Of a DNA stretch of 64,000 nt, positions 1 through 64,000 are shown piece after piece. Source of the stretch: Acidobacteriota bacterium (GTDB taxonomy: Bacteria; Acidobacteriota; Vicinamibacteria; Vicinamibacterales; Vicinamibacteraceae); contig JADLFL010000037.1 of the NCBI GenBank assembly GCA_020845575.1, positions 1 to 64,000 of the forward strand. The letters run 5' to 3'. A program made the translations under genes and the position numbers. Numbering within the stretch: position 1 is the stretch's first letter; every line of letters starts with the position of its first letter. The notes under the pieces are model-generated. The model was not told the DNA's origin. It made no database searches and was given only the letters and a program-made list of their open reading frames with translations.

Positions 1-6
1 ACACTT

Positions 7-154
7 GTCAAAGTCCAAAGGCCAAAGGGAGAAGGACAATGACAGTCCCAAAGGTCAAAGCGCGAAGGTCCTTGGCCTTCTTCTCCCTTCTCCCTGCTCC
101 TTCCGCCTTTGGGACTGTCCTTGTCCTTTTTCCCTTTACCCTTTGGACTTTGAC
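7..154. repeat. CAAAGGG-type inverted-repeat element, copy 1
   Basis: The element starts GTCAAAGTCC and ends with the reverse complement GGACTTTGAC. Its arms are made of 7-nt units of the CAAAGGG/CAAAGTC kind and the centre is pyrimidine-rich. Two relatives lie at 8549-8739 and 10043-10236. The 3' end of the exporter gene on the minus strand, including its TAA stop, lies inside the right arm. Confidence 0.85.
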
Positions 155-1380
155 GGTCTTGTGGGCACCATCACGCTCGCCATGAGGAGTCCCCCGGCGA
201 TCGCGACGGCCGTGAGGATCATCGTGAAGCCGGCGGTCACGCCGACGATGACGTTCTGGTCGAGCAGACTGGTAAGCGATCGGTAGCCGATGCTGCCGGG
301 GAGCAGGAGCAGGAGCCCCGGCACGAGCGCCACCGATGCGGGGCCGTAGCCGCGTCTGTCGTACAGGTTCGCGAGCACGCCGACGACGAAGGCGCCGACC
401 GAGGCGGCGATGGCCGGGGCGAACGAGAGCGCGGCGAGGCGCACCGTCGTGTAGCCGATCGCGCTCGACAGCCACAGCCACGGGAAGTCGCGCAGCCGCG
501 CGCGCAGAAGGACGCCGAACGCCAGCGGTGCGACGCCGAGCGCGAGCGTGAGGCTCCATTCGGGCAGCCGTCGCGGCGCCAGCGAGCGCACCTCGCCGAC
601 GACCAGCTTGGCCACCTCGCCGCCGACGGCCACGCCGAACGCGATCGCGATGAAGACGAGGAACGCCCCGCTGAGTCGCGCGGTACCGGCGGCCAGGTGG
701 CGGCGCGCCAGTTCCGTCATGGCCACCGTGACCGTGAGGCCGGGCAGCAATGCGACCACGCCGCCGAGCGTGGCCGTCGGGATCGACAGCCTGATGCCGC
801 TCGTCGATGCCACGCAGTGGACGAGCAGCGACACGGCGAACGCCGCCACGAGCTCGAAGACGTGCGTGCCGTGCGGCAGCCTCCTTGACGCGAGCGAAAT
901 CGCACCGGTCAGCAGGCCCGCCACACCCGCGACAATGACTTCGTTGAGCCCCCCGGCCAGCACGCGACAGATCGCCGCCGATGACACGCCGTACGCCAGG
1001 ATGCGCACGATCGGCTTCGAGATCGCGGGCATCGCCATGATCGCGTCGATGCGCGCCGATCCCTCGAGCACGCTGACCTGGCCGGCCTCGACCTCGCGCG
1101 CCACGGCATCGAGACGCGCGAGCTTGCCGAGGTCCACGTCGCCCGGATACACGCGAATGAGGTGCGTGCGCTGCCGTTCCTGCGCGCCGAACGCGGCGAA
1201 GATCGACGTCGGCGTGGTGAAGAAGGCGGCCTCGAGACCGAGCCGCTCGCACATCGCGAGGAGCGCGTGCTCGAGCGCGTCGGCAGACAGTCCGTACACG
1301 TGCAGCGCCCGACCCAGACGCAGCACGAACCCTACCGCTGCATCGTCTGTCACCGCCGGTGAAGTCGCCGTGTCGGTCAT
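136..1380 (-). CDS. Threonine/serine exporter family protein (ThrE-like)
   Basis: This is a 414-residue inner-membrane protein of the ThrE family, which exports threonine and serine. The N-terminal part (about residues 18-130) is the soluble region typical of the DUF1212 half. From about residue 130 a series of hydrophobic segments matches the two membrane bundles, separated by a polar loop near residue 250. The length is a little short of the corynebacterial protein. The start codon overlaps the stop of the upstream cyclophilin gene by 4 nt (ATGA), so translation is probably coupled. The last residues (SKSKG) and the TAA stop are encoded by the CAAAGGG repeat, so the native C-terminus was probably replaced. 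The substrate is inferred from the family only. Confidence 0.85.
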   Translation of the reverse strand: MTDTATSPAVTDDAAVGFVLRLGRALHVYGLSADALEHALLAMCERLGLEAAFFTTPTSIFAAFGAQERQRTHLIRVYPGDVDLGKLARLDAVAREVEAGQVSVLEGSARIDAIMAMPAISKPIVRILAYGVSSAAICRVLAGGLNEVIVAGVAGLLTGAISLASRRLPHGTHVFELVAAFAVSLLVHCVASTSGIRLSIPTATLGGVVALLPGLTVTVAMTELARRHLAAGTARLSGAFLVFIAIAFGVAVGGEVAKLVVGEVRSLAPRRLPEWSLTLALGVAPLAFGVLLRARLRDFPWLWLSSAIGYTTVRLAALSFAPAIAASVGAFVVGVLANLYDRRGYGPASVALVPGLLLLLPGSIGYRSLTSLLDQNVIVGVTAGFTMILTAVAIAGGLLMASVMVPTRPSKSKG

Positions 1381-3545
1381 GGCTGCCGGGTGAACGCGCG
1401 GGCCGTCTCGATCGCGTCGCCCTCGACGATGTCGTCGATCGCGGAGGCATCGCCGACGATCGACCCGATGATCGTGTAGGCGAAGTCGAGGCGCGCGTTG
1501 TCGACGAGGTTGATGAAGATCTGGCCGTCGCCCGTGTCGGTACCGCGCGTGGAGATGCCGATGGTGCCGCGGACGTGGCTCAGGGTCGAGAACTCGTCGC
1601 GCGAGAATGCGTCAGCGCCTGCGTACTCGTTGGCCGACGGACTCCCGCCCTGCACGACGAAGCCGGGCTCCACGCGGTGGAACGTGAGGCCGTCCCACTG
1701 GCCTTCGCGCACCTGCGCGACAAAGCGCGCCACGGCTGCAGGAGCGTGAGTGCCATACAGGCGCAGCGTGAACGCGCGCCCGCCACGGAGACGCAGCGTG
1801 ACTGTCGTCCTGTCGAGCGCATCGACGTCAGCGGCCGTCGGCACCGACACGCGCATCTCATGTGGCGGTCGCTGTGGTGGTCGTGCGCCGAGAAGCGTCG
1901 CCACGCGATCGACGACGAACGGATCGGCGTCCGCGAGATAGGGACGAAGCGTCGCGTCACGATCGGGATCGATCGCGGCAATCGCATCCACGAGCGCGAC
2001 GCGCGGGTCGCGCGACGTCTCGCGATCCTGCGCGGTGATGCGTGCCAACGCTGCCCGCACCGCGGTCACCACCTTCGTCCCGCCCGTCGCGGACAGCATC
2101 GTCGCCGCTTCCAACACCAGCTGCCCGTCGTCGCTCGACAGCGCGGCGATTGCGGCCTCCGTCGCGCCAGGCAATCCGGCCTCGCGCCATGCGACGAGCG
2201 CCGCATGCCGCACATTGACGTGCGCGTCATCGGCCAGGCGCGTGATGACGTCGGCCTGCTTCGCGATCCCCGCAGCACGTGCCGCGTACATGCGCACCTG
2301 CCACGTCGCGTCGTCTGCCGCGCGCGCGATGAACTGCCGCGCGCGTGCGGCATCCGTCTTCGCGAGCGCGACGAGCGCATGCGCCCGCTCATGCCATTCG
2401 TCGCCGTGCCGAGTGTCCGGTTGCCGTTTGCCGGTTGCCGGTTGTCGACTGTCTTCGAATACACCGACTCCATTCAGACGTGTCGTACACGCGTCTGTGC
2501 ACGCGTGCGCATCGCCGAGCGCGTCGATGGCGGCGAGTCGGATGTTGACGTGCGAGTCACCAAGCGCGGCTGTCGCGATCTCCGGCAGAGCGGCGCCGAA
2601 GCGCGACACGACGGCATGCCGCACGATGACGGCCGGATCATCGAGCAGCCGACCAACGGGCTGACTTGTCCGCCGAAGCCGGTTCGATCCATCTGGCGCC
2701 CCTGCCGCGCGCCGACTGTCCGGTTGCCGGTTGCCCGTTGCCGGTTGCCGGCGAGAGACCGCCATCACTCCCAGCCTTCTGACCTGCGCGTCTGGATCCG
2801 CCAGGGCGAGGTCGCCCTGCGCCGTCGACACGGCGTCGAGCGCGACGAGTCCGGAGACGGCAAGGCGCCTGATGCGCGCGCGCAGCAGATCCTCCCCGGC
2901 CCCACGCACGTCTGCCGGCGTGTACATCGACGCGAGCAGCGCCACGAGATCGGGCGCGTCGGCCTTGACGCGCGCGCTGCGCCGTGCGAGGGCCTCCGCA
3001 CCCCGGGCGATGCCGAGGCCGACGAGAGCGGGCGGCCGGCCGTCCACGGCGAGTCGCGCGGCGAGGGACTGGAGCGCGCGCGCGGCCGAGGGGATGTCGG
3101 CGGCGTCGAACGGAAGACGGCCGTACTCCTCGGCGAGCGCCGCGCAGACGAGGATGTCGGTCTCGCGCGTCAATGCGTCGGCGAGCGCGCGCGATGCCGG
3201 CGCGAGTGCTGCGGGTTCGCCGGACCCGATGCTGGCGACGGCGAACGCGGCCTCGCGACGCACGTCCAGTGAGAGCGCGGTGAGTGCCGCGATCGCGAGC
3301 GGGAGGAACTCGGCGCGTCGGGTGCGGCCGATCGCGCGCAACGCGCGCACGCGGATGTCTGGAGCGTCGCTCGCGAGCGCCGCGTCGATCGTGGCGCGCT
3401 GTTCCGGCGTCGTGATGCGCGCGTTGTCGGCGCGCAGGATGGCCGTGTGCGGATCGGTGGATGTCGTCTGGGCCTGACTGCTCCCGAGCCCGGCCGCCAT
3501 CGCCAGTGCCACGAGCAGTGCGCTACGGCGTGGCGGCGAAGGCAT
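1377..3545 (-). CDS. HEAT-repeat protein with C-terminal cyclophilin-type peptidyl-prolyl isomerase domain
   Basis: The product has 722 residues. A signal peptide covers about residues 1-25. Alpha-helical HEAT-like repeats run from about 40 to 530, and a cyclophilin domain fills about 560-720 (FHRVEPGFVVQGGSP, GTIGIST and QIFINLVDN are typical). It probably acts as an envelope foldase on a helical scaffold. The ATG at 3545 overlaps the end of the peptidase gene by 23 nt; an upstream extension of the frame has no signal peptide and was rejected. Two short inserts, near residues 265-285 and 366-377, are encoded by CAACCGG heptads and read RQPATGNRQP-like. The first is followed by residues that match part of another dispersed repeat (54699-54756). 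Both inserts probably sit in loops between helices. Confidence 0.85.
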   Translation of the reverse strand: MPSPPRRSALLVALAMAAGLGSSQAQTTSTDPHTAILRADNARITTPEQRATIDAALASDAPDIRVRALRAIGRTRRAEFLPLAIAALTALSLDVRREAAFAVASIGSGEPAALAPASRALADALTRETDILVCAALAEEYGRLPFDAADIPSAARALQSLAARLAVDGRPPALVGLGIARGAEALARRSARVKADAPDLVALLASMYTPADVRGAGEDLLRARIRRLAVSGLVALDAVSTAQGDLALADPDAQVRRLGVMAVSRRQPATGNRQPDSRRAAGAPDGSNRLRRTSQPVGRLLDDPAVIVRHAVVSRFGAALPEIATAALGDSHVNIRLAAIDALGDAHACTDACTTRLNGVGVFEDSRQPATGKRQPDTRHGDEWHERAHALVALAKTDAARARQFIARAADDATWQVRMYAARAAGIAKQADVITRLADDAHVNVRHAALVAWREAGLPGATEAAIAALSSDDGQLVLEAATMLSATGGTKVVTAVRAALARITAQDRETSRDPRVALVDAIAAIDPDRDATLRPYLADADPFVVDRVATLLGARPPQRPPHEMRVSVPTAADVDALDRTTVTLRLRGGRAFTLRLYGTHAPAAVARFVAQVREGQWDGLTFHRVEPGFVVQGGSPSANEYAGADAFSRDEFSTLSHVRGTIGISTRGTDTGDGQIFINLVDNARLDFAYTIIGSIVGDASAIDDIVEGDAIETARAFTRQP
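2417..2449. repeat. CCGGTTG heptad array inside a gene
   Basis: About 33 nt of CCGGTTG-type units lie in frame within the HEAT-cyclophilin gene, where the minus strand encodes a RQPATGKRQP-like peptide. The flanks keep the reading frame open. Confidence 0.8.
2719..2752. repeat. CCGGTTG heptad array inside a gene
   Basis: This is the second in-frame array within the HEAT-cyclophilin gene. It encodes RQPATGNRQP on the minus strand. About 30 nt away (2660-2695) is a stretch resembling another dispersed repeat found at 54699-54756. Confidence 0.8.
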
Positions 3546-5448
3546 GACGGTCCTCGTCGGCCATGCGGTAACGGGCCGAGTATTCGAGCATCTGCGTCGC
3601 GAGGTCGAGCGGGTAGCTGACCGTGACGTCGACGATGGCGCCCGCGTCGTCGAGGACGGGGGTGAGGCGCGGCATGACCAAGCCGGTGTACGACGGCAGG
3701 TCGAGCCGATCCACGCGCGCGACGACTTCATCGCGCAGCGCCGGATCGAAGTGGATGCCGTACGCCTCGAAGAGCGCGACGGCCTCGTCGTACCGTCCTT
3801 CGGACTTGATGCGCTGCACGAGCGCGAGCATCCGTCCGACGCCTTCGTGGAACGCCTCGACGTCGACCACCACGTAGTACGTGCGCTCGTTGCGCGTGCG
3901 CCGTTCGATGGCGGAGGTGTGCGCCATCAGCCAGTGCACGATCGCCTGGCGATTGCGCATGTGGTCCTCTTCGAGGTGCGAGCCCTTGCGCACGCGGCGC
4001 AACTGCACGAGCGCGTTGCGTGCGTACGCCTCGAACTCGGCGCGCACCACGTCGGCATGGTGCTCGGCCTCGACGAGCCCCAGCTCCACCATCACGGGAT
4101 CGGCCACGAAGTACAGCGCCACGAGATCGGACCGCGTTTCTTCGAGCGTCGAATACTGCTCGCGCAGCACGCTGTGCGGCGATCCGACGCCGGGCGCCAT
4201 CCTGCCCGAGCCATGTCCGATCACTTCGTGCAGGCTCGTCGTCAGTTCACCGGCAAGCGCCTGCCAGCGACGCGATCGATCGCGCTCCTCCTCCGACCAG
4301 CAGAACTCCTCGCGCAGGCTTTCCGGCTGCGACTGCTCGTACGCGTGGGCGACGTTGGCCAGCGACACGGATTTGCTGCCGTACACCTCGCGGATCGCCT
4401 CGTCGTTCGGCAGGTTGATTCCGATGGCCGTCATCGGCCCCGCGTCGCCGCACTCCACGATCACGTCGATCGCGCGTGCCGACACGCCGACGACATCGGT
4501 GCGCCTGTACGCGACGTCGTACGGCATGTGCTCTTCGAACCATGCCGCGTGCGACGCGATGCGCCTGATGTCGGTCGTCTTCGCGCGGTTCTCGTGAAAG
4601 ACGATGCCTTCCCAGGCGCCCTTGTGGCCGCGGGCGTCGAGATAGACCTCGATGAAACCGTTGATCGTGTCGATGGCCGAATCGGCGTCGGCCACCCACG
4701 CGATGTCGTATGCGCGCCGGTCTTCTTCCTCACCAGTCTCGTAGAAGCGGATGAGGGCGTCGAGCGCGGCGGCCGTTGCGCGCGGCGCCACGTCGCGCGC
4801 CGCGCGGAGGTGATGCACCACGCGCGCGAGGGTCGCACCATAGCGCCCGCCCACGCGGTAGACCTCTTCGCGAAGCTGGCCGTTGTCGTCCTTGACCAGG
4901 CGCGAATTCAGGACGTAGCGCTCGTCGAAGCCGTCGAGATCCGCCGATGCGACGTTGGCGTAGAGGTTGTTCGCGCTGGCGTCGAGGATGTCCTCGCCGG
5001 GGGCCGGGGTCTTGCTCGTGACCATCGGCCGATACGTCTCGTCCAGGAAATCGCGTTCGTCGAGCGGTCTGGCCCGGAGGGCCGACCCTGCCACCTCGAG
5101 GGCGTGGCGCCATTGGTCGGGCGTGATCTCCAGGACGAACTTGCGCGACGTGATGTGTTCGTACGGACCCGAGTTGATCCAGAACAGCTTCGTGTAGCGC
5201 GCGATGGCGTCGGCGACGTGGGCGGGAAGCGCATCGCGCTGCCGGTACAACGCCTCGATCGTGTCGCGCATCGCGAGCGCGTGCTCGTAGCGCTGGTCGT
5301 AGTAGATGTCACGTCCGGCGAGCGCGGCCTCGTACAGGTGCCACGCGAGCCGCTTGTCCTCGATCGCGAGATCGGCGAACGCGTCGACGTACAACTGCAC
5401 GACGGCGGCCGGGCCAACGCGCTCGAGCAGGTACGTCCTGTTGCTCAT
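3523..5448 (-). CDS. Dipeptidyl peptidase III-type zinc metallopeptidase (M49)
   Basis: The 641-residue protein belongs to peptidase family M49, which removes dipeptides from the N-terminus of short peptides. The zinc motif HEVIGH (residues 407-412) has the HExxGH form special to this family, and the second motif TLEETRSD (434-441) supplies the third zinc ligand. No signal peptide is visible, so it is probably cytoplasmic. The ATG at 5448 overlaps the stop of the upstream nuclease gene (ATGA). A frame extension to 7251 is antisense to other genes and was rejected. Residues 121-127 (GSALRAR) are encoded by a 25-nt repeat also present in the histidine kinase gene at 16524-16548. Confidence 0.93.
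   Translation of the reverse strand: MSNRTYLLERVGPAAVVQLYVDAFADLAIEDKRLAWHLYEAALAGRDIYYDQRYEHALAMRDTIEALYRQRDALPAHVADAIARYTKLFWINSGPYEHITSRKFVLEITPDQWRHALEVAGSALRARPLDERDFLDETYRPMVTSKTPAPGEDILDASANNLYANVASADLDGFDERYVLNSRLVKDDNGQLREEVYRVGGRYGATLARVVHHLRAARDVAPRATAAALDALIRFYETGEEEDRRAYDIAWVADADSAIDTINGFIEVYLDARGHKGAWEGIVFHENRAKTTDIRRIASHAAWFEEHMPYDVAYRRTDVVGVSARAIDVIVECGDAGPMTAIGINLPNDEAIREVYGSKSVSLANVAHAYEQSQPESLREEFCWSEEERDRSRRWQALAGELTTSLHEVIGHGSGRMAPGVGSPHSVLREQYSTLEETRSDLVALYFVADPVMVELGLVEAEHHADVVRAEFEAYARNALVQLRRVRKGSHLEEDHMRNRQAIVHWLMAHTSAIERRTRNERTYYVVVDVEAFHEGVGRMLALVQRIKSEGRYDEAVALFEAYGIHFDPALRDEVVARVDRLDLPSYTGLVMPRLTPVLDDAGAIVDVTVSYPLDLATQMLEYSARYRMADEDRHAFAATP
5071..5095. repeat. 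25-nt dispersed repeat within the M49 gene
   Basis: The 25 nt beginning GGCCCGGAGGGCC are identical to 16524-16548. The two host genes lie on opposite strands, so the shared DNA encodes unrelated peptides. This points to a DNA-level repeat rather than protein homology. Confidence 0.85.
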
Positions 5449-6842
5449 GACCGTCCCTTCGCGCCGAGCGACACACGCTCGCGGTGCTGCGGGATGTGCA
5501 CGGACCACCCGAGCTGTCCGCGGATCTCCGTGGCGAGCACTTCCATCGCGTCGAGCTCCCCGTGGACGAGGAACGTCTGCGCGGGCGGACGCGTGAAGCC
5601 GCGCAGCCATCGCAGGATCTCCTGCTGATCGGCGTGCGCAGACATCTGGTCGTTCTTCACGATTCGCGCGGCGACGGGCACTTGCTCGCCGTGGATGCGG
5701 ACAGTCGTGGCGCCGTCGACCAGCGTCCTGCCGCGCGTGCCGGCGGCCTGGTAGCCGACGAACATGACGCTGTTGCGCGCGTCGGGGAGGATCTGCTTCA
5801 GGTGATGGAGCACGCGCCCGCCGGTCGCCATCCCGCTCGCCGAGATGATGATGCTCGGCGCGTCGGACCGCGTGAGCGCCTTGGACTCCTCGGCGTCGCG
5901 GATCACGTGCAGGCGGCGCACGTCGAACATCGGCCTGTGCGGGGCGTCGACCATGTCGGGATCGAGCTCCTGCGGCCGGTTCTCGTAGAACTCGAGCGCC
6001 TGTGCGGCCATCGGGCTGTCGACGTAGACGGGCACCGAGGGGATGCGACGGGCCTTCTCGAGCCGTTCGAGCCAGTACAGCACTTCCTCGACGCGGCCGA
6101 TTGCGAACGAGGGGATGACGACGCGACCGCCGCGTTCGACTGTGTCGTTCACCACGCGCGCCAGTTCGGCGCCACCATCGTCGGCACCGTGCGTCCTGTT
6201 GCCGTAGGTGGATTCGAGCAGCAGGACGTCGGCCTCGGCAACGGGCGCCGGATCGGGCAGCACGGGGCGGTCGTAGCGTCCGAGATCGCCGCCGAACAGG
6301 ATCGTCTTCGGGGCGTCGGCGAGCGTGACGCGCGCGAAGGCGGATCCGAGGAGGTGACCCGCACCGATGAACTCCAGCGTGACGCCCGGCGCAACGGGGA
6401 CCGGTACGCCGTACGACACGGGCTGGAGGTGCATGAGGGCCTTGCGGGCCTCGTCTTCGGTGAAGAGCGGCAGCGCGGGATGGTGCTTCGAGTAGCCGTG
6501 CTTGTTGGCCTGGCGCGCGTCCTCTTCCTGGATGCGCCCGGCGTCGGGCAGGACGAGCGAACACAGCTCGCTCGTACCCGGCGTACAGAAGATGCGGCCG
6601 GTGTAACCGCTGGCGACCAGCTTCGGCAGCCAGCCGCAGTGATCGAGGTGTGCGTGGGTGAGGATGACCGCGTCGATGTCGGTGGCGGTCACGCCGAGCT
6701 CGTGCCAGTTGCGTTCGCGGAGGGCCTTCAGGCCCTGGAACATGCCGCAGTCGACGAGCACGCGACGGCCATCTGTCGTGCGCAGGAGGTGTCTGGAGCC
6801 GGTGACGGTGCGGGCGGCCCCGAGGAAGGTGATGTCGCTCAT
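5445..6842 (-). CDS. MBL-fold beta-CASP ribonuclease (CPSF73/YSH1-like)
   Basis: The 465-residue protein carries a metallo-beta-lactamase fold with HAHLDHCG at residues 63-70, further metal-binding histidines (GAGHLLGS), and GGDLGRYD. A beta-CASP insertion follows and a C-terminal RMMBL segment ends the domain (SAHADQQEILRWL). Bacterial members of this family cleave RNA, so a role in RNA maturation or turnover in the cytoplasm is likely but not shown. It is first in a minus-strand operon with the M49 peptidase, cyclophilin and exporter genes. It is transcribed divergently from 6905, with 62 bp between the genes. Confidence 0.9.
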   Translation of the reverse strand: MSDITFLGAARTVTGSRHLLRTTDGRRVLVDCGMFQGLKALRERNWHELGVTATDIDAVILTHAHLDHCGWLPKLVASGYTGRIFCTPGTSELCSLVLPDAGRIQEEDARQANKHGYSKHHPALPLFTEDEARKALMHLQPVSYGVPVPVAPGVTLEFIGAGHLLGSAFARVTLADAPKTILFGGDLGRYDRPVLPDPAPVAEADVLLLESTYGNRTHGADDGGAELARVVNDTVERGGRVVIPSFAIGRVEEVLYWLERLEKARRIPSVPVYVDSPMAAQALEFYENRPQELDPDMVDAPHRPMFDVRRLHVIRDAEESKALTRSDAPSIIISASGMATGGRVLHHLKQILPDARNSVMFVGYQAAGTRGRTLVDGATTVRIHGEQVPVAARIVKNDQMSAHADQQEILRWLRGFTRPPAQTFLVHGELDAMEVLATEIRGQLGWSVHIPQHRERVSLGAKGRS

Positions 6843-6887
6843 GTAAGGCAGTTCGAGGGCGAAAGTGCCCGTATTCTATACTTCGCG

Positions 6888-6895
6888 AGGAGGAG
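6888..6895 (+). promoter_or_regulatory. Ribosome binding site of the DUF4412 gene
   Basis: AGGAGGAG lies 9 nt before the ATG at 6905 and only 6 nt before a GTG at 6902. Both starts are possible, and the ATG spacing is more usual. Confidence 0.6.
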
Positions 6896-6904
6896 TGAGC
6901 AGTG

Positions 6905-7696
6905 ATGCACGTTCGTATTGCGGGAGCGGTGGTCGGCCTGCTGGCCATGGCCGGCAGCGCGTCGGCAGACGTCAAGATGGTCACCCAGATGTCCGGCAGG
7001 ATGATGGGCCGGAGCGTGTCCGGCGAAACCATCACGTACGTCAAGGGGAACAGGATGCGAACCGACCAGGTGATGGGCGGCGCGCAGCTCTCCACGATCA
7101 TGAACGTGGATTCCGGTGAGTTGATCAGCATCAACCACAAGAACAAGGAAGCCGAGATCTGGAACGTCGTCCAGCTCTCGAAGACCATGAATGCCGCCGG
7201 CATCACGGCCGACGGCGTCGACGTCTCCATCACGCCGAACTCGCAGTCCAAGGAGATTGCGGGCTACAAGGCCACCGGCTACGACATGCGCGTGGCGGTG
7301 ACCTCGGCGATGGGCGGCGTGCAGGGCATGACGATGACGGTGACGATCACAGGGCCGTCGTTCCTGTCCAGCGCCGCACCCGGTGCGCAGGACTACGCGG
7401 CGTTCTACGCGGCAGCAGCCGAGAGGGGCTTCTTCTTCGGCGATCCGCGCGCGGCCAAGGCGCAGCCCGGCAACGCGAAGGGCATGATGGAGCTCTATCG
7501 CGCGATGGCCGAGAAGGGCGTCCCGCTGGAGTCGCAGCAGACGGTCAAGCTGTCGGGCGACGGCCCGATGGCGGGCATCCTCGCCAAGACGGGTGGCAGC
7601 GAGATCACGAGCACCGTGAGCAGCATCTCCGATGCCCCGCTGGCCGACGACCTGTTCGCGGTGCCGGCGGGCTACAAGGTCAAGCGACAGCAGTAG
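6905..7696 (+). CDS. Secreted DUF4412-like protein
   Basis: The product has 263 residues. A Sec signal peptide ends near ASADV (about residue 22). The rest resembles DUF4412 proteins: a beta-rich chain that begins with conversion of a reporter-like motif (KMVTQMSGRMMG) and ends in VPAGYKVKRQQ, a tail common in that family. The family has no known activity and is probably periplasmic. A GTG directly before the ATG could also start translation. The MTHFR-like gene follows after 14 nt and may be cotranscribed. Confidence 0.7.
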   Translation: MHVRIAGAVVGLLAMAGSASADVKMVTQMSGRMMGRSVSGETITYVKGNRMRTDQVMGGAQLSTIMNVDSGELISINHKNKEAEIWNVVQLSKTMNAAGITADGVDVSITPNSQSKEIAGYKATGYDMRVAVTSAMGGVQGMTMTVTITGPSFLSSAAPGAQDYAAFYAAAAERGFFFGDPRAAKAQPGNAKGMMELYRAMAEKGVPLESQQTVKLSGDGPMAGILAKTGGSEITSTVSSISDAPLADDLFAVPAGYKVKRQQ

Positions 7697-7710
7697 GCGC
7701 GCCCTCCGAC

Positions 7711-8574
7711 GTGACATCTTTCGCCGAGGCCCTGCGCGGGCCCTCGTCCGTCTACGCCGTCGAGCTCAGGCCGCCCCGCGCGGAGTTGAGCGCGGCGGCC
7801 GGGATGGACGCGTGGATCGACACCTACCACGCCGTCCGTCGCCTCGTGCGGCACGGCCATCACGTGTGCCTCACCGACAGCGCCGTCGGCGCGCAGGAAG
7901 AGGACAACCTGCGCCACCTCGTCCTCAATCTCGGAGACGATGTGCCGCGCGGGCACGTGGTGCCGTTCCTCACGTCGAAGCACACGCTGCAGTACTGCCT
8001 GACGTACGCCGATCGCGCGCACCTGCACGGGTTCCCGTCGCTGGTCGTCCTTGGCGGCGACAAGACGGTGGGGATCCCGCGCAGCGTCGAGCACGCATGG
8101 CAACTGCGCGCGGCGATTCGTCAGCGCCAGCCGTCGTTGCTGCTCGGCGGCTGGGCGAATCCGCATCGCCATCCCGAGCGCCAGGTGGACTTCCTCTCGG
8201 CGCCGGAGTTCACGGGTGAGTACTACCTGACGCAGGTGGCCACGCACCATCAGGTGGCCGACGTCGAGCGATTCCTGAACGAGGCCGCGCGCCGCGGCGT
8301 GACGATCCCCGGCGTGTTCGGCGTCTTCTACTACCGCAGCGCCCGCCGCCGCACGCTCGACATGCTCGCCGGGTTCATGCCCGTCCCTGTCGACGCCCTC
8401 GTCGAGGAGTTCGCCGGCGGCGCCACCCCCGAAGCCGTCTGCGCCCGCACCATCCGCACCCTCCTCGCCGCCGGCGTGCAGCACTTCTACATCAGCAACC
8501 TTCCACTTACGGATACAGACACGGTACTGCACCGCATACTGGACCTCAGTCAAAGTCCAAAGGGCAAAGGGTAA
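7711..8574 (+). CDS. Methylenetetrahydrofolate reductase-like TIM-barrel protein
   Basis: This 287-residue protein resembles MetF-type reductases, which reduce 5,10-methylenetetrahydrofolate using FAD. The N-terminus VELRPPR matches the family's ExxPP strand, and LVVLGGD and the C-terminal FYISNLP are in the right places. The middle is divergent, so the substrate is uncertain and it could be a relative with another C1 carrier. It starts at GTG with no clear ribosome binding site. The last residues (QSPKGKG) and the TAA stop come from the CAAAGGG repeat element. Confidence 0.65.
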   Translation: MTSFAEALRGPSSVYAVELRPPRAELSAAAGMDAWIDTYHAVRRLVRHGHHVCLTDSAVGAQEEDNLRHLVLNLGDDVPRGHVVPFLTSKHTLQYCLTYADRAHLHGFPSLVVLGGDKTVGIPRSVEHAWQLRAAIRQRQPSLLLGGWANPHRHPERQVDFLSAPEFTGEYYLTQVATHHQVADVERFLNEAARRGVTIPGVFGVFYYRSARRRTLDMLAGFMPVPVDALVEEFAGGATPEAVCARTIRTLLAAGVQHFYISNLPLTDTDTVLHRILDLSQSPKGKG

Positions 8575-8739
8575 CGGACAAGGACAGTCACAAAGGGCAA
8601 AGGGCAAAGGATCAAAGGGCAAGACGCAAGAGCCAAAGTGGTCGCTACCCCTTCGCGCGGAGGCCTTTGCCGTCCTCCTTCCTCCTTGCCGCTTCCGCCT
8701 TTTTCGCTGCCCTTGTCCGTTACCCTTTGGACTTTTGAC
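8549..8739. repeat. CAAAGGG-type inverted-repeat element, copy 2
   Basis: This 191-bp element lies between convergent genes. The left arm starts GTCAAAGTCC and holds tandem CAAAGGG units and GGGTAACGGACAAGG; the right arm carries the reverse complement. Its sequence, including the central CAAAGGCCTCC block, matches copy 3 (10043-10236) in reverse orientation. It supplies the stop of the MTHFR-like gene. Confidence 0.88.
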
Positions 8740-8742
8740 TTG

Positions 8743-10032
8743 TCACCAATCGACCACCGACCCGTCTTCTTCGTCGTAGGTCTCCGGGTTGCGCCAGTCG
8801 TGGCCGATCTTGTCCTTCATCTGCTCCTTGTCCAGCTCGATGCCGAGTCCAGGCCCTCTGGGCAGGTCGACGTAACCGTTCTTCACGACGAACGGCGTCT
8901 TCAGGTAGCCCTCGCCGAGGCTCACCTGCTCCTGGCACGTGAAGTTGGGAATCGCTGCGGCGAGCTGGACGCCGGCCGCGAGCGAGATCGGGCCGAGCGG
9001 GTTGTGTGGTGCGATCGATGCGTAGTGGGCCTCGGCCATCCCGGCGATCAGCCGGCACTCGGTGATGCCGCCCGCGTGACAGAGATCGGGCTGCAGGATG
9101 ACGGCGGCCTGCTTCTCAAGGATCTCGCGGAAGCCCCACTTGGTGAAGATGCGCTCGCCGGTGGCGATCGGCAGGTGCGTTCCGCGGGCGATGTCGACCA
9201 TCGCGTCGAGGTACTGGCAGTTGACCGGCTCCTCGACGAACATCGGGCTGTATGGCTCGATCGCCTTGATGAGGAGTTTTGCCGTGGCGGGGCTGATGGC
9301 GCCATGGAAGTCGATGCCGATGTCGCAGTCGTCGCCGACCACCGCGCGCAGCTCGGCGAAGTTGTCGGCCGACTTCTTCACGAAGTCCGGCGTCTCGACG
9401 TAGCGCGACCAGCCGCGTCCGGATGGGCCGCGTCGGCTCAGGTACGGACCCGTCTTGAACGCGGTGAAGCCCTGCGCCTTCTGTTGCTTCACGGCGTCGA
9501 TGGTGCGGGCGTGCGCGTAGACGCGGACGCGATCGCGGGTCGGACCGCCGAGTAACTCGTACACGGGCACGCCGAGCGCCTTGCCCTTGATGTCCCAGAG
9601 CGCCATGTCGATGCCCGACAGCGCGCTCGTCAGGATCGGGCCGCCACGGTAGAAGGCATGCCGGTAGATCGCCTGCCAGTGATGCACGACGCGACGGGCG
9701 TCCTTGCCGATGAGATACGGCTCGATCTCCTTGACCGCCGCCGCACAGGTCAGCGCCCGCCCCTCGGTGAGCGGCTCGCCCAGTCCGACGATGCCCTCGT
9801 CTGTGTGAACCTCGAGGAACAGCCACCGCGGCTTGACCAGATACGTCTCGAGTCTCGTGATGCGGATGCTGCCCTCGAGCGGTTCCTCCACGGATTCTGT
9901 GGGCGGCGGTGTGGCGGGATACGGATCCGACGTCCGGGGTCGGGTCTGACCATCAGCCAGCGCCGGAGCGGCGACAGCCGCCGCCCCCATGGCCCCGAAC
10001 ACGTCACGCAGAAACGAGCGGCGATCAGACAT
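8743..10032 (-). CDS. Exported enolase-superfamily sugar-acid dehydratase (galactonate dehydratase-like)
   Basis: The 429-residue protein belongs to the mandelate racemase/D-galactonate dehydratase branch of the enolase superfamily. Metal ligands and general bases are visible as GIDFHG, FVEEPVN, ATGERIF and SIAPHNPLGP. The N-terminus DRRSFLRD followed by a hydrophobic stretch looks like a Tat signal, unusual for an enzyme that is normally cytoplasmic. The ATG at 10032 has AGGAG 6 nt upstream; a longer frame would run into the repeat. The gene is flanked by two inverted copies of the same repeat element. The substrate could be galactonate, arabonate or a related sugar acid. Confidence 0.82.
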   Translation of the reverse strand: MSDRRSFLRDVFGAMGAAAVAAPALADGQTRPRTSDPYPATPPPTESVEEPLEGSIRITRLETYLVKPRWLFLEVHTDEGIVGLGEPLTEGRALTCAAAVKEIEPYLIGKDARRVVHHWQAIYRHAFYRGGPILTSALSGIDMALWDIKGKALGVPVYELLGGPTRDRVRVYAHARTIDAVKQQKAQGFTAFKTGPYLSRRGPSGRGWSRYVETPDFVKKSADNFAELRAVVGDDCDIGIDFHGAISPATAKLLIKAIEPYSPMFVEEPVNCQYLDAMVDIARGTHLPIATGERIFTKWGFREILEKQAAVILQPDLCHAGGITECRLIAGMAEAHYASIAPHNPLGPISLAAGVQLAAAIPNFTCQEQVSLGEGYLKTPFVVKNGYVDLPRGPGLGIELDKEQMKDKIGHDWRNPETYDEEDGSVVDW

Positions 10033-10042
10033 GGTGACTCCT

Positions 10043-10236
10043 GTCAAAGTCCAAAGTCCAAAGGGTAACGGACAAGGGCAGCGAAAAAGGCGGAAGCGGC
10101 AAGAAGGAAGGTGAACGGCAAAGGCCTCCGCGCGCAAGGCTGACGGCCTCTTCGCTTTCGCGTCTTGCCCTTTGATCCTTTGCGCTTTGACCTTTGTGAC
10201 TGTCCTTGTCCGTTACCCTTTGCCCTTTGGACTTTT
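10043..10236. repeat. CAAAGGG-type inverted-repeat element, copy 3
   Basis: This copy is the reverse complement of copy 2 over most of its length. It lies between the start of the dehydratase gene and the end of the next minus-strand gene, whose last residues (SPKGKG) and TAA stop it encodes. The pair could support inversion of the intervening 1.3 kb. Confidence 0.88.
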
Positions 10237-12300
10237 CACAGGCAGTTCCCACAACTCAGCGCTGCCTGTGACCCGTGTTGCTCCGGAGGCGCTGAGCCAT
10301 CTGCGGAGGGCGTCTGGCTGGGCCGTTGTTGGCCAGGCGTCGGGGTGGATGACCATGTGGGTCACGCCTCTTTCGCGCAGGGCGTCCATCGTCGCGTCGG
10401 CGTCGGACGGGTTGGCCGTGCCGGCGGCGAGACGGTCGGGGAACTCGCGCAGGCGCATGTCGAAGGCGAGGAAGCCGGGCGGCATGTCGCCGCTGTAGCC
10501 GTTCACGCGCGCGCGCCAGTGGCCGATCGAGAGGTATTGCCACCACACTTCGTACGGCAGCGATCCGAACGGCAGATCGATCAGGACGGCATCGGCAGGG
10601 AGCGCGGCGATCGCTCGTGCGAGTGGATGCTCGGCGGGTCGCGGCGGGAGCACCGCGGCGATCGGCCGGAGTGGCGCGGCGTCGATGCGCGTGTTGATCG
10701 GGATCGGGGCCGGCCAGCTCTCCGCCATGAACGCCACTGCCAGCACGCCCGTCGCGAGTGCGCCGTGCCGGCGGCGCATCAGGGCGTGGGCGGCGAGTCC
10801 GCCGATCACGGCGAGCGCGAGTGCGGTCACCATCGCGATGCGTGGCGGCACGCGCAGGCCGTCGGCGCCGGGGACGTACGCGTACACGAACGCGTAGAGC
10901 GACGGCCAGTGACGCGCCACGCGCCCGCCGATGTGCACGATCGGACCGAACGAGAGCCACACCGTCGCCGCGGCCAGCGCGATCATGAGGAACAGCGGCT
11001 GCTGCGGGTCGTCTCGTGCGACGCCGCGCGCCCGCGGCGAGGCCGCGAGGAGCACGCCCAGCGACAGCGCTAACCCGACGATGAGCCGCGTGCCATCCGT
11101 GATGCTGATCGTGATCGGCCCCACGTAGACGCGCTGCTGACCGGCAAAGAGCGCCAACGCGATCGCGACGACGTGCCCGGCGGCGAGCAGCGCGGCGACG
11201 ACGGCCACGCTGCGCCGCACACGTCGGGCCCCGGGCTTCCGCGGACTGGAGGCCAGGGGCTTCAGCCCCTGGCTCACGACGACGCCAGGCGATGGCAGCG
11301 CCATGCGTCTGTCGCGGATCGCGAGAAGCGCGGCGATCGCCACAAGCAGCACCGGCACCGCGCCCGGAAACAGATCCCCCTCCGGCCGGACCATCGTCTG
11401 GAGACGCGTGCCCCAGAGCCGGAGCTGGCCGTTGGCGGTGAGCCAGGCGTACGTGTCGGCGCTGTACTCCACCACGGCGGCGAGCGGGCGCGAGGGTTGT
11501 CCGAGGCGACGCACCTGCACGTAGGGGTAGAGGAACGGGAGCGTGAGTCCGACGCCTACCGCGGCGGCGATCGCCGGGCCGAGCCATGCGCGCGCGTCGC
11601 GCAGGCGATGGCGCAGCCACGCCTGCGCCGCGACGTACGGCGGCAGCCAGAGCGCGGCGTACACGAGGAAGTACCCGTTGGAGAGGTTCTGCGCCGCCAG
11701 GGCGAGACCGGCGAGCACGGCGTGGCACCAGCGGCCCCGCTCCCACCACTCGTGCAATCCCCACAGCACGAACGGGAACCACTGCGACGAGAGGACCTGC
11801 AGGTGTGGCCCCTGGTTCACGCGATACAGCGCGAATCCGTAGAGCAGTCCCGCGACGATTGCCGCCCGGCCATTGCGCGTGAGGCTGCGCACGAGCAGAT
11901 ACGCGCCGAGTGCAGACAGGACGAACGTCGAGAGGAACAGCAGGTTATAGGTCAGCAGAATGTTACCTGTCAGCGCGTACACGGGCGCGCCCTGCACGGC
12001 CTGCGCCACGAGCAGTTCCGACTGGCCGAGCGCGTACGGCGACGGATGGAAGATGTTGGCGTGCCACCAGTCCGACAGCGCCGCGACGTCGCCGTGCAGC
12101 ACGCGGCCCGCCTGGTGGAAGTGCCACGCGAGGATCCACGCGTTGAGGAGCGGATCGCCGAAGTCCCACGGGACGTCGCGCGTCAGCCCCGTCGCGAGGG
12201 GCCACGTCCACGCGACCGTGACGAGGACGAAGAGGAGCGCGGCGCCGAGCGGGCCGGGGCCTGTCGCGCGGGTGACGCCTGTGCCCCCCGCGCGCGTCAC
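10213..12300 (-). CDS. Large polytopic membrane protein, glycosyltransferase-C-like
   Basis: The 695-residue protein has about a dozen hydrophobic segments from residue 14 to about 510, then a soluble C-terminal domain. The layout (WTWPLATGLTRD, DFGDPLLNAW, WHANIFHPSPY, GAYLLVRSLT) resembles GT-C-type membrane transferases, but no catalytic site can be assigned. It starts at a GTG that overlaps the aminotransferase stop (GTGA). A paralogue with the same motifs lies at 38492-40198. Near residues 340-350 a stretch SQGLKPLASS is encoded by a dispersed palindromic repeat (11245-11275), and the tail SPKGKG comes from the CAAAGGG element. Confidence 0.65.
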   Translation of the reverse strand: MTRAGGTGVTRATGPGPLGAALLFVLVTVAWTWPLATGLTRDVPWDFGDPLLNAWILAWHFHQAGRVLHGDVAALSDWWHANIFHPSPYALGQSELLVAQAVQGAPVYALTGNILLTYNLLFLSTFVLSALGAYLLVRSLTRNGRAAIVAGLLYGFALYRVNQGPHLQVLSSQWFPFVLWGLHEWWERGRWCHAVLAGLALAAQNLSNGYFLVYAALWLPPYVAAQAWLRHRLRDARAWLGPAIAAAVGVGLTLPFLYPYVQVRRLGQPSRPLAAVVEYSADTYAWLTANGQLRLWGTRLQTMVRPEGDLFPGAVPVLLVAIAALLAIRDRRMALPSPGVVVSQGLKPLASSPRKPGARRVRRSVAVVAALLAAGHVVAIALALFAGQQRVYVGPITISITDGTRLIVGLALSLGVLLAASPRARGVARDDPQQPLFLMIALAAATVWLSFGPIVHIGGRVARHWPSLYAFVYAYVPGADGLRVPPRIAMVTALALAVIGGLAAHALMRRRHGALATGVLAVAFMAESWPAPIPINTRIDAAPLRPIAAVLPPRPAEHPLARAIAALPADAVLIDLPFGSLPYEVWWQYLSIGHWRARVNGYSGDMPPGFLAFDMRLREFPDRLAAGTANPSDADATMDALRERGVTHMVIHPDAWPTTAQPDALRRWLSASGATRVTGSAELWELPVKSPKGKG
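11245..11275. repeat. Palindromic repeat inside the membrane-protein gene
   Basis: The sequence CCAGGGGCTTCAGCCCCTGG is a near-perfect palindrome next to CTGGAGG. Related copies occur at 54599-54628 and 58373-58400, and weaker ones at 23890-23910 and 48982-49010. On the minus strand it encodes QGLKPLAS in frame. Confidence 0.7.
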
Positions 12301-13538
12301 GCGGTGCGGCCGGCCAGGAACTCGCCCGTGTACTCGGCCACCAGGTCGTAGATGCGATGGAGTTCGGCGGGTTGCGCCAGGAACACCACACGGAACGCGC
12401 CGATCGCGGGGTCGGTGCCGAAGCCGGATCCGAACACCGTGAGCACGCCCGTGGCGCGCAGCAGGCCGAGCACGTAGTCCTGGTCGGTCCTGCCCGGTGG
12501 CAGTGCCACCTGCGGCATCGCGTAGAACGCCCCTTCCGGACGCACGCACGTCATGCCTGGGATCGCGTTGAGCCGTTCGGTGGTGATGTCGGCCCGCTCG
12601 CGGAGACCGTCGCGCAGCGCCACCTGGAACGTCCTGTCGCCGCGCAGGGCCGCCGTCACGCCGTACTGCATGGGGCCCGGACTGCACAGCCGGCCGTCTG
12701 CGAGCTTGCGCAGGCCGGCGAGCAACGGATCGAGGCGGGCGGTGCGTCCCACGGCCATCCACCCCGCGCGCCAGCCTGGTGCCAGGTACGCCTTGGACAG
12801 CGAGGAGTAGGAGATGACGGCCGCGTCCGGATCGATGAGGCCGATCGGCGGCACGGGCCCGTCGTACGCGAGATCGCCGTAGACCTCGTCGGCGATGAAC
12901 AACAGGCCGTGGCGTTCGGAGAACTCCACCAGCGCCCGTCGCACGTCGTACGGATAGACGGCGCCCGTGGGGTTGTTGGGATCGATGACGACGAGCGCGC
13001 GGGTGCGCGGGGTGACGAGCGTGGCGAGGTGATCGAGGTCTGGCAGCCAGCTGCGCGACGGGTCGGTGCGGTAGTACCGTTCCACGGCACCGAGCTTGGC
13101 GATCACGGCCGTGTACAGGGGATATGTCGGCGTGGGGACGAGCACCTCGTCGCCCGGGTTGAGCAGTGCGGTGAGGGTGAGCTCGATGCCTTCCGACGTG
13201 CCCGAGGTGATGAGCACGCGATCGGGATCGACGTCGAGGCCCCGGCGCGTGAAGTCATCGGCCACCGCGACGCGCGCCTCGGCGATGCCCGGCGAGGGCG
13301 TGTAGCCGTTGTGCTGGTCGCGCATGGCCCTCGCGACGGCCTCGACCAGGTGCGGCGGCGTCTCGAACCCGAAGGGGATCGGGTCGCCGATGTTCAGGTA
13401 CGCCACCTTCCGCCCGGTCGCCTCCACCTTCCTGGCCTCGACCACGATGTTACGGATCGCGTAGCTGAACCCGTTGACGCGGTCAGCGACAGGCAGGGGC
13501 GTGCTCGTGTGCGCCATCGCTGGATTGTAGAGCCCCAC
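12297..13538 (-). CDS. Class I/II pyridoxal-phosphate aminotransferase (alanine aminotransferase-like)
   Basis: The 413-residue enzyme resembles AlaA/AlaT transaminases, which exchange amino groups between alanine and 2-oxoglutarate. LNIGDPIPFGF, GYTPSPGIAEAR, DPNNPTGAVYP, IADEVYGDLAYDG and SYSSLSKAYLAPGWRAGW (with the PLP lysine) are all present. Two starts compete. GTG at 13538 has GAGGAGG 4 nt upstream. ATG at 13517 has no site at normal distance but gives a more usual N-terminus. The leader carries a partial copy of a structured repeat (13532-13624) whose sequence provides the ribosome binding site. The downstream membrane-protein gene overlaps by 4 nt. Confidence 0.9.
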   Translation of the reverse strand: MGLYNPAMAHTSTPLPVADRVNGFSYAIRNIVVEARKVEATGRKVAYLNIGDPIPFGFETPPHLVEAVARAMRDQHNGYTPSPGIAEARVAVADDFTRRGLDVDPDRVLITSGTSEGIELTLTALLNPGDEVLVPTPTYPLYTAVIAKLGAVERYYRTDPSRSWLPDLDHLATLVTPRTRALVVIDPNNPTGAVYPYDVRRALVEFSERHGLLFIADEVYGDLAYDGPVPPIGLIDPDAAVISYSSLSKAYLAPGWRAGWMAVGRTARLDPLLAGLRKLADGRLCSPGPMQYGVTAALRGDRTFQVALRDGLRERADITTERLNAIPGMTCVRPEGAFYAMPQVALPPGRTDQDYVLGLLRATGVLTVFGSGFGTDPAIGAFRVVFLAQPAELHRIYDLVAEYTGEFLAGRTA

Positions 13539-13624
13539 CCGTCCTCCTCGCCACGAGCACGTGTAGGGAAGAGGTTCGTCGGCCCGTGCGGGGTGGCCCC
13601 GTCCGACGCCACTCGCGCCCGGGC
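13532..13624 (-). repeat. GC-rich structured leader-like element, partial copy A
   Basis: Read on the minus strand, the sequence matches the 5' two-thirds of the elements at 35413-35522 and 54215-54325. It ends with GAGGAGGACGGGTG, which forms the ribosome binding site and the GTG start of the aminotransferase gene. The terminal hairpin and closing helix of the other copies are missing. The rest of the 13539-13848 gap shows no gene. Confidence 0.65.
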
Positions 13625-13848
13625 AGGATTCCCGTGGCGATGCTGGCCCTACAGCTTCCGGCTGAGTTGGACGACAAAGAGAGGAAGTCCCGGGTCTACC
13701 CGCGATCCGCGTAAGTCCTACACGGTTGGGGCGGTATTTACACGATTTCGCTCATCAGTAGGGTCCGGTTCGGGTGGAAATGGCCGAAAATGAGTGTTCT
13801 GGACAGGACAACCGGGCTGGCAGGGATCTTGATGAAGGGAAGGTCGTG

Positions 13849-14799
13849 ATGCGGAGGTCGTGGGTGGTGGCCGGTCTCGTGGGTGCATTCGCCGTGTTGT
13901 CGGCGGGGGTACCGGTGCACGGACACGGGCAGGACCCGGTGCCGACGTTCCGCAGCGGCGTGAGCCTGGTCTCGGTCAACGCCGTCGTGAAGGACCGCAA
14001 GGGCCGGCCCGTGCGCAACCTCACGCGCGACGACTTCCAGATCCTCGAGAACGGCACGACCCGGCCGATCGTCGACTTCGGGGTCTCCGATCAGGGTCCC
14101 GTCTCGTTCGGCGTCCTGATCGATCAGAGCGGCAGCATGAAGCTGTCCAACAACCTCGACTCGGCCCGTGAGGTCATCCGCCACCTGCTGGCGTGGTTCG
14201 ACCCGGGCAAGGACGAGGTCGCGCTCTTCGCGTTCGACAAGGCGCTCCACGAAGTGCAGCCCTTCACGACGAGCAGCGCCGAGATCGCCGACGCACTTCC
14301 GAAACTCTCCGCTTACGGGACGACCGCGTTGTACGACGCGATCGCGCGGACGGCGGAGCGGCTGGAGACGCGGCCGTCCCCCCGCCGCGCCGTCATCGTC
14401 GTCACGGACGGCATCGACACGGCGAGCAACCTGTCGATAGCCGACGTGTCCGGGATTGCGAGCGCGATCGACGTGCCGGTGTACGTGGTGGTGGTCACGA
14501 CGCCGACCAACCATCCGATGCGCGGCATCGCCATCAGGAACGCCGGCGAGCCGATCACGACGCCGCTCGGGAACCTGTCGGCCTGGACCGGCGGAGACAT
14601 GCTCATCACGTCCACGCCCGCCGAGACGAGTCTCGCGGCGCGCCGCCTCGTCGTCGAGTTGCGGCACCAGTATCTGTTGGCCTTCGAGTCGTCCACGCGC
14701 GCGGGATGGCACCGGGTAGCGGTGCGCACTCGTAATCCCGAACTGCTCGTTCGGGCGCGCTCCGGGTATTTCGCCCAGCCGTCATCCAACGGCGATTGA
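13849..14799 (+). CDS. Secreted VWFA-domain protein, Acidobacteria type
   Basis: The 316-residue protein has a signal peptide (residues 1-25) and an N-terminal strand region (FRSGVSLVSVNAVVKDRKG) typical of VWFA-related Acidobacterial proteins. A von Willebrand A domain follows, with a MIDAS motif DQSGSMK and VVTDGIDTAS. It probably binds metal and mediates protein contacts at the cell surface. GAAGGGAAGG lies upstream of ATG 13849, and a GTG one codon earlier is possible. The OmpA-like lipoprotein gene follows after 32 nt. Confidence 0.85.
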   Translation: MRRSWVVAGLVGAFAVLSAGVPVHGHGQDPVPTFRSGVSLVSVNAVVKDRKGRPVRNLTRDDFQILENGTTRPIVDFGVSDQGPVSFGVLIDQSGSMKLSNNLDSAREVIRHLLAWFDPGKDEVALFAFDKALHEVQPFTTSSAEIADALPKLSAYGTTALYDAIARTAERLETRPSPRRAVIVVTDGIDTASNLSIADVSGIASAIDVPVYVVVVTTPTNHPMRGIAIRNAGEPITTPLGNLSAWTGGDMLITSTPAETSLAARRLVVELRHQYLLAFESSTRAGWHRVAVRTRNPELLVRARSGYFAQPSSNGD

Positions 14800-14831
14800 T
14801 TGTCACTTGTTCATTCGGGAGGAGTCACACC

Positions 14832-15497
14832 ATGTTCCAGCGTGCCCTGATTGCCCTGACCGTCGGCGCGTTCGCCATCACCGGTTCGGCATGCGCCACC
14901 AAGAAGTACGTCAACACGCGGGTCGGAGAAGTCGACGGCAAGGTCACCACGCTGTCGGGTGACGTCGAGCGCAACCAGCAGCGCATCAACGAGGTCGACG
15001 CCAAGGCCGGCGCAGCGGGCGACGCGGCTCGCGCGGCCGACGCCAGGGCCGGTGCCGCGGGTGAAGCGGCCGGTGCCGCACGCGCCTCGGCCGACGCCGC
15101 GGGTGCCAAGGCCGACGCCCTCGACAAGGCCGGCCGTCGCCTCGTGTACGAGGTCGTGCTGAGCGAAGCCAAGGGCGGTTTCAAGTTCGGCGGCGCACAA
15201 CTGCCAGACGATGCCAAGGCCGCGCTCGACAAGGTGATCACGGACCTGCAGGCCGATCCCAAGGCCGTGTTCTTCGAGATCGAGGGGCACACCGACAGCG
15301 TCGGCTCCACCAGGGCCAACGAAGCGCTCGGCCTGAAGCGCGCCGAGGCGGTGAAGCGCTACCTGTACGAGACGCACCAGGTGCCACTGCACAAGATCAA
15401 CGTGATCTCGTACGGCGAGGACAAGCCGGTGGGCAACAACAAGACCAAGGCCGGCCGTGCCGAGAACCGCCGCGTCGTCCTGCGCATGTTGTCGTAG
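14832..15497 (+). CDS. OmpA/Pal-like peptidoglycan-binding lipoprotein
   Basis: The 221-residue protein has a signal with a lipobox-like GSAC (about residue 20) and a coiled-coil, alanine-rich linker of roughly 60 residues. It ends in an OmpA C-terminal domain (FEIEGHTDSVGS, NEALGLKRAEAV, ENRRVVL). It should tether the outer membrane to peptidoglycan. GGGAGGAG lies 7-8 nt before the ATG. The linker repeats AAG/DA units, as in murein-lipoprotein helices. Confidence 0.9.
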   Translation: MFQRALIALTVGAFAITGSACATKKYVNTRVGEVDGKVTTLSGDVERNQQRINEVDAKAGAAGDAARAADARAGAAGEAAGAARASADAAGAKADALDKAGRRLVYEVVLSEAKGGFKFGGAQLPDDAKAALDKVITDLQADPKAVFFEIEGHTDSVGSTRANEALGLKRAEAVKRYLYETHQVPLHKINVISYGEDKPVGNNKTKAGRAENRRVVLRMLS

Positions 15498-15601
15498 CAC
15501 GAAGACAAACGGGCCGTCGTCCTCCGTCCTGCACTCGTTAACAACGTAAAATCTGCGGGCTGCCGCGTCCAGACGCGTACGTCGGGTGCTAGATTCTGAC
15601 G

Positions 15602-17572
15602 ATGCCTCGAGGGGTACGTGCGTGGGCGCCCGTGGTGCTGGCCGGCGTGCTGGCCGCGCTGTTGCTCTCGCTTGCGTGGCTGCAGTGGCGATGGCTCGGC
15701 CAGATCAGCGCCGATCAGCGCGAGCGCATGCAGACAAACCTGCGTGCGCAGGTCACGCAGTTCACGCAGGATTTCGATCGCGAGTTGACGCGCGCGTACG
15801 TGTGGCTGCAGGCCGACCGCGGCGTCACGCCCGGCGTGACGCCGCCGCTCGATTCCGTGGGGCATTTCCAGCGCTGGTTCGCGTCGGCGCCGCACCCCGG
15901 TCTCGTTGACCGGATCTACGTCGCCTCGCTGTCGCACGATGGCCATGCCGGTCGACCCGCGTCGTTGGACGTGCAGCGCTACGACCGCGAGCGTGAAGCG
16001 CTCGAGCCTGTCGGAACCGACGTGCCGCCCGCGCTCGCAGCCATCCTCGACACCCTGACGACACTCCCCACCGACGGATCCGAGCGTGGTCCCGACCGCG
16101 GCCCGGGCCCGTTCGTGCCGCCCATCGCCGCCGGCGGGACCGCGCTCGTCATCGCGCGTCCGCCCGTGCCCATCGTGAACGCGGGCGGGGCGATCGTGTT
16201 CTCGCGCGAGCGACGGCCGTGGGACTACACGATCGTGTTGCTCGACACGGCGTTCATCCGCGAGTCGTTCCTGCCGGACGTCCTCGCCCGCCACTTCAGC
16301 GAGGCGACCCACACGCCGTATCGTGTCTCCATCGTCGATCGCGTCAGCGGCGCGCCGGTGTTCTGCTCGGACCACGACGCCGCACGCTGCGCGATAGCGT
16401 CGCCCGATGCGTCCGAGGTCTTCTTCGACGTGCGGACGCGCGAGTTCAACCGCTTCGTGGTCGACGATCGCCGCGGCACGCAGGTCCGTGCGAATGCGGC
16501 CGACGCGGGACGACAGACGCTCGGGCCCGGAGGGCCGACCCTGCCACCGCATGCGGAGGGGCCCGGAGGGACGGCGCCACCCAAGCAGGGCGTGTCGGTC
16601 ACCGTCCGGCGTGGTGGTCCCGAGGGCGAGCCACGACGGCCCGATCGCGAGCCGCTGTGGCGCGCCGATTTCGCGCACCGGGCCGGGTCACTCGAAGCCG
16701 CAGTCGCGTCGACGCGCCGGCGCAACCTGTTCGTGAGTTCGAGCGTGATTCTGCTGCTCGGTGCCAGCATCGGGATGCTGGTCGTGTCGAGCGCGCGCGC
16801 GCGCACGCTCGCCGCGCAGCAGATGGAGTTCGTGGCGGGCGTCTCGCACGAACTGCGCACGCCGCTGGCCGTCATCAGGTCTGCGGCGGAGAACCTGGCC
16901 GACGGCGTCGTGGCAGACACCGCGCAGGTGCAGCGGTACGGACAGCTGATCGCTGACGAGGGGCGGCGGCTGACCGAGATGGTGGAGCAGGTGATGGAGT
17001 TCGCGGGCTTCGAGGCGGGTCGTTCGCTCGACCTGCGACCGGCCCTCGCGGCGGACGTCGCGCGGGCGGCCATCGACGCATCGGGCCCGCTGCTGGCGGA
17101 GACCGACGCGCAGGTCGACGTCGAGGCCCCCGAGACGCCGCTGTTCGTGCAGGCCGACCACGCTGCGCTCGCGCGGTCGGTGCAGAACCTGATCGCCAAC
17201 GCCGTGAAGTACGGCGGCACCGACAGGTGGGTCGGCGTGCGCGTGGCGCCCGTCGACGCGCGGACGGTGGCGATCGCCGTGTCGGACCACGGGCCCGGCA
17301 TCCCCGAGACGGAACTGGCGCGCATCTTCGAGCCGTTCTACAGGGGACAGCACGCGCTCGACGGACAGATACACGGCAGCGGCCTCGGCCTGAGTCTCGT
17401 GGACCGCATCGTGCGACAGCACGGCGGACGCGTGCAGGTGCAGAGCACGCCGCGCGGCACGACGTTCACGCTGCTGCTGCCATCTGCACCCGACCTCGCT
17501 GCGACGGCCGCAGTGGAGGAGAGTGTCGCGCGCGTCGACACGCGGCTCGAAGGGCGCGGACACGCCTCGTGA
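15602..17572 (+). CDS. Sensor histidine kinase
   Basis: The 656-residue protein has a first membrane segment at about 9-30, a large periplasmic part with several charged, proline-rich stretches, and a second membrane segment at about 378-400. The dimerisation/phosphotransfer domain carries His416 in VSHELRTPLAVI. The ATPase domain has NLIANAVKYGG, DHGPGIPE, FEPFYRG and GSGLGLSLV. The response-regulator gene overlaps its stop by GTGA. Around residue 310 a proline/glycine-rich stretch (GPGGPTLPP) is encoded by the 25-nt repeat shared with the M49 gene. The signal sensed is unknown. Confidence 0.92.
   Translation: MPRGVRAWAPVVLAGVLAALLLSLAWLQWRWLGQISADQRERMQTNLRAQVTQFTQDFDRELTRAYVWLQADRGVTPGVTPPLDSVGHFQRWFASAPHPGLVDRIYVASLSHDGHAGRPASLDVQRYDREREALEPVGTDVPPALAAILDTLTTLPTDGSERGPDRGPGPFVPPIAAGGTALVIARPPVPIVNAGGAIVFSRERRPWDYTIVLLDTAFIRESFLPDVLARHFSEATHTPYRVSIVDRVSGAPVFCSDHDAARCAIASPDASEVFFDVRTREFNRFVVDDRRGTQVRANAADAGRQTLGPGGPTLPPHAEGPGGTAPPKQGVSVTVRRGGPEGEPRRPDREPLWRADFAHRAGSLEAAVASTRRRNLFVSSSVILLLGASIGMLVVSSARARTLAAQQMEFVAGVSHELRTPLAVIRSAAENLADGVVADTAQVQRYGQLIADEGRRLTEMVEQVMEFAGFEAGRSLDLRPALAADVARAAIDASGPLLAETDAQVDVEAPETPLFVQADHAALARSVQNLIANAVKYGGTDRWVGVRVAPVDARTVAIAVSDHGPGIPETELARIFEPFYRGQHALDGQIHGSGLGLSLVDRIVRQHGGRVQVQSTPRGTTFTLLLPSAPDLAATAAVEESVARVDTRLEGRGHAS
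16524..16548. repeat. 25-nt dispersed repeat within the histidine kinase gene
   Basis: This stretch is identical to 5071-5095. A partial second unit (GGGGCCCGGAGGGACGG) follows at 16559-16575, so the repeat is duplicated here in the periplasmic linker. Confidence 0.85.
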
Positions 17573-18267
17573 ACGAGCCCGCCCGCATCCTGCTCGTCGA
17601 GGACGAACCCGGCCTGCAGCTCACGCTCTCCGATCGGCTGCGCCGCGAGGGCTATCACGTCGAGACGGCCGGCGACGGCGCGACGGGCCTCGACAAGGCG
17701 GCGTCGGGCGAGTTCGATCTCGTGCTGCTCGACGTGATGCTGCCGCGCAAGAACGGGTTCGACGTGCTGCGCGACCTGCGTCAGCGCGGCGTCGAGACGC
17801 CCGTCATCATGCTCACGGCGCGCGGGCAGGTGGTGGACACGGTGGTGGGGCTCAAGCTCGGCGCCGACGACTACCTGTCAAAGCCGTTCGAGATGATGGA
17901 GCTGCTCGCGCGCGTCGAGGCGCGCCTGCGCCGTCGGTCCACGCCGCCGGCCGTCACGCCCGCCAGCGAAGGACACGAGTTCGGGGACGTCCGCGTGGAC
18001 TACCGCAGTGCGGAGGTCTTCAGAGGGGCCGATCGCGTGGAGCTCTCGGCGCGCGAGTACCAGCTGCTGCGATACCTGATCGAGCACCGCAACGAGGTCG
18101 TCTCACGCGATCAGCTGCTCAACGAGGTGTGGGGCTACAACGCGATGCCGTCGACGCGCACCGTCGACGTCCACGTGGCCTGGCTCAGGCAGAAGATCGA
18201 GCCCAATCCCCGCCATCCCCAGTTCCTCCTGACCGTCCACGGCCTGGGCTACCGCTTCGTCGGCTGA
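17569..18267 (+). CDS. OmpR-family response regulator
   Basis: The 232-residue regulator has a receiver domain with phosphoacceptor Asp55 (LLDVMLP), conserved acidic pair (VEDEP) and Lys in YLSKPFE. A winged-helix DNA-binding domain follows (ELSAREYQLLRYLIEH, RTVDVHVAWLRQKIE, GLGYRFVG). The GTG start overlaps the kinase stop, so the two form a cognate pair. Targets are not evident from the window. Confidence 0.93.
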   Translation: MNEPARILLVEDEPGLQLTLSDRLRREGYHVETAGDGATGLDKAASGEFDLVLLDVMLPRKNGFDVLRDLRQRGVETPVIMLTARGQVVDTVVGLKLGADDYLSKPFEMMELLARVEARLRRRSTPPAVTPASEGHEFGDVRVDYRSAEVFRGADRVELSAREYQLLRYLIEHRNEVVSRDQLLNEVWGYNAMPSTRTVDVHVAWLRQKIEPNPRHPQFLLTVHGLGYRFVG

Positions 18268-18296
18268 CGGACGGGACAGCGGGCCGGGCCCGGTGC

Positions 18297-19598
18297 CTAC
18301 GCCGTTGCCGGCAGACCGCGCTCCAGAATCCGCTCCATCGTCGTCGCGAACGTGTCGACTTCCTCGAGAGTCGTATAGACGTTCGGCGTTACGCGGATGC
18401 CTTCGAACTCGGGGTGCTTGATGGGCGTCACGATGATGCGGTGGTCCGCGTAGAGGTGGGCGGCGAGGCGGGCGGGGTCGACGCCAGGCGTGCCGAGATT
18501 GCCGATGGCGCCGCTCTGCGCCGGGTCGAAGCTCGTGTGGATGGTGGTGCCGGGATGATCCGCGAGCCGACGCATCCAGCGGTCGCGCAGGTACCGCAGC
18601 CGCGCGACCTTCCGTTGGACGCCGATGGTCTGGTGGAACACGCGCGCTTCGGCCACCGCGTTGTGATTGGCGGCCGGATGCGTGCCGATCTCCTCGAACT
18701 TGCGGATGTCGCGCGCCTTCGACGCGGCGGCCGGCGTGAGCGGCCAGAGTGACTCGATTCGCTCGCGGCGCGCGTAGAGGAAGCCGGTGCCGATGGGGGC
18801 CAGCAGCCACTTGTGGAGGCTGGTGCCGTAGTAGTCGCAGCCGAGGTCGCTGATTTCGAAGGGGAAGTGCCCGAAAGCGTGCGCGCCATCCACGATCGTC
18901 TGGACGCCGCGCGCCCTGGCGATGCGACAGATGTCGGCGACAGGGAAGATCTGACCCGTCAAATTGGTTATGTGACAGAAGTGGAGGACCTTCGTCTTCG
19001 GCCCGATGGCGCTGGTGAGCCGCTGGGTGAGGTCGTCCATGGACGGCGGCGGCACGGGGAACGTGACCTTCTTCAGCGAGATGCCGTCGCGGCGGACGCG
19101 CTGTTCCCACGTATCGAGCATGCGGCCGTAGTCCTGGGTGGTGGTCACCACCTCGTCGCCCGGCCGAAGGTCGATGCCGAGCTGAGCGATCTGCAGCGCC
19201 TCGCTCGCGTTACGGGTGATCGCCAGCTCTTCGGGGTCGCAGCCCGCGTCGAGCGCCAGACCCTGCCTGACGCGTTCGAGGTTGGGCTCCTGCTCCTGCC
19301 ACATGTTGAACACGGGCGCCTGGTTGGCGTGGTCGAGGTAGCGCTTGAGCGCCTCGTGCACCACGCGCGGGCTCGGACAGACACCGCCGTTGTTCAGGTT
19401 GATGACGGTGCGATCGAGCGTGAACCCGAGCTGCACCTCGCGCCAGAAATCCTCGTCTGCCGCAACGTCGGCTGCCGTTCGTCCGCGCACCTGCTCGGCC
19501 GCGCGCGCCATCAGCGCCAGCCCGTCGCTCGTGAGCGCCGCCGCCACGACGGTCCCCGTCGATCCAAGCCGTGAAAGAAACGCACGCCGCGACGTCAT
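18297..19598 (-). CDS. Tat-exported class V aminotransferase family protein (isopenicillin N epimerase-like)
   Basis: The 433-residue protein belongs to the PLP-dependent class V fold. The PLP lysine sits in TSLHKWLLAPIGTGF, VDGAHAFGHFPFEI gives the cofactor aspartate, and NLNNGGVCPSP resembles cysteine desulfurase/epimerase starts. The N-terminus TSRRAFLSRLGS followed by an alanine-rich hydrophobic run is a Tat signal, consistent with export with PLP bound. The reaction is unknown; epimerase or desulfurase activity is only a family suggestion. Confidence 0.85.
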   Translation of the reverse strand: MTSRRAFLSRLGSTGTVVAAALTSDGLALMARAAEQVRGRTAADVAADEDFWREVQLGFTLDRTVINLNNGGVCPSPRVVHEALKRYLDHANQAPVFNMWQEQEPNLERVRQGLALDAGCDPEELAITRNASEALQIAQLGIDLRPGDEVVTTTQDYGRMLDTWEQRVRRDGISLKKVTFPVPPPSMDDLTQRLTSAIGPKTKVLHFCHITNLTGQIFPVADICRIARARGVQTIVDGAHAFGHFPFEISDLGCDYYGTSLHKWLLAPIGTGFLYARRERIESLWPLTPAAASKARDIRKFEEIGTHPAANHNAVAEARVFHQTIGVQRKVARLRYLRDRWMRRLADHPGTTIHTSFDPAQSGAIGNLGTPGVDPARLAAHLYADHRIIVTPIKHPEFEGIRVTPNVYTTLEEVDTFATTMERILERGLPATA

Positions 19599-19673
19599 GA
19601 GCCCGACTCCTGAAGGAATGGGGGGAGTCTAACATGCCGGCAGCCGGTTGCCGGACTATGCCATGATCCCCTG

Positions 19674-20684
19674 ATGTCCCCGCCCGATCCATCAGTCCGA
19701 CGTTGGGCGTGGGCGGCGTTCATTGCGGTCTGCATTTTCTGGGGTACAACCTATCTTGGCATCAAGATCGCCCTCGAGACTGTTCCGCCGTTCCTGCTCG
19801 GGGGGATGCGCTTCACGCTGGCGGGGTCGGTACTGGCGATCGCACTGCGGTTCCTGGGCCATCAGTGGCCTGACTTCAGGCGCGCACCAACATTTCTGGC
19901 TATTGGCCTAGCGATGCTTGGCTTCGGGAACGGCGGCGTGGTGTGGGCCGAGCAGTTCATGGCCAGCGGGCTCGTGGCCATCCTCGTGGCGTCGACGCCC
20001 TTCTGGATGGTCGGCATCGAGGCCATCGCCGGCGGCGATCGCCTGACGCGCCGCACCATCGGCGGTCTGCTCGTGGGCTTCGGCGGCATCCTGCTCCTCG
20101 TGTGGCCCGATCTCACGCACGCGCTCACCGAGACAACGGGGCGGACGTGGGTCGGCGGTCTCATCGCCACGCAGCTGGCGGGTATCGGCTGGGCTGTCGG
20201 TTCCACGATCTCCAAGCAGCGCCTGCGCGACGTGGACCCGCTCGTTGCCTCGGCGTTCCAGATGCTGGCCGGCGGCCTCCTGATGCTCGTCGTCGGCGGG
20301 AGCCTCGGGGAGTTCGGCCGCCTGGCGTGGTCGGGCCGCACCATCGCCGCCGTCGTGTACCTGTTCTTCGCAGGCAGCCTCATCGGCTTCGTCGCGTACA
20401 CGTACGCCCTGCGCCATCTGCCCATCTCGGTCGTGTCGCTGTACCCCTACGTCAACCCGATCGTCGCGGTCCTCCTGGGGACGTGGATCCTGCACGAGCC
20501 CCTCACCTGGCGTATCGCCGCCGCCATCGCCGTCATCCTCACGGGGTCGGCGATCGTGTCGCGCGGGCCAAAGGCCGGGCACCGGTCACCGGGCACCGGG
20601 CACCGGATCGAGCGGACGGCCTCGGAGAACGGCGCGCCCCGAGAAGGTCGGGAGTGCCACGATGCAGGGAGTGTCGGCGGCTGA
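19674..20684 (+). CDS. EamA/DMT-family permease
   Basis: The 336-residue membrane protein has ten hydrophobic segments in two EamA halves (GTTYLGIKIAL, FGNGGVVWAEQF, GTWILHEPLTW). Such permeases export amino acids or other small metabolites. The last 45 residues after the final segment are polar and start in a GGGCACC heptad array, encoding a SPGTGHR-like tail. The true end of the fold is near residue 295, so the tail is probably acquired from the repeat. An SDR gene follows after about 100 bp. Confidence 0.82.
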   Translation: MSPPDPSVRRWAWAAFIAVCIFWGTTYLGIKIALETVPPFLLGGMRFTLAGSVLAIALRFLGHQWPDFRRAPTFLAIGLAMLGFGNGGVVWAEQFMASGLVAILVASTPFWMVGIEAIAGGDRLTRRTIGGLLVGFGGILLLVWPDLTHALTETTGRTWVGGLIATQLAGIGWAVGSTISKQRLRDVDPLVASAFQMLAGGLLMLVVGGSLGEFGRLAWSGRTIAAVVYLFFAGSLIGFVAYTYALRHLPISVVSLYPYVNPIVAVLLGTWILHEPLTWRIAAAIAVILTGSAIVSRGPKAGHRSPGTGHRIERTASENGAPREGRECHDAGSVGG

Positions 20685-20770
20685 AGCCTCGGGGGCCCCG
20701 GAGTTCCTGCGCATCTTTGCTACCGTCCCTTTCGGTGCCCGGTGCCCGGTGCCCGGTGCCCGGTTGCCCG
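20573..20770. repeat. Inverted pair of GGGCACC/GGTGCCC heptad arrays
   Basis: The left array at 20573-20608 reads GGGCACC units on the plus strand. The right array at 20733-20770 reads GGTGCCC. They flank about 125 bp and could pair as long arms. The left array is coding (permease tail), and the right one lies just before the SDR start. Confidence 0.75.
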
Positions 20771-20782
20771 ATACTGTCGCTG

Positions 20783-21514
20783 ATGGCCCCCACCGCTCTC
20801 ATCACAGGCGGCGCCCGCATGGGCGCGACGATGGCGCGGGCGTTGGCGGCGCGCGGGAGCGATGTCGCGCTGTCGTATTCGCGGTCAGCCAGTGCGATCG
20901 ATGCGGCTGTCGGCGACGTCGTCGCGCTGGGCCGGCGCGGGTGCGCGTTCGCGGCCGACCTGCGCGATGCCGAGGCCTGCCGGTCGCTCGTCGAGCGCGC
21001 GACGTCCTGGGGCGGCGGGCTGGACGTCCTGGTCTGCCTCGCCTCGATCTTCGAACGCGTGCCGCTCGACGACCTCACGCCGGCCATCTGGCGTGAGCAT
21101 CTTGCCGTCGACCTGGACGCGTCGTTCCACTGCGCGAACGCCGCGGCGACGGTCATGCGCCAGCGCGGCGCGGGGCACATCATCCTGTGCAGCGACTGGG
21201 TGGCCGCGAGCGCCCGCCCGCGCTACACCGGCTACGTTCCCTACTACGTCGCCAAGTCCGCCATCGTCGCGCTCACCGAGGCGCTGGCGCTCGAGCTCGC
21301 GCCGCACGGAATCCAGGTGAACGCCATCGCCCCGGGCCCCATCCTCCCCGCGGTCGGCGCCACCGATGCGATGCAGGCCGCTACGATGGCGGCCACTCCA
21401 GTGGGTCACTGGGGCGGCCCCGACGCCCTGACGCACGCCGTGATCGCGCTGCTCGACCAGGAGTGGGTCACCGGCCAGGTCGTCCGCGTCGACGGTGGCC
21501 GGCACCTCGCGTAG
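20783..21514 (+). CDS. Short-chain dehydrogenase/reductase
   Basis: The 243-residue NAD(P)-dependent enzyme has a Rossmann motif TGGARMGATMA and catalytic YYVAK. The typical PGPI and TGQVVRVDGG segments lie near the C-terminus. The glycine pattern and small size resemble pteridine reductase/FolM-type SDRs, but the substrate cannot be fixed. The ATG at 20783 follows the heptad array by 12 nt and no clear ribosome binding site is seen. Confidence 0.88.
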   Translation: MAPTALITGGARMGATMARALAARGSDVALSYSRSASAIDAAVGDVVALGRRGCAFAADLRDAEACRSLVERATSWGGGLDVLVCLASIFERVPLDDLTPAIWREHLAVDLDASFHCANAAATVMRQRGAGHIILCSDWVAASARPRYTGYVPYYVAKSAIVALTEALALELAPHGIQVNAIAPGPILPAVGATDAMQAATMAATPVGHWGGPDALTHAVIALLDQEWVTGQVVRVDGGRHLA

Positions 21515-21688
21515 GGATTTCAGAATCGCGGGATTTCAGGGACTCGACGGCGGACAGGAACGGCAGAGCCGGACGTCGGTCGAGTTTACGAATACGGCAG
21601 AGTTATGGATGGCAGCCTGCGCGAGTCGAGCGCTGTAAGGCGCGGGCCGTGAGCCACTTGAGTGCCAACGACGCCTCGGACTCAGCCG

Positions 21689-21705
21689 TGGCACGGCGTA
21701 TGCAA
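21689..21705 (+). promoter_or_regulatory. Sigma-54-type promoter upstream of the PEP-CTERM-like gene
   Basis: TGGCACGGCGTATGCAA has the GG and GC dinucleotides 10 nt apart and matches the -24/-12 consensus TGGCACG-N4-TTGCA with one mismatch. It lies 71 nt before the ATG at 21776. PEP-CTERM genes in other bacteria are often driven by sigma-54 with the PrsK/PrsR pair. The remainder of the 21515-21775 gap shows no gene. Confidence 0.7.
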
Positions 21706-21775
21706 TTTGGCGGCCACGCGAGAGCTGCTCGAGGTTGTCGAGGGCAGTCGACTCGTTTTTCCCGGAGGAGAATCG

Positions 21776-22390
21776 ATGAGAAAGATTGCTCTCGCGGCAG
21801 CCATGGCGCTGTCGCTCACAGCGAGCGCCGCCTATGCCGGCCCGATCGTGCCCGCCCAGAGTGGCCCGGGCAACGACGTCATTGGCGATGGGGTGTGGGG
21901 ATACCTCAACGCGAACGTCTACCTCGCTGGCGGCCCGGCCTACGCAGACGTGACCTATGTCGGCAAGGAAGCCGGCAACACCAACACGTTCTCGTTGACG
22001 GGGGCTAGCGGTTCGGTCAACTACAGCACCGCCAGCACGGGCGTGGGCACGACGACGAATGTCCTGCTCAATAGCGGGCTGATCAACTTCTCGTTCACGA
22101 CGAACAATCCCGCTGCCACCGTATTCAACGGGGCGAACGTTCTGCCAAGCAGCGGCGGGATCAACTTCTTCGTCACCTTCCAGTTGCCCGGCAATCCGAC
22201 GTCCGGTCAGGAGATCTGGCTCGCGCTGGATGATCAGGGTGCTCCCGACGACAACCACGACGATATGGTCATCAAGATCAAACTCACGAACGGGGGATCA
22301 TTCTCCGTGCCCGACGGTGGGGCGACGCTCTCGCTGCTCGGCGGGGCGCTGATGGGCCTCGGCTACCTGCGTCGCAGGCTCAGCCTCTAA
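21776..22390 (+). CDS. Secreted PEP-CTERM/VPDSG-type sorted protein
   Basis: The 204-residue protein has a Sec signal peptide ending at AAYAG (about residue 21) and a glycine/serine/asparagine-rich beta body. Its C-terminal tripartite sorting tail consists of VPDGGATLSLL, a hydrophobic segment and a basic RRRLSL end. Such tails are processed by exosortase-type enzymes, with the protein then released to the surface or matrix. CGGAGGAG lies 6 nt before the ATG. No exosortase gene is in the window. The body has no recognised enzyme motif. Confidence 0.85.
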   Translation: MRKIALAAAMALSLTASAAYAGPIVPAQSGPGNDVIGDGVWGYLNANVYLAGGPAYADVTYVGKEAGNTNTFSLTGASGSVNYSTASTGVGTTTNVLLNSGLINFSFTTNNPAATVFNGANVLPSSGGINFFVTFQLPGNPTSGQEIWLALDDQGAPDDNHDDMVIKIKLTNGGSFSVPDGGATLSLLGGALMGLGYLRRRLSL

Positions 22391-22414
22391 GACGGGTCGT
22401 CACCACGCGTGACA

Positions 22415-22447
22415 CGAAAAGGGCCGGAGTCATTCCGGCCCTTTTCG
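22415..22447. terminator. Bidirectional intrinsic terminator
   Basis: AAAAGGGCCGGA and TCCGGCCCTTTT form a 12-bp perfect stem around a 4-5-nt loop. T-runs are present in both readings, and it lies between the convergent genes ending at 22390 and 22475. Confidence 0.9.
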
Positions 22448-22474
22448 CGTTCGGGAAGCGCAGGGTCCAGCGTT

Positions 22475-23422
22475 TCACGCGCTCGGGAGCGCTTCGATGA
22501 ACTCGACCATCTTCTTGCGCGTGGCATCGTCGGGCAGCGAGCCGCGGCCGCCGGCGAGGTTGTCCAGCACGTTCTTGGCCTGACTCGTGGCAGGCGTGAC
22601 GCACGTCACGGCCGGGTGGGCCGCCACGTACTTCAGGAAGAACTGCCCCCACGTTTGCGCGCCCACGGCCTGCGCCCAGTCGGGCACCTGACGATCGCCC
22701 ACGCGCTTGAAGAGGCGCGTCCTGCCGAACGGCACGTACACCAACACGCCGATCTTGCGCTCCTGCGCGAGCGGCAGGATCGACGACTCGACGTCGCGGT
22801 TATCGATCGCGTAGTCGACGCCGATGAAGTCGAGCGGCTCGTTGCGCATCACCGTCTGGAGCTCGGCGTACTGCGACTTGTTGGTGGACGTGACGCCGAT
22901 GTAGCGCACGCGCCCTTCCTTCTTCAATTCCTTCAGGATGCCGAGTTGTACCGGCACGTCGCCGAGGTTGTGGACCTGGATCAGGTCGACCTTCGGCTTC
23001 TTCAGCTTCGCGAACGACGCCTCGATCTGCGCGCGCGCGGCCGCCGGATCGGCACCGCCACCGCCGCGTCCCGCGACGTTGACCTTCGTGGCCCAGAACA
23101 CCTTGCTCGTGATGCCGAGTTCGCCGGCGATGCGTCCGGCCACCTCCTCCGATGCGCCGTAGCTCGGTGCGGTGTCGAACACCGTTCCGCCCTGGTCGGT
23201 GAACGCCTTCAGCACCTCACGCAGCGCCGTCACGTCCTCGCTGCGCGCCACCTGTGAGAACGTCGCCGAACTTCCGAGTCCGACGATGGGGATGGCCTCG
23301 CCCGAAGAGGGGATGGCACGGGTGATGAGGGGCTGCTGAGCCAGAAGAAGCGCACGGTCGAACGCCAGCGCTGCGCCAGCGGCTCCGGCCGTGAGGGTGA
23401 GCCATTCGCGTCGAGTGATCAT
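22475..23422 (-). CDS. Tat-exported aldo/keto reductase
   Basis: The 315-residue protein begins ITRREWLTLTAGAAGAAL, a twin-arginine signal, and continues into an aldo/keto reductase barrel. FDTAPSYGASEE contains the catalytic tyrosine and aspartate, and KPKVDLIQVHNLGD and YIGVTSTN follow. It should reduce carbonyl compounds with NADPH, though a periplasmic NADPH-dependent enzyme would be odd. Related Tat-tagged oxidoreductases may use bound cofactors. Confidence 0.85.
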   Translation of the reverse strand: MITRREWLTLTAGAAGAALAFDRALLLAQQPLITRAIPSSGEAIPIVGLGSSATFSQVARSEDVTALREVLKAFTDQGGTVFDTAPSYGASEEVAGRIAGELGITSKVFWATKVNVAGRGGGGADPAAARAQIEASFAKLKKPKVDLIQVHNLGDVPVQLGILKELKKEGRVRYIGVTSTNKSQYAELQTVMRNEPLDFIGVDYAIDNRDVESSILPLAQERKIGVLVYVPFGRTRLFKRVGDRQVPDWAQAVGAQTWGQFFLKYVAAHPAVTCVTPATSQAKNVLDNLAGGRGSLPDDATRKKMVEFIEALPSA

Positions 23423-23543
23423 GGGTGGAATCCTCCAGCATGTCCGACGACGCCGCCCGCCGCAGCGTTGCAGGGAGCCTGGCGCGCCGGATCCCCGTCT
23501 CGCCGAAGCGCCGCAGGCGCCAAGGCGGTGCCCGGTGCCCGGA

Positions 23544-23873
23544 TCAGAATGCCGTGAGGACCCAGACCCACGGGATCAGGGCCGCGCAGACGTAGAGGAG
23601 GGTCAGCGCGGCGACGATCTTGTGGACGTGGGTGAGGTGGAGCACCATCCCGAACCCGGCGGCGGCGAGCTTGGCCGAGGCGAGGGCGGGGCCTTCTCCC
23701 ATCGACGCCATCAGCGACGCGAGCAGCGGATTGCCCTCGATGTCGGGGCCGTGGACCGCGATGCCCCAGTAGGTGAACGCCGCGTCGAGCGCCTGCGCGA
23801 CGAAGAACGCGAGAATGGCGATCTCGCCCTTCGACAGGCTGCGGGAGTGGAACTTGCGGAGCAACGTCGCCAT
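23544..23873 (-). CDS. Small DUF5658-like membrane protein
   Basis: The 109-residue protein starts MATLLRKFHSR and has three hydrophobic segments. FVAQALDAAFTYWGI and the following EGNPLLASLM resemble DUF5658 proteins of unknown function. The ATG at 23873 was chosen because the frame upstream runs through repeat sequence. The stop lies at the edge of a short GGTGCCC array (23526-23544). Function unknown. Confidence 0.65.
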   Translation of the reverse strand: MATLLRKFHSRSLSKGEIAILAFFVAQALDAAFTYWGIAVHGPDIEGNPLLASLMASMGEGPALASAKLAAAGFGMVLHLTHVHKIVAALTLLYVCAALIPWVWVLTAF

Positions 23874-24036
23874 GGGGTCGCCTCGGAGCCGCGGGGCTCC
23901 AGCCCGTGGGAGTTCAAGTCCGATGCCGGTCGCGCCGCGCGGAAAACCTCGGGAAATCTCTCGCCGATGCCAGCCGTGCGCCAGACCCGCACACGCACAC
24001 GCGCGCACAGTGTGCCACACGTGCGCACAGAGGGAT

Positions 24037-24207
24037 CGGCAACGGGCAACCGGCAACCCGGCAACCCGGCAACCGGATCAGATGTCGCGACGGCGCGCCG
24101 CGCGGAAGCGGATTGCCGCCATAGCTGACCGGTTGCCGGTTGCCGGGTTGCCGGTTGCCGGGTTGCCGGTTGCCGGGTTGCCGGTTGCCGGTTGCCGGTT
24201 GCCGGTT
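24037..24207. repeat. Inverted pair of CAACCGG/CCGGTTG heptad arrays
   Basis: The left array, 24037-24077, reads CAACCGG-type units. The right array, 24129-24207, reads CCGGTTG with some 8-nt variants. They flank a spacer of about 50 bp and can form a long hairpin. The arrays fill most of the 345-bp gap 23874-24218, and the right one ends 12 nt before the ATG at 24219. No gene is seen in the gap. Confidence 0.85.
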
Positions 24208-24218
24208 ACTCTGTGTGC

Positions 24219-25400
24219 ATGCGCCTCGACCCGCTCGCCTACCTTGGTGACCAACTCGACGACCTCAAGGCTCAAGGGCTCTACCGCCACCTGCGCGTGC
24301 TCGAGAGCGAGGCGCGGTCCACCTCCGTCTACGACGGCCGTTCTGTCGTCAACCTGTCGTCCAACAACTACCTCGGCCTCACGACGCACCCGAAGTTGAA
24401 GGAGAAGGCCATCCGGGCCACCGAGGAGTTCGGCGTGGGGTCGGGCGCCGTGCGCACCATCTCGGGGACGATGGCGATGCACGTGGAGCTCGAGCGTCGG
24501 CTCGCCGAGTTCAAGCAGACCGAAGCCGTCGTCGTCTTCCAGAGCGGGTTCACGTCGAACGCGGGCACGGTCGCGTCGATCCTCACGCGCGACGACGCGA
24601 TCGTTTCCGACGAACTGAACCACGCGAGCATCATCGACGGCGCGCGCCTCAGTCGTGCGACGATCAAGGTCTTCCCGCACGCCGACGCCGACGCCGCACG
24701 CCGCATCCTCGGCGAGTTGCCGTCCGGTCAGCGTAAGCTTCTCATTACCGACGGCGTCTTCAGCATGGACGGCGATCTCGGTCCGCTGCCCGCGCTCTGC
24801 GAAGCGGCCGAAGCCTACGGCGCGATCATGATGGTCGACGATGCGCACGCGAGCGGCGTGTTCGGGCGCAACGGGCGCGGCACCGTGGATCACTTCGGGA
24901 TGCACGGCCGCGTGGACATCCAGGTAGGCACGCTCTCGAAGGCCATCGGATCGCTCGGCGGCTACGTGGCCGGCAACAGGAACCTGATCGAGTTCCTGCA
25001 CCATCGCGCGCGGCCGTTCCTGTTCTCGACGTCGCACCCGCCGTCGGTGACGGCCACCTGTCTCGCGGCGCTCGACCTGCTGCTCGAAGAGCCGGAGATC
25101 ATCGATCGCCTCTGGGACAACACGCGGTTCTTCAAGGCCGGACTTCGGGAGCTCGGGTTCGACACCGGCATCAGCGAAAGCCCGATCACGCCGGTGATGA
25201 TCGGCGAGGGCGCCAAGGCGATGCAGTTCTCGGATCGCCTGTTCGACGAGGGCGTGTTCGCGATGGGGATCGCCTTCCCGACCGTGGCGCGCGACAAGGC
25301 GCGCGTGCGCACGATCGTCTCGGCGGCGCACTCGCGCGAGGAACTCCAGTTCGCGCTCGACGTCTTCGGCAAGGTGGGCCGGGAGATGGGGATTATCTAG
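24219..25400 (+). CDS. Alpha-oxoamine synthase (glycine C-acetyltransferase or 8-amino-7-oxononanoate synthase type)
   Basis: The 393-residue PLP enzyme has NLSSNNYLGLTTHPKL, GSGAVRTISGT, VDDAHASGVFG and the PLP lysine in GTLSKAIGSLGGY. It condenses an amino acid with an acyl-CoA; the closest pattern is 2-amino-3-ketobutyrate CoA ligase (KBL). AONS cannot be excluded from sequence alone, and no threonine dehydrogenase or biotin genes are adjacent. The ATG has no ribosome binding site and directly follows the heptad array, so it may be leaderless. Confidence 0.88.
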   Translation: MRLDPLAYLGDQLDDLKAQGLYRHLRVLESEARSTSVYDGRSVVNLSSNNYLGLTTHPKLKEKAIRATEEFGVGSGAVRTISGTMAMHVELERRLAEFKQTEAVVVFQSGFTSNAGTVASILTRDDAIVSDELNHASIIDGARLSRATIKVFPHADADAARRILGELPSGQRKLLITDGVFSMDGDLGPLPALCEAAEAYGAIMMVDDAHASGVFGRNGRGTVDHFGMHGRVDIQVGTLSKAIGSLGGYVAGNRNLIEFLHHRARPFLFSTSHPPSVTATCLAALDLLLEEPEIIDRLWDNTRFFKAGLRELGFDTGISESPITPVMIGEGAKAMQFSDRLFDEGVFAMGIAFPTVARDKARVRTIVSAAHSREELQFALDVFGKVGREMGII

Positions 25401-25401
25401 A

Positions 25402-25470
25402 TCGGCAACCGGCAACCGGCAACCGGCAACCGGCAGCGGGCGCCGGGCAGCGGGCAGCGGGCAGCGGATC
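25402..25470. repeat. CAACCGG and GGGCAGC heptad array
   Basis: Tandem CAACCGG units (25405-25432) change into CGGGCAG units (25433-25467). This shows two heptad families in one array, as if one had been converted unit by unit into the other. Confidence 0.85.
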
Positions 25471-25497
25471 GGATGGGTCGACAGGCTGGGCAATGGG

Positions 25498-26643
25498 ATG
25501 GGCAGGAGAACGTCGAAGGACGGCACGCGCGGGTTGGGCGATCGGGCGCGGGCGCTCGTCGACGACTACACGCGCGACCTGACGGCGCGCGATCTGCAGC
25601 GCGTGTTCACGCGGGAAACGCGCGACATGGTCGCGTTCTTCACGCAGGGCACCGATCAGGCAGGGACCACGCAGCGCGATCTGCTGCGCCATCCGATCCG
25701 GCACGCCCGCCGGTTCTTCCACGCGTTCGCGATGCGGCTGACGGCCGCGCGCCGCGCCCTGTACGCCGCGGCCGTCATCCTCTTCGCGCTCGGCATCTTC
25801 GACGGGTTCACACCCGACTCCGGTGAGCCGATCTGGGCATCCGGCGTCGTCAAGCTGCTGCTGGCATTCGGGCTGATCCACCTGGTCCTGCTGCTGGAGG
25901 TGGCCGATCGCCTCACGCTGAAGCACGAGCTGACAGTCGCGCGCGACATCCAGCGCGCGATGCTGCCGGCCGGTACGCTCACGTCGGGGTCGCTCGAGGC
26001 GCACGGCGAGACGCGGCCCGCCAACACCGTCGGCGGCGACTTCTACGACATCCTCTCCCGGGCCGACGGCCGTTTGCTGCTGGTGCTCGGCGACGTGGCG
26101 GGCAAGGGCACGCCCGCGGCGCTGCTGATGGCGTTGTTCCTCGCCATGACGCGCACGCTGCTCGACGAGGCGCTCTCGCCCGCCGCGCTCGCGCTGCGGC
26201 TCAACGACCAGTTGCTGCGCCACGCCCCGCGTTCGCGCTTCATCACGGCGGTCATCGCGCTGTGCGATCCGCAGACGGGCGAGGTGCGGTACGTGAACGC
26301 CGGGCAGAACCCGCCGATGGTCAGGCGCGCGTCCGGCGGGATCGAATGGCTGGCGCCGACGGGCATGGCGCTCGGCCTCTCGCGCAGGGCCGCGTACGAG
26401 GAGGCCGTCATCACGTTGGCGCCGGGTGATCTCCTGCTGGCCTACAGCGACGGCATCACCGAGGCTGCCTCGCCGTCGGGCGAGCCGTTCGACGAAGCGG
26501 GCCTGCGCACGCTGGCGAATCATCTTGCCGGCCTCCGCGCCGGGCTCGTCGCCCGCCGCGTGATCGACGAGGTCGCCGCTCACACGGATGACTCGGCCCT
26601 GTTCGACGACCTCACCGTGCTGGTCTGCCAGCGGACGAGGTGA
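25498..26643 (+). CDS. SpoIIE/RsbU-type PP2C serine/threonine phosphatase
   Basis: The 381-residue protein has an N-terminal polar region, two membrane segments (about 85-105 and 113-135) and a PP2C-like phosphatase domain. The domain opens with RDIQRAMLP and GGDFYDI (metal-binding aspartate), then shows GDVAGKGTPAAL and YSDGITEA. Such enzymes dephosphorylate anti-sigma-factor antagonists in partner-switching cascades. No antagonist or anti-sigma kinase gene lies nearby, so its target is unknown. Confidence 0.9.
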   Translation: MGRRTSKDGTRGLGDRARALVDDYTRDLTARDLQRVFTRETRDMVAFFTQGTDQAGTTQRDLLRHPIRHARRFFHAFAMRLTAARRALYAAAVILFALGIFDGFTPDSGEPIWASGVVKLLLAFGLIHLVLLLEVADRLTLKHELTVARDIQRAMLPAGTLTSGSLEAHGETRPANTVGGDFYDILSRADGRLLLVLGDVAGKGTPAALLMALFLAMTRTLLDEALSPAALALRLNDQLLRHAPRSRFITAVIALCDPQTGEVRYVNAGQNPPMVRRASGGIEWLAPTGMALGLSRRAAYEEAVITLAPGDLLLAYSDGITEAASPSGEPFDEAGLRTLANHLAGLRAGLVARRVIDEVAAHTDDSALFDDLTVLVCQRTR

Positions 26644-26650
26644 CAGCCAG

Positions 26651-26741
26651 CGGCAACCGGCAATGGGCAACCGGCAGCCGGTCCGGCAGCTGCACCTGAA
26701 GGGGCACTGTCATTCCGCATTCGTCATTCGGCATTACCCTG
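26651..26741. repeat. CAACCGG remnants and GAATGNC heptads before the M1 peptidase gene
   Basis: CAACCGG-type units occupy 26651-26690. A different heptad block at 26707-26741, read on the minus strand, gives GAATGCC, GAATGAC, GAATGCG and GAATGAC in tandem. It ends 8 nt before the ATG at 26749. Confidence 0.7.
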
Positions 26742-26748
26742 TCCCTGC

Positions 26749-29481
26749 ATGCGGCGCTGCGTGCTGATCCTCATCGTCGCGCTTTTCGGGTGGGCGTCGC
26801 CCGCGGCGGCGCAGCCTGTCGACCCGGTCACGGCGCTCGTGGTGCGTGCCGAGCAGGTGCTCGGGCCGGGGAATGATGCGGACGCGATTCGCGCGTTGTT
26901 CGCGCCCACTGCCGACGCCGGGCAGGTGGACGCGTTCGTGGCCGACGCCCCGCGCGCAACCACCACGCGGGCTGTGGTGCGCGAGCGCGACAGGCAGGAC
27001 CTCCAGGGCGGCCTCACGCGCGTCATTGTCGACACGTTGATCGAGACAGCGGCCGTCGCGCGCGTCTCGACGTGGCGCCTCGACATCGCCGGAGCACCGG
27101 ACGAGACGCGGGTCATCCAGTCGGCCGAGCGCCTCAGCGTCGTCGATGGTCTCGCGCGTCTGGCGCTGTCGGACCGTCAGTTCGCCGTCCGCAACCTGCG
27201 CATCTCTGGCGAGGATCTCGACATCGTCATCCCATCGGGCACGGCGTTCGTTGCGGAAGTGCACGGGCTGCCGACAGCCATCGTGGTACTCGGCAACGGC
27301 GAGGTGACGTTCGCCCCGGCGCCAGACTCCGAGAAGGGCCAGTTGACGCTGCTGACCGGACACGACGCGCTCCGCGCACGCGTGTCGCGCCTGTTCCTGC
27401 GCGTGAATCCCGCCGACCTCACGCAGCGCGTCACCATGAACGCGCTCGAGCCGATGGCCACCGACCGCACGCAGCTCGAACGCGCGCGCAAGCTGTTCAC
27501 CGAGCAGGTGGGCCTGTCGTACAGCCTCGACCTGAGCGATCTCAGTCGCGAGACGTGGAACCTCGTACCGCCCATCGGCGACGTGCTGATCGACATGGAT
27601 CTGGCGCGCTTCGGCCTGCTGTCCTACGCGCGCAGCGGCGGTGAGCCCGAGGACATCACGCTCTTCGACCGCAAGCGACGCAAGAACCTGTCGGTCTACA
27701 CCTCACTGCGCAACCTCCGGGCCCGCGACGCCCTTCGCTACGACGATGCGGAGCGGCTGGAGTATGTGGTGACGCATTACAACGTCGACGTGTCGTTCGA
27801 CCCCTCGCGCCTGTGGCTCGAGGGGCGCGCGGACCTCGACATGCGCATCACCGCGCTTGCGGCGCAGACGATCACCTTGCGCCTGGCCGAGCCGCTGGTG
27901 GTGCGTGCCGTCACCTCGGACGAGCACGGCCGGCTGCTCGCCCTCCGCGTCCGTGGCCAGAACAACATCGTCGTCAATCTGCCGGATTCGGTGAGGCAGG
28001 GGCAGACGCTGCGTCTCCGCGTGGCGTATGGCGGGCGCCTGCCGCCGATCACGCCCGAGCGCGAGACCATCGGCGCGACGCAGGACCAGGTGATGATGGA
28101 GATGCCCATCGAGCCGGAGCCCCGGTTCGTGTACAGCCATCGCGCGTACTGGTATCCGCAGAGCAGCGTGTCCACGTTTGCCACCGCGCGCATCCGCGTC
28201 ACGGTGCCCGGCGAGTTCACGGTGATCGGCAGCGGCGTTCCCGAGGCGCCGACACCCGTCACGAGCCCGGACGGCCGCGTTCGGCGGGCCTTTGCCTTCT
28301 CGGCCGGCCAACCTGTCCGCTATCTCTCGATCGCCGTGAGTCGGTTCGTGCGCGCCGCGACGACGCAGGTGACAAGGCAGGCACAGCCACAACCGGCAAC
28401 CGGCAACGGGCAACCGGCAACCGGACCACGCCTGTCGCGTCTCGGCAATGGCGTGTTTCACGAGACGACTGACGTCGAGGTGTGGAGTCAGCCGCGTCAG
28501 ACGTCCCGCGCGCGTGGCCTGTTGGAGACGACCGTCGACATCCTGCGCTTCTACGGCGATCTGGTGGACGACCTGCCGTTCCCGTCGTTCAGGCTCGTGC
28601 TTGCGGAGGACCGCCTCCCCGGCGGACACAGCCCCGCGTACTTCGCGCTGCTGCACCAGCCCATGCCGGGCACGCCGTTCACGTGGGGGCGCGATCCCGT
28701 CTCGTTCGGCGACTTCCCGCAGTTCTTCCTGGCGCACGAACTCGCGCACCAGTTCTGGGGGCAGGCGGTTGCCGGGGAGAACTACCACGAGCAGTGGATC
28801 AGCGAAGGCTTCGCGCAATATTTTGCGCTGCTGTACGCGCAGAAGGTACGACCGGGGTCGGCGGTGACCCGCGTCATGCGGCAGATGTACAGGTCCGCCG
28901 TGGAGGCGAGCGACGAGGGGGCGATCTGGCTCGGGTACCGGATCGGGCACCTGAAGGGCGAGAGCCGCGTCTTCAGGGCGACCGTCTACAACAAGAGCGC
29001 GTTGGTGCTGCACATGCTGCAGCGGTCGATGGGCGAAGCGGCGTTCGCGCGCGGACTCCAGCGGTTCTACGGCCAGAGTCGTTTCAGGCGTGTGGGGACC
29101 GACGACCTGCGCGTGGCGATGGAAGCGGAAGGCGGGCAGCCGCTCGGACGCTTCTTCGACGGGTGGGTCTACGGCAGGGACATCCCCACGCTCCGGTATG
29201 CCTGGGACCTGGCCGACGATGCGGCAGCAGGCGCACCGGGCTCGGCCGTCGTCAGGCTGAGGCTGGTGCAGGGACCGCACATCCACGACATTCCCGTGAC
29301 GGCGACCATCATCTACGCCGACGGCCGGACCGAGGACGTGGTGGTGGTGAGCCGCGAGGCGTCCACCGAGGTGCGCATCCCCGTCAGCGGGCGCGTACGC
29401 GAGGTGCGCCTCAACGAGGACTACGGCGCACTGGTGAAAACGGAGCGGATGCGCTCGTCGGCCGGCCCCGCTCTGCTATGA
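26749..29481 (+). CDS. Secreted M1-family zinc metallopeptidase
   Basis: The 910-residue protein has a signal peptide ending near AAAQP and a long N-terminal beta region. The gluzincin site is HELAH at 663-667 with the third ligand Glu686 in WISEGFAQY, the HExxH-X18-E spacing of aminopeptidase N relatives. The C-terminal region has helical and beta segments. It probably trims peptides in the periplasm or outside the cell. At about residues 547-561 an in-frame CAACCGG array inserts a QPATGNGQPATG peptide just before the catalytic domain, at a domain boundary. Confidence 0.88.
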   Translation: MRRCVLILIVALFGWASPAAAQPVDPVTALVVRAEQVLGPGNDADAIRALFAPTADAGQVDAFVADAPRATTTRAVVRERDRQDLQGGLTRVIVDTLIETAAVARVSTWRLDIAGAPDETRVIQSAERLSVVDGLARLALSDRQFAVRNLRISGEDLDIVIPSGTAFVAEVHGLPTAIVVLGNGEVTFAPAPDSEKGQLTLLTGHDALRARVSRLFLRVNPADLTQRVTMNALEPMATDRTQLERARKLFTEQVGLSYSLDLSDLSRETWNLVPPIGDVLIDMDLARFGLLSYARSGGEPEDITLFDRKRRKNLSVYTSLRNLRARDALRYDDAERLEYVVTHYNVDVSFDPSRLWLEGRADLDMRITALAAQTITLRLAEPLVVRAVTSDEHGRLLALRVRGQNNIVVNLPDSVRQGQTLRLRVAYGGRLPPITPERETIGATQDQVMMEMPIEPEPRFVYSHRAYWYPQSSVSTFATARIRVTVPGEFTVIGSGVPEAPTPVTSPDGRVRRAFAFSAGQPVRYLSIAVSRFVRAATTQVTRQAQPQPATGNGQPATGPRLSRLGNGVFHETTDVEVWSQPRQTSRARGLLETTVDILRFYGDLVDDLPFPSFRLVLAEDRLPGGHSPAYFALLHQPMPGTPFTWGRDPVSFGDFPQFFLAHELAHQFWGQAVAGENYHEQWISEGFAQYFALLYAQKVRPGSAVTRVMRQMYRSAVEASDEGAIWLGYRIGHLKGESRVFRATVYNKSALVLHMLQRSMGEAAFARGLQRFYGQSRFRRVGTDDLRVAMEAEGGQPLGRFFDGWVYGRDIPTLRYAWDLADDAAAGAPGSAVVRLRLVQGPHIHDIPVTATIIYADGRTEDVVVVSREASTEVRIPVSGRVREVRLNEDYGALVKTERMRSSAGPALL
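28390..28427. repeat. CAACCGG heptad array inside the M1 peptidase gene
   Basis: Five to six CAACCGG-like units lie in frame and encode the seven-residue period QPATGNG. The flanking protein sequence continues uninterrupted. Confidence 0.85.
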
Positions 29482-29508
29482 TCCGCCCTTGCGGGCGCTC
29501 CCGCGCAC

Positions 29509-29528
29509 GGGCCGGGCAAGCCCGGCCC
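29509..29528. repeat. REP-like palindrome
   Basis: GGGCCGGGCAAGCCCGGCCC is a palindrome with a short loop. The same core recurs at 40209-40228 (inverted reading), 47557-47577 and, degenerate, 54409-54427. It lies between the M1 peptidase and the NuoG-like gene. Confidence 0.8.
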
Positions 29529-29607
29529 CTACACCTCGAGGTACAGGGGGTGCGCTCGGCCATGGCGGGACGCAGCAGGGACTTTTCAGGGCATATTCCG
29601 GGATTCT

Positions 29608-31395
29608 ATGGAGACAGTCACCCTCACCATCGACGGCCGCGAGGTCACCGTCGCCAAAGGCACGTCGGTGCTGCAGGCCTCGATCGAGAGCGGGATCGAC
29701 GTGCCGTACTACTGCTACCACCCGGGCCTCGGCGTGGATGGCAGTTGCCGCGTCTGTCTCGTGAAGATCGAGAAGATGCCGAAGCTGCAGGTGTCGTGTT
29801 CGATCACGGCCACCGACGGCATGGTCGTGTCCACGCAGGCGGAATACGTGGTCAAGGCGCGCGCCGGCGTGTTCGAGTTCCTGCTGCTGAACCATCCGCT
29901 CGACTGCCCCGTGTGCGACAAGGGTGGCGAGTGCCCGCTGCAGGACTTCTCGTACACCTTCGGTCCTGACGAGAGCCGCAACCAGTTCCCGCGCCGCGTG
30001 TTCGACGGCGAGGGCGTGAAGGCCGACGTCGATTTCGGTCCGACGCTGATGCTGAACCGGAACCGCTGCATCATGTGCACGCGCTGCATCAGGTTCATGC
30101 GCGAGATCGACGGCGATCCGCAGATCGGCATCCTCACGCGCGGCAACTCCAGCGAGATCGCGACGTTCGAGGAGCAGGGTGTCCATTCGCTCCTGTCGGG
30201 CAACCTGATGGACGTGTGTCCCGTGGGCGCCATCACGACGCGCGACTACCGCTTCAAGTCGCGGCCGTGGGACAACCCGAGCGCCGTCGACACCATCTGC
30301 ACGTCGTGCGAGAAGGGCTGCAACACGACCGCATGGCTGCGCGCCAAGCCCGAGTGGGCCCAGGGCGCCACGCTCGCGCGCTTCACGCCGCGCTACAACC
30401 CCGACGTCAACCAGTACTGGATGTGCGACAGGGGCCGCTTCGACTACCACTGGATCGAGAGTGAGCAACGACTTACGCGTCCGATCCTCGCCGACGCGCA
30501 GGGCTTGCAGGCGACGGCCACGTGGAACCAGACGCTCGATCGCCTGCGCGACGTGCTTGCCGAGGCCGACGGCAGCGTGCGGTTCCTGCTGTCTGCGCAC
30601 GCGAGCCACGAGGAACTGTTCGTCTTCGCGAAGCTCGGACAGGCACTGCTCGGCGACGCCGCGCAGGACGCGTTCGACGTGACCTGGACGTCCAGTCACA
30701 AGCCGCAGTCGCCGAACACGAAGTTCCCGATCGGCGCGGTCGACGCGCCCAACGTCGCGGGTGCGCGCATCCTCGGGCTGACGGGCGTCACGGGTGAGAC
30801 GCCGGATCTCGCGTCGCTGACGCGTGCCGTCGACGCGGGTGGCGTGAAGGTGCTGTACGTCTTCGCGCCCGGTCCCGAGTGGTCGCTGGGCGACACGTCG
30901 TGGATCGTCGAGGCGCGCAAGGCAGGCCGCATCGGGACGCTGGTGGTGCAGGGCGTGCTGATGACGCCGCTTGCCGCCGCCGCGGACGTGGTGCTGCCGG
31001 GCGCGGCCTTCATCGAGAAGGACGCGTCGTACACCAACGACCAGGGCCGCCTCCAGTTCACCACGCGCGCGTTCCCGCCGCCGGGTGAGGCCATCGAAGA
31101 TACGGCGCTCGTGCTGAAGATCGCGCGGGCGGTGGGGCACGACACGGGATACGACTCGTCGGCTGCCGTACGCGTGGCCATTGGCACCACGCTGCCCGAC
31201 GAGCCAGGGCTCGCGGGGATCGGTACCGCCACGTTCGGCGAGGCACGCGCGGCGAAGCACTGGCTGCAGTCGAGCAACGCTTCCGAGCGCGTCAAGTGGG
31301 ACACGCTCTTCCAGGACCTGCCCCCGGTGAAGTTCGCCGACATGCTCAAGCCGAAGCCGGCAGGGGACGTGATCCCGCTCCGCAAGGTGGACTGA
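29608..31395 (+). CDS. NuoG-like iron-sulfur protein (complex I 75-kDa subunit type), short
   Basis: The 595-residue protein carries a plant-type [2Fe-2S] site (C36, C47, C50, C64), the His-Cys3 [4Fe-4S] site (H96, C100, C103, C109) and cysteines C154, C157, C160 and C204. Further cysteines C231, C234 and C238 open the molybdopterin-oxidoreductase-like part. This is the NuoG arrangement, but the protein is about 300 residues shorter than E. coli NuoG and no other nuo gene is in the window. It may serve complex I encoded elsewhere or act as a hydrogenase/formate dehydrogenase partner. Confidence 0.85.
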   Translation: METVTLTIDGREVTVAKGTSVLQASIESGIDVPYYCYHPGLGVDGSCRVCLVKIEKMPKLQVSCSITATDGMVVSTQAEYVVKARAGVFEFLLLNHPLDCPVCDKGGECPLQDFSYTFGPDESRNQFPRRVFDGEGVKADVDFGPTLMLNRNRCIMCTRCIRFMREIDGDPQIGILTRGNSSEIATFEEQGVHSLLSGNLMDVCPVGAITTRDYRFKSRPWDNPSAVDTICTSCEKGCNTTAWLRAKPEWAQGATLARFTPRYNPDVNQYWMCDRGRFDYHWIESEQRLTRPILADAQGLQATATWNQTLDRLRDVLAEADGSVRFLLSAHASHEELFVFAKLGQALLGDAAQDAFDVTWTSSHKPQSPNTKFPIGAVDAPNVAGARILGLTGVTGETPDLASLTRAVDAGGVKVLYVFAPGPEWSLGDTSWIVEARKAGRIGTLVVQGVLMTPLAAAADVVLPGAAFIEKDASYTNDQGRLQFTTRAFPPPGEAIEDTALVLKIARAVGHDTGYDSSAAVRVAIGTTLPDEPGLAGIGTATFGEARAAKHWLQSSNASERVKWDTLFQDLPPVKFADMLKPKPAGDVIPLRKVD

Positions 31396-31443
31396 GCGGG
31401 ACTCTCCCTGATTTCGCTCATCGTCAACCCTGCTTCCGGGCCC

Positions 31444-32298
31444 GTGACGCGCGGGCTGGCGCGCGCGGACCGCGTGCGATTCGTGAGCGATCTGTTGCGC
31501 ACGCTCGGAGCGGCTGACGTGCGGGCGACGGCGACGACGGCCACCGGCGACGCCACGCGCGCGGCGCGGGACGCGCGTGACGCGGGTGCGGATCGCGTGA
31601 TCGTCTGGGGTGGCGACGGCACGCTGAACGAAGTCGCGTCGGTGCTGGTCGGCAGTCGCGTGCCGATCGGGATCGTGGCTGGCGGTTCGGGCAATGGTGT
31701 CGCGCGCGGCCTCGGCCTGCCGCTCGACGTGACAGCCGCCGTCACGGTGGCGATGACGGGTTCGCCGCGCGACATCGACACGGGCCTGGTCGATGGCCGC
31801 ACGTTTCTCAACCTTGCCGGAATGGGACTGGACGCCGCCGTGGCGCAGCGCGTCAACACGGCCAACACGCGGCGCGGCCTGGGCCCGTACGTGTCGTCGA
31901 TCCTCCACGAGTGGCGGACGTTCGAGTCGCAGCGCTTCAGTCTCCAACTCGATGACGCTCCGAGCGTGGAGGTCCACGCGCACGTCGTCGCTGTGTGCAA
32001 CGGTCAGCAGTATGGCCATGGTGCCCGCATCGCTCCAGATGCGGCATTCGACGATGGATGGCTGGATGTTGTGGCGGTGCCGCCCATCACCACGATGCGG
32101 ATCGTGCGTCATGGGTGGCGGCTGTTCCACGGAACGCTCACCCGCGTGCCCGGCGTGTTCGCGGGCCGCGCGCGTCGCGTGACGATCGCGCAGGAGCGTC
32201 CCCTCGCGTTGCATCTCGATGGCGAAGTCATCGCCCCCGCACGCACGCGCACGTTCGAGGTCCGCCCCCACAGCCTGCGTGTGCTCGTACCGGCATGA
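31444..32298 (+). CDS. Diacylglycerol/sphingosine kinase-like lipid kinase (YegS type)
   Basis: The protein has the DAGK catalytic signature GGDGTLNEV and GGSGNGVARGLG. From the GTG at 31444 it has 284 residues. However, the family's first strand and motif LIVNPASGP is encoded just upstream in the same open frame (31411-31443), which begins right after the NuoG-like stop. No ATG, GTG or TTG is available there, only ATT at 31411 or CTG at 31408, so the native start may be non-standard. The likely role is phosphorylating a membrane lipid. Confidence 0.82.
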   Translation: MTRGLARADRVRFVSDLLRTLGAADVRATATTATGDATRAARDARDAGADRVIVWGGDGTLNEVASVLVGSRVPIGIVAGGSGNGVARGLGLPLDVTAAVTVAMTGSPRDIDTGLVDGRTFLNLAGMGLDAAVAQRVNTANTRRGLGPYVSSILHEWRTFESQRFSLQLDDAPSVEVHAHVVAVCNGQQYGHGARIAPDAAFDDGWLDVVAVPPITTMRIVRHGWRLFHGTLTRVPGVFAGRARRVTIAQERPLALHLDGEVIAPARTRTFEVRPHSLRVLVPA

Positions 32299-32363
32299 TC
32301 AATGCCGCCATGCCGCGATGCCGCGATGCCAGGGGCCAGGCTCGGAGAGCCCTACCATCCCGT

Positions 32364-32519
32364 CGGTTGCCGGTTGCCGGTTGCCGGTTGCCGGTTGCCG
32401 GTTGCCCGGTTGCCGGTTGCCCGTTGCCCGTTTGCCGGTTGCCGGTTGCCCGTTTGCCGGTTGCCGGTTGTCGGTTGCCGGTTCCCGTTTGCCCGGTGCC
32501 CGGTGCCCGGTGCCCGGTT
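32364..32519. repeat. Longest CCGGTTG heptad array
   Basis: About 155 nt of CCGGTTG units with GCCCGTT and GCCGTTT variants change at the right end into GGTGCCC units. It fills most of the gap between the lipid kinase and the GAF protein. A GGCTCGGAGAGCC palindrome precedes it at 32335-32354. No gene is seen in the gap. Confidence 0.9.
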
Positions 32520-32581
32520 TATATTAGCCACCGCATGCTGTCTGGCGACGAGCGGGACTTGCGCGGGGTGGAGTTGACGGC

Positions 32582-33931
32582 ATGACGCGGACGTCGGTGC
32601 GGGTCGTGCTGGTCCTGTTGCTGCTCGTTGGCGTGGGTGTGGCGGCGTGGCAGTCGTACGTGCTCGAGACGCGGCGTCTCGCCGGCCAGCGACAGGAGCA
32701 GTCGCTCGATGGACTCCGCACGCAGGTGCTGCACGCGATCGACGACACGCGGACCGCACAGCAGGCCTATCTCGCACAGGGGCAGGGGCTCGATTTCTGG
32801 GAGGCGAAGTTCGCCGAAGCGATGGCGGACCTCACGCAGGGCCTCGCGGCGTTCCGCACGCAGGCTGCCGGACAACCCGCCGCGACCGAGGCGCTGGATG
32901 CCGCCGATCGTGCGCTGAAGGTCTACGAAGGCGTCGACAGGCGCATCCGCAGTTTCGTGGTGAACAAGGCGGAACTGATGGCCGCCGACGCGGTGTACGA
33001 GGACGGCATCAAGACCGCGGGCGTGATGCGCGCGAGCGTCGAACAGGCGCACGCGGCGCTCGCCGGACCGCTCCGCATGGGCGGCGACGAGCGTCGCCTC
33101 CAGTACATCCTGGCCGGCGCGGCAGCCGCCGCGGGCATCCTCGTGTCGCTGTTGCTGCTGCCGACAGGCCGTCGGGACGAGCCCGAGGTCGAACTGCATG
33201 CACCCGCGAACTCCCTGCACCTGCACGATCGGACGACTCGTGTGGACCCCGCGCCCGTGGATGCCACAGACACGATACGGCCGGCTGTCGCCGCCCCGGG
33301 ACACAAGCCCCACATGACGGCCGGGCGCGGAGAGCCGCTCCTGCCTACAGCTGCAGATGGCAGGGCCGGCTCTCCGAGCCCGGCCACTACCGCGGCGCCG
33401 CGCATCGACGTGCATTCCGAGATGCCCACGCCGGTGCCTGCGGCGGCCGAGGAGAGTACGCGCCGCGGCGGACGTCCTCTTGCAGACGATGCGCTCGATG
33501 CGACGGCGAAGGTGTGTACGGACCTGGCGCGCGTGAAGGATGCCGACCAACTGCGCGACGCGCTCGGCAGGGCCGCACGTCTGCTCGATGCGTCGGGCGT
33601 GATCGTGTGGGTCACCGACGGCGGTGGCAAGGCGCTCAAGCCGCTCCTGACGTACGGCTATCCCGAAGAGGCCCTCCGGCGCATCCCGACGCTGCCGCGC
33701 GATCAGGACAATGCGACAGCCGCCGCCTGGCGCGATGCGGTGACGCAGGTGGTCGACGCCACCGAGACGGCTCCCGGGGCGATTGCCGTCCCGCTGATCG
33801 TGCCGCAGGGATGCGTGGGCGTGCTGGCCGCCGAGATCCGGCACGGTCGAGAGGCCGACTCCGCGACGCGCGCCCTCGCGCAGATCGTCGCCGCGCAGTT
33901 GGCGGTATTGCTCCCGACCGAAACCGTGTAG
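32582..33931 (+). CDS. Membrane-bound sensor with extracytoplasmic helical domain and GAF domain
   Basis: The 449-residue protein has a first membrane segment at 7-24, a helical extracytoplasmic region (25-178) like CHASE3-type sensors, and a second membrane segment at 180-198. A disordered linker (about 200-290) and a C-terminal GAF-type domain (about 300-449; ASGVIVWVTDGGG, GAIAVPLIV) follow. It has no kinase or cyclase output domain, so it probably passes a signal to a partner. The linker includes a copy of the palindromic GAGAGCC-type repeat (33324-33392). Confidence 0.75.
   Translation: MTRTSVRVVLVLLLLVGVGVAAWQSYVLETRRLAGQRQEQSLDGLRTQVLHAIDDTRTAQQAYLAQGQGLDFWEAKFAEAMADLTQGLAAFRTQAAGQPAATEALDAADRALKVYEGVDRRIRSFVVNKAELMAADAVYEDGIKTAGVMRASVEQAHAALAGPLRMGGDERRLQYILAGAAAAAGILVSLLLLPTGRRDEPEVELHAPANSLHLHDRTTRVDPAPVDATDTIRPAVAAPGHKPHMTAGRGEPLLPTAADGRAGSPSPATTAAPRIDVHSEMPTPVPAAAEESTRRGGRPLADDALDATAKVCTDLARVKDADQLRDALGRAARLLDASGVIVWVTDGGGKALKPLLTYGYPEEALRRIPTLPRDQDNATAAAWRDAVTQVVDATETAPGAIAVPLIVPQGCVGVLAAEIRHGREADSATRALAQIVAAQLAVLLPTETV
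33324..33392. repeat. GGCTCTCCGAGCC-type palindromic repeat pair
   Basis: Two related units (GCGGAGAGCC and GGCCGGCTCTCCGAGCCCGG) lie in the linker-coding part of the GAF gene. Further units are at 32335-32354 and 33942-33962. They are in frame and low in sequence constraint. Confidence 0.65.
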
Positions 33932-33967
33932 AGAAACAGAGCCGGCTCTCCGAGCCTGACCCTCCCG

Positions 33968-34255
33968 TTACGACCGGTTGCCTGTTGCCGGTTGCCTGTT
34001 GCCGGTGCTGGCCCTTGCGCACGGCTTCGGGGCGGTCCCGTTCGAGGCGCAGTCGAGCACCGGTTTGATCACGACGCGCAGCGGACCGACGTCGCGTCGC
34101 GCGACGGGGGGCGGCGGGGGCACGGGCAGACTCACGTCCGTGGCCGAGATGCTGCTGTCGCGGAACGGCAGCGTGAGGGGTGTTGCGGCGTGCGTCACGG
34201 TCGCCGCCGCCAGCACGCACGCGGAGACACCCAGACACACGACAGTCATGAGCAC
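33968..34255 (-). CDS. Small secreted proline-rich protein
   Basis: A protein of about 95 residues has a signal peptide (VLMTVVCLGVSACVLAAATVTHA) and a proline-rich stretch. Its C-terminal tail STGNRQPATGNRS is encoded by the CCGGTTG array at 33973-34007, so the original end is probably lost. The GTG at 34255 has GAGGAGG 5 nt upstream; a GTG at 34261 overlaps that site and is unlikely. Function unknown. Confidence 0.6.
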   Translation of the reverse strand: MLMTVVCLGVSACVLAAATVTHAATPLTLPFRDSSISATDVSLPVPPPPPVARRDVGPLRVVIKPVLDCASNGTAPKPCARASTGNRQPATGNRS

Positions 34256-34335
34256 GGCCACCTCCTCGGATAACGGATTCGAGCGATACCGCTACTAGAC
34301 GTGCCGGCGGAGGCCGTGGTTCGGCCTCCGTGCCC

Positions 34336-35364
34336 TCATGCCACGAAGCGCTGGCGCCGAGTGACGATTCGCTCGCCAGACGTGTTGGATGGCGTCTCCA
34401 GCGTGACGGTGATGGTCTGCGCCTGGCGGTTTCGCACGATCCCGACGGCGACGGTCTTGCCATCCTCCGCATCGCGCAGATGATTCGCGACGTCGCCGGC
34501 GTTCTTCACGGGCGTCCCATTGACGGTCGTGATCACGTCGCCAGCCTGGATTCCCGCTCTGGCGGCTGCCGATGCGTCGGCGACGTGTGACACCAGCGCG
34601 CCCTCCTTCACCCCGAAGTACGCGGCGAGCTGTTCTTCGAGCGGCTGGAGCGTGACGCCGAGCCGGCCGCGTGCGACGCGGATCCGCAGGCCGTCGGGCG
34701 CGTTCCTGAAGACGAATGGCTGGACGTCCCTGCCGGGGCCGATCTCGCGCCGGCGCTCCAGTTCCATCACGCGGCCCGGTTCGCGACGGAAGCTCAGCGT
34801 TCCCGCGGCCGGGGCCTCCGGTGTGATCGAGACGGTGTGTCGGTTCGTGCCCCTGACGTAGGCGATGGGAAGCGCCCGGCCGTCGGGCGACTCGCCGATC
34901 ACGCGCGACAACTGACGGGCGCTCCTGATCCTCTCGCCGTCGACCGACACGATCACGTCCTTCGCGAGCAGACCTGCCTTTGCGGCCGCCGAACCGGCGG
35001 CCACCTCGCTCACCAACGCGCCCGTCACGCCGTCGAGCCCCGCGGCCTTCGCTTCCTCGGCCGTCACATCGCGTGTGCTCACGCCAAGCCTGGGACGGCC
35101 ACCCAGTGCGAACTCCTGCGCGAGGTCGCGCATCTCGAGAGCCTGGGTGGCGAGCACCTCGACGTCGATGTCCTTCACGGCTTCCTCGGCCGCCCGCGTG
35201 GCCCGCTCGACGATGCGCTCGACGTCGACGATCCGCTCACGGTCCTCGCTCGTCGTCCGGGTGCCTGGCGCGTCCTGCCCGTACAGCGTCGGGCTTACGA
35301 CGAATCCGCCGCTGATGACGATGGCTGCGGCTGCCACATTGGCCAACCAGAATCTGCTCTGCAT
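34336..35364 (-). CDS. Periplasmic double-PDZ protein without protease domain
   Basis: The 342-residue protein has a signal peptide (about 1-30), a helical segment, and two PDZ domains (about 82-180 and 220-320). Each has the GLGV/VTGALVSEV and GDVI..VNG carboxylate-binding features of DegP-type PDZs. The trypsin-like protease domain is absent. It may bind C-termini of misfolded envelope proteins as an adaptor. AGGAGGAG lies 7-8 nt before the ATG. An 8-bp hairpin without a clear U-tract lies downstream at 34309-34329. Confidence 0.82.
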   Translation of the reverse strand: MQSRFWLANVAAAAIVISGGFVVSPTLYGQDAPGTRTTSEDRERIVDVERIVERATRAAEEAVKDIDVEVLATQALEMRDLAQEFALGGRPRLGVSTRDVTAEEAKAAGLDGVTGALVSEVAAGSAAAKAGLLAKDVIVSVDGERIRSARQLSRVIGESPDGRALPIAYVRGTNRHTVSITPEAPAAGTLSFRREPGRVMELERRREIGPGRDVQPFVFRNAPDGLRIRVARGRLGVTLQPLEEQLAAYFGVKEGALVSHVADASAAARAGIQAGDVITTVNGTPVKNAGDVANHLRDAEDGKTVAVGIVRNRQAQTITVTLETPSNTSGERIVTRRQRFVA

Positions 35365-35412
35365 TGTCGAACTCCTCCTTGGGACACCACGAATCACCTC
35401 GAGACCGCCACG

Positions 35413-35522
35413 TGCGCGGGTGGCGCCGGACGGGGCCGCCCCGCCCGCGCGCAGGCGCGTCTCCCGTACGAGTGCGTTTCGCGCCGAGGACGGGTGGGGC
35501 TGTCCGGCGACAGGACCCGCGC
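35413..35522 (+). repeat. GC-rich structured leader-like element, copy B
   Basis: The 110-bp sequence begins GCGCGGGTGG and ends GGACCCGCGC, so the ends pair over 8 bp. Inside are hairpins CGGGGCCGCCCCG and CTGTCCGGCGACAG. It is nearly identical to copy C read on the other strand and points toward the glutamine synthetase start 125 nt away. It lies in the divergent region between the PDZ and glutamine synthetase genes; no gene is seen there. Confidence 0.75.
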
Positions 35523-35646
35523 TGCGCCTCCGCAGACTCGGCTACGTGAGACGGTGGCGTGGGCCTGAAGGTTGACGAGGGCGGATTACACTTGTGACGG
35601 GCTGGCCGCTCGCCGCCCGTATCGGGCCGCGTCAGGAGAGATCACG

Positions 35647-37002
35647 TTGAGTCACGAAGGGCAGACCGTGTCGCCGGAGACACGAAAGCGACAGATCCTC
35701 GCCGAGGCCGAAGCCGCGGGCGTGAAGTTCCTGCGGCTGCAGTTCACCGACATCCTCGGCGTGATCAAGAACGTCGAGGTGCCAGACCGGCAGTTCGCCG
35801 CCGCGCTCGACGGGCACGTGATGTTCGACGGCGCGTCGATCGAAGGGTTCGTGCGCATCGAGGAATCGGACATGTTCCTCACGCCCGACCTGTCCACGTT
35901 TCGCATCTTCCCCTGGATCGATCCGTCTGGCGAGAAGGTCGCGCGCATCATCTGCGACATCACCAACCCCGACGGCACGCCGTTCACGGGCTGTCCCCGC
36001 CAGACCCTCAAGCGTGCCATCGAACAGGCCAGGTCGCGCGGCTACACCCTCAGCGCCGGCCCCGAAGCCGAGTTCTTCCTCTTCCAGACGCGAGACGACG
36101 AGCCCACCACCGAGACGCACGACGCCGCGGGTTACTTCGATCTCACGCCCGTCGATCAGGGCGAGGACGTCCGCCGCCAGATCGTCCTGATGCTGGAGCA
36201 GATGGGCTTCGAGGTCGAAGCCTCGCACCACGAAGCCGCGTGGGGACAGCACGAGATCGACTTCCGTCATGACGACGTGCTCACGGCCGCCGACAACGTG
36301 AGCACGTTCAGGTTCGTGGTCAAGAACGTGGCGCGCCGCAACGGCGTGCACGCGACGTTCATGCCCAAGCCGGTGTACGGCGTGAACGGGTCGGGCATGC
36401 ACACGCACCAGTCGCTCATGCGCGACGGCGTCAACGTGTTCCACGACCCCGACGGCCCCTTCGCGCTGAGCCGCGTCTGCATGAACTACATCGGCGGCCT
36501 GCTCCAGCACGCCGAGGCGTTCTGCGCGATCACCAATCCGCTCGTCAACTCGTACAAGCGGCTCGTGCCCGGCTTCGAAGCGCCCACCCACATCGCGTGG
36601 TCCGAGCGCAATCGCAGCCCGCTCATCCGCATCCCCGCGCCGCGCGGCGCGGCCACGCGCATCGAGCTGCGCATGCCGGATCCCTCGTGCAACCCGTACC
36701 TCGCGTTCGCCGCGATGCTGCGCGCGGGTCTGGACGGCATCGACAACAACCTCGACCCCGGCGCGCCCGTCAGCAAGAACATCTACAAGATGTCGCACCG
36801 CGAGCGCCGATCGCTGCGCATCGACGAGCTGCCGCCGAACCTCGACGCCGCGCTCGACCAGCTCGAACGGAGCGCGTTGATGCGCGACACGCTCGGCGAC
36901 CACATCTTCGAGGCCTTCCTCGAAGCCAAGCGCCGCGAGTGGTTCGAGTATCTCCAGCAGGTCAGCGCCTGGGAAATCGCGCGCTACCTGAAGGTCTACT
37001 GA
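35647..37002 (+). CDS. Type I glutamine synthetase
   Basis: The 451-residue enzyme combines glutamate, ammonia and ATP to form glutamine. DGASIEGFVRIEESDM, AGPEAEFFLF, ASHHEAAWGQHEIDF, NGSGMHTHQSL and the SYKRLVPGFEAP loop are all present. The length and the RIEESDM form fit the GSI-alpha class, which is not regulated by adenylylation: the usual tyrosine segment (NLYDLP) is missing. TTG at 35647 has AGGAG upstream and was chosen; GTG at 35668 is an alternative. The leader holds the structured repeat. Confidence 0.93.
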   Translation: MSHEGQTVSPETRKRQILAEAEAAGVKFLRLQFTDILGVIKNVEVPDRQFAAALDGHVMFDGASIEGFVRIEESDMFLTPDLSTFRIFPWIDPSGEKVARIICDITNPDGTPFTGCPRQTLKRAIEQARSRGYTLSAGPEAEFFLFQTRDDEPTTETHDAAGYFDLTPVDQGEDVRRQIVLMLEQMGFEVEASHHEAAWGQHEIDFRHDDVLTAADNVSTFRFVVKNVARRNGVHATFMPKPVYGVNGSGMHTHQSLMRDGVNVFHDPDGPFALSRVCMNYIGGLLQHAEAFCAITNPLVNSYKRLVPGFEAPTHIAWSERNRSPLIRIPAPRGAATRIELRMPDPSCNPYLAFAAMLRAGLDGIDNNLDPGAPVSKNIYKMSHRERRSLRIDELPPNLDAALDQLERSALMRDTLGDHIFEAFLEAKRREWFEYLQQVSAWEIARYLKVY

Positions 37003-37023
37003 CCGCCTGCCGATGTAGCAGGC

Positions 37024-37401
37024 ATGGATGGCATGCACGTACTGCTGGCAGACGATGACGAGTCGGTCGCGATGGTGGCGCGGCTGGGTCTACGCCGTGC
37101 GGGCCATACCGTGACGCTGGTCGAAGACGGCGCGTTGGCGCTCGCGGCCGCGCGCGAGGGGCGATACGACGCCGTCGTGCTCGACTGGAGCATGCCCGGC
37201 ATGGACGGTATCGACGTGTGCCGCCACCTGATGGCCGACGCGTCGTGGACGCGTGTGCCGATCGTGTTCCTCACGGCCGCCACGCACGCCGGTGCCGCAG
37301 AGGAGGCTCGTGCCGCCGGTGCCGCCGGCATCGTCGCCAAGCCGTTCGATCCGATGACGGTGGGCGAGGCGATCAGCCGGCTGGTCTCCGCCGCGCCGTG
37401 A
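37024..37401 (+). CDS. Stand-alone receiver-domain response regulator
   Basis: The 125-residue CheY-like protein has the acidic pocket LADDDE, phosphoacceptor Asp54 (VVLDWSMPGMDG), threonine in FLTAAT and lysine in AKPFDP. It has no output domain. It starts 21 nt after the glutamine synthetase gene and may be cotranscribed. Partner kinase unknown. Confidence 0.9.
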   Translation: MDGMHVLLADDDESVAMVARLGLRRAGHTVTLVEDGALALAAAREGRYDAVVLDWSMPGMDGIDVCRHLMADASWTRVPIVFLTAATHAGAAEEARAAGAAGIVAKPFDPMTVGEAISRLVSAAP

Positions 37402-37421
37402 CGCCCCCGCCCGCGCGGCGC

Positions 37422-38468
37422 CTAGGCCACGGCCGCTTCGAGTAAGCGGATACTTCCCTTCTCCGAATCGACTTCGGCCTGTGCACCGATGGGCACGATG
37501 AACTGCCTGTCGATGTGGCCGATCTGCGCGCCTTCCCACGCCGGCACGTTCAACGGCTTCAGGTAGTGGTCGAGGATGTCGCCGATGGTCAGCGATCCGT
37601 AGCTGCCTTCGCCAGGCGTGCACCTGGTGCAGCGGCCGAAGATCACGGCCTTCACCTGCGACAGGATGCCCGCGAGTTTCAGCTGCGCGAACATCCGATC
37701 CACGCGATAGGGCGCTTCCTGCACGTCTTCGAGGAACAGGATTGCGCCGGTGAAGTCGGGCAGCAGTCCCGATCCGATGATGGTCGTCAGCACCGTGAGG
37801 TTGCCGCCGACCAGGCGTCCGCTCGCGCGGCCGGCGACGATCGTCCGGATCCGGTTCTCCACGGGCACGAGGCGATCGCCTGCCGCGAGCGGGTTGGTCA
37901 TCGTCACGGCCTCGCCCTGCATGAGGACGCGACGGAACCAGTCGACGTTGAAGCGGTTCCACTGCGAGGACCCGTTCATGCCGTGGAAGGTGATGAAGCC
38001 GCCCTTCGCGAACACGGGCAGCAGGAGCGCGGTGACGTCGCTGTAGCCGAGCAGGATCTTCGGATTGCGCGCGATGACGTCGAGATCCAGGTGCGGGAGC
38101 AGGCGCGCGCAGCCCCAGCCGCCACGCAGCGCATGCACGGCGTCGACGTCGGGATCGGTGAACATCTCCATCACGTCTGCCGCGCGATCCTCGTCGCGTC
38201 CGGCGAGATAGCCGTGCCGATCGAGCAGGTGCCTGCCGAGCTTCGCCTTCAATCCGAGCACCGCGAGCGACTCGACCACGATGTCGACGTCGATCGGATC
38301 CCACGTGGCCGACGCCGGGTCGACGACACCGACGATGCTGCCGGGGCGAAGGCGGCGGGGTTTGATGATGGCGCGGGGTTGCGCGGCGGCGGTGGTCATC
38401 GACAGCCCTGCCACGGCGGCCGGGGCCACGAGCGTGTGATGCAGGAACGCGCGACGCGTGTTCGGCAT
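37422..38468 (-). CDS. Tat-exported LD-carboxypeptidase (S66)
   Basis: The 348-residue protein cleaves between L- and D-residues in murein tetrapeptides. The Tat-like start NTRRAFLHHTL is followed by the S66 fold: the catalytic serine in GYSDVTALL, glutamate in FLEDVQEAPYR and histidine in GQIGHIDRQF-like EGAQIGHIDRQF. It is divergent from the membrane-protein gene at 38492, with only 23 bp between starts. E. coli LdcA is cytoplasmic, so export would give a periplasmic variant. Confidence 0.88.
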   Translation of the reverse strand: MPNTRRAFLHHTLVAPAAVAGLSMTTAAAQPRAIIKPRRLRPGSIVGVVDPASATWDPIDVDIVVESLAVLGLKAKLGRHLLDRHGYLAGRDEDRAADVMEMFTDPDVDAVHALRGGWGCARLLPHLDLDVIARNPKILLGYSDVTALLLPVFAKGGFITFHGMNGSSQWNRFNVDWFRRVLMQGEAVTMTNPLAAGDRLVPVENRIRTIVAGRASGRLVGGNLTVLTTIIGSGLLPDFTGAILFLEDVQEAPYRVDRMFAQLKLAGILSQVKAVIFGRCTRCTPGEGSYGSLTIGDILDHYLKPLNVPAWEGAQIGHIDRQFIVPIGAQAEVDSEKGSIRLLEAAVA

Positions 38469-38491
38469 GCGCGAGATAGTACCCTGCTCGC

Positions 38492-40198
38492 GTGTCTGCG
38501 CGTCCCGGATCGTCGCGAATCGTCACGCTGGCCGAATGGCCCATCGTCGGGCTGTGCTTCGCGGTGCTGACCGTCGTCGCGTTCTGGCCGCTGCCCGTGC
38601 AGTGGCTGACGCACACGCACGCACACCACGACGCGTTGTTCAACATGTGGCGGCTGTCGTGGATCGCCGAGGCGCTCGCGACGCAGCCGTCGCGGCTGTT
38701 CGATCCCCCGATCTTCCATCCGGCGACGCGCGTGCTGGCGTTCTCGGATGCCGTACTGTTGCAGGGCCTCGTTGCGGCCCCGTGGCTGGCCGCGGGATTC
38801 GCCGTCCTGCCCGTCTCCAACATCGTCCTGCTCCTCGGTCCGTGGATGTCGGCGATGGGGACGTATCTGCTGGTTCGCGACATGCTGCGCGCGTCGGCGG
38901 GCGCGGAGTCGGCGACGCGATGGACCGACGCGCGCGTCGTCTATCCGGCGCTCGTGGCGGGAGCGGTGTTCGGCTTCCTGCCGTATCGGGTGGAGCACCT
39001 GATGCACCTCGAACTGCAGTGGTCGCAGTGGATGCCGCTCACGTGCTGGGCGTTGCTGCGCACGCTGCGCGACGGGCGCATCAGGGATGGCGTGCTGACG
39101 GCCGGCTTCGTGCTCGCACAGTTCCTCAGCTGCATCTACTACGGCATCTTCCTGGTGCTGGCGCTCGCGCTCGTGGCGCCGCTGCTGTTGCTCGCCAGGG
39201 AGCGGGCACGCCTCGGCGCGATCGCGCGCGCGCTGGCGATCGGGGCGGTCGTCTGCGCGGGGCCGCTCGTGGCCTACAGCGCGCCGTATCGCGCGAATCA
39301 GGAATCGCTCGGCGGACGCGGCACCGAAGAAATCGACACGTGGAGCGCCACGCCGGCGAGCTTCATCGCGGCGCCGCCGGACAACCGTCTGTATGGCGGC
39401 ACCGCGGAGTGGGGCAGCGGGGAACGTCGGCTCTGGCCCGGCGCGATCGCGATCGTGCTGGCTCTCGCGGGCGCGTGGAGTGCACGTCGTATCGCGGCGA
39501 CGAGGATGTTCGCGGCGATGCTGATGCTGACGTCGGCGCTGGCGATGGGCACGCACACGCCCGTGTATCGCGTGGTGCTGGCGATCGTGCCGGCGCTGAA
39601 CGGACTGCGCGCGCCGGCGCGGTTCGGGATGGTCGCGGCGCTTGCGCTCGCCGTGCTGGCGGGCCTTGGTGCGGCATACGTCGTGGCGCGCGTGGCGCGC
39701 GGCTGGCGGAGACATGCCGTCGGCGCGGCGTTGCTCGCGTGTCTCGCCGTGGAGTACGCGTCGGTGGTGGGGCCGCTGTACCAGTGGATGCAGCGCACGC
39801 CCGTGTACGCGATGTGGCTCCGCGGACAGCCGTCGGGCACAGTCGTCGATCTCCCGATCGCGCGGGCGCACGCGCTGCCGCAGCATGAAGCGGAGTGGAG
39901 TTTCTACGGCCGCACGCACGGTCATCCGCTGGCCAACGGCTACAGCGGCTACTACCCGCGGGCATATCTCGCGCTGCTCGGGACGATGATCAGGTTCCCG
40001 AACGCGGAGAGCCTCGACGCCCTCCGCGCGCGTGACGTCCGCTACGTCGTGGTCCACGAAGATCGCTACGAACCCGCGGACCTGATCGACTTCGACGCTC
40101 GCCTCCGTGCGACGCCGGGCATCCGGTTGGTCGGCCGTTTCCCGGACCCGACATACCCCGCGGCGATCTACGAGATCGACGTGCCGAATGTCGAATGA
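38492..40198 (+). CDS. Polytopic membrane protein, glycosyltransferase-C-like (paralogue of the 10213-12300 gene product)
   Basis: The 568-residue protein has about ten membrane segments and a soluble C-terminal domain ending in RYVVVHEDRY and a beta-rich tail. Shared motifs with the first paralogue are FWPLPVQWL/WTWPLATGL, HDALFNMWRLSW, IFHPATRVL and AMGTYLLVRD, and the C-terminal domains both contain a PSGTVVDLP/DAVLIDLP strand. Role unknown; it could transfer sugars from lipid carriers. The last residues PNVE and the TGA stop lie in a GAATGNC heptad run. Confidence 0.65.
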   Translation: MSARPGSSRIVTLAEWPIVGLCFAVLTVVAFWPLPVQWLTHTHAHHDALFNMWRLSWIAEALATQPSRLFDPPIFHPATRVLAFSDAVLLQGLVAAPWLAAGFAVLPVSNIVLLLGPWMSAMGTYLLVRDMLRASAGAESATRWTDARVVYPALVAGAVFGFLPYRVEHLMHLELQWSQWMPLTCWALLRTLRDGRIRDGVLTAGFVLAQFLSCIYYGIFLVLALALVAPLLLLARERARLGAIARALAIGAVVCAGPLVAYSAPYRANQESLGGRGTEEIDTWSATPASFIAAPPDNRLYGGTAEWGSGERRLWPGAIAIVLALAGAWSARRIAATRMFAAMLMLTSALAMGTHTPVYRVVLAIVPALNGLRAPARFGMVAALALAVLAGLGAAYVVARVARGWRRHAVGAALLACLAVEYASVVGPLYQWMQRTPVYAMWLRGQPSGTVVDLPIARAHALPQHEAEWSFYGRTHGHPLANGYSGYYPRAYLALLGTMIRFPNAESLDALRARDVRYVVVHEDRYEPADLIDFDARLRATPGIRLVGRFPDPTYPAAIYEIDVPNVE

Positions 40199-40228
40199 CG
40201 AATGACACGGGCCGGGCTTGCCCGGCCC
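40184..40228. repeat. GAATGNC heptads followed by a REP-like palindrome
   Basis: GAATGTC, GAATGAC and GAATGAC lie in tandem at 40186-40206 and supply the stop of the membrane-protein gene. GGGCCGGGCTTGCCCGGCCC follows at 40209-40228. The palindrome is between convergent genes and may act as a terminator. Confidence 0.75.
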
Positions 40229-40237
40229 GTGAGGGCG

Positions 40238-43093
40238 CTACTGCTGCTGGCGGCGTTCGGCCTCCCGCAACTCCGCGAGGGCGCGACCGAGGTTGCGGAT
40301 CTGTTCGCCGTACTGGGCCCAGTCGCCGGCGCGCTGGGCGTCCATCGCGCGACGGTAGTACGTGTCGGCCTGCTGCACGAGCGTGCGCATCTCCGGCGTC
40401 ATGGCCGGCGTCGGCGTGCCGGGCGTCGGGGCCGTGCCTGACGACTGCGTGCCGGTGCCCGCCGGAGTCGTCGTGCCCGGCGCGTCGCCACCGGCCGGCG
40501 TCTGCCTGAGCATCGCGGCCATCGACGCGGCATCGAGCGGCGGCGTTGGCGGCGGCGTCGATCCATCGGCCGGGAACAGGCGGTCGAGCGCCTTGCTCAG
40601 CGTCTCTGCCATCACGATCCGATCCTGGTGCGCGACGATGACGCGATTGAGCTCGGGGATCTGTCCACCGGACGCGCGGAGATAGAGCGGACGGATGTAG
40701 ATGAGCGACTCCTCGATCGGGATCACCAGCAGCGTGCCCTGGATCACCTGCGAGCCCTGCTGGTTCCACAACGTGATCTGCGGGGCGATCGCCTGATCCT
40801 GGTTGATGCGCGCCACCACCTGTCGCGGGCCGAACACCACTTTCTGCTTCGGGAACTGGAAGACCGCGAGCTTCCCGTAGTGTTCACCGTCGCTGCGCGC
40901 GATCATCCACGCGGCGAGGTTGTCCTTCTGCCGTGGCGTGAACGGGAGCATCTGGATGAACTCGGCGCCGCGCTCCCCGGGGAGCTTCATGATCGTGTAG
41001 TACGGCTCCATGCGCACGGGCCTGTCGCCGCTGTCGATCGACGGGATCTCCCACTGGTCTTCCTTGTTGTAGAAGACCGCCGCGCCCTGCATGTGGTATG
41101 TCGCGAACATCGCGGCCTGCACGGCGAAGATGTCCTGCGGATAGCGCAGGCGTTGCCGCAGCGCGGCAGGCATGTCGTCGAGCGGCTGGAGCAGGCCGGG
41201 GAAGATGCGGCCGTACGTCTGCGCGATGGGGTCGGACGGGTCCACGAGGTAGAAGCGCGTGGTGCCGTTGTAGGCGTCGATGACGACCTTGATCGAGTTC
41301 CTGATGTAGTTGATGGAGTTGTTGGACACCGACGTGTTGGCCGCCGACGCGATCGCGCTCGCGTAGGGGTAGCGGCTGCTCGTGGTGTAGGCGTCCTGGA
41401 TCCAGAAGAGCCGACCGTCGGCGATCGCGAGGTACGGGTCCTGATCGTAGGTGAGGAACGGGGCGATCTTGCGCACGCGTTCGCTGATGCGGCGGTAGTA
41501 GATGACGCGGCTGTCGGGCCTGAGGTCGTCCGAGAGCAGCGCCTTGCCGGAGCCGAACCGGATCGCGAACATCAGCTTGCGCCAGAGCGTCCCGATGTCC
41601 ACGCCGCCCGTGCCGCCGTATTCGGTGAAGACGTTGTCGTCGCCAGACGGGTAATGGAATTCTTTCGTGTTCGTGCGCACGAACACGTGGTCGTTCGAGA
41701 GCTCGCCGAAGTAGATCGACGGCTCGGTCACCGTGAGATCCACCGTCGATTCCGGCGGCAGATTCTTGATGAACAGGATCGGCAGGCCCTCGGGCGTGAC
41801 CTCGTTGACGGGGCCGAGCGTGAGGCCGTAGCCGTGCGTGAACGTCAGCTGTTCGTTGATCCACGTCCGGTTGGGCAGGCTGTCGGAGTTCAGCTCGCGT
41901 GCAGACAGCATGATCTGCCGGTACCGGCCGTTGATCGTGTAGCGATCGTTGTCCACCGACACGAAGTCGTAGTACGTGCGGATCTCCTGGATCTGCGAGA
42001 ACGTGTCGAGCAGCGGCTGGTGATCCCACAGCGGCACGTTGTCGATGGTGTCGGTGTTGCGATCGAGGTCGGCGCGCGTGAGCGTCGCGTCGCCGGAGAG
42101 CTGGCGCTCCTCCACGGCGTCGAGCCCGAACGCCTTCCGCGTGGCGGCGATGTTGTGCTGGATGAACGGCGTCTCGCGCACCTGCTCGTTGGGCGCCACG
42201 TAGAAGCGCTGCACCGTGGTGGCGTACACCGTGCCGCCGAGCGAGGCGAGCATGTACCCGCCCACGGCCAGCGCGATGGGCCATTGGCGCGCGCTGAACG
42301 CCTGGATGACGGCGAGCACCGCCCCCGCGAGGCCGACGCCGGCCAGGATGCGCAGCGCGGGGATGCGCGCGTGCACGTCGGTGTACGACGGTCCCGTGAA
42401 GAGCCCCGAGGGCTCGAACAGCCGCTGCGGAATCTCGAGCCAGTCGCCCATCGCGAGCGCGACGAGGAAGAGTCCCACCAGCAGCGACAGGTGGCGGCGC
42501 GTGCTCTCGGTGATGAACACGCCGCGGTCCATGCGCAGGCCGAGGTTGCCCGCCAGCGCGTACGCCACGGCCGTCGTGACGAGCGTGAGCAGGGCGATCG
42601 CGAACAGCAGCCGTTGCGCGAGCGAGAGGAACGGCCACTGGAACAGGTAGAACGACACGTCGCGCCCGAGCACCGGGTCTGCCTGTCCGAACGGCACGGC
42701 CTGCGTGTACGCGAGATAGCTGCTCCATCCCGACGAGGCGTAGCCGGCCAGGAGCAGCGCGAGCAGGCCGGAGATCAGCCACACCACCGGCCGCAGGCGA
42801 CGCGGCTGCAGGGAGATCGTCCGCGGACCTTCGGGTGTGACCACCACGATGTTGCGCAGCGGCACAGCGCTCAGCGCGACGAAGAAGTTGAATGCGAGAA
42901 AGGCACCGGCCAGCACGAACACGACGCTCCCCATCGCCGACCGCGTCGTCAGCGACTTGAGGAAGACGGCGCGATAGCCGACCTCGCCGAACCACAACCA
43001 GTCTGTATAGAACTCCGCGAACGACGGAATCGCCATCAACAGGAACACGGCGAGGGCGATGAGCGGTGCGCGGGAGACGTCTCGGAGAGCCAT
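40238..43093 (-). CDS. UPF0182 family membrane protein
   Basis: The 951-residue protein has about seven membrane segments in the first 320 residues (FYTDWLWFGEVGYRAVFLKS is typical of the family) and a long extracytoplasmic domain. It ends in a proline/threonine-rich and glutamine-rich C-terminal tail. UPF0182 proteins are widespread and of unknown function. The start lies just before a GNAT gene on the same strand. Confidence 0.92.
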   Translation of the reverse strand: MALRDVSRAPLIALAVFLLMAIPSFAEFYTDWLWFGEVGYRAVFLKSLTTRSAMGSVVFVLAGAFLAFNFFVALSAVPLRNIVVVTPEGPRTISLQPRRLRPVVWLISGLLALLLAGYASSGWSSYLAYTQAVPFGQADPVLGRDVSFYLFQWPFLSLAQRLLFAIALLTLVTTAVAYALAGNLGLRMDRGVFITESTRRHLSLLVGLFLVALAMGDWLEIPQRLFEPSGLFTGPSYTDVHARIPALRILAGVGLAGAVLAVIQAFSARQWPIALAVGGYMLASLGGTVYATTVQRFYVAPNEQVRETPFIQHNIAATRKAFGLDAVEERQLSGDATLTRADLDRNTDTIDNVPLWDHQPLLDTFSQIQEIRTYYDFVSVDNDRYTINGRYRQIMLSARELNSDSLPNRTWINEQLTFTHGYGLTLGPVNEVTPEGLPILFIKNLPPESTVDLTVTEPSIYFGELSNDHVFVRTNTKEFHYPSGDDNVFTEYGGTGGVDIGTLWRKLMFAIRFGSGKALLSDDLRPDSRVIYYRRISERVRKIAPFLTYDQDPYLAIADGRLFWIQDAYTTSSRYPYASAIASAANTSVSNNSINYIRNSIKVVIDAYNGTTRFYLVDPSDPIAQTYGRIFPGLLQPLDDMPAALRQRLRYPQDIFAVQAAMFATYHMQGAAVFYNKEDQWEIPSIDSGDRPVRMEPYYTIMKLPGERGAEFIQMLPFTPRQKDNLAAWMIARSDGEHYGKLAVFQFPKQKVVFGPRQVVARINQDQAIAPQITLWNQQGSQVIQGTLLVIPIEESLIYIRPLYLRASGGQIPELNRVIVAHQDRIVMAETLSKALDRLFPADGSTPPPTPPLDAASMAAMLRQTPAGGDAPGTTTPAGTGTQSSGTAPTPGTPTPAMTPEMRTLVQQADTYYRRAMDAQRAGDWAQYGEQIRNLGRALAELREAERRQQQ

Positions 43094-43103
43094 GGGAATC
43101 GGC

Positions 43104-43634
43104 CTATTGTAGGGTGTCTTCCCGTGGTCCCGGTCGCGCGACGTGCCAGACGTCGTGCGTCAGTCCCGCGTGCAGGACGGCTCCGCGCCGGAGCATGCCC
43201 ACCCTGCGCGCCACTCGCTGCGACGGGCCGTTCTCCGGCCTGATCAGGGCCACGATCCGGAGAGCGTCGGTGTGACGCCACGCGAGCCGGATGCAGGCAC
43301 CCGCGGCCTCGGTGGCGTAGCCCTGTCCCCACGCCTCGCGACGGAAGTGGTACCCGAGTTCGAGGTGGGTGGCGCCGCCGAACGTGCGGATTTGCAGGCC
43401 GCAGTCGCCGAGAAAGGCCGACGAGGCCCCCTCGTCGCGCAGCACCGCGAGCAGGCCGGTGCCATGCTCGCGGTACCGATCCATCGTCCGCCAGAGCCAC
43501 TGCGACGCTTCGGTCCGCGTCATCACGCGAGGGAAGTAGCGCATGACGACAGGGTCGGCCAGCATGGCCGCGAGGTCGTCGAGGTGCGCCGGCACGAGCG
43601 GTACGAGCCGCAACCGCGCCGTCAGAAGCGGCAC
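43104..43634 (-). CDS. GNAT-family N-acetyltransferase (RimJ/RimL-like)
   Basis: From GTG 43634 the protein has 176 residues: LTARLRLVPLVPAHL is the family's N-terminal strand, and WGQGYATEAAGACIRLAW is the acetyl-CoA binding segment. RVARRVGMLRRG follows. It probably acetylates an amino group of a protein or small molecule. The start is uncertain; a longer frame would overlap the isomerase gene. It ends 10 nt before the UPF0182 start. Confidence 0.8.
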   Translation of the reverse strand: MPLLTARLRLVPLVPAHLDDLAAMLADPVVMRYFPRVMTRTEASQWLWRTMDRYREHGTGLLAVLRDEGASSAFLGDCGLQIRTFGGATHLELGYHFRREAWGQGYATEAAGACIRLAWRHTDALRIVALIRPENGPSQRVARRVGMLRRGAVLHAGLTHDVWHVARPGPREDTLQ

Positions 43635-43660
43635 GTGCTCGTGCAGGCGGAGTGGAAATG

Positions 43661-44581
43661 TCAGCGCGGGCCCCGCGCCAGGGACTCGAGGTAGGCCAGG
43701 CCCGCCGGGACGTTCCTGTCCGGATCGTGCGACTCCTCCTCGATGATGTGCCACTGCACCGACGTGCCGCGGGCGGCTTCGACGGCGCCCTTCACGTCGA
43801 CTTCGCCCGTCCCGAGCGCCACGCTGCTGTCGTCGGGGGCGCGGCCCGTGAAGTCCTTCTTCGTGCCCTTCTTCATGTCCTTCATGTGCGTGAGCACGAA
43901 CCGATCCGGATACTGCTTCAGCAGCGCGACGGGACTGGCACCGCCGTGGTGCGCCCAGAAGATGTCGAGCTCGAACTTGACGTTCTTCGGATCGGTCTGC
44001 GCCACGATCGTGTCGAACAGGGTCCGGGTCGGCGTGCCGGGCGCGAACTCGAATCCATGCGCGTGGTAGAAGAACTGCAGGCCCTTCGCTGCCGCGTGCG
44101 TACCCGCCGCGTTGAACGCCGCGATGGCCGCCTTCGCGTCATCCGAATCGAAGGTCCCCTCGTGCGGGAACCACGCGTTGCCCACGTACTGCACGCCGAA
44201 GAACTTCGCATCGTCAAGGACCGCGGCCGAGTCCGTGGGGCTGGCGAGGAGCTTGATGTCGGTGTGCATCGAGACGGGCGTGAGGCCGGCCTTCGTGAGT
44301 TCGTCCTTGAACTGCTCGCGCGAGAGGCCGTAGGTGCCGGCCAGTTCCACGAAGGTGAACCCCATGCCCTTGATCTTGGCGAGCGTGGCGGGCACGCCGT
44401 TGGTCTTGAAGCTCTCGCGGAAGCTGTAGAGCTGAAGGGCGACGGGATTCCTGTACAGCGGGGCCTGCGCCGCATGGGCGACCGCGCCGGCCGCCGGCAG
44501 CGGCGTCTCAGGGGCGAGCGCGCCGGCGCCCGCGAGTGCGGTGGCGACGATGGCGACGAGTACGGAGTGACCGAGACGCAT
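43661..44581 (-). CDS. Exported sugar phosphate isomerase/epimerase-like protein
   Basis: The 306-residue protein has a Sec signal peptide (about 1-38) and an AP-endonuclease-2-type TIM barrel, as in xylose isomerase-like proteins. VALQLYSFRESF, VELAGTYG, FYHAHGFEF, KFELDIFWAHHGG and LTHMKDM carry metal ligands. Such secreted barrels are common in sugar-degrading bacteria, with the substrate unknown. AAGGAG lies 9 nt before the ATG. Confidence 0.85.
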   Translation of the reverse strand: MRLGHSVLVAIVATALAGAGALAPETPLPAAGAVAHAAQAPLYRNPVALQLYSFRESFKTNGVPATLAKIKGMGFTFVELAGTYGLSREQFKDELTKAGLTPVSMHTDIKLLASPTDSAAVLDDAKFFGVQYVGNAWFPHEGTFDSDDAKAAIAAFNAAGTHAAAKGLQFFYHAHGFEFAPGTPTRTLFDTIVAQTDPKNVKFELDIFWAHHGGASPVALLKQYPDRFVLTHMKDMKKGTKKDFTGRAPDDSSVALGTGEVDVKGAVEAARGTSVQWHIIEEESHDPDRNVPAGLAYLESLARGPR

Positions 44582-44747
44582 GTGATGAGCTCCTTGTGGC
44601 GAGAACACGACGAGTATATCGACTGCGATGTGCCGGCATCGGGTATGCTCGTGCGCGAATCCTGCAGATGTCCTGTCGCGGCGCTGATACCTGCGAGCAA
44701 GGACCATTGGCCCGCACGTCGGGCCCCTGTGTGAAATGGGAGGCACG

Positions 44748-45215
44748 ATGAACGATGTGAACGAGACCCTCGACGCCGCCAGCCCGGTCGTCGCAGACGT
44801 GGCGACTGCCGCCGTCCCCGAGGCGCCGCCGGCACCTCCTGCGGAGCCGGCAGCCCCGGCGCCGGTTCCGGCCCCCGCAGCGAAGGCGGCCCGGCCGCGC
44901 AAGCGGGCCGTGAAGAAGGCCGCGAAACCGGCGAAGAAGGCCGCGCCCGTGAGGAAGGCGGCGAAGAAGGCCGCGAAGAAGGCCGCAACGAAGGCGCCGC
45001 GTACGCTCAAGCAGGCGGCCAGGGCCGCGAAGAAGGCCGTGCGTACGGCACGCAAGGCCGCGGGCAAGGCCGTCGGGTCTGCGAAGAAGGCCGCCAGGCG
45101 CGCGGCGACCACCGCGTCGCGCCTCGCGAAGAAGGCCGTCCGCGCAGTGAAGAAGGCCGCACCGAAGAAAGCGGCGAAGAAAGCCGTGAAGAAGGTCGCG
45201 CGGAAGAAGCGCTGA
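44748..45215 (+). CDS. Lysine/alanine-rich histone H1-like protein
   Basis: The 155-residue protein has a short acidic head, a proline/alanine hinge (about 25-48) and a long tail of AKKA/KKAAK repeats similar to histone H1 C-termini. It probably binds DNA by charge and helps compact the nucleoid. TGGGAGG precedes the ATG by 5-6 nt. It is alone on its strand; a hairpin with a 10-bp stem (45241-45268) lies downstream. Confidence 0.8.
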   Translation: MNDVNETLDAASPVVADVATAAVPEAPPAPPAEPAAPAPVPAPAAKAARPRKRAVKKAAKPAKKAAPVRKAAKKAAKKAATKAPRTLKQAARAAKKAVRTARKAAGKAVGSAKKAARRAATTASRLAKKAVRAVKKAAPKKAAKKAVKKVARKKR

Positions 45216-45240
45216 CCCGCGTGTCATAGCGGGTCGTATG

Positions 45241-45268
45241 ACAGGCGCAGTCCTTGGCTGCGCCTGTC
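45241..45268. terminator. Hairpin after the histone-like gene
   Basis: ACAGGCGCAG and CTGCGCCTGT form a 10-bp stem with a 7-8-nt loop. There is no long T-run, so termination is plausible but not certain. The hairpin starts the 252-bp gap before 45468. Confidence 0.6.
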
Positions 45269-45349
45269 GTGCATGGCACCATCCTCCTCGTACATCCGGA
45301 GTGGCGCGGCAACGCGCCCGGCAACCCCGGCAACACGCCAGGGTGCCCC

Positions 45350-45431
45350 GATGTCCGGGACCGTCCCGACATCGATGTGGCGACAGCACGAACGCTGTCG
45401 CAAGCGCGTGTTCCATGCCTCGCCGGCATGG
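45350..45431 (+). promoter_or_regulatory. Three tandem hairpins in the leader of the 72-residue gene and DEAD-box helicase
   Basis: Hairpin 1 (45350-45373) pairs GATGTCCGGGA with TCCCGACATC, with one bulge. Hairpin 2 (45380-45401) pairs GCGACAGC with GCTGTCGC, perfect over 8 bp. Hairpin 3 (45413-45431) pairs CCATGCC with GGCATGG over 7 bp. They follow one another before a ribosome binding site (GAGGAG) at 45456-45461. Cold-regulated helicase genes elsewhere have long structured leaders, but no known family is recognised here. Confidence 0.5.
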
Positions 45432-45467
45432 CGGCTGCTCCGGACCGTTCTCGTTCGAGGAGCCGTC

Positions 45468-45686
45468 ATGTGTCTTGATCCCCGCCCCGAGTTCCTGTCG
45501 CGCGCCGCTCGTTCCGCTCGTCGTCTCACGCGTCGTGCGCCGTCGTTCGGGGCCCAGCTGTTTGCCGGTGGCTTGCCCGCGTCAGCGCCGGTCGTGCGCG
45601 CGCCCGCGCTCTGGGCGCTCGACGCGCTGGCCGGCGACGATGAGCTCGTTGCGCGTGGCTGGATCGTGCTGAGCCGCGAAGCGTAA
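45468..45686 (+). CDS. 72-residue basic protein of unknown function
   Basis: The protein starts MCLDPRPEFLSR, has a strongly basic first half (RAARSARRLTRR), and ends with a hydrophobic/acidic stretch (ALWALDALAGDDELVARGW). GAGGAG lies 6-7 nt before the ATG, stronger than most sites here, which supports that it is translated. It ends 58 nt before the helicase GTG. It could be a leader peptide or a small RNA-binding protein; no family was recognised. Confidence 0.5.
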   Translation: MCLDPRPEFLSRAARSARRLTRRAPSFGAQLFAGGLPASAPVVRAPALWALDALAGDDELVARGWIVLSREA

Positions 45687-45744
45687 GCCACGGGCAACGG
45701 TCCGGCGTCGGACGCCGGCCGGGACGACCTGCTACGATCCACGG

Positions 45745-47556
45745 GTGAGTACCCACCCCGAACCCGAGACCACGATGGGCTTTGCCGCCCTCGGCTTGTC
45801 TCCGGCCCTGGTCTCGGCGGTTTCCGCCCTCGGCTACGAAGAACCCACCCCCATCCAGCGCGAGGCCATCCCCGTGCTGCTCGATGGCAGCGACGTGCTC
45901 GGCATGGCCGGCACCGGCACGGGCAAGACGGCCGCCTTCGCGCTGCCGATGATCGAGATGCTCGCGCGCAAGGGGCCGAAGAGCCTGGCGCCGCGCGGTC
46001 TCGTGCTCGTCCCCACGCGCGAGCTCGCGATGCAGGTGGCCGAGGCCCTGCACAAGTACGCGCGAGGCACGACGCTCGCCGTCGCGCCGCTCTACGGCGG
46101 TGCGCCGATGGACGTGCAGATCCGCGCGCTTCGCCGCGGCGTCTCGATCGTGGTCGCCACGCCGGGCCGCGCTCTCGACCATCTGCGCCGCCACACGCTC
46201 GACCTGCGCGCGCTGCAGGTCGTCGTCCTCGACGAGGCCGACGAGATGATCGACATGGGCTTTGCCGACGACATCGAGGCGATCCTCGCCAACGCACCGG
46301 AAGAGCGGCAGACGGCGCTCTTCGCCGCGACGATGGCACCGCGCCTGGAGTCGATCGCGGCCACGCACCTCACCGACCCCGTTCGTGTGGCGATCGCGAA
46401 GGAGAAGCGGGCGCCGGGCAAGCTGCCGCGCATCAGACAGGTGGCCTACCTCGTGCCGCGCATGCAGAAGACGGCGGCGCTCGGGCGCGTGCTCGACGTG
46501 GAGACGCCGTCTTCGGCCATCGTGTTCTGCCGCACGCGCACGGAGGTGGACGAGCTCACCGACACGCTCGCGGCGCACGGCTACAGCGCCAAGGCGCTGC
46601 ACGGCGGGATGGAGCAGAAGGCGCGCGATCGCGTCATGCAGTTGTTCCGCAGCGGGCAGGCGGACGTCCTCGTGGCCACCGACGTCGCCGCGCGCGGGCT
46701 CGACATCGATCACGTCTCCCACGTGGTCAACTACGACCTGCCGATGACGCCGGAGGTGTACGTCCATCGCATCGGACGCACGGGACGCGCCGGCAGGGAA
46801 GGCATGGCGATCGCGCTCGTGGATCCGCGGCAGCACAGGGCGCTGCGGCAGATCGAAGCCACGACGCGGCAGAAGATCGAGATCCTGCAGGTACCCACCG
46901 AAGCCGATCTGCAGGCGCGTCGTCTCGACACGACGCTGGCGGCGGTCCGCGCGCAGATCGTGGAAGGCGGTCTCGAACGGGCGCGGGAAGTCGTGGATCG
47001 CCTGGCGCAGGAGTTCGACGTCCTCGACGTTGCCGCGGCGGCGATCCGGCTGCTGCACGACGATGCGACCACGGGAGCCACAACGCCGCCGCGCGGGAAG
47101 GGCAAGAAAGCAGGTGGCGACGCATCCGCGCCCGAGGGGCCATCGCTCGATGAAGCTCTTGCCGAGGCCGCGCGTGCCGAGCGCCAGCGACCGCCTCGTC
47201 GCGAGGGTCCCTCGTCTGGAGGAGGCAAGTACCAGGCGAAGGCCGGTGCGCGTCAGGCAGGGAAAGGTCCGCGTGGCGCGTCCGGCCCGCGCACGTCGCT
47301 GCACCTGAACATCGGCAAGGAGGCGGGTCTGCGGCCGGCCGACCTGGTCGGCGCGATTGCCGGTGAAGCCGGCGTCGACAGCGGCGTCATCGGCGCCATC
47401 CGCATCACCGACACGTCGTCCACCGTCGACGTTCCCGCCGCCCTCGCCACGCGCATCATGATCTCCCTCCGCAACGCCAAGGTGCGCGGGCGAAGGGTCA
47501 TGGTGAGGAAAGAACGGGAAACCGGCAACCGGCAATCGGCAACCGGCAACCGGTAG
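45745..47556 (+). CDS. DEAD-box ATP-dependent RNA helicase (DbpA/CsdA-like)
   Basis: The 603-residue helicase has a Q motif (GYEEPTPIQREAIP), Walker A GTGTGKT, DEAD in VLDEADEM, motif V TDVAARGLDID and VI HRIGRTGRAGREG. The C-terminal part ends in a DbpA-type RNA-binding domain (about 520-590). It should remodel RNA in ribosome assembly or cold adaptation. GTG is the start. The last residues (ETGNRQSATGNR) and the TAG stop come from a CAACCGG array. Confidence 0.92.
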   Translation: MSTHPEPETTMGFAALGLSPALVSAVSALGYEEPTPIQREAIPVLLDGSDVLGMAGTGTGKTAAFALPMIEMLARKGPKSLAPRGLVLVPTRELAMQVAEALHKYARGTTLAVAPLYGGAPMDVQIRALRRGVSIVVATPGRALDHLRRHTLDLRALQVVVLDEADEMIDMGFADDIEAILANAPEERQTALFAATMAPRLESIAATHLTDPVRVAIAKEKRAPGKLPRIRQVAYLVPRMQKTAALGRVLDVETPSSAIVFCRTRTEVDELTDTLAAHGYSAKALHGGMEQKARDRVMQLFRSGQADVLVATDVAARGLDIDHVSHVVNYDLPMTPEVYVHRIGRTGRAGREGMAIALVDPRQHRALRQIEATTRQKIEILQVPTEADLQARRLDTTLAAVRAQIVEGGLERAREVVDRLAQEFDVLDVAAAAIRLLHDDATTGATTPPRGKGKKAGGDASAPEGPSLDEALAEAARAERQRPPRREGPSSGGGKYQAKAGARQAGKGPRGASGPRTSLHLNIGKEAGLRPADLVGAIAGEAGVDSGVIGAIRITDTSSTVDVPAALATRIMISLRNAKVRGRRVMVRKERETGNRQSATGNR

Positions 47557-47577
47557 GGGCCGGGCAAGCCCGGCCCG
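47520..47577. repeat. CAACCGG heptads followed by a REP-like palindrome
   Basis: The array at 47520-47553 encodes the helicase tail and supplies its stop. GGGGCCGGGCAAGCCCGGCC at 47556-47575 follows and lies between convergent genes. Confidence 0.8.
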
Positions 47578-47590
47578 CGAAGCCTCACGT

Positions 47591-49828
47591 TCAGGGGACG
47601 ACCACCGTTCTGACGTCACGTGTGGTGGTGTTGCCGCTGAAGTCCTGTGCCCACACACGGACGGTGTATGGGCCCGGCGGGAGTGTCGTCGTGTCCCAGA
47701 AGCCCTGCGCGGCGACGCCGTTGTCGTATGTCGTCGTGACGACGTAGAGGAACTGCGTGCGCACGGCACCGTAGACGGGGATGCCGCTGCCATTGGCGTA
47801 GACGAGTCGCGGCGCGTCGGGGAACCGCGGCATCCTGTCGAACAGGATCGTCGAACGCGGCGGCGCGGCGCCCGCGACCGGCGTGCCCGTTGCGTCGATC
47901 ACCTGATACCCGAGGCGACTGAGCCCGAGACGGCGATGCGCCTTGTTGCCGTCAGCCTGATCCCACGCGTCGACCACCACGCGGACGCGACCGCGCACCA
48001 GCACGGGTTCGAGCGGGGGCCGTCGCGTGAGGCGCCTCGCGCGGCCTCGCCCCACCACCGGACCCGGACGATCCGGGTTGAGCGGCTGCCAGCCCTCGTC
48101 GAAGAACCGCACGCCGCTCGCGGCGATCGTCGGTGCGATCGTGTCGCGGAACTGCAGCAGCCTGAAGCGCAGCGGATCGTGTTCCTCGCCCGGCCAGCCG
48201 ACGTTCACGTGGACGTGGTTGAAGGCGTTCACGCTGCCGACCACGTCGCCGGTGGTGAAGCGCGCGCCACGCATCGCGCGCATGCGCACGAGCGCACCAG
48301 ACGCGTCGTACACGGGCGCGAAGCGCAGGCGATCGAGGTTGGCGTCCCGCCGCATGCGGCCAACCCTGATGTGGACGTACGCGATGTCGCCCACGCGCAC
48401 ACCCTCGTTGAGCGTGCCGTACGCGAAGGCCGACAGCGGACTGCCGACGACGCCGTCGCGGATGGCGCGCACCGGCGTGCCCTGTTCCTCCCGCACGTCG
48501 AGTCCCGCGTGGAAGCGCTCCTGGCCCGCTTCTCCCCGCGCTTCACCGAACGTCCCCGCGACTTCGTGAGGGCCGTCCATCGGCGCCACGGGCCACAACA
48601 GCGGCGTCCGTGCGAACGCGGCCGTGTCGAACGTCGGTGCCGCGCGTGGCGACTCCGGCGTCGGGATGTCGATGGTCGTCCACGGCCAGTGGCGTACGGG
48701 CGGCGCGTCCGGATGCACGCGCATGACCGTACGCACGAGCGCATTGCCGGCATCGGCGACAAGCAGGTGCGTGGATGCTGACGTCTCGTCATGGCGCACA
48801 GCGATGGACGACGAGCGCCTGAACCGCGCCTGGTCACCGACACCGTCGGCGAAACCCGGCTGGCCTCCCGCGATCGTGCGTGCGGTGCCAGCGCCATCGA
48901 CGATGATCACGCGCCCGGCCTCGTCAGCGATGTAGACGTCGTGCGACAGTCCGCCTTCCCCGACGGTCCTGGAATCCTCTACGGAGCGAACGGGTCCCAG
49001 CCCGTTCGACGGTATCGTCACGCCGATCGGGCGCACGAGCGTGATGTCCGGCGTGGCGAGTGTCGACACGGTGCCGTCGGGAGCGACGATGCGCACGGCG
49101 CCGTTGGCCATGTCGGCGACGAGGATGCGACCCTGCGCGTCGACGGCAACGCCCGTCGGGGTATCGAACCTGGCGATCGACGCCGGTCCGTCGACGTATC
49201 CCGCCGATCGAGGTCCGGTTGCCGGCACACCCTCGGCATCGTCGCCACCGGCGATCGTGCGCACGGACCCGTCGGGATCGATCGCGCGAATCCTGTCGTT
49301 GTAGGTGTCGGCGACGATGATGCGGCCGTCCGCATCGACGGCGATGCCGAGCGGCCCGCGGAATCGCGCGTCTGCGGCGGCGCCGTCCACGTAGCCCGGC
49401 ACCCCGTTGCCGGCCAGCGTCGTCACGGTGCCATCCGGCGCGATCCGTCTGATGGCGTGGTTGCCGGTGTCTGCCACGACGAGTGAGCCGTCTGGCGCGA
49501 TCGCGATCCCCGACGGCGTTGCGAAGCGCGCCTCGCCACCGCGTCCGTCCGCGAAGCCGCGTGTGCTCCCGGCAAGCGTCGTCATGCGTCCGCGCGCGTC
49601 GATGCGATGGATGCGATCGGACGTCCCCGCGTCGCTGACGAAGATCGAGCCGTCGGCGGCCACGGCGATCCCGAACGGCTCGCTGAAGCGTCCATCGATC
49701 GGCAGCACCTTCACGGCGCCGACCCACGGTCCCACGTCAACCGGTTCCCGTGTCCACCACCACGCCCCTCCCATCCCGATGGCAGCAGCGAGTATCAACA
49801 GCAGTGCGAGTGGTCCGGGCCTCTTCAC
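47591..49828 (-). CDS. Membrane-anchored NHL-repeat protein with C-terminal M23 peptidase domain
   Basis: The 745-residue protein has an N-terminal membrane anchor (about 6-25), then NHL-type six-bladed propeller repeats (about 45-370; SGIAIAPDGSLVVAD and GIAVDADGRIIVAD). A lysostaphin-type M23 domain (about 400-560) follows, with H440 and D444 in FHAGLDV and H538/H540 in NHVHV. A beta-rich tail closes the protein. It probably cleaves peptide bridges in peptidoglycan or acts as a binding protein. GTG 49828 is the likely start; TTG 49837 is an alternative. Confidence 0.8.
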   Translation of the reverse strand: MKRPGPLALLLILAAAIGMGGAWWWTREPVDVGPWVGAVKVLPIDGRFSEPFGIAVAADGSIFVSDAGTSDRIHRIDARGRMTTLAGSTRGFADGRGGEARFATPSGIAIAPDGSLVVADTGNHAIRRIAPDGTVTTLAGNGVPGYVDGAAADARFRGPLGIAVDADGRIIVADTYNDRIRAIDPDGSVRTIAGGDDAEGVPATGPRSAGYVDGPASIARFDTPTGVAVDAQGRILVADMANGAVRIVAPDGTVSTLATPDITLVRPIGVTIPSNGLGPVRSVEDSRTVGEGGLSHDVYIADEAGRVIIVDGAGTARTIAGGQPGFADGVGDQARFRRSSSIAVRHDETSASTHLLVADAGNALVRTVMRVHPDAPPVRHWPWTTIDIPTPESPRAAPTFDTAAFARTPLLWPVAPMDGPHEVAGTFGEARGEAGQERFHAGLDVREEQGTPVRAIRDGVVGSPLSAFAYGTLNEGVRVGDIAYVHIRVGRMRRDANLDRLRFAPVYDASGALVRMRAMRGARFTTGDVVGSVNAFNHVHVNVGWPGEEHDPLRFRLLQFRDTIAPTIAASGVRFFDEGWQPLNPDRPGPVVGRGRARRLTRRPPLEPVLVRGRVRVVVDAWDQADGNKAHRRLGLSRLGYQVIDATGTPVAGAAPPRSTILFDRMPRFPDAPRLVYANGSGIPVYGAVRTQFLYVVTTTYDNGVAAQGFWDTTTLPPGPYTVRVWAQDFSGNTTTRDVRTVVVP

Positions 49829-49856
49829 CGATCTCAAGACAATGCAGTGTAAACGG

Positions 49857-49974
49857 CCGGCAACCGGCAACCGGCAACCCGGCAATGGGCAACCGCTCAT
49901 CCAGCGATGGGTGATCGAGGGCCGCCCGGCGTCGGCGTCTTCGGTTGCCGATTGCCGGTTGCCGGTTGCCGGCA
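49857..49974. repeat. Inverted pair of CAACCGG/CCGGTTG heptad arrays
   Basis: CAACCGG-type units lie at 49857-49895 and CCGGTTG units at 49942-49974, flanking a spacer of about 46 bp. The pair sits between the divergent starts of the NHL-M23 gene and the rhodanese gene, so its arms occupy both promoter regions. Confidence 0.85.
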
Positions 49975-49993
49975 CATGGCGCATCCTTCAGGA

Positions 49994-50893
49994 ATGCGAC
50001 ACGCGGCTCTTGCGCTCATCTGTGTGGTCGTCTCCTGCAGCGGTGCGTTCGCGCAGGCAGGGGCACCCTCGCTCATCACGCCGTCGCAGCTCGAGCCGAT
50101 GCTCGGCGATCCCGCACTCGTTCTGCTGCACGTGGGCGACAAGGCGGGATACGACGCCGAGCACCTGCCGGGGGCCAGACACGTCGAAGTGCGCGCGGTC
50201 TCCGCCGCACCGCAGGACGGCGGCTTGACGACGCAGTTGCCGGAGCCGGACGTCCTCGAGTCGCAGCTCGAAGTCCTCGGCATCAGCAATACCTCGCGCA
50301 TCGTCCTCTACATGGCGAAGGATGCCGTCGCGCCCGTCACGCGCATCGTGTTCACGCTCGACTACGCGGGACTCGGCGGACAGACGATGGTGCTCGATGG
50401 AGGGCTGCCCGCGTGGAAGGCGGCGGGCAAACAGGTGACGGCCGACGTTCCGCCTGCACCCGTCCCTGGCACGCTCACGCTGCGTCTCCAGCCCGAACGC
50501 GTGGCGGATCTGCCGTGGGTCCAGGCGCACGCGGGCAAGCAGGGCACCGTCGTGCTCGACGCGCGACTGACCGAGTTCTACACGGGTGACAGCGACAACA
50601 ACGGGCGCATCCCGCGTCCCGGTCACGTTCCCGGTGCAGTGAGTGCGCCGTATCCCGCGTTCCTGCGTCCGGATGGCACGTTCAAGTCGCGCGAGGAACT
50701 CGACGCGATGCTCAAGGCCGCGGGTGCCACGCCCGGCGGGACCGTCGCCACCTATTGCCACGTCGGCCAGACGGCGACGGTGCCGTATTTCGCGGCCCGC
50801 GTCCTCGGTTACGACGCCCGCGTGTTCGACGGGTCCTACGAAGAATGGGCCCGCACGTCGAACGTCCCGGTGAAGACAGGCCCCACCCCGTAG
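49994..50893 (+). CDS. Secreted tandem-rhodanese sulfurtransferase
   Basis: The 299-residue protein has a signal peptide (about 1-22) and two rhodanese domains. The second carries the catalytic Cys255 in ATYCHVGQTATV, while the first lacks the cysteine (YMAKDAVAPV), as in thiosulfate sulfurtransferases of the SseA type. The tail GTFKSREELDAML and FDGSYEEW are typical. It would act in the periplasm on thiosulfate or thiol compounds. ATG 49976 is an alternative start. Confidence 0.88.
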   Translation: MRHAALALICVVVSCSGAFAQAGAPSLITPSQLEPMLGDPALVLLHVGDKAGYDAEHLPGARHVEVRAVSAAPQDGGLTTQLPEPDVLESQLEVLGISNTSRIVLYMAKDAVAPVTRIVFTLDYAGLGGQTMVLDGGLPAWKAAGKQVTADVPPAPVPGTLTLRLQPERVADLPWVQAHAGKQGTVVLDARLTEFYTGDSDNNGRIPRPGHVPGAVSAPYPAFLRPDGTFKSREELDAMLKAAGATPGGTVATYCHVGQTATVPYFAARVLGYDARVFDGSYEEWARTSNVPVKTGPTP

Positions 50894-50906
50894 GGAACGA
50901 GCGGGC

Positions 50907-51332
50907 CTACGAGTCGACCAATACCAGGGTCGGCACGCCATCGACTGCGGCGCACACGATGGCGTGCTGCGCGCAGCGTTGCGCGATCGCGACGGCCGTC
51001 GATGCGTCGAGACCGAGCACGAGCAGGCTGGGCTCTGGTGGCCACGCGCCTGACGGGTCGACGCCGGCACCTCGAAGCCACCGCCACCCGCCCGCGGACA
51101 GCGTGCGCTCGAGCGCGGCCATCGCAGCCTCGTTCCGTGCACGCGGCGTCGGTTCGCTGCGCGGATTCCACGCGGTGATGAACGCCGAACATGTCACGCC
51201 GAAGGCGCCGTGGCATGCGACGAGCGCCGCCGACGGCGTATCGACGCGCAGCACGAACGCGTACCCACCATCGTCGACGCGATAGTCGGTGCGGCGATAT
51301 GCCGCGATCAGGTCGGCGTCAGGCGAGGTCAT
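50907..51332 (-). CDS. DUF3293-like protein
   Basis: The 141-residue protein resembles DUF3293: AYRRTDYRV, FITAWNPRSEPTPRARNE, then LERTLSAGGW and a C-terminal LVLGLDASTAVAIAQRCAQHAIV. Function unknown. It is the last gene of the ATPase operon and overlaps the 125-residue protein's end by 14 nt. DUF3293 genes elsewhere occur alone, so the pairing with an ATPase here is not diagnostic. Confidence 0.7.
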   Translation of the reverse strand: MTSPDADLIAAYRRTDYRVDDGGYAFVLRVDTPSAALVACHGAFGVTCSAFITAWNPRSEPTPRARNEAAMAALERTLSAGGWRWLRGAGVDPSGAWPPEPSLLVLGLDASTAVAIAQRCAQHAIVCAAVDGVPTLVLVDS

Positions 51333-51696
51333 GCCCGGCCGATCGCAGGACGCCGAGAAATCGCTCCGTCGCCTCGATCCAGCGGACGACTTCCTCGCGC
51401 GTGGGCTGCAGTTCGTACGGATGGTGATGACATGCGCGGCTCAACAGACACCACGTGACGTAGCCTTCGCTCGCCGCGCCCACGTCCACGTACAGCCGCA
51501 ACGCCAGGAACTGCCCGCGCGCCGAGGCGTCGACCATGGACCTCGCACGCCGCATCCAGAATTCGTCGAGCGAGAGCTCGATGGCCTGCCGTGCCAGTAC
51601 CGCCGCGCCTCGACCCCACCAGTACGCGAGCGCCCAGTCGTCGCTGTCGACGAGCGTGCGGCTGTGCGCGAGCAGGGCTGTCGCGGCCGTCGTCAC
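51319..51696 (-). CDS. 125-residue helical protein of unknown family, partner of the ATPase
   Basis: The protein begins VTTAATALLAHSRTLVDSDDWAL and is almost all helical. A tryptophan-rich core (YWWGRGAAVLARQAIEL, FWMRRA) and LSRACHHHPYELQPTREEVVRW near the C-terminus are conspicuous. The GTG start overlaps the ATPase stop by GTGA, so the two are probably made together. The HHHPYE region could bind metal or RNA, a guess from composition only. No family recognised; a HEPN-like fold is possible. Confidence 0.6.
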   Translation of the reverse strand: MTTAATALLAHSRTLVDSDDWALAYWWGRGAAVLARQAIELSLDEFWMRRARSMVDASARGQFLALRLYVDVGAASEGYVTWCLLSRACHHHPYELQPTREEVVRWIEATERFLGVLRSAGHDLA

Positions 51697-54143
51697 GACA
51701 TGTGCCCTCGGCCCCGGAGCAGCTTCACCAGGGCATCGGTGCCGTCGATCAGTGCCTGCAACTCGCCCGTGTAGTCGCCGTGCGCGCCATCGAGGCACGC
51801 GCGGAACGTCGTCTTGTACGCAGGGCTGCGTCCCTGCGTCAGCGCGGACTCCACTTCGCCGCCGCGATCGGCATCGTCCATCAACGCCAGTGCCATCAGC
51901 TTGCGGAGTCCGATGGCCGACGTGAGCGCGTCCTCGACGTCGGCGTGACGATCGCCGCGTGCGAGTCGTCTGGCCCGCACCACTTCGTGGCAGGCCGCCT
52001 CGAGTGCGGATCGGCAGAAGTTCGGCACGAGACGCAGCTTGATCGCGTCGGGCATCTGCTCGGTCCGCGTCACGGCCACCGCATCATCCATGAGCATCTG
52101 CACGGGGCCGTGCGTGCGACGGATATCGACGATGGAGCGGGCCTTGCGGGTGATGTCGACGAACGTGGCGCTGATGGCGAGACGGCGCACGGCTTCGGGC
52201 AGCCGGTCATCGTGCGTGAAGACAATCACCTGATGCGTGCGCGCCACGTTGCCGAGCACGCGCGCGAGGCCCTCCACTTTCGACGGGTCGAGGGCCTGCA
52301 CGGGATCGTCGATCAGCACGAACCCGAACGGCGTATCCGGCATCGTCGCGCGTGGGAGGAAGAGGCTGAGCGCGAGGCTGTTGAGCTCGCCCTGCGACAT
52401 CACGCTCAGGGCCTTCGCGCCGTCGCCGTCGACCTTCACTTCGAGCTCGACGGCGCGGCGCGTGCGCGTGCCGACGACCTTGACGGCGCACAGCTCGACG
52501 TTGCTCTGCATGCGTAGCGTGGCCCAGTACTCGCGCGCCCTGTCTTCGATGGGCGCGAAGCGCTCGGCCCGGATCGTGACGATCTCGTCGCGCAGCCACG
52601 CGGCGGCCTTCTGCAGGTGCTTGCGCGCTTCGGCGGACGCCTGCGCCCTGACGGCGAGAGGCAGCCAGTCGCGCACCTTGTTCGCAACGGGACGCCAGAT
52701 GTCCTCGCGCCTCACGAGCTCGGCCCGCGCGGCGGCGACGACAGGTGCGAGTCGATCGGCGATGGCACGCACGCCGTTCTCGATGCGGAGCGCAAGCGTC
52801 TCCGGGGCTTCGTCGGCGACGGGTGTCGCGAACGCGCGCCATGCGTCGAGCAGGCCCGCCGTGTCGATGCCCGCTGGTGCGGCGTCTGCAAGCGCGCGTG
52901 GAGGCGCGGCACAGAACTGCAACGCGCGGGCTCGTGCCCGCTTCAATTCCTCCGCGGCAGTCTTCGCGTCGGAGGCGTCGGCGCGCAGCTTCGTCGAGAC
53001 GTCGGTTGTACGCGCGCGCCAGTCGTCGTGGATCACGCCGGGCGTGTCGCACACCGGACACGCGTTGTCCCGAGTCGAGACCGTGAATGCGAGTGCGGCA
53101 TCGAGGAGCTCGGCGAGCTGCAGCGATCGGCCGGCGCTCAGTTCGGCGAGGCGACGGCTCTCGGCGTCGGCGCGGCGCAGCGCGTCGGCAAGGACGTGCG
53201 CCGTGTCGGCGCTCGGCGCGGTAAGCGTCGCCAGCGCCTTCAAGGCTGTCGAGTCCGTGTCGGCAGCGTCGTCGTACGTCACGAGCGCGTCGATCGCGGC
53301 CGTGTCCCACGTGCGTGCGCCGAGGAGCGCGATGACCTCTGCGAGACGCGCGTCGCTTGCGTGCGTCGCCACGTCGGACGCGAATGCGATCGCCTCCTTC
53401 GCGACCGCCTTGGCGTCGTCGTGCTTCTTCTCACGATCCGTTACCGCGTTCTTCACGCGCGTGCGCACCGTTTCGTACTCGTCCAGGCCGAGCCCGCGAA
53501 CCAGCGCATCGTGCAGTTGCGAGTTCGCGTCGAACATGTCGCCGAGCTGCGAATAGGCGAGGAACGGAGGGTACTCGGTGGCGGCGCCGAGCCAACCCGT
53601 GTCGGCGATGGGCACCGTGGCGTCTGGCAGCTTCACGACCGTCTCGCCACTCGCCAGCGTGGCTTCATGGCCCCACTTGCGCGAGAAGGTCACGTGCCCG
53701 AGGCCTTCGACGGTCACCTCGGCGGCGATCAGCGGCGGGTTGGGTTCGTGCCGGTTGCGCCACCCTTCGCTGGCGACGGGCGTCGTGAACCGGGAGCAGG
53801 TGTTGGTGAAGAGCAGCTCTGCCGCTTCGGCAAAGCTGCTCTTGCCGGATCCGTTGCGGCCGCTGACCACCGTCAGTCCGGGCCCCTCGTTCAGCTTGAG
53901 CGCGCGCTCCGGCCCGATGCCCCTGAACGCCCTGACGCTGATCGACTTCAGGTACGCGCGCGACACGGGCGGCGACGGTTCGCCGCGGCTCTCTCTCGCG
54001 TGCCGCGTCTCGGCCCCCTCGTCGATCGCCGCCGCGAGTGCCTCATCGCCTTCGCAGGCATACGCGATGTACGTCGCGAACGGCTCCGTGTCCTTCCCGG
54101 CATCAGCAAGGCGTTGCAGCAGGTCATCCTGAATGGAAGGCAT
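51693..54143 (-). CDS. SMC/Rad50-like AAA ATPase
   Basis: The 816-residue protein has an N-terminal helical region (1-60) and Walker A GRNGSGKS at 95-102. A central coiled region contains a zinc-hook-like CPVC (362-365). The ABC signature (MSQGELNSLALSLF, 582-595), Walker B FGFVLIDD (606-613) and H-loop VFTHD (641-645) follow. The C-terminal 150 residues are helical with no assigned family. Such RecF/SMC-type ATPases are common in DNA repair and in anti-phage modules. Function here is inferred from operon context only. The structured repeat copy C lies in its leader. Confidence 0.85.
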   Translation of the reverse strand: MPSIQDDLLQRLADAGKDTEPFATYIAYACEGDEALAAAIDEGAETRHARESRGEPSPPVSRAYLKSISVRAFRGIGPERALKLNEGPGLTVVSGRNGSGKSSFAEAAELLFTNTCSRFTTPVASEGWRNRHEPNPPLIAAEVTVEGLGHVTFSRKWGHEATLASGETVVKLPDATVPIADTGWLGAATEYPPFLAYSQLGDMFDANSQLHDALVRGLGLDEYETVRTRVKNAVTDREKKHDDAKAVAKEAIAFASDVATHASDARLAEVIALLGARTWDTAAIDALVTYDDAADTDSTALKALATLTAPSADTAHVLADALRRADAESRRLAELSAGRSLQLAELLDAALAFTVSTRDNACPVCDTPGVIHDDWRARTTDVSTKLRADASDAKTAAEELKRARARALQFCAAPPRALADAAPAGIDTAGLLDAWRAFATPVADEAPETLALRIENGVRAIADRLAPVVAAARAELVRREDIWRPVANKVRDWLPLAVRAQASAEARKHLQKAAAWLRDEIVTIRAERFAPIEDRAREYWATLRMQSNVELCAVKVVGTRTRRAVELEVKVDGDGAKALSVMSQGELNSLALSLFLPRATMPDTPFGFVLIDDPVQALDPSKVEGLARVLGNVARTHQVIVFTHDDRLPEAVRRLAISATFVDITRKARSIVDIRRTHGPVQMLMDDAVAVTRTEQMPDAIKLRLVPNFCRSALEAACHEVVRARRLARGDRHADVEDALTSAIGLRKLMALALMDDADRGGEVESALTQGRSPAYKTTFRACLDGAHGDYTGELQALIDGTDALVKLLRGRGHMS

Positions 54144-54214
54144 TGGAAGAGAGGATCATACCGACGTCGACGCAGGGGCTAAAGAAGCTGTGGGGAAATG
54201 GCGGGTCTTGTGCG

Positions 54215-54325
54215 GGCGCGGGTCCTGTCGCCGGACAGCCCCGCCCGTCCTCGGCGCGACAAGCGCTTGTACGGGAGACGCGCCTGCGCGCGGGCGGGGC
54301 GGCCCCGTCCGGCGCCACCCGCGCC
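54215..54325 (-). repeat. GC-rich structured leader-like element, copy C
   Basis: Read on the minus strand, the sequence begins GGCGCGGGTGG and ends GGACCCGCGCC, a 9-bp closing helix. It carries the same internal hairpins as copy B. It points toward the ATPase start 72 nt away, the same orientation as copies A and B relative to their genes. Confidence 0.75.
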
Positions 54326-54858
54326 GAGACGCCATTCTCTTCACAGACTCTTCAATCCGTTCTGGCACGGCGCGCGCCACGCAGCATGCTTTCGTCGCGG
54401 CGTAGTGACCGGGCTTGCTCGGCCCGTTTCTCCCTAACCGTTCGCTCAGCGCAACTTCTGTCTGGGAACCTGGAGTACGTGTGAGGGCGGGGTTGACAAG
54501 GTGGAAAACGTGAGCCGTGTACGACGGGCCCCCGCCCTCACAAGACCCGCGTTCTCTTTACAGACCCTTCAGCCCGTTCGACCACGCGGCGTGCCAGTGA
54601 GCCACGGGTTGAAACCCTTGGCCTCCATACAGAAGATGGTCTCCTTCGGCAGTTGGTCACCATCCTTGGATGGCAGGACACTCTGCGGGCGGCGATCACT
54701 GACTGCCGGACGACTTGTCCGCCGTAGCCCGAAGGGCGAAGGTGGAAGTCCGGCAGCTACGTGCGGCGGAGCCGACCGGTGCTTGGTGCTCGGTGCCCGG
54801 TGCCCGGTGGTCTGCCGCGCCGTAGCGCGTCAGCGCGGAGGCGGGCCCGGTGGCCGGA
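54326..54858. other. Repeat-rich gap between the ATPase and Lon-like operons
   Basis: No gene is supported in this 533-bp gap. It contains a degenerate REP palindrome (54409-54427) and two imperfect direct repeats of about 50 nt (about 54330-54380 and 54548-54598, around CTCTTCACAGAC). A palindromic repeat of the 11245 type (54599-54628), a block 54699-54756 with inverted ends around GACTTGTCCGCCGTAG, and a GGTGCCC array (54776-54810) follow. Open frames here read through the repeats and show no protein-like features. Confidence 0.7.
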
Positions 54859-56550
54859 TCAGTACGGATACAACCTCGCCACCTCCTCCGGTGAGGCGTT
54901 GGCGTGACGGAGGTGCGCGATCGGGCCGGGATCCTGGGTGGCCAGGGTGTCGATGCAGCGAGCGGCGGCGTTCGTGTCGGCGCGCGCGAGCGCCTCGTCG
55001 AGATCGGCAAGGGTGAGGTTACGCGATGCGAGCGGGTCGCCGCCATCCGCGGCCTGTTCCAGCAACGCCCGGCAGGCAGTGCCGGCCCAGCGGCTGGCGG
55101 ACCAGCGCACGTGATCGGGAAGCGTGACGTCGGCGGCCATGCGAGCGGCGTTGTCGCGCGCCGACGAGTCGCCGGGATCCAGTAGCAGTCGTCCGCGCAC
55201 GAGCGCGAGCTCCACATAGCGCGGCCCCAGCCCGCGATAGCCGCCCGACCCCAGCATGCGATCGTGGAACGCCTCGGCTCGCGCCAGCGACTCGCGATCG
55301 CGCAGGGCGCCTGCCAACCGCGCCCACTCCGATAGCGGATAAGCGACGTCCGCGTCCGCGTAGATGTCGGCGAACGCTCGCGCAAGCTGCTCCTGGGCAA
55401 CCAGTGCGTCAGGCGCCCGTCCTGTCACCGTGTGAAGCCGCGCGAGCGCGCCACGCAGGCGCAACTCCGCCGGAGACGACTCCTCAATCGCGCGATCGAG
55501 GAGCGCCTCAGCGGCGTGCTGCACGACGTGCGCGTCGGGCGTGGCCGTGTCCGCACACTGCTGGACGAGATGCGCCACGACGTGCACCCGCACCATGCGC
55601 GGCCGTGCGGTCAGCCAGCCGGCAGGCGGCATGGCGATCGTCCCTGCGTTCACGGCATGACGCGTGGCGACCGCGTGCGCGAACGAGAGCGCGTAGCGTG
55701 CGTCCGGCGTGATGTCGGTCCAGCGGTCGAGCGCGATCCGCGCGCCCCGCCGGACGGGAGCCCAGTCGACGAGCGCGTCGCTGCCCAGCAGCGCCAGCCT
55801 GAAGAAACTCGCCGTGAGCGCGTCTCGCCGCTCGGGATCGGCCGCCGCGTCGACCAGCAGGGCCGACAGCCGATCGCCGAAGGCCTCTTCCACCGCCTGC
55901 GCGGCATGCGCCACGGGCACGACGCGCAGGCGCGACCGTGCGTAAGCCGAAGCTTCCTCGTACTGGCTGGTCGCCACGATGAGCCGTGTGACGTGCGGCG
56001 CCATGCGTACGATCCCGGCGATCTTCTGTTCGAGCCCACCGACGGGACCGACGTGTCCCGCGGCATCGACGGACGCAGACGCGATGACGTCGCCCGGCAA
56101 CGCGCAGTGCAGCACGTCCGACGCGAGTCCGAGCACGAACGCGAGTCCGAACGACGGGCCATCGATGGGCGCGTGCAGATCCGGCACGCCGGGCGCATTG
56201 CGCACCGACGCCATGTACGCGATCGACGGCGGAGTCGATGTCGCGTCGTGCATGCTGTGCCAGAGCACGGGCAGTCCGCGTGGCAGCGCGAGGCCGGCGT
56301 CGCGCCACGACGCTCGCAGTGCAGGTCCGAGCGCAGGCCCGTGTTCGACGCTGTCCGTCGCGTGCCCGCGTGAGACGTGCCAGAGGACCACCGTGTCGTG
56401 CTGCACGGTCACGGCCGCCGTGGATCCGACAGCCGGCTCCGGCATCGGTCCACGCGCGGCGATGATGCGCGCCACGTCGGCCTCGCGCGGCCAGCACCAC
56501 GGGCCGGCCGCCCAGGCCTCGTCGGCGACGTGCGGGCGCAACCAGGACAT
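54859..56550 (-). CDS. Lon-type serine protease domain protein with helical C-terminal region
   Basis: The 563-residue protein has an N-terminal region (1-110) of unknown fold and then a Lon (S16) protease domain. IDGPSFGLAFVLGLAS has catalytic Ser133, and HVGPVGGLEQKI has Lys176. The 43-residue spacing equals that of Ser679-Lys722 in E. coli Lon, and LIVATSQYEEA and VPVAHAAQAVEEAF also fit. It lacks the AAA+ ATPase of Lon. The remaining 330 residues are helical and may form TPR-like repeats that sense or bind a partner. The ATG overlaps the stop of the middle gene (TGATG). It is last in an operon with the sigma-like gene. Confidence 0.82.
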   Translation of the reverse strand: MSWLRPHVADEAWAAGPWCWPREADVARIIAARGPMPEPAVGSTAAVTVQHDTVVLWHVSRGHATDSVEHGPALGPALRASWRDAGLALPRGLPVLWHSMHDATSTPPSIAYMASVRNAPGVPDLHAPIDGPSFGLAFVLGLASDVLHCALPGDVIASASVDAAGHVGPVGGLEQKIAGIVRMAPHVTRLIVATSQYEEASAYARSRLRVVPVAHAAQAVEEAFGDRLSALLVDAAADPERRDALTASFFRLALLGSDALVDWAPVRRGARIALDRWTDITPDARYALSFAHAVATRHAVNAGTIAMPPAGWLTARPRMVRVHVVAHLVQQCADTATPDAHVVQHAAEALLDRAIEESSPAELRLRGALARLHTVTGRAPDALVAQEQLARAFADIYADADVAYPLSEWARLAGALRDRESLARAEAFHDRMLGSGGYRGLGPRYVELALVRGRLLLDPGDSSARDNAARMAADVTLPDHVRWSASRWAGTACRALLEQAADGGDPLASRNLTLADLDEALARADTNAAARCIDTLATQDPGPIAHLRHANASPEEVARLYPY

Positions 56551-57557
56551 CAGAAGTAGTGTGCGTCGAAGTCGGTGCTGCCCCACCACGCCGCGGGATC
56601 GCCCAGCGCCACGCGTCGCAGCCGCTCATCGTCTGCGGCGATTGCGGCATGGAGGTTGATGCGGATCGCGCGGCCCGTCCTGTCGGCAGATTCGAGCGCC
56701 GCGTCGAGACGGTCGACGGCACCCGCTTCGTGCAGCAGCACGCGCACGCTCTCGATGTCGTCGCGCCGATGGCAGAGTCGACGCCAGCTGACCGACGCTT
56801 CAGAGAGATCGGCAGACAGCGTGTCGAACAGATCCGTGAGATCGTCGCCGAGCGCTTCGGCGCGCCGGACGGCCTGCTGTTCGAGCGCGCGGATCGACGC
56901 GGTGTCGAGCGTGCGCGCCCAGCGGCGTGGCGCCAGTTCCGCGTCGCTGACGAGATCCTGCAGGCGTCCGCTCGCGATGAGCGCGGCGACGTCCGCAGCG
57001 TCTGGCTCGCACAGGCGTGCGAGCTGGCCCGCGAGCGACGTGCGCGCCCAGGCGTCGGCGGCGAGTGCCTGCCCCAGTTGTTCCTGCATCCACGCGTCGT
57101 GTGTGTTCACCGTCCACTCCTCGACCGGAGGACCGGCCCACGCATACACCGGACGCAGCAGCAGGGCGCCTGCGTCGCGCCAGCCGACGACGAGCGGCGT
57201 GCCGCTCGCTGTCTCGATGAGGAAGCGCCCCGGCTGCTGGAGCGCGACGCGCGCGATGCCGGCGGCATCTGCCGCTTCGGCCTCACGCGCCCGCAAATCC
57301 GGCCGCACCTGGAACGCTGCTGCTCCTCGTGCGATGACGCGCAGCTGCGCGACTGCCGCGTCGAGTTCGATCCGCATGCCGAGCGCGTCCATCACCGGGC
57401 TGTGCGCCGGCAACAGCACCGACGGTGCGCCGGGCGTGCTCCCGAGCGCCGCGTGCGGCGAGAGGGTCGGCATCGCCAGGTGCTCGATCGGGCCGAGCAT
57501 CTCGGGCCCGATGCCCATCGCGCGCAACTCCTCGTGCATCTCCGGTGCGGTGTTCAT
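56550..57557 (-). CDS. Soluble protein of unknown family between sigma-like and Lon-like genes
   Basis: The 335-residue protein has no signal peptide, membrane segment or recognised domain. Short proline/glycine-rich stretches lie in the first 50 residues, a beta-rich central part (FLIETASGTPLVVGWRD, LLLRPVYAWAG) follows, and a helical C-terminal half closes it. It overlaps both neighbours (ATGA and TGATG). By analogy to sigma/anti-sigma/protease operons it could be the inhibitor of the sigma-like protein and the substrate of the protease. This is inference only; no cysteine-histidine zinc anti-sigma motif is present. Confidence 0.55.
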   Translation of the reverse strand: MNTAPEMHEELRAMGIGPEMLGPIEHLAMPTLSPHAALGSTPGAPSVLLPAHSPVMDALGMRIELDAAVAQLRVIARGAAAFQVRPDLRAREAEAADAAGIARVALQQPGRFLIETASGTPLVVGWRDAGALLLRPVYAWAGPPVEEWTVNTHDAWMQEQLGQALAADAWARTSLAGQLARLCEPDAADVAALIASGRLQDLVSDAELAPRRWARTLDTASIRALEQQAVRRAEALGDDLTDLFDTLSADLSEASVSWRRLCHRRDDIESVRVLLHEAGAVDRLDAALESADRTGRAIRINLHAAIAADDERLRRVALGDPAAWWGSTDFDAHYF

Positions 57558-58360
57558 GATCCGTACTCCACGTCGGTCGCCGCGTCGCGTCTGTCGACAC
57601 GCGGTGCGAACACCTCCGCCGCCACTCGCCGGACTTCGTGCTCGAGCTCGGGGCGGACCGCCGCGTGTACCAGCCACGCCGACAGCCGCGGGACGTGCGT
57701 AGGGGTGTTCGCCGGCACTTCGAGCAGGTAGCCGCGCGTGCGCTTGTGCCGCTGGTACACCCTGTTGCGCACCTTCACGAAGTCGCCGCGTCCGCCACTC
57801 TCGCGTGTGACGATGGCGTCGACGGTGAGCTCCTCGTCGGCGATGGCGCGCAGGTCGCTGACGTTCGCGAGGAAGCCGTCGGGGTTCTGCAGCGTGCGCG
57901 CGATCTCCGGGATCGCTCGATCGAACAGCACCGCCGCTGCTTCATCCAGCAGTGCCGCATGTTCGCCGGCGATGGCCACCTGCTCCGGCGTTTCGCGATC
58001 GATGGCGTCCACAGGCCTGACAGCCGCATCGTCGGCCGGCGTGAGCGACTCGAGTCGACGACGCTCGCGCTGCGTGTGCCGGTGCATGTCCTTGACGCGG
58101 TTGGACAGCGCTCGCATCAGGTACGCCTCGGCCTCGACGTCGGTGACCGTGTAGCGCCGCGGCCCCGGACGACTCTTCGAGAGCCTGATCAGCACGTCCT
58201 GCACCACCTCGTCCTGCCTGTCTCGCGCGCCCACGCGCCGTGCCAGCCGCACGAGTGCGTGGTACGCCACGATGGTGGCGTCTTCGCGGCGCTGCCGCTC
58301 ATCTGGCGACAACGTGCCGTCGGCCGGAGCCATCTGGACCAACGCCTCCGACAGGGTCAT
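57554..58360 (-). CDS. Sigma-70-like (ECF-type) protein with divergent C-terminal part
   Basis: The 268-residue protein has a region 2-like helix bundle: HALVRLARRVGARDRQDEVV at about 34-53, then VLIRLSKS and YLMRALSNRVKDMHRHTQRE, which match the core-binding and -10 recognition helices of ECF sigma factors. A region 4-like helix may be VRNRVYQRHKRTRGYLLEV (about 197-215), after an unusual insertion (about 125-195) and with a further 50 residues behind. It is first in the operon. The ATG at 58360 lacks a strong ribosome binding site. The unusual region 4 means promoter recognition cannot be predicted. Confidence 0.7.
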   Translation of the reverse strand: MTLSEALVQMAPADGTLSPDERQRREDATIVAYHALVRLARRVGARDRQDEVVQDVLIRLSKSRPGPRRYTVTDVEAEAYLMRALSNRVKDMHRHTQRERRRLESLTPADDAAVRPVDAIDRETPEQVAIAGEHAALLDEAAAVLFDRAIPEIARTLQNPDGFLANVSDLRAIADEELTVDAIVTRESGGRGDFVKVRNRVYQRHKRTRGYLLEVPANTPTHVPRLSAWLVHAAVRPELEHEVRRVAAEVFAPRVDRRDAATDVEYGS

Positions 58361-58372
58361 GGCCCTGTGTGC

Positions 58373-58400
58373 GCCGGGAGCTGAAGCCTCTGGCCTCCAT
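58373..58400. repeat. Palindromic CTGAAGCCTCTGGCC repeat upstream of the sigma-like gene
   Basis: CTGAAGCCTCTGGCCTCCAT matches the repeat at 54599-54628 and 11245-11275. It lies in the 201-bp gap before the sigma-like start, which shows no gene. Confidence 0.65.
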
Positions 58401-58561
58401 CCGACGTCATGTGGAGCGAACGGTCCGCCATGGCGTGAAGCGAGACGGCGGGAAACCCGTTCGTCAGCGAAGTTGACCCACGCGCCGCTGCCCACGGGGC
58501 GAAGACGACGCGGGCGGTGCGCGTCTGACGGCGCATCGCCCCTGGACGTGAAGACCAGACC

Positions 58562-59494
58562 CTACACGCCATGAATTCCGCGCGTGTCGGCGGCGAGCAG
58601 GTCGAGTGCGGCCGTCGCGATCGCCGGTACGTCCGCAGCGTCGACGTTCGTGAGCAGGGGAAGCAGGGGACCCGTCTCCGCGATGCCAGCGCCTTCCACG
58701 GCCTGGTGCAGCACGCGGATCGGGTTGATCGCGTTGCGGAGGTCCTCCAGCGGCTTGAAGACGGCGCGGATGCGTTCAGCTTCGGCCCAGTCCTGGCGCC
58801 TGACGGCTGCCAGCATCGCCTGCGACAGTCGCGGTGCCACGCACACGCAGCCGCTCGTGAAGCCGCCGAGCCCGAAGTCGCGTACATGGACGATGGCGGG
58901 CTGCTCACCGATGCCACTGATGATGCGGCTCGTGTCGACAAGGGAGACGAGCTTGCGGAGATACGCATCGTCTCCGGCATCGCGTCGCACCACGGCGTAC
59001 TTGATCGCGCTGACGATGCCTTCCCGGTCGAGCGCGGCGACGTCTTCGGGCTCGATGTAGCCGTCGTTCTTCACGTACACGATCACCGGCACACCGGCCG
59101 CCGCCGCGAACTCGCGGATTCCGTTCGCCACACCCGTGCTCGTCGTGATCCCCTGCTGTGGCAGCACCATCACGCACGGGAACGCATGCCGGCGGATCAC
59201 CTTCGCGTGCTCCAGCAGCAGCGCGTACGTCGGTCCGGCCGACGGCACCATCATCGTCTCCGGACCGGCGATCGCCGCGAGCATCGCAAGCGCCTCGTCG
59301 TACTCGCCGAGCGGCAGATGATAGAAGTTGGCGTTGCCGCCGTACAGCATCAGCGACACGCCGCCGGCTTCGAGGTGTCTGACGATGCGCGCGTTGGCAT
59401 CGTGCGCGAGCGAACGGTTCGTCGCCCGCGCGAGAGGCGGCACGGCCATCACCGAACGGGCGAAGTGCGCGGAAGTCAGGGCAGTGGTCTGCAT
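58562..59494 (-). CDS. Dihydrodipicolinate synthase-family sugar-acid enzyme
   Basis: The 310-residue DapA-family TIM barrel has a Schiff-base lysine in VSAIKYAV and GGVSLMLYGGNANFYHL near the pyruvate-binding site. In operons with arabonate-type dehydratases this family converts 2-keto-3-deoxy sugar acids, as either dehydratase or aldolase. The order with the upstream dehydratase gene (TGATG overlap) suggests 2-keto-3-deoxyarabonate metabolism, but the substrate is inferred. Confidence 0.85.
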   Translation of the reverse strand: MQTTALTSAHFARSVMAVPPLARATNRSLAHDANARIVRHLEAGGVSLMLYGGNANFYHLPLGEYDEALAMLAAIAGPETMMVPSAGPTYALLLEHAKVIRRHAFPCVMVLPQQGITTSTGVANGIREFAAAAGVPVIVYVKNDGYIEPEDVAALDREGIVSAIKYAVVRRDAGDDAYLRKLVSLVDTSRIISGIGEQPAIVHVRDFGLGGFTSGCVCVAPRLSQAMLAAVRRQDWAEAERIRAVFKPLEDLRNAINPIRVLHQAVEGAGIAETGPLLPLLTNVDAADVPAIATAALDLLAADTRGIHGV

Positions 59495-61263
59495 CAGTAG
59501 ATGTCCGGTTCCGGCGTCTCGCCGCCGCGTTCGAGGAACGTGAAGTCGCAGCCGTCAGGGGCCTGCGACGTCTGGTCGACGAAGAGGCGGCTGTAGCCGC
59601 GCTCGTAGCGGCGCGGTGGCGGTGTCCATGCCGCGCGGCGTGCCGCAAGCTCCTCGTCCGGGACATGGAGCTGCAGGCGCCGTTCGGCGACGTCGAGCTC
59701 GATCGGGTCGCCGTCGCGCACCAGCGCCAGCGGACCACCGATCGCCGACTCTGGCGCCACGTGCAGCACACACGTTCCGTAACTGGTTCCAGACATGCGC
59801 GCGTCGGAGATGCGCACCATGTCGCGCACGCCCTGCTGCAGCAACTTCTTCGGGATGGGCAGCATCCCCCACTCGGGCATGCCCGGCGCGCCGACGGGGC
59901 CGGCGTTCTGCAGGACGATCACGTGATCGGGCGTGACGTCGAGATCGTCGCTGTCGATGCGCGCCTTCAGGTCGGCGTACGACGCGAAGACGAGTGCCGG
60001 ACCCGTGTGCGCGGCGAGTCTCGGCTCCGCGGCCGTCGGCTTGATCACGCAGCCGTCCGGCGCGAGGTTGCCGCGCAGGACGAACGTCCCCCCTGCACGC
60101 GCCAGTGGACGATCCACGGGCCTGATCACGTCGTCCGACAGCACCTCGGCGCCCGCGATCGCGTCGCCGATCGTGACGCCGTTCACGGTGAGGGCGTCAA
60201 GGGCCAGGTACTCCCGCAACCGTGTGAGCAGCGCGGGCACGCCGCCGGCGTCGTGGAAATCCTCCATCAGGAACTCACCTGCCGGACGCAGGTTGAGGAT
60301 CACCGGCACGTCGCGCGAGACGCGATCGAAGTCGTCGATCGTGAGGGCCACGCCCGCCCGCCGGGCCATCGCGATCAGGTGGATGATCGCGTTGGTCGAT
60401 CCGCACATCGCCATGTCGGTGACCACGGCGTTGCGGAATGCACTCTCGCGAAGGATCGCCGACGGCCGCAGGTCCTCCCACACCATCTCCACGGCCCGTT
60501 TGCCGGCCGTTGCGGCCATGCGTGCGTGCGCCGAGTGGACCGCCGGTATCGTCGCGGCGCCAGGCAACGTGAGGCCCATCGCTTCGGCGATCGACGCCAT
60601 CGTCGACGCCGTGCCCATCGTCATGCACGTCCCGGGCGAGCGCGCGATGCCCTCCTCCACCTGCCGCCACGCGCATTCGTCGAGGTTGCCGGCCTTGCGC
60701 TCCGCCCAGTACTTCCACACGTCGGTGCCGCTGCCCAGGCGCTCGGTGCGATACCGCCCCGCGAGCATCGGTCCCGCGGGCACGAAGATCGCCGGGAGAT
60801 CCATCGAGGTCGCGCCCATCAGCAGTCCGGGTACCGTCTTGTCGCACCCGCCCATGAGGACGACACCGTCGATGGGATGGGAGCGGAGGACCTCCTCGAC
60901 TTCGAGCGCGAGGAGGTTGCGGTAGAACATCGCCGTCGGCTTGACGAACATCTCCGACAGCGACAGGACGGGCAGCTCGACAGGGAATCCGCCCGCCTGC
61001 CATACGCCGCGCTTGACGTCCTCGGCACGCTCGCGGAAGTGCCCGTGGCACTGCTGCAGGTCGCTCCACGTGTTCAGGATCGCGATGACGGGCCTGCCTT
61101 CGGCGTCATCAGCGGCATAGCCCATCTGACGCAGGCGGCTGCGATGCCCGAAGCTGCGGAGGTCGTCCGGCGCGAACCAGCGCTGCGACCGGAGCTCCGA
61201 GACGGCGCGCCGCTGCGGGCCGTCCGGCGTGCGCGACGGGACGGAATCGTGGGAATCGGGCAT
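59494..61263 (-). CDS. IlvD/Edd-family sugar-acid dehydratase (arabonate dehydratase-like)
   Basis: The 589-residue iron-sulfur dehydratase has cluster cysteines in LQQCHGHF, GGCDKTVPG and SPGTCMTMGTAST. The pattern of L-arabonate-type dehydratases is clear (KRGVWQAGGFPVE, YRNLLALEVEEVL, LGSGTDVWKYW), rather than the IlvD branched-chain enzyme. It would dehydrate a C5 or C6 aldonate to the 2-keto-3-deoxy acid. The DapA-like gene follows with a 1-nt overlap, and the permease gene is divergent. Confidence 0.88.
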   Translation of the reverse strand: MPDSHDSVPSRTPDGPQRRAVSELRSQRWFAPDDLRSFGHRSRLRQMGYAADDAEGRPVIAILNTWSDLQQCHGHFRERAEDVKRGVWQAGGFPVELPVLSLSEMFVKPTAMFYRNLLALEVEEVLRSHPIDGVVLMGGCDKTVPGLLMGATSMDLPAIFVPAGPMLAGRYRTERLGSGTDVWKYWAERKAGNLDECAWRQVEEGIARSPGTCMTMGTASTMASIAEAMGLTLPGAATIPAVHSAHARMAATAGKRAVEMVWEDLRPSAILRESAFRNAVVTDMAMCGSTNAIIHLIAMARRAGVALTIDDFDRVSRDVPVILNLRPAGEFLMEDFHDAGGVPALLTRLREYLALDALTVNGVTIGDAIAGAEVLSDDVIRPVDRPLARAGGTFVLRGNLAPDGCVIKPTAAEPRLAAHTGPALVFASYADLKARIDSDDLDVTPDHVIVLQNAGPVGAPGMPEWGMLPIPKKLLQQGVRDMVRISDARMSGTSYGTCVLHVAPESAIGGPLALVRDGDPIELDVAERRLQLHVPDEELAARRAAWTPPPRRYERGYSRLFVDQTSQAPDGCDFTFLERGGETPEPDIY

Positions 61264-61309
61264 TGCGTGGTTGGCAGGAACCGTCCGGGAAGTCTACGCT
61301 AACCGCCTC

Positions 61310-63019
61310 TTGAGTCCACTGCTCATCCTGGCGATCGCGCTGGCGATCGTGATCGTCGGCATCCTCGCGCTGCGGCTCCACGCGTTTCTCACGCTCATCG
61401 TGGCGGCGCTCGTCGTCGCGGCGCTGACCCCTGCCGGGTCGATCGAGCGGTACGAGTTGACGCGTGAGGGCCTGAGTGCGATCGAGGTGTCGCCTGATGG
61501 TGCGCGCGTGGCGGTACTGGCGCGCGGTGGCGCCATCGTGCCGGGGACGCGCTACGACGTCGTTCGGCTGGAACACGGCCGCACGCATCCGCACCGCATC
61601 GCGCGCGCCGAGCTCGCTGACGCCGACGGGGCCCGCGTTCCCGCCGACAGCCATACCGTCGCACGCCTGACGCTCACGGTCCTGGACGTCGAATCCGGCG
61701 CGCGCGTCACTCCCGGCGACTGGATCGCGCCTGCGACAGCCGCCCGCACTGCCGCGCGCATCTCGCGAGACACCATCGGCGCGCGTGTGGCGGCCGGGTT
61801 CGGGCGCACGACGCTCGACGTCGGCATCCTCATCGCCATGGCGTCGATCCTCGGTGGCTGCCTCATGGCCGCGCGCGGCGCCGAACGCATCGTCGTCGCG
61901 TTGCGCGACGCGCTCGGGACGGAGCGCACGCCGCTGGCGTTCCTCACGAGCGGGCTCCTGCTCGGGATCCCGATGTTCGCCGAGGCCGTGTTCTACCTGC
62001 TGCTGCCGCTCGCGAAGGCGATGTGGATGGAAACGCGCCGCCGCTACGTGCTGTTCGTGCTGGCCATCGTGGCCGGCGCCACCATGACGCATTCGCTCGT
62101 GCCACCGACGCCGGGACCGCTGTTCGTGGCCGAAGCGATGGGTGTGTCGATCGCGTTGATGATGCAGCAGGGCCTGCTCGTGTCGGCCATCGCCGCGGTC
62201 TTCGGGTACGCGTATGCGGTGTACGCCGACAGGCGATGGGGACACGAGATTCAACCTGCGGCGCAGACGCTGGACGCCGTACCCGCGGTCGACGCGCCGC
62301 TGCCACCGCTCGTCCTGTCGCTGCTGCCGATCCTGCTGCCTGTCGTGCTCATCAGCGCCGATTCCGCGCTGGCGAGCGCGTCGTACGGCCTGCCTGCGTG
62401 GATCGTCCAGGCCGTGCGGGTACTCGGCGACAAGAACCTCGCGCTCACGATCTCGGCGGGCGTCGCGATCGGTCTGCTCGCGTGGTACGCCCCTGTCGCG
62501 CCGGATGGCGTGGCGCAGGGGCCGCTCGCCGCGTCGCGTGCCGACGCCGTGCGGCGGGCCGTGCGCGACGCCGTCGTCGAAGCGGGGGAGATCATCCTCG
62601 TCATCGGTGCCGGTGGTGCGCTCGGGGCGGCGCTGCGTCAGGCCGGCATGGCGGAACTGGCGGCGGCGACGGTGCCCGAGCAGAAGCTCCTGTTGTTACC
62701 GATCGCATGGGCGATCACCGCGCTGGTGCGAGTGGCGCAGGGGTCGGCGACAGTGGCGATGATCACGGCCGTCGGCATCGCCGGCCCCATCGCGCTGGCG
62801 GGCGATCTCCCGTATCACCCCGTCTACGTCGCCGTGGCGATCGGCGCGGGGTCGAAGATCGGCATGTGGATGAACGACAGCGGCTTCTGGGTGATCGCGC
62901 GCATGAGCGGCATGACCGAGGCCCAGACGCTGCGTACCGCGAGCGTGATGGTCTTCATCGAAGGCTGCGTCGGCCTCCTCGTCACGATGATCCTCGCGGC
63001 GACGTGGCCGTTGGTGTGA
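61310..63019 (+). CDS. GntP-family sugar-acid:H+ symporter
   Basis: The membrane protein of 569 residues from TTG 61310 has about 12 segments. The start LSPLLILAIALAIVIVGILA and later LGIPMFAEAVFYLLLPLAKA, MTHSLVPPTPGP and SKIGMWMNDSGFWVIAR are GntP-like. An unusual polar domain of about 110 residues (70-180, SPDGARVAVLARGG) sits after the first two segments. It probably imports the sugar acid used by the divergent dehydratase operon. The frame is open back to GTG 61229 inside the dehydratase gene, and TTG 61310 was chosen by comparison with GntP N-termini. Confidence 0.85.
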   Translation: MSPLLILAIALAIVIVGILALRLHAFLTLIVAALVVAALTPAGSIERYELTREGLSAIEVSPDGARVAVLARGGAIVPGTRYDVVRLEHGRTHPHRIARAELADADGARVPADSHTVARLTLTVLDVESGARVTPGDWIAPATAARTAARISRDTIGARVAAGFGRTTLDVGILIAMASILGGCLMAARGAERIVVALRDALGTERTPLAFLTSGLLLGIPMFAEAVFYLLLPLAKAMWMETRRRYVLFVLAIVAGATMTHSLVPPTPGPLFVAEAMGVSIALMMQQGLLVSAIAAVFGYAYAVYADRRWGHEIQPAAQTLDAVPAVDAPLPPLVLSLLPILLPVVLISADSALASASYGLPAWIVQAVRVLGDKNLALTISAGVAIGLLAWYAPVAPDGVAQGPLAASRADAVRRAVRDAVVEAGEIILVIGAGGALGAALRQAGMAELAAATVPEQKLLLLPIAWAITALVRVAQGSATVAMITAVGIAGPIALAGDLPYHPVYVAVAIGAGSKIGMWMNDSGFWVIARMSGMTEAQTLRTASVMVFIEGCVGLLVTMILAATWPLV

Positions 63020-63027
63020 AGAACCTG

Positions 63028-63088
63028 CAATGCCGAATGCCGAGGACAGGACACCGGCAACGGGCAACCGGCAAGCCGGCAACCGGAC
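63028..63088. repeat. GAATGCC units and CAACCGG heptad array
   Basis: AATGCC-GAATGCC at 63035-63047 is followed by CAACCGG-type units at 63053-63088. The array lies directly before the ParE fragment, and the fragment's reading frame runs back through it. Confidence 0.8.
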
Positions 63089-63089
63089 A

Positions 63090-63224
63090 CCCAAGTGCAT
63101 GCCGGTGTCACGCCACCCACACCTCGTGTTCTACGTCGATCGTGAAGCCCACGTCGACGTGTGGCGTGTCCTGCACGGTGAGCGCGACATTCCATCGTGG
63201 ATGAAAACACCGGATCACGCCTGA
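63090..63224 (+). pseudogene. C-terminal fragment of a ParE/RelE-type toxin
   Basis: The frame reads HPHLVFYVDREAHVDVWRVL, then HGERDIP, which matches the last strands of ParE toxins (HRIIYxx...IxVLRVLHGRRD). The first half of the toxin and any ParD antitoxin are missing. The open frame continues upstream only into the heptad array, so the 5' part was lost where the repeat now lies. It is probably inactive. Confidence 0.65.
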
Positions 63225-63337
63225 GCCCGAGCGAGCCGGAAGCCGCTCATGGGCGAATGAACAGCGAAGCGTCGCTGTTCGGCTGCCGTCGAGGTTACGT
63301 TGTTGAAAGGAGTCCCCAGTTTTCCGGAGCCCTCACC

Positions 63338-64000
63338 GTGCGATCGAATCTGACCCTCTCCGCATTCACCGTTGTCTCGTTGCTGGCCGTGTCGCCCGCC
63401 ATGGCGCAGAACGCCATGAATCTCAAGCGCGCTTTCGAAGGGCGCGAGGTGACGGTGCTGATGGACATGCCCGCGAGTCACCAGGGCGTGGACCTGTATC
63501 TCCAGCGCGAGCCGGAGATGGAGTTCGGCGACTACGCCAGACGCGTGAAGCAGTACGGCATTGCGCTGCGCAAGGAAGACCGCGTGATGATCACGACGGT
63601 CAAGGTGAACAAGAAGAACATCGAGATTCACCTCGGCGGCGGCGGGTACGGCACGTGGGGCGACGACAACGGCTACGTCTCGCCGACCTACGTCGGGAAG
63701 TCGCGGCGCGAAACGGATCTGGAGAAGCAGCGCAAGAACACGCGCGACCCCAACGAACTGCGCGCGATCGATCGGGAACTGAGCCGCCTGCGCGCCGATC
63801 GCGAGCGCGAGGAACGCGCCAACCGCCGCGAGGCCGACGCACTGACGGCGATCAAGCAACGCGAGGTCGCCGACAGGCGCCTGGACGGTGGGTCGCGCTT
63901 CAACATCTGGTACGCCGACAAGCGCCTCGAAACGTGGGCGCCGACGCCCGAAGAGCTGATGTTCTCGCTGTCGAAGTACCTCGATTTCGGCGGCGACGCC
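63338..64000 (+). CDS. Secreted protein, charged and coiled-coil rich (partial at window end)
   Basis: From GTG 63338 the frame stays open for 221 residues to the window edge. A signal peptide is present (SAFTVVSLLAVSPAMAQNAM, about 8-27). A beta-like segment with YGTWGDDNGYVSP follows, then a highly charged helix (ELRAIDRELSRLRADRERE) likely to form a coiled coil. GGAG lies 8 nt upstream of the start. Function unknown. Confidence 0.7.
   Translation, partial: MRSNLTLSAFTVVSLLAVSPAMAQNAMNLKRAFEGREVTVLMDMPASHQGVDLYLQREPEMEFGDYARRVKQYGIALRKEDRVMITTVKVNKKNIEIHLGGGGYGTWGDDNGYVSPTYVGKSRRETDLEKQRKNTRDPNELRAIDRELSRLRADREREERANRREADALTAIKQREVADRRLDGGSRFNIWYADKRLETWAPTPEELMFSLSKYLDFGGDA

Follow-up and report, generated by a model that had tools for sequence, protein, structure and literature searches.

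Protease-released sigma factors are already known in CRISPR-linked immunity from the Calp and CASP systems. In the CalpL-CalpT-CalpS system, which belongs to a type III CRISPR locus of Sulfurihydrogenibium, an anti-sigma factor is cut site-specifically by CalpL, whose AAA-less Lon domain serves as the endopeptidase (PMC11417357), while the Csx29-Csx30-CASP-sigma system belongs to type III-E CRISPR of Desulfonema (PMC10028731). RseA and RsiW, by comparison, are controlled by regulated intramembrane proteolysis (PMC10028731). Here we analysed a stretch of 64,000 nucleotides from an Acidobacteriota bacterium (the window) and found three adjacent genes, termed Sig, Mid and Lon, that likely form a CRISPR-independent proteolytic sigma switch in antiviral immunity, with the cleavage of Mid and the inhibition of Sig being inferred without any experiment. 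A literature search, in which subscription journals were mostly not covered, found no description of a Sig-Mid-Lon trio, nor of an ECF sigma factor in combination with BREX and Druantia.

The initial annotation had described three overlapping open reading frames at 54859-58360, the first with an ECF-type region 2, the second without a recognised domain and the third with a Lon dyad (Ser133 and Lys176, 43 residues apart), no AAA+ domain and a long helical C-terminal region. These descriptions were borne out throughout. All three frames are present on the minus strand and overlap by ATGA and TGATG: Sig (57554..58360) is an ECF-type sigma-like protein of 268 aa with a recognisable region 2 and a diverged region 4; Mid (56550..57557) has 335 aa, belongs to no known family and is the proposed inhibitor of Sig and substrate of the protease; and Lon (54859..56550), of 563 aa from its ATG, carries an AAA-less S16 (Lon) protease domain followed by a helical C-terminal half. 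Since Sig, Mid and Lon are conserved in relatives, chance open reading frames can be excluded. Further along the minus strand lie three more genes. The first encodes an SMC/RecF-type ABC ATPase (816 aa, 51693..54143) that contains a CPVC hook-like motif and is a candidate sensor, the second a small protein of 159 aa that matches no known family (51319..51798), and the third a DUF3293 protein (50907..51332), with which the co-directional run ends. The ATPase gene, like the promoter described below, had gone unnoticed in the initial annotation. The window also holds REP/MITE-like repeat copies with the core TGAARCCYYTGGCCTCCAT at 54597-54628, 58369-58400 and 11246-11264, and such insertions near the operon may account for the long distance between promoter and ATG (see below) and for the 715 bp gap between the Lon and ATPase genes in this genome.

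Lon matched Pfam Lon_C with a score of 25.2, above the curated cut-off of 21.1, and no AAA+ domain was found in it. The codons of Ser133 (TCG, 56152..56154, minus strand) and Lys176 (AAG, 56023..56025, minus strand) were checked, and both catalytic residues are invariant in 10 homologues. A profile of ten Lon homologues aligns with Lon proteolytic domains, and Ser133 and Lys176 coincide with the catalytic Ser/Lys pair of A. fulgidus Lon. The AlphaFold2 model of Lon (pLDDT 86, pTM 0.82) has its best PDB match in the Lon proteolytic domain of 6x1m (E 7e-7, TM 0.73 of target); the proposal would have been refuted by a predicted structure that keeps Ser133 and Lys176 apart, and the Lon proteolytic fold with both residues aligned to catalytic positions is consistent with the dyad, no Ser-Lys distance having been determined. 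Behind the protease domain the model is all-helical, with ~320 residues arranged in helix pairs (residues ~240 to 560) and ending in a conserved [YF]PY. Neither Pfam nor PADLOC yielded a match to a SAVED domain, and no TPR family matched the helical half, which is TPR-like by the model only. In the same genome, Lon_C also occurs in two other open frames, 500-575 aa in length (G000:C5:14594-14836 and G000:C22:9397-9813; L003 and L005), which possibly encode other AAA-less Lon-type proteases.

Sig falls just short of the family thresholds, scoring 23.7 bits (4.2e-05) against Pfam Sigma70_r2, 0.3 below the cut-off of 24, and 5.6e-06 against TIGR02937, also below the family cut-off. One homologue of Sig clears the Pfam cut-off with 30.3 bits, the Sig family profile matches solved ECF sigma factors at 1e-4, and the family aligns over region 2 with ECF proteins from the window's own genome (hhalign E 8e-7); the profile of the latter comprised 14 proteins, a few of them in the wrong frame, which added noise and did not create the region 2 match. 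The near-cut-off matches, the solved structures and the profile-profile alignment thus agree, and a lack of region 2 homology, which would have refuted the proposal, is not what we see. Region 4 has no family match in Sig, and the end of region 4.2 gave only a short and weak alignment (second hit of hhalign, probability 0.3%), R207 and L212 of Sig being conserved in eight homologues. By its region 2, Sig is predicted to be an ECF-type sigma factor.

The Lon protease family is rare: of the 193 genomes of the class, 9 carry it, and it also occurs in one genome from another class (G367). Its 11 loci, two of which are in G004, span four genera from two acidobacteriotal classes and without exception have the order Sig-Mid-Lon; profile searches did not extend beyond the phylum. 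Absence of the trio from other genomes had been set beforehand as a refutation, and this did not materialise. The loci represent five distinct contexts: the locus of the window's genus (five genomes), the second copy in G004 (L035), G120 (L041), the f16 genomes (L038-L040) and G367 (L053). No trio homologues were found in plasmids, phages or viral contigs, and an additional scan of genome contigs returned two records only, both from genus members already known. Homologous 380-aa genes (28% identity) lie immediately before Sig in two different classes (L041 10057-11196 and L053 11023-12156); they have no Pfam match, and a DESG motif spotted by eye suggests a DUF3800-like fold.

The genes adjoining the trio differ between lineages and point to a context of antiviral immunity. 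In G367, cas10 is the next co-directional gene after Lon (Cas10 palm domain 6e-19), followed by Cmr3 and RAMP genes, and the same contig carries a CRISPR array with about a dozen copies of a 37-nt repeat and a Cas_APE2256 gene. The reading of the window's trio as a Calp-like switch is supported, and the position of this homologous trio right before cas10 of a type III CRISPR locus strengthens the analogy. In G120, a gene for a NACHT-Sel1 protein of 1600 aa begins 17 bp past Lon, and type I R-M genes are also found on the trio contig. In the window's genus, an SMC-type ATPase gene follows Lon in the same direction in all five members, and the gene for the 159 aa protein lies behind it in four of the five, the fifth contig ending before it; this synteny is a single event and was not counted as independent evidence. 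The absence of CRISPR near the window's trio had been correctly noted, and we found no Cas10 in this genome or its genus. Weak Cas10 matches in G018-G020 are likely cyclase cross-hits and were not used. Genes for vWA-domain proteins recur in several lineages, either next to the trio or following its promoter motif (L032 14051-14722, L034 2-241, L105 3856-5115, L040 11458-12717 and L063 7571-8368), that of L063, which was assigned from sequence only, lying near a protein-kinase-like gene.

The window ATPase resembles LmuB, mad3, AriA and PtuA, a similarity that is generic to the ATPase fold. Within the genus the trio proteins share 35-71% identity and the ATPase 36-58%, versus 72-92% for the flanking metabolic proteins (IlvD, DHDPS). 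The ATPase alignment rejects the trees of the trio and the flanks (delta logL 264, AU p<0.001), as its own tree joins L031, where the gene is truncated by the contig end, with L034 (100% support). This conflict indicates that the ATPase was exchanged in place while the trio stayed, as expected of an exchanged sensor. The neighbouring genes suggest that a separate, exchangeable protein, and not the helical region of Lon, does the sensing.

Upstream of the operon we identified a predicted ECF-type promoter (58503..58529, minus strand) composed of GTCAGA (58524-58529), a 16-nt spacer and CGTCT (58503-58507), 142 bp before the ATG of Sig and the sole copy of this motif in the 64 kb. Exact copies of GTCAGA-N16-CGTCT precede Sig in all five genus members, with unrelated spacers, and also in L040 of the f16 genomes, which belong to a second order, with about 8e-5 copies expected per 200 bp. 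Neither the trio loci of G120 and G367 nor the second G004 locus yielded the motif. In form it matches known ECF promoters with a CGTC-type -10, including the ECF41 motif TGTCACA-N16-CGTC (PMC3426412), and its recognition by Sig is inferred; owing to this similarity to the ECF41 motif another ECF sigma factor might read it, and the window's genome contains 34 region-4 matches.

The eight trio genomes hold 22 exact sites versus 2 for a reversed control, and 10 of their 16 sites outside the trio are in promoter position (one at a contig end, L085, accepted by eye). In the window's genome the motif lies 41 bp before a gene for an 1183-aa protein, behind which lie DruE and a DrmD-like helicase (a Druantia-like operon), in G004 it lies 62 bp before a BREX operon (brxC/pglY-pglZ-brxD-brxHI), and in G003, G018 and G020 it is found 23-44 bp before vWA genes, the other promoter-placed sites preceding an ARPP-1 gene and some genes without a link to defence. 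In 12 relatives lacking the trio, only 3 of 15 sites are near an ATG, all three being internal ATGs of longer open reading frames. Total site number is only modestly higher in trio genomes, and it is the placement that differs (10/16 versus 3/15; Fisher p 0.03, or 0.0002 when the three internal ATGs are discounted), with p rising to 0.06 when one of two orthologous vWA sites is dropped. The base before GTCAGA, which was not part of the search, is T at 12 of 22 sites in trio genomes and at 1 of 15 in trio-less genomes (p 0.004). The putative regulon is small and was assembled post hoc; some of its genes are not defence genes, and its sites include one orthologous pair.

These neighbours and sites bear on whether the trio could be a general stress or envelope sigma circuit without a link to phage, its defence neighbours being chance islands. 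The genus trio does occupy a conserved site beside the metabolic genes IlvD and DHDPS, no obvious sensor gene adjoins the trio in L035 and L038-L040, several loci lack an obvious defence neighbour, and an ECF switch need not involve phage. We nevertheless regard such a circuit as unlikely, considering the immediate co-directional linkage to cas10, the NACHT gene and the SMC-type ATPase in three unrelated contexts, the rapid evolution and exchange of the ATPase, the motif before BREX and Druantia-like operons and the patchy distribution of the trio.

Mid has no family in Pfam or NCBIfam, no relative in the PDB by sequence and nothing significant in fold searches of the PDB and of viral structures, and by sequence or fold it resembles no PDB entry of an anti-sigma factor, CalpT or Csx30. 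Its AlphaFold2 model is of moderate confidence (pLDDT 77) and predicts a beta-rich N-terminal domain of variable sequence (about 25-137) and a conserved helical C-terminal domain (145-317). Among the three proteins, Mid shows the strongest conservation within the genus (pN/pS 0.33-0.48), although these values are near saturation and demonstrate purifying selection only. A match to DrmC (E 0.01) was dismissed as chance, and weak matches in G090, G119 and G185 were dropped as trehalose-phosphate synthase-like by sequence. A Mid-like C-terminal domain was also observed on a short contig in which no Lon was detected (L042 2-751, G088:C296), possibly a remnant or another use of the domain.

Two domains of unknown fold, this conservation and the lack of homology to inhibitors would also fit Mid being an effector, that is a toxin or enzyme precursor activated or destroyed by the protease, with Sig merely autoregulating the operon. 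We hold this to be improbable, as two systems studied by experiment likewise combine a sigma factor, a middle protein and a protease (PMC10028731, PMC11417357) and as the window's Sig gene overlaps that of Mid. The predicted sigma promoter is, moreover, carried by defence operons. That the protease directly degrades or processes Sig, and is an off-switch rather than an on-switch, would agree with the degradation of regulators by Lon family proteases in general and with an exposed site that the linker of Sig could hold, a Lon without AAA+ domain cutting exposed sites only. This is highly improbable, since the AAA-less Lon domain of CalpL cleaves an anti-sigma factor site-specifically (PMC11417357) and direct degradation of Sig would leave Mid without a role.

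In the proteolytic switch that we favour, Sig would be kept inactive by Mid in the resting cell. An infection sensor encoded just downstream, namely the SMC-type ATPase with its small partner here and the NACHT protein or the type III CRISPR complex in relatives, would act on the helical C-terminal half of Lon and activate the protease, whereupon the Ser133/Lys176 centre would cut Mid. The freed Sig could then join RNA polymerase and transcribe from GTCAGA-N16-CGTCT promoters, its use of these motifs being inferred from sequence alone. Transcription of its own operon would amplify the response, and Sig would also transcribe defence genes elsewhere, such as the Druantia-like operon here and the BREX operon in a relative.

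More tentatively, and with slightly more doubt than confidence, we propose a portable immune relay in which interchangeable sensors (SMC-type ATPase, NACHT, type III CRISPR) feed one module of Lon protease, anti-sigma factor and sigma factor, making BREX, Druantia and vWA systems one inducible regulon. With one switch in a soil bacterium, differing virus sensors in its relatives and antiviral clusters that are apparently induced, a common "alarm relay" may exist. If true, a CRISPR-independent module with several sensor types and a readable motif would amount to a coordinated, inducible programme of immune transcription in bacteria; how large defence operons are switched on is an open question, which the motif makes directly testable.

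How does this trio relate to known systems? Like Lamassu LmuB, PARIS AriA and MADS mad3, the window locus combines, in a defence context, an SMC/RecF-type ABC ATPase with a small partner gene, whereas no LmuA, AriB or other known effector was recognised beside it. With RseA and RsiW the trio shares the (here inferred) proteolytic release of an ECF sigma factor, but those rely on a membrane anti-sigma factor and DegS/RseP-type proteases, while sequences and models give no sign of a membrane protein in the trio. As in Calp, an AAA-less Lon protease with a Ser-Lys dyad, a middle protein and an ECF sigma factor are encoded together, and one homologous trio, that of the distant relative G367, is linked to type III CRISPR; in contrast to CalpL, whose C-terminal SAVED domain binds cA4 (PMC11417357), the Lon of the trio has a helical repeat, Mid has no detectable relation to CalpT, and the window's genome has no Cas10 to make cA4. 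The CASP system similarly combines a protease bearing a helical (TPR) region, a substrate that inhibits an ECF sigma factor (a role inferred for Mid) and a sigma factor with defence-linked targets; its protease is, however, of the CHAT (caspase-like) type and not Lon, Csx30 and Mid are unrelated in sequence or fold searches, and there is no Cas7-11 here. Lacking the defining feature of each, the SAVED domain of Calp and the CHAT protease of CASP, the trio is therefore a member of neither. In CASP, sensing falls to a distinct protein, which docks on the protease, and it is this same logic that we propose for the trio.
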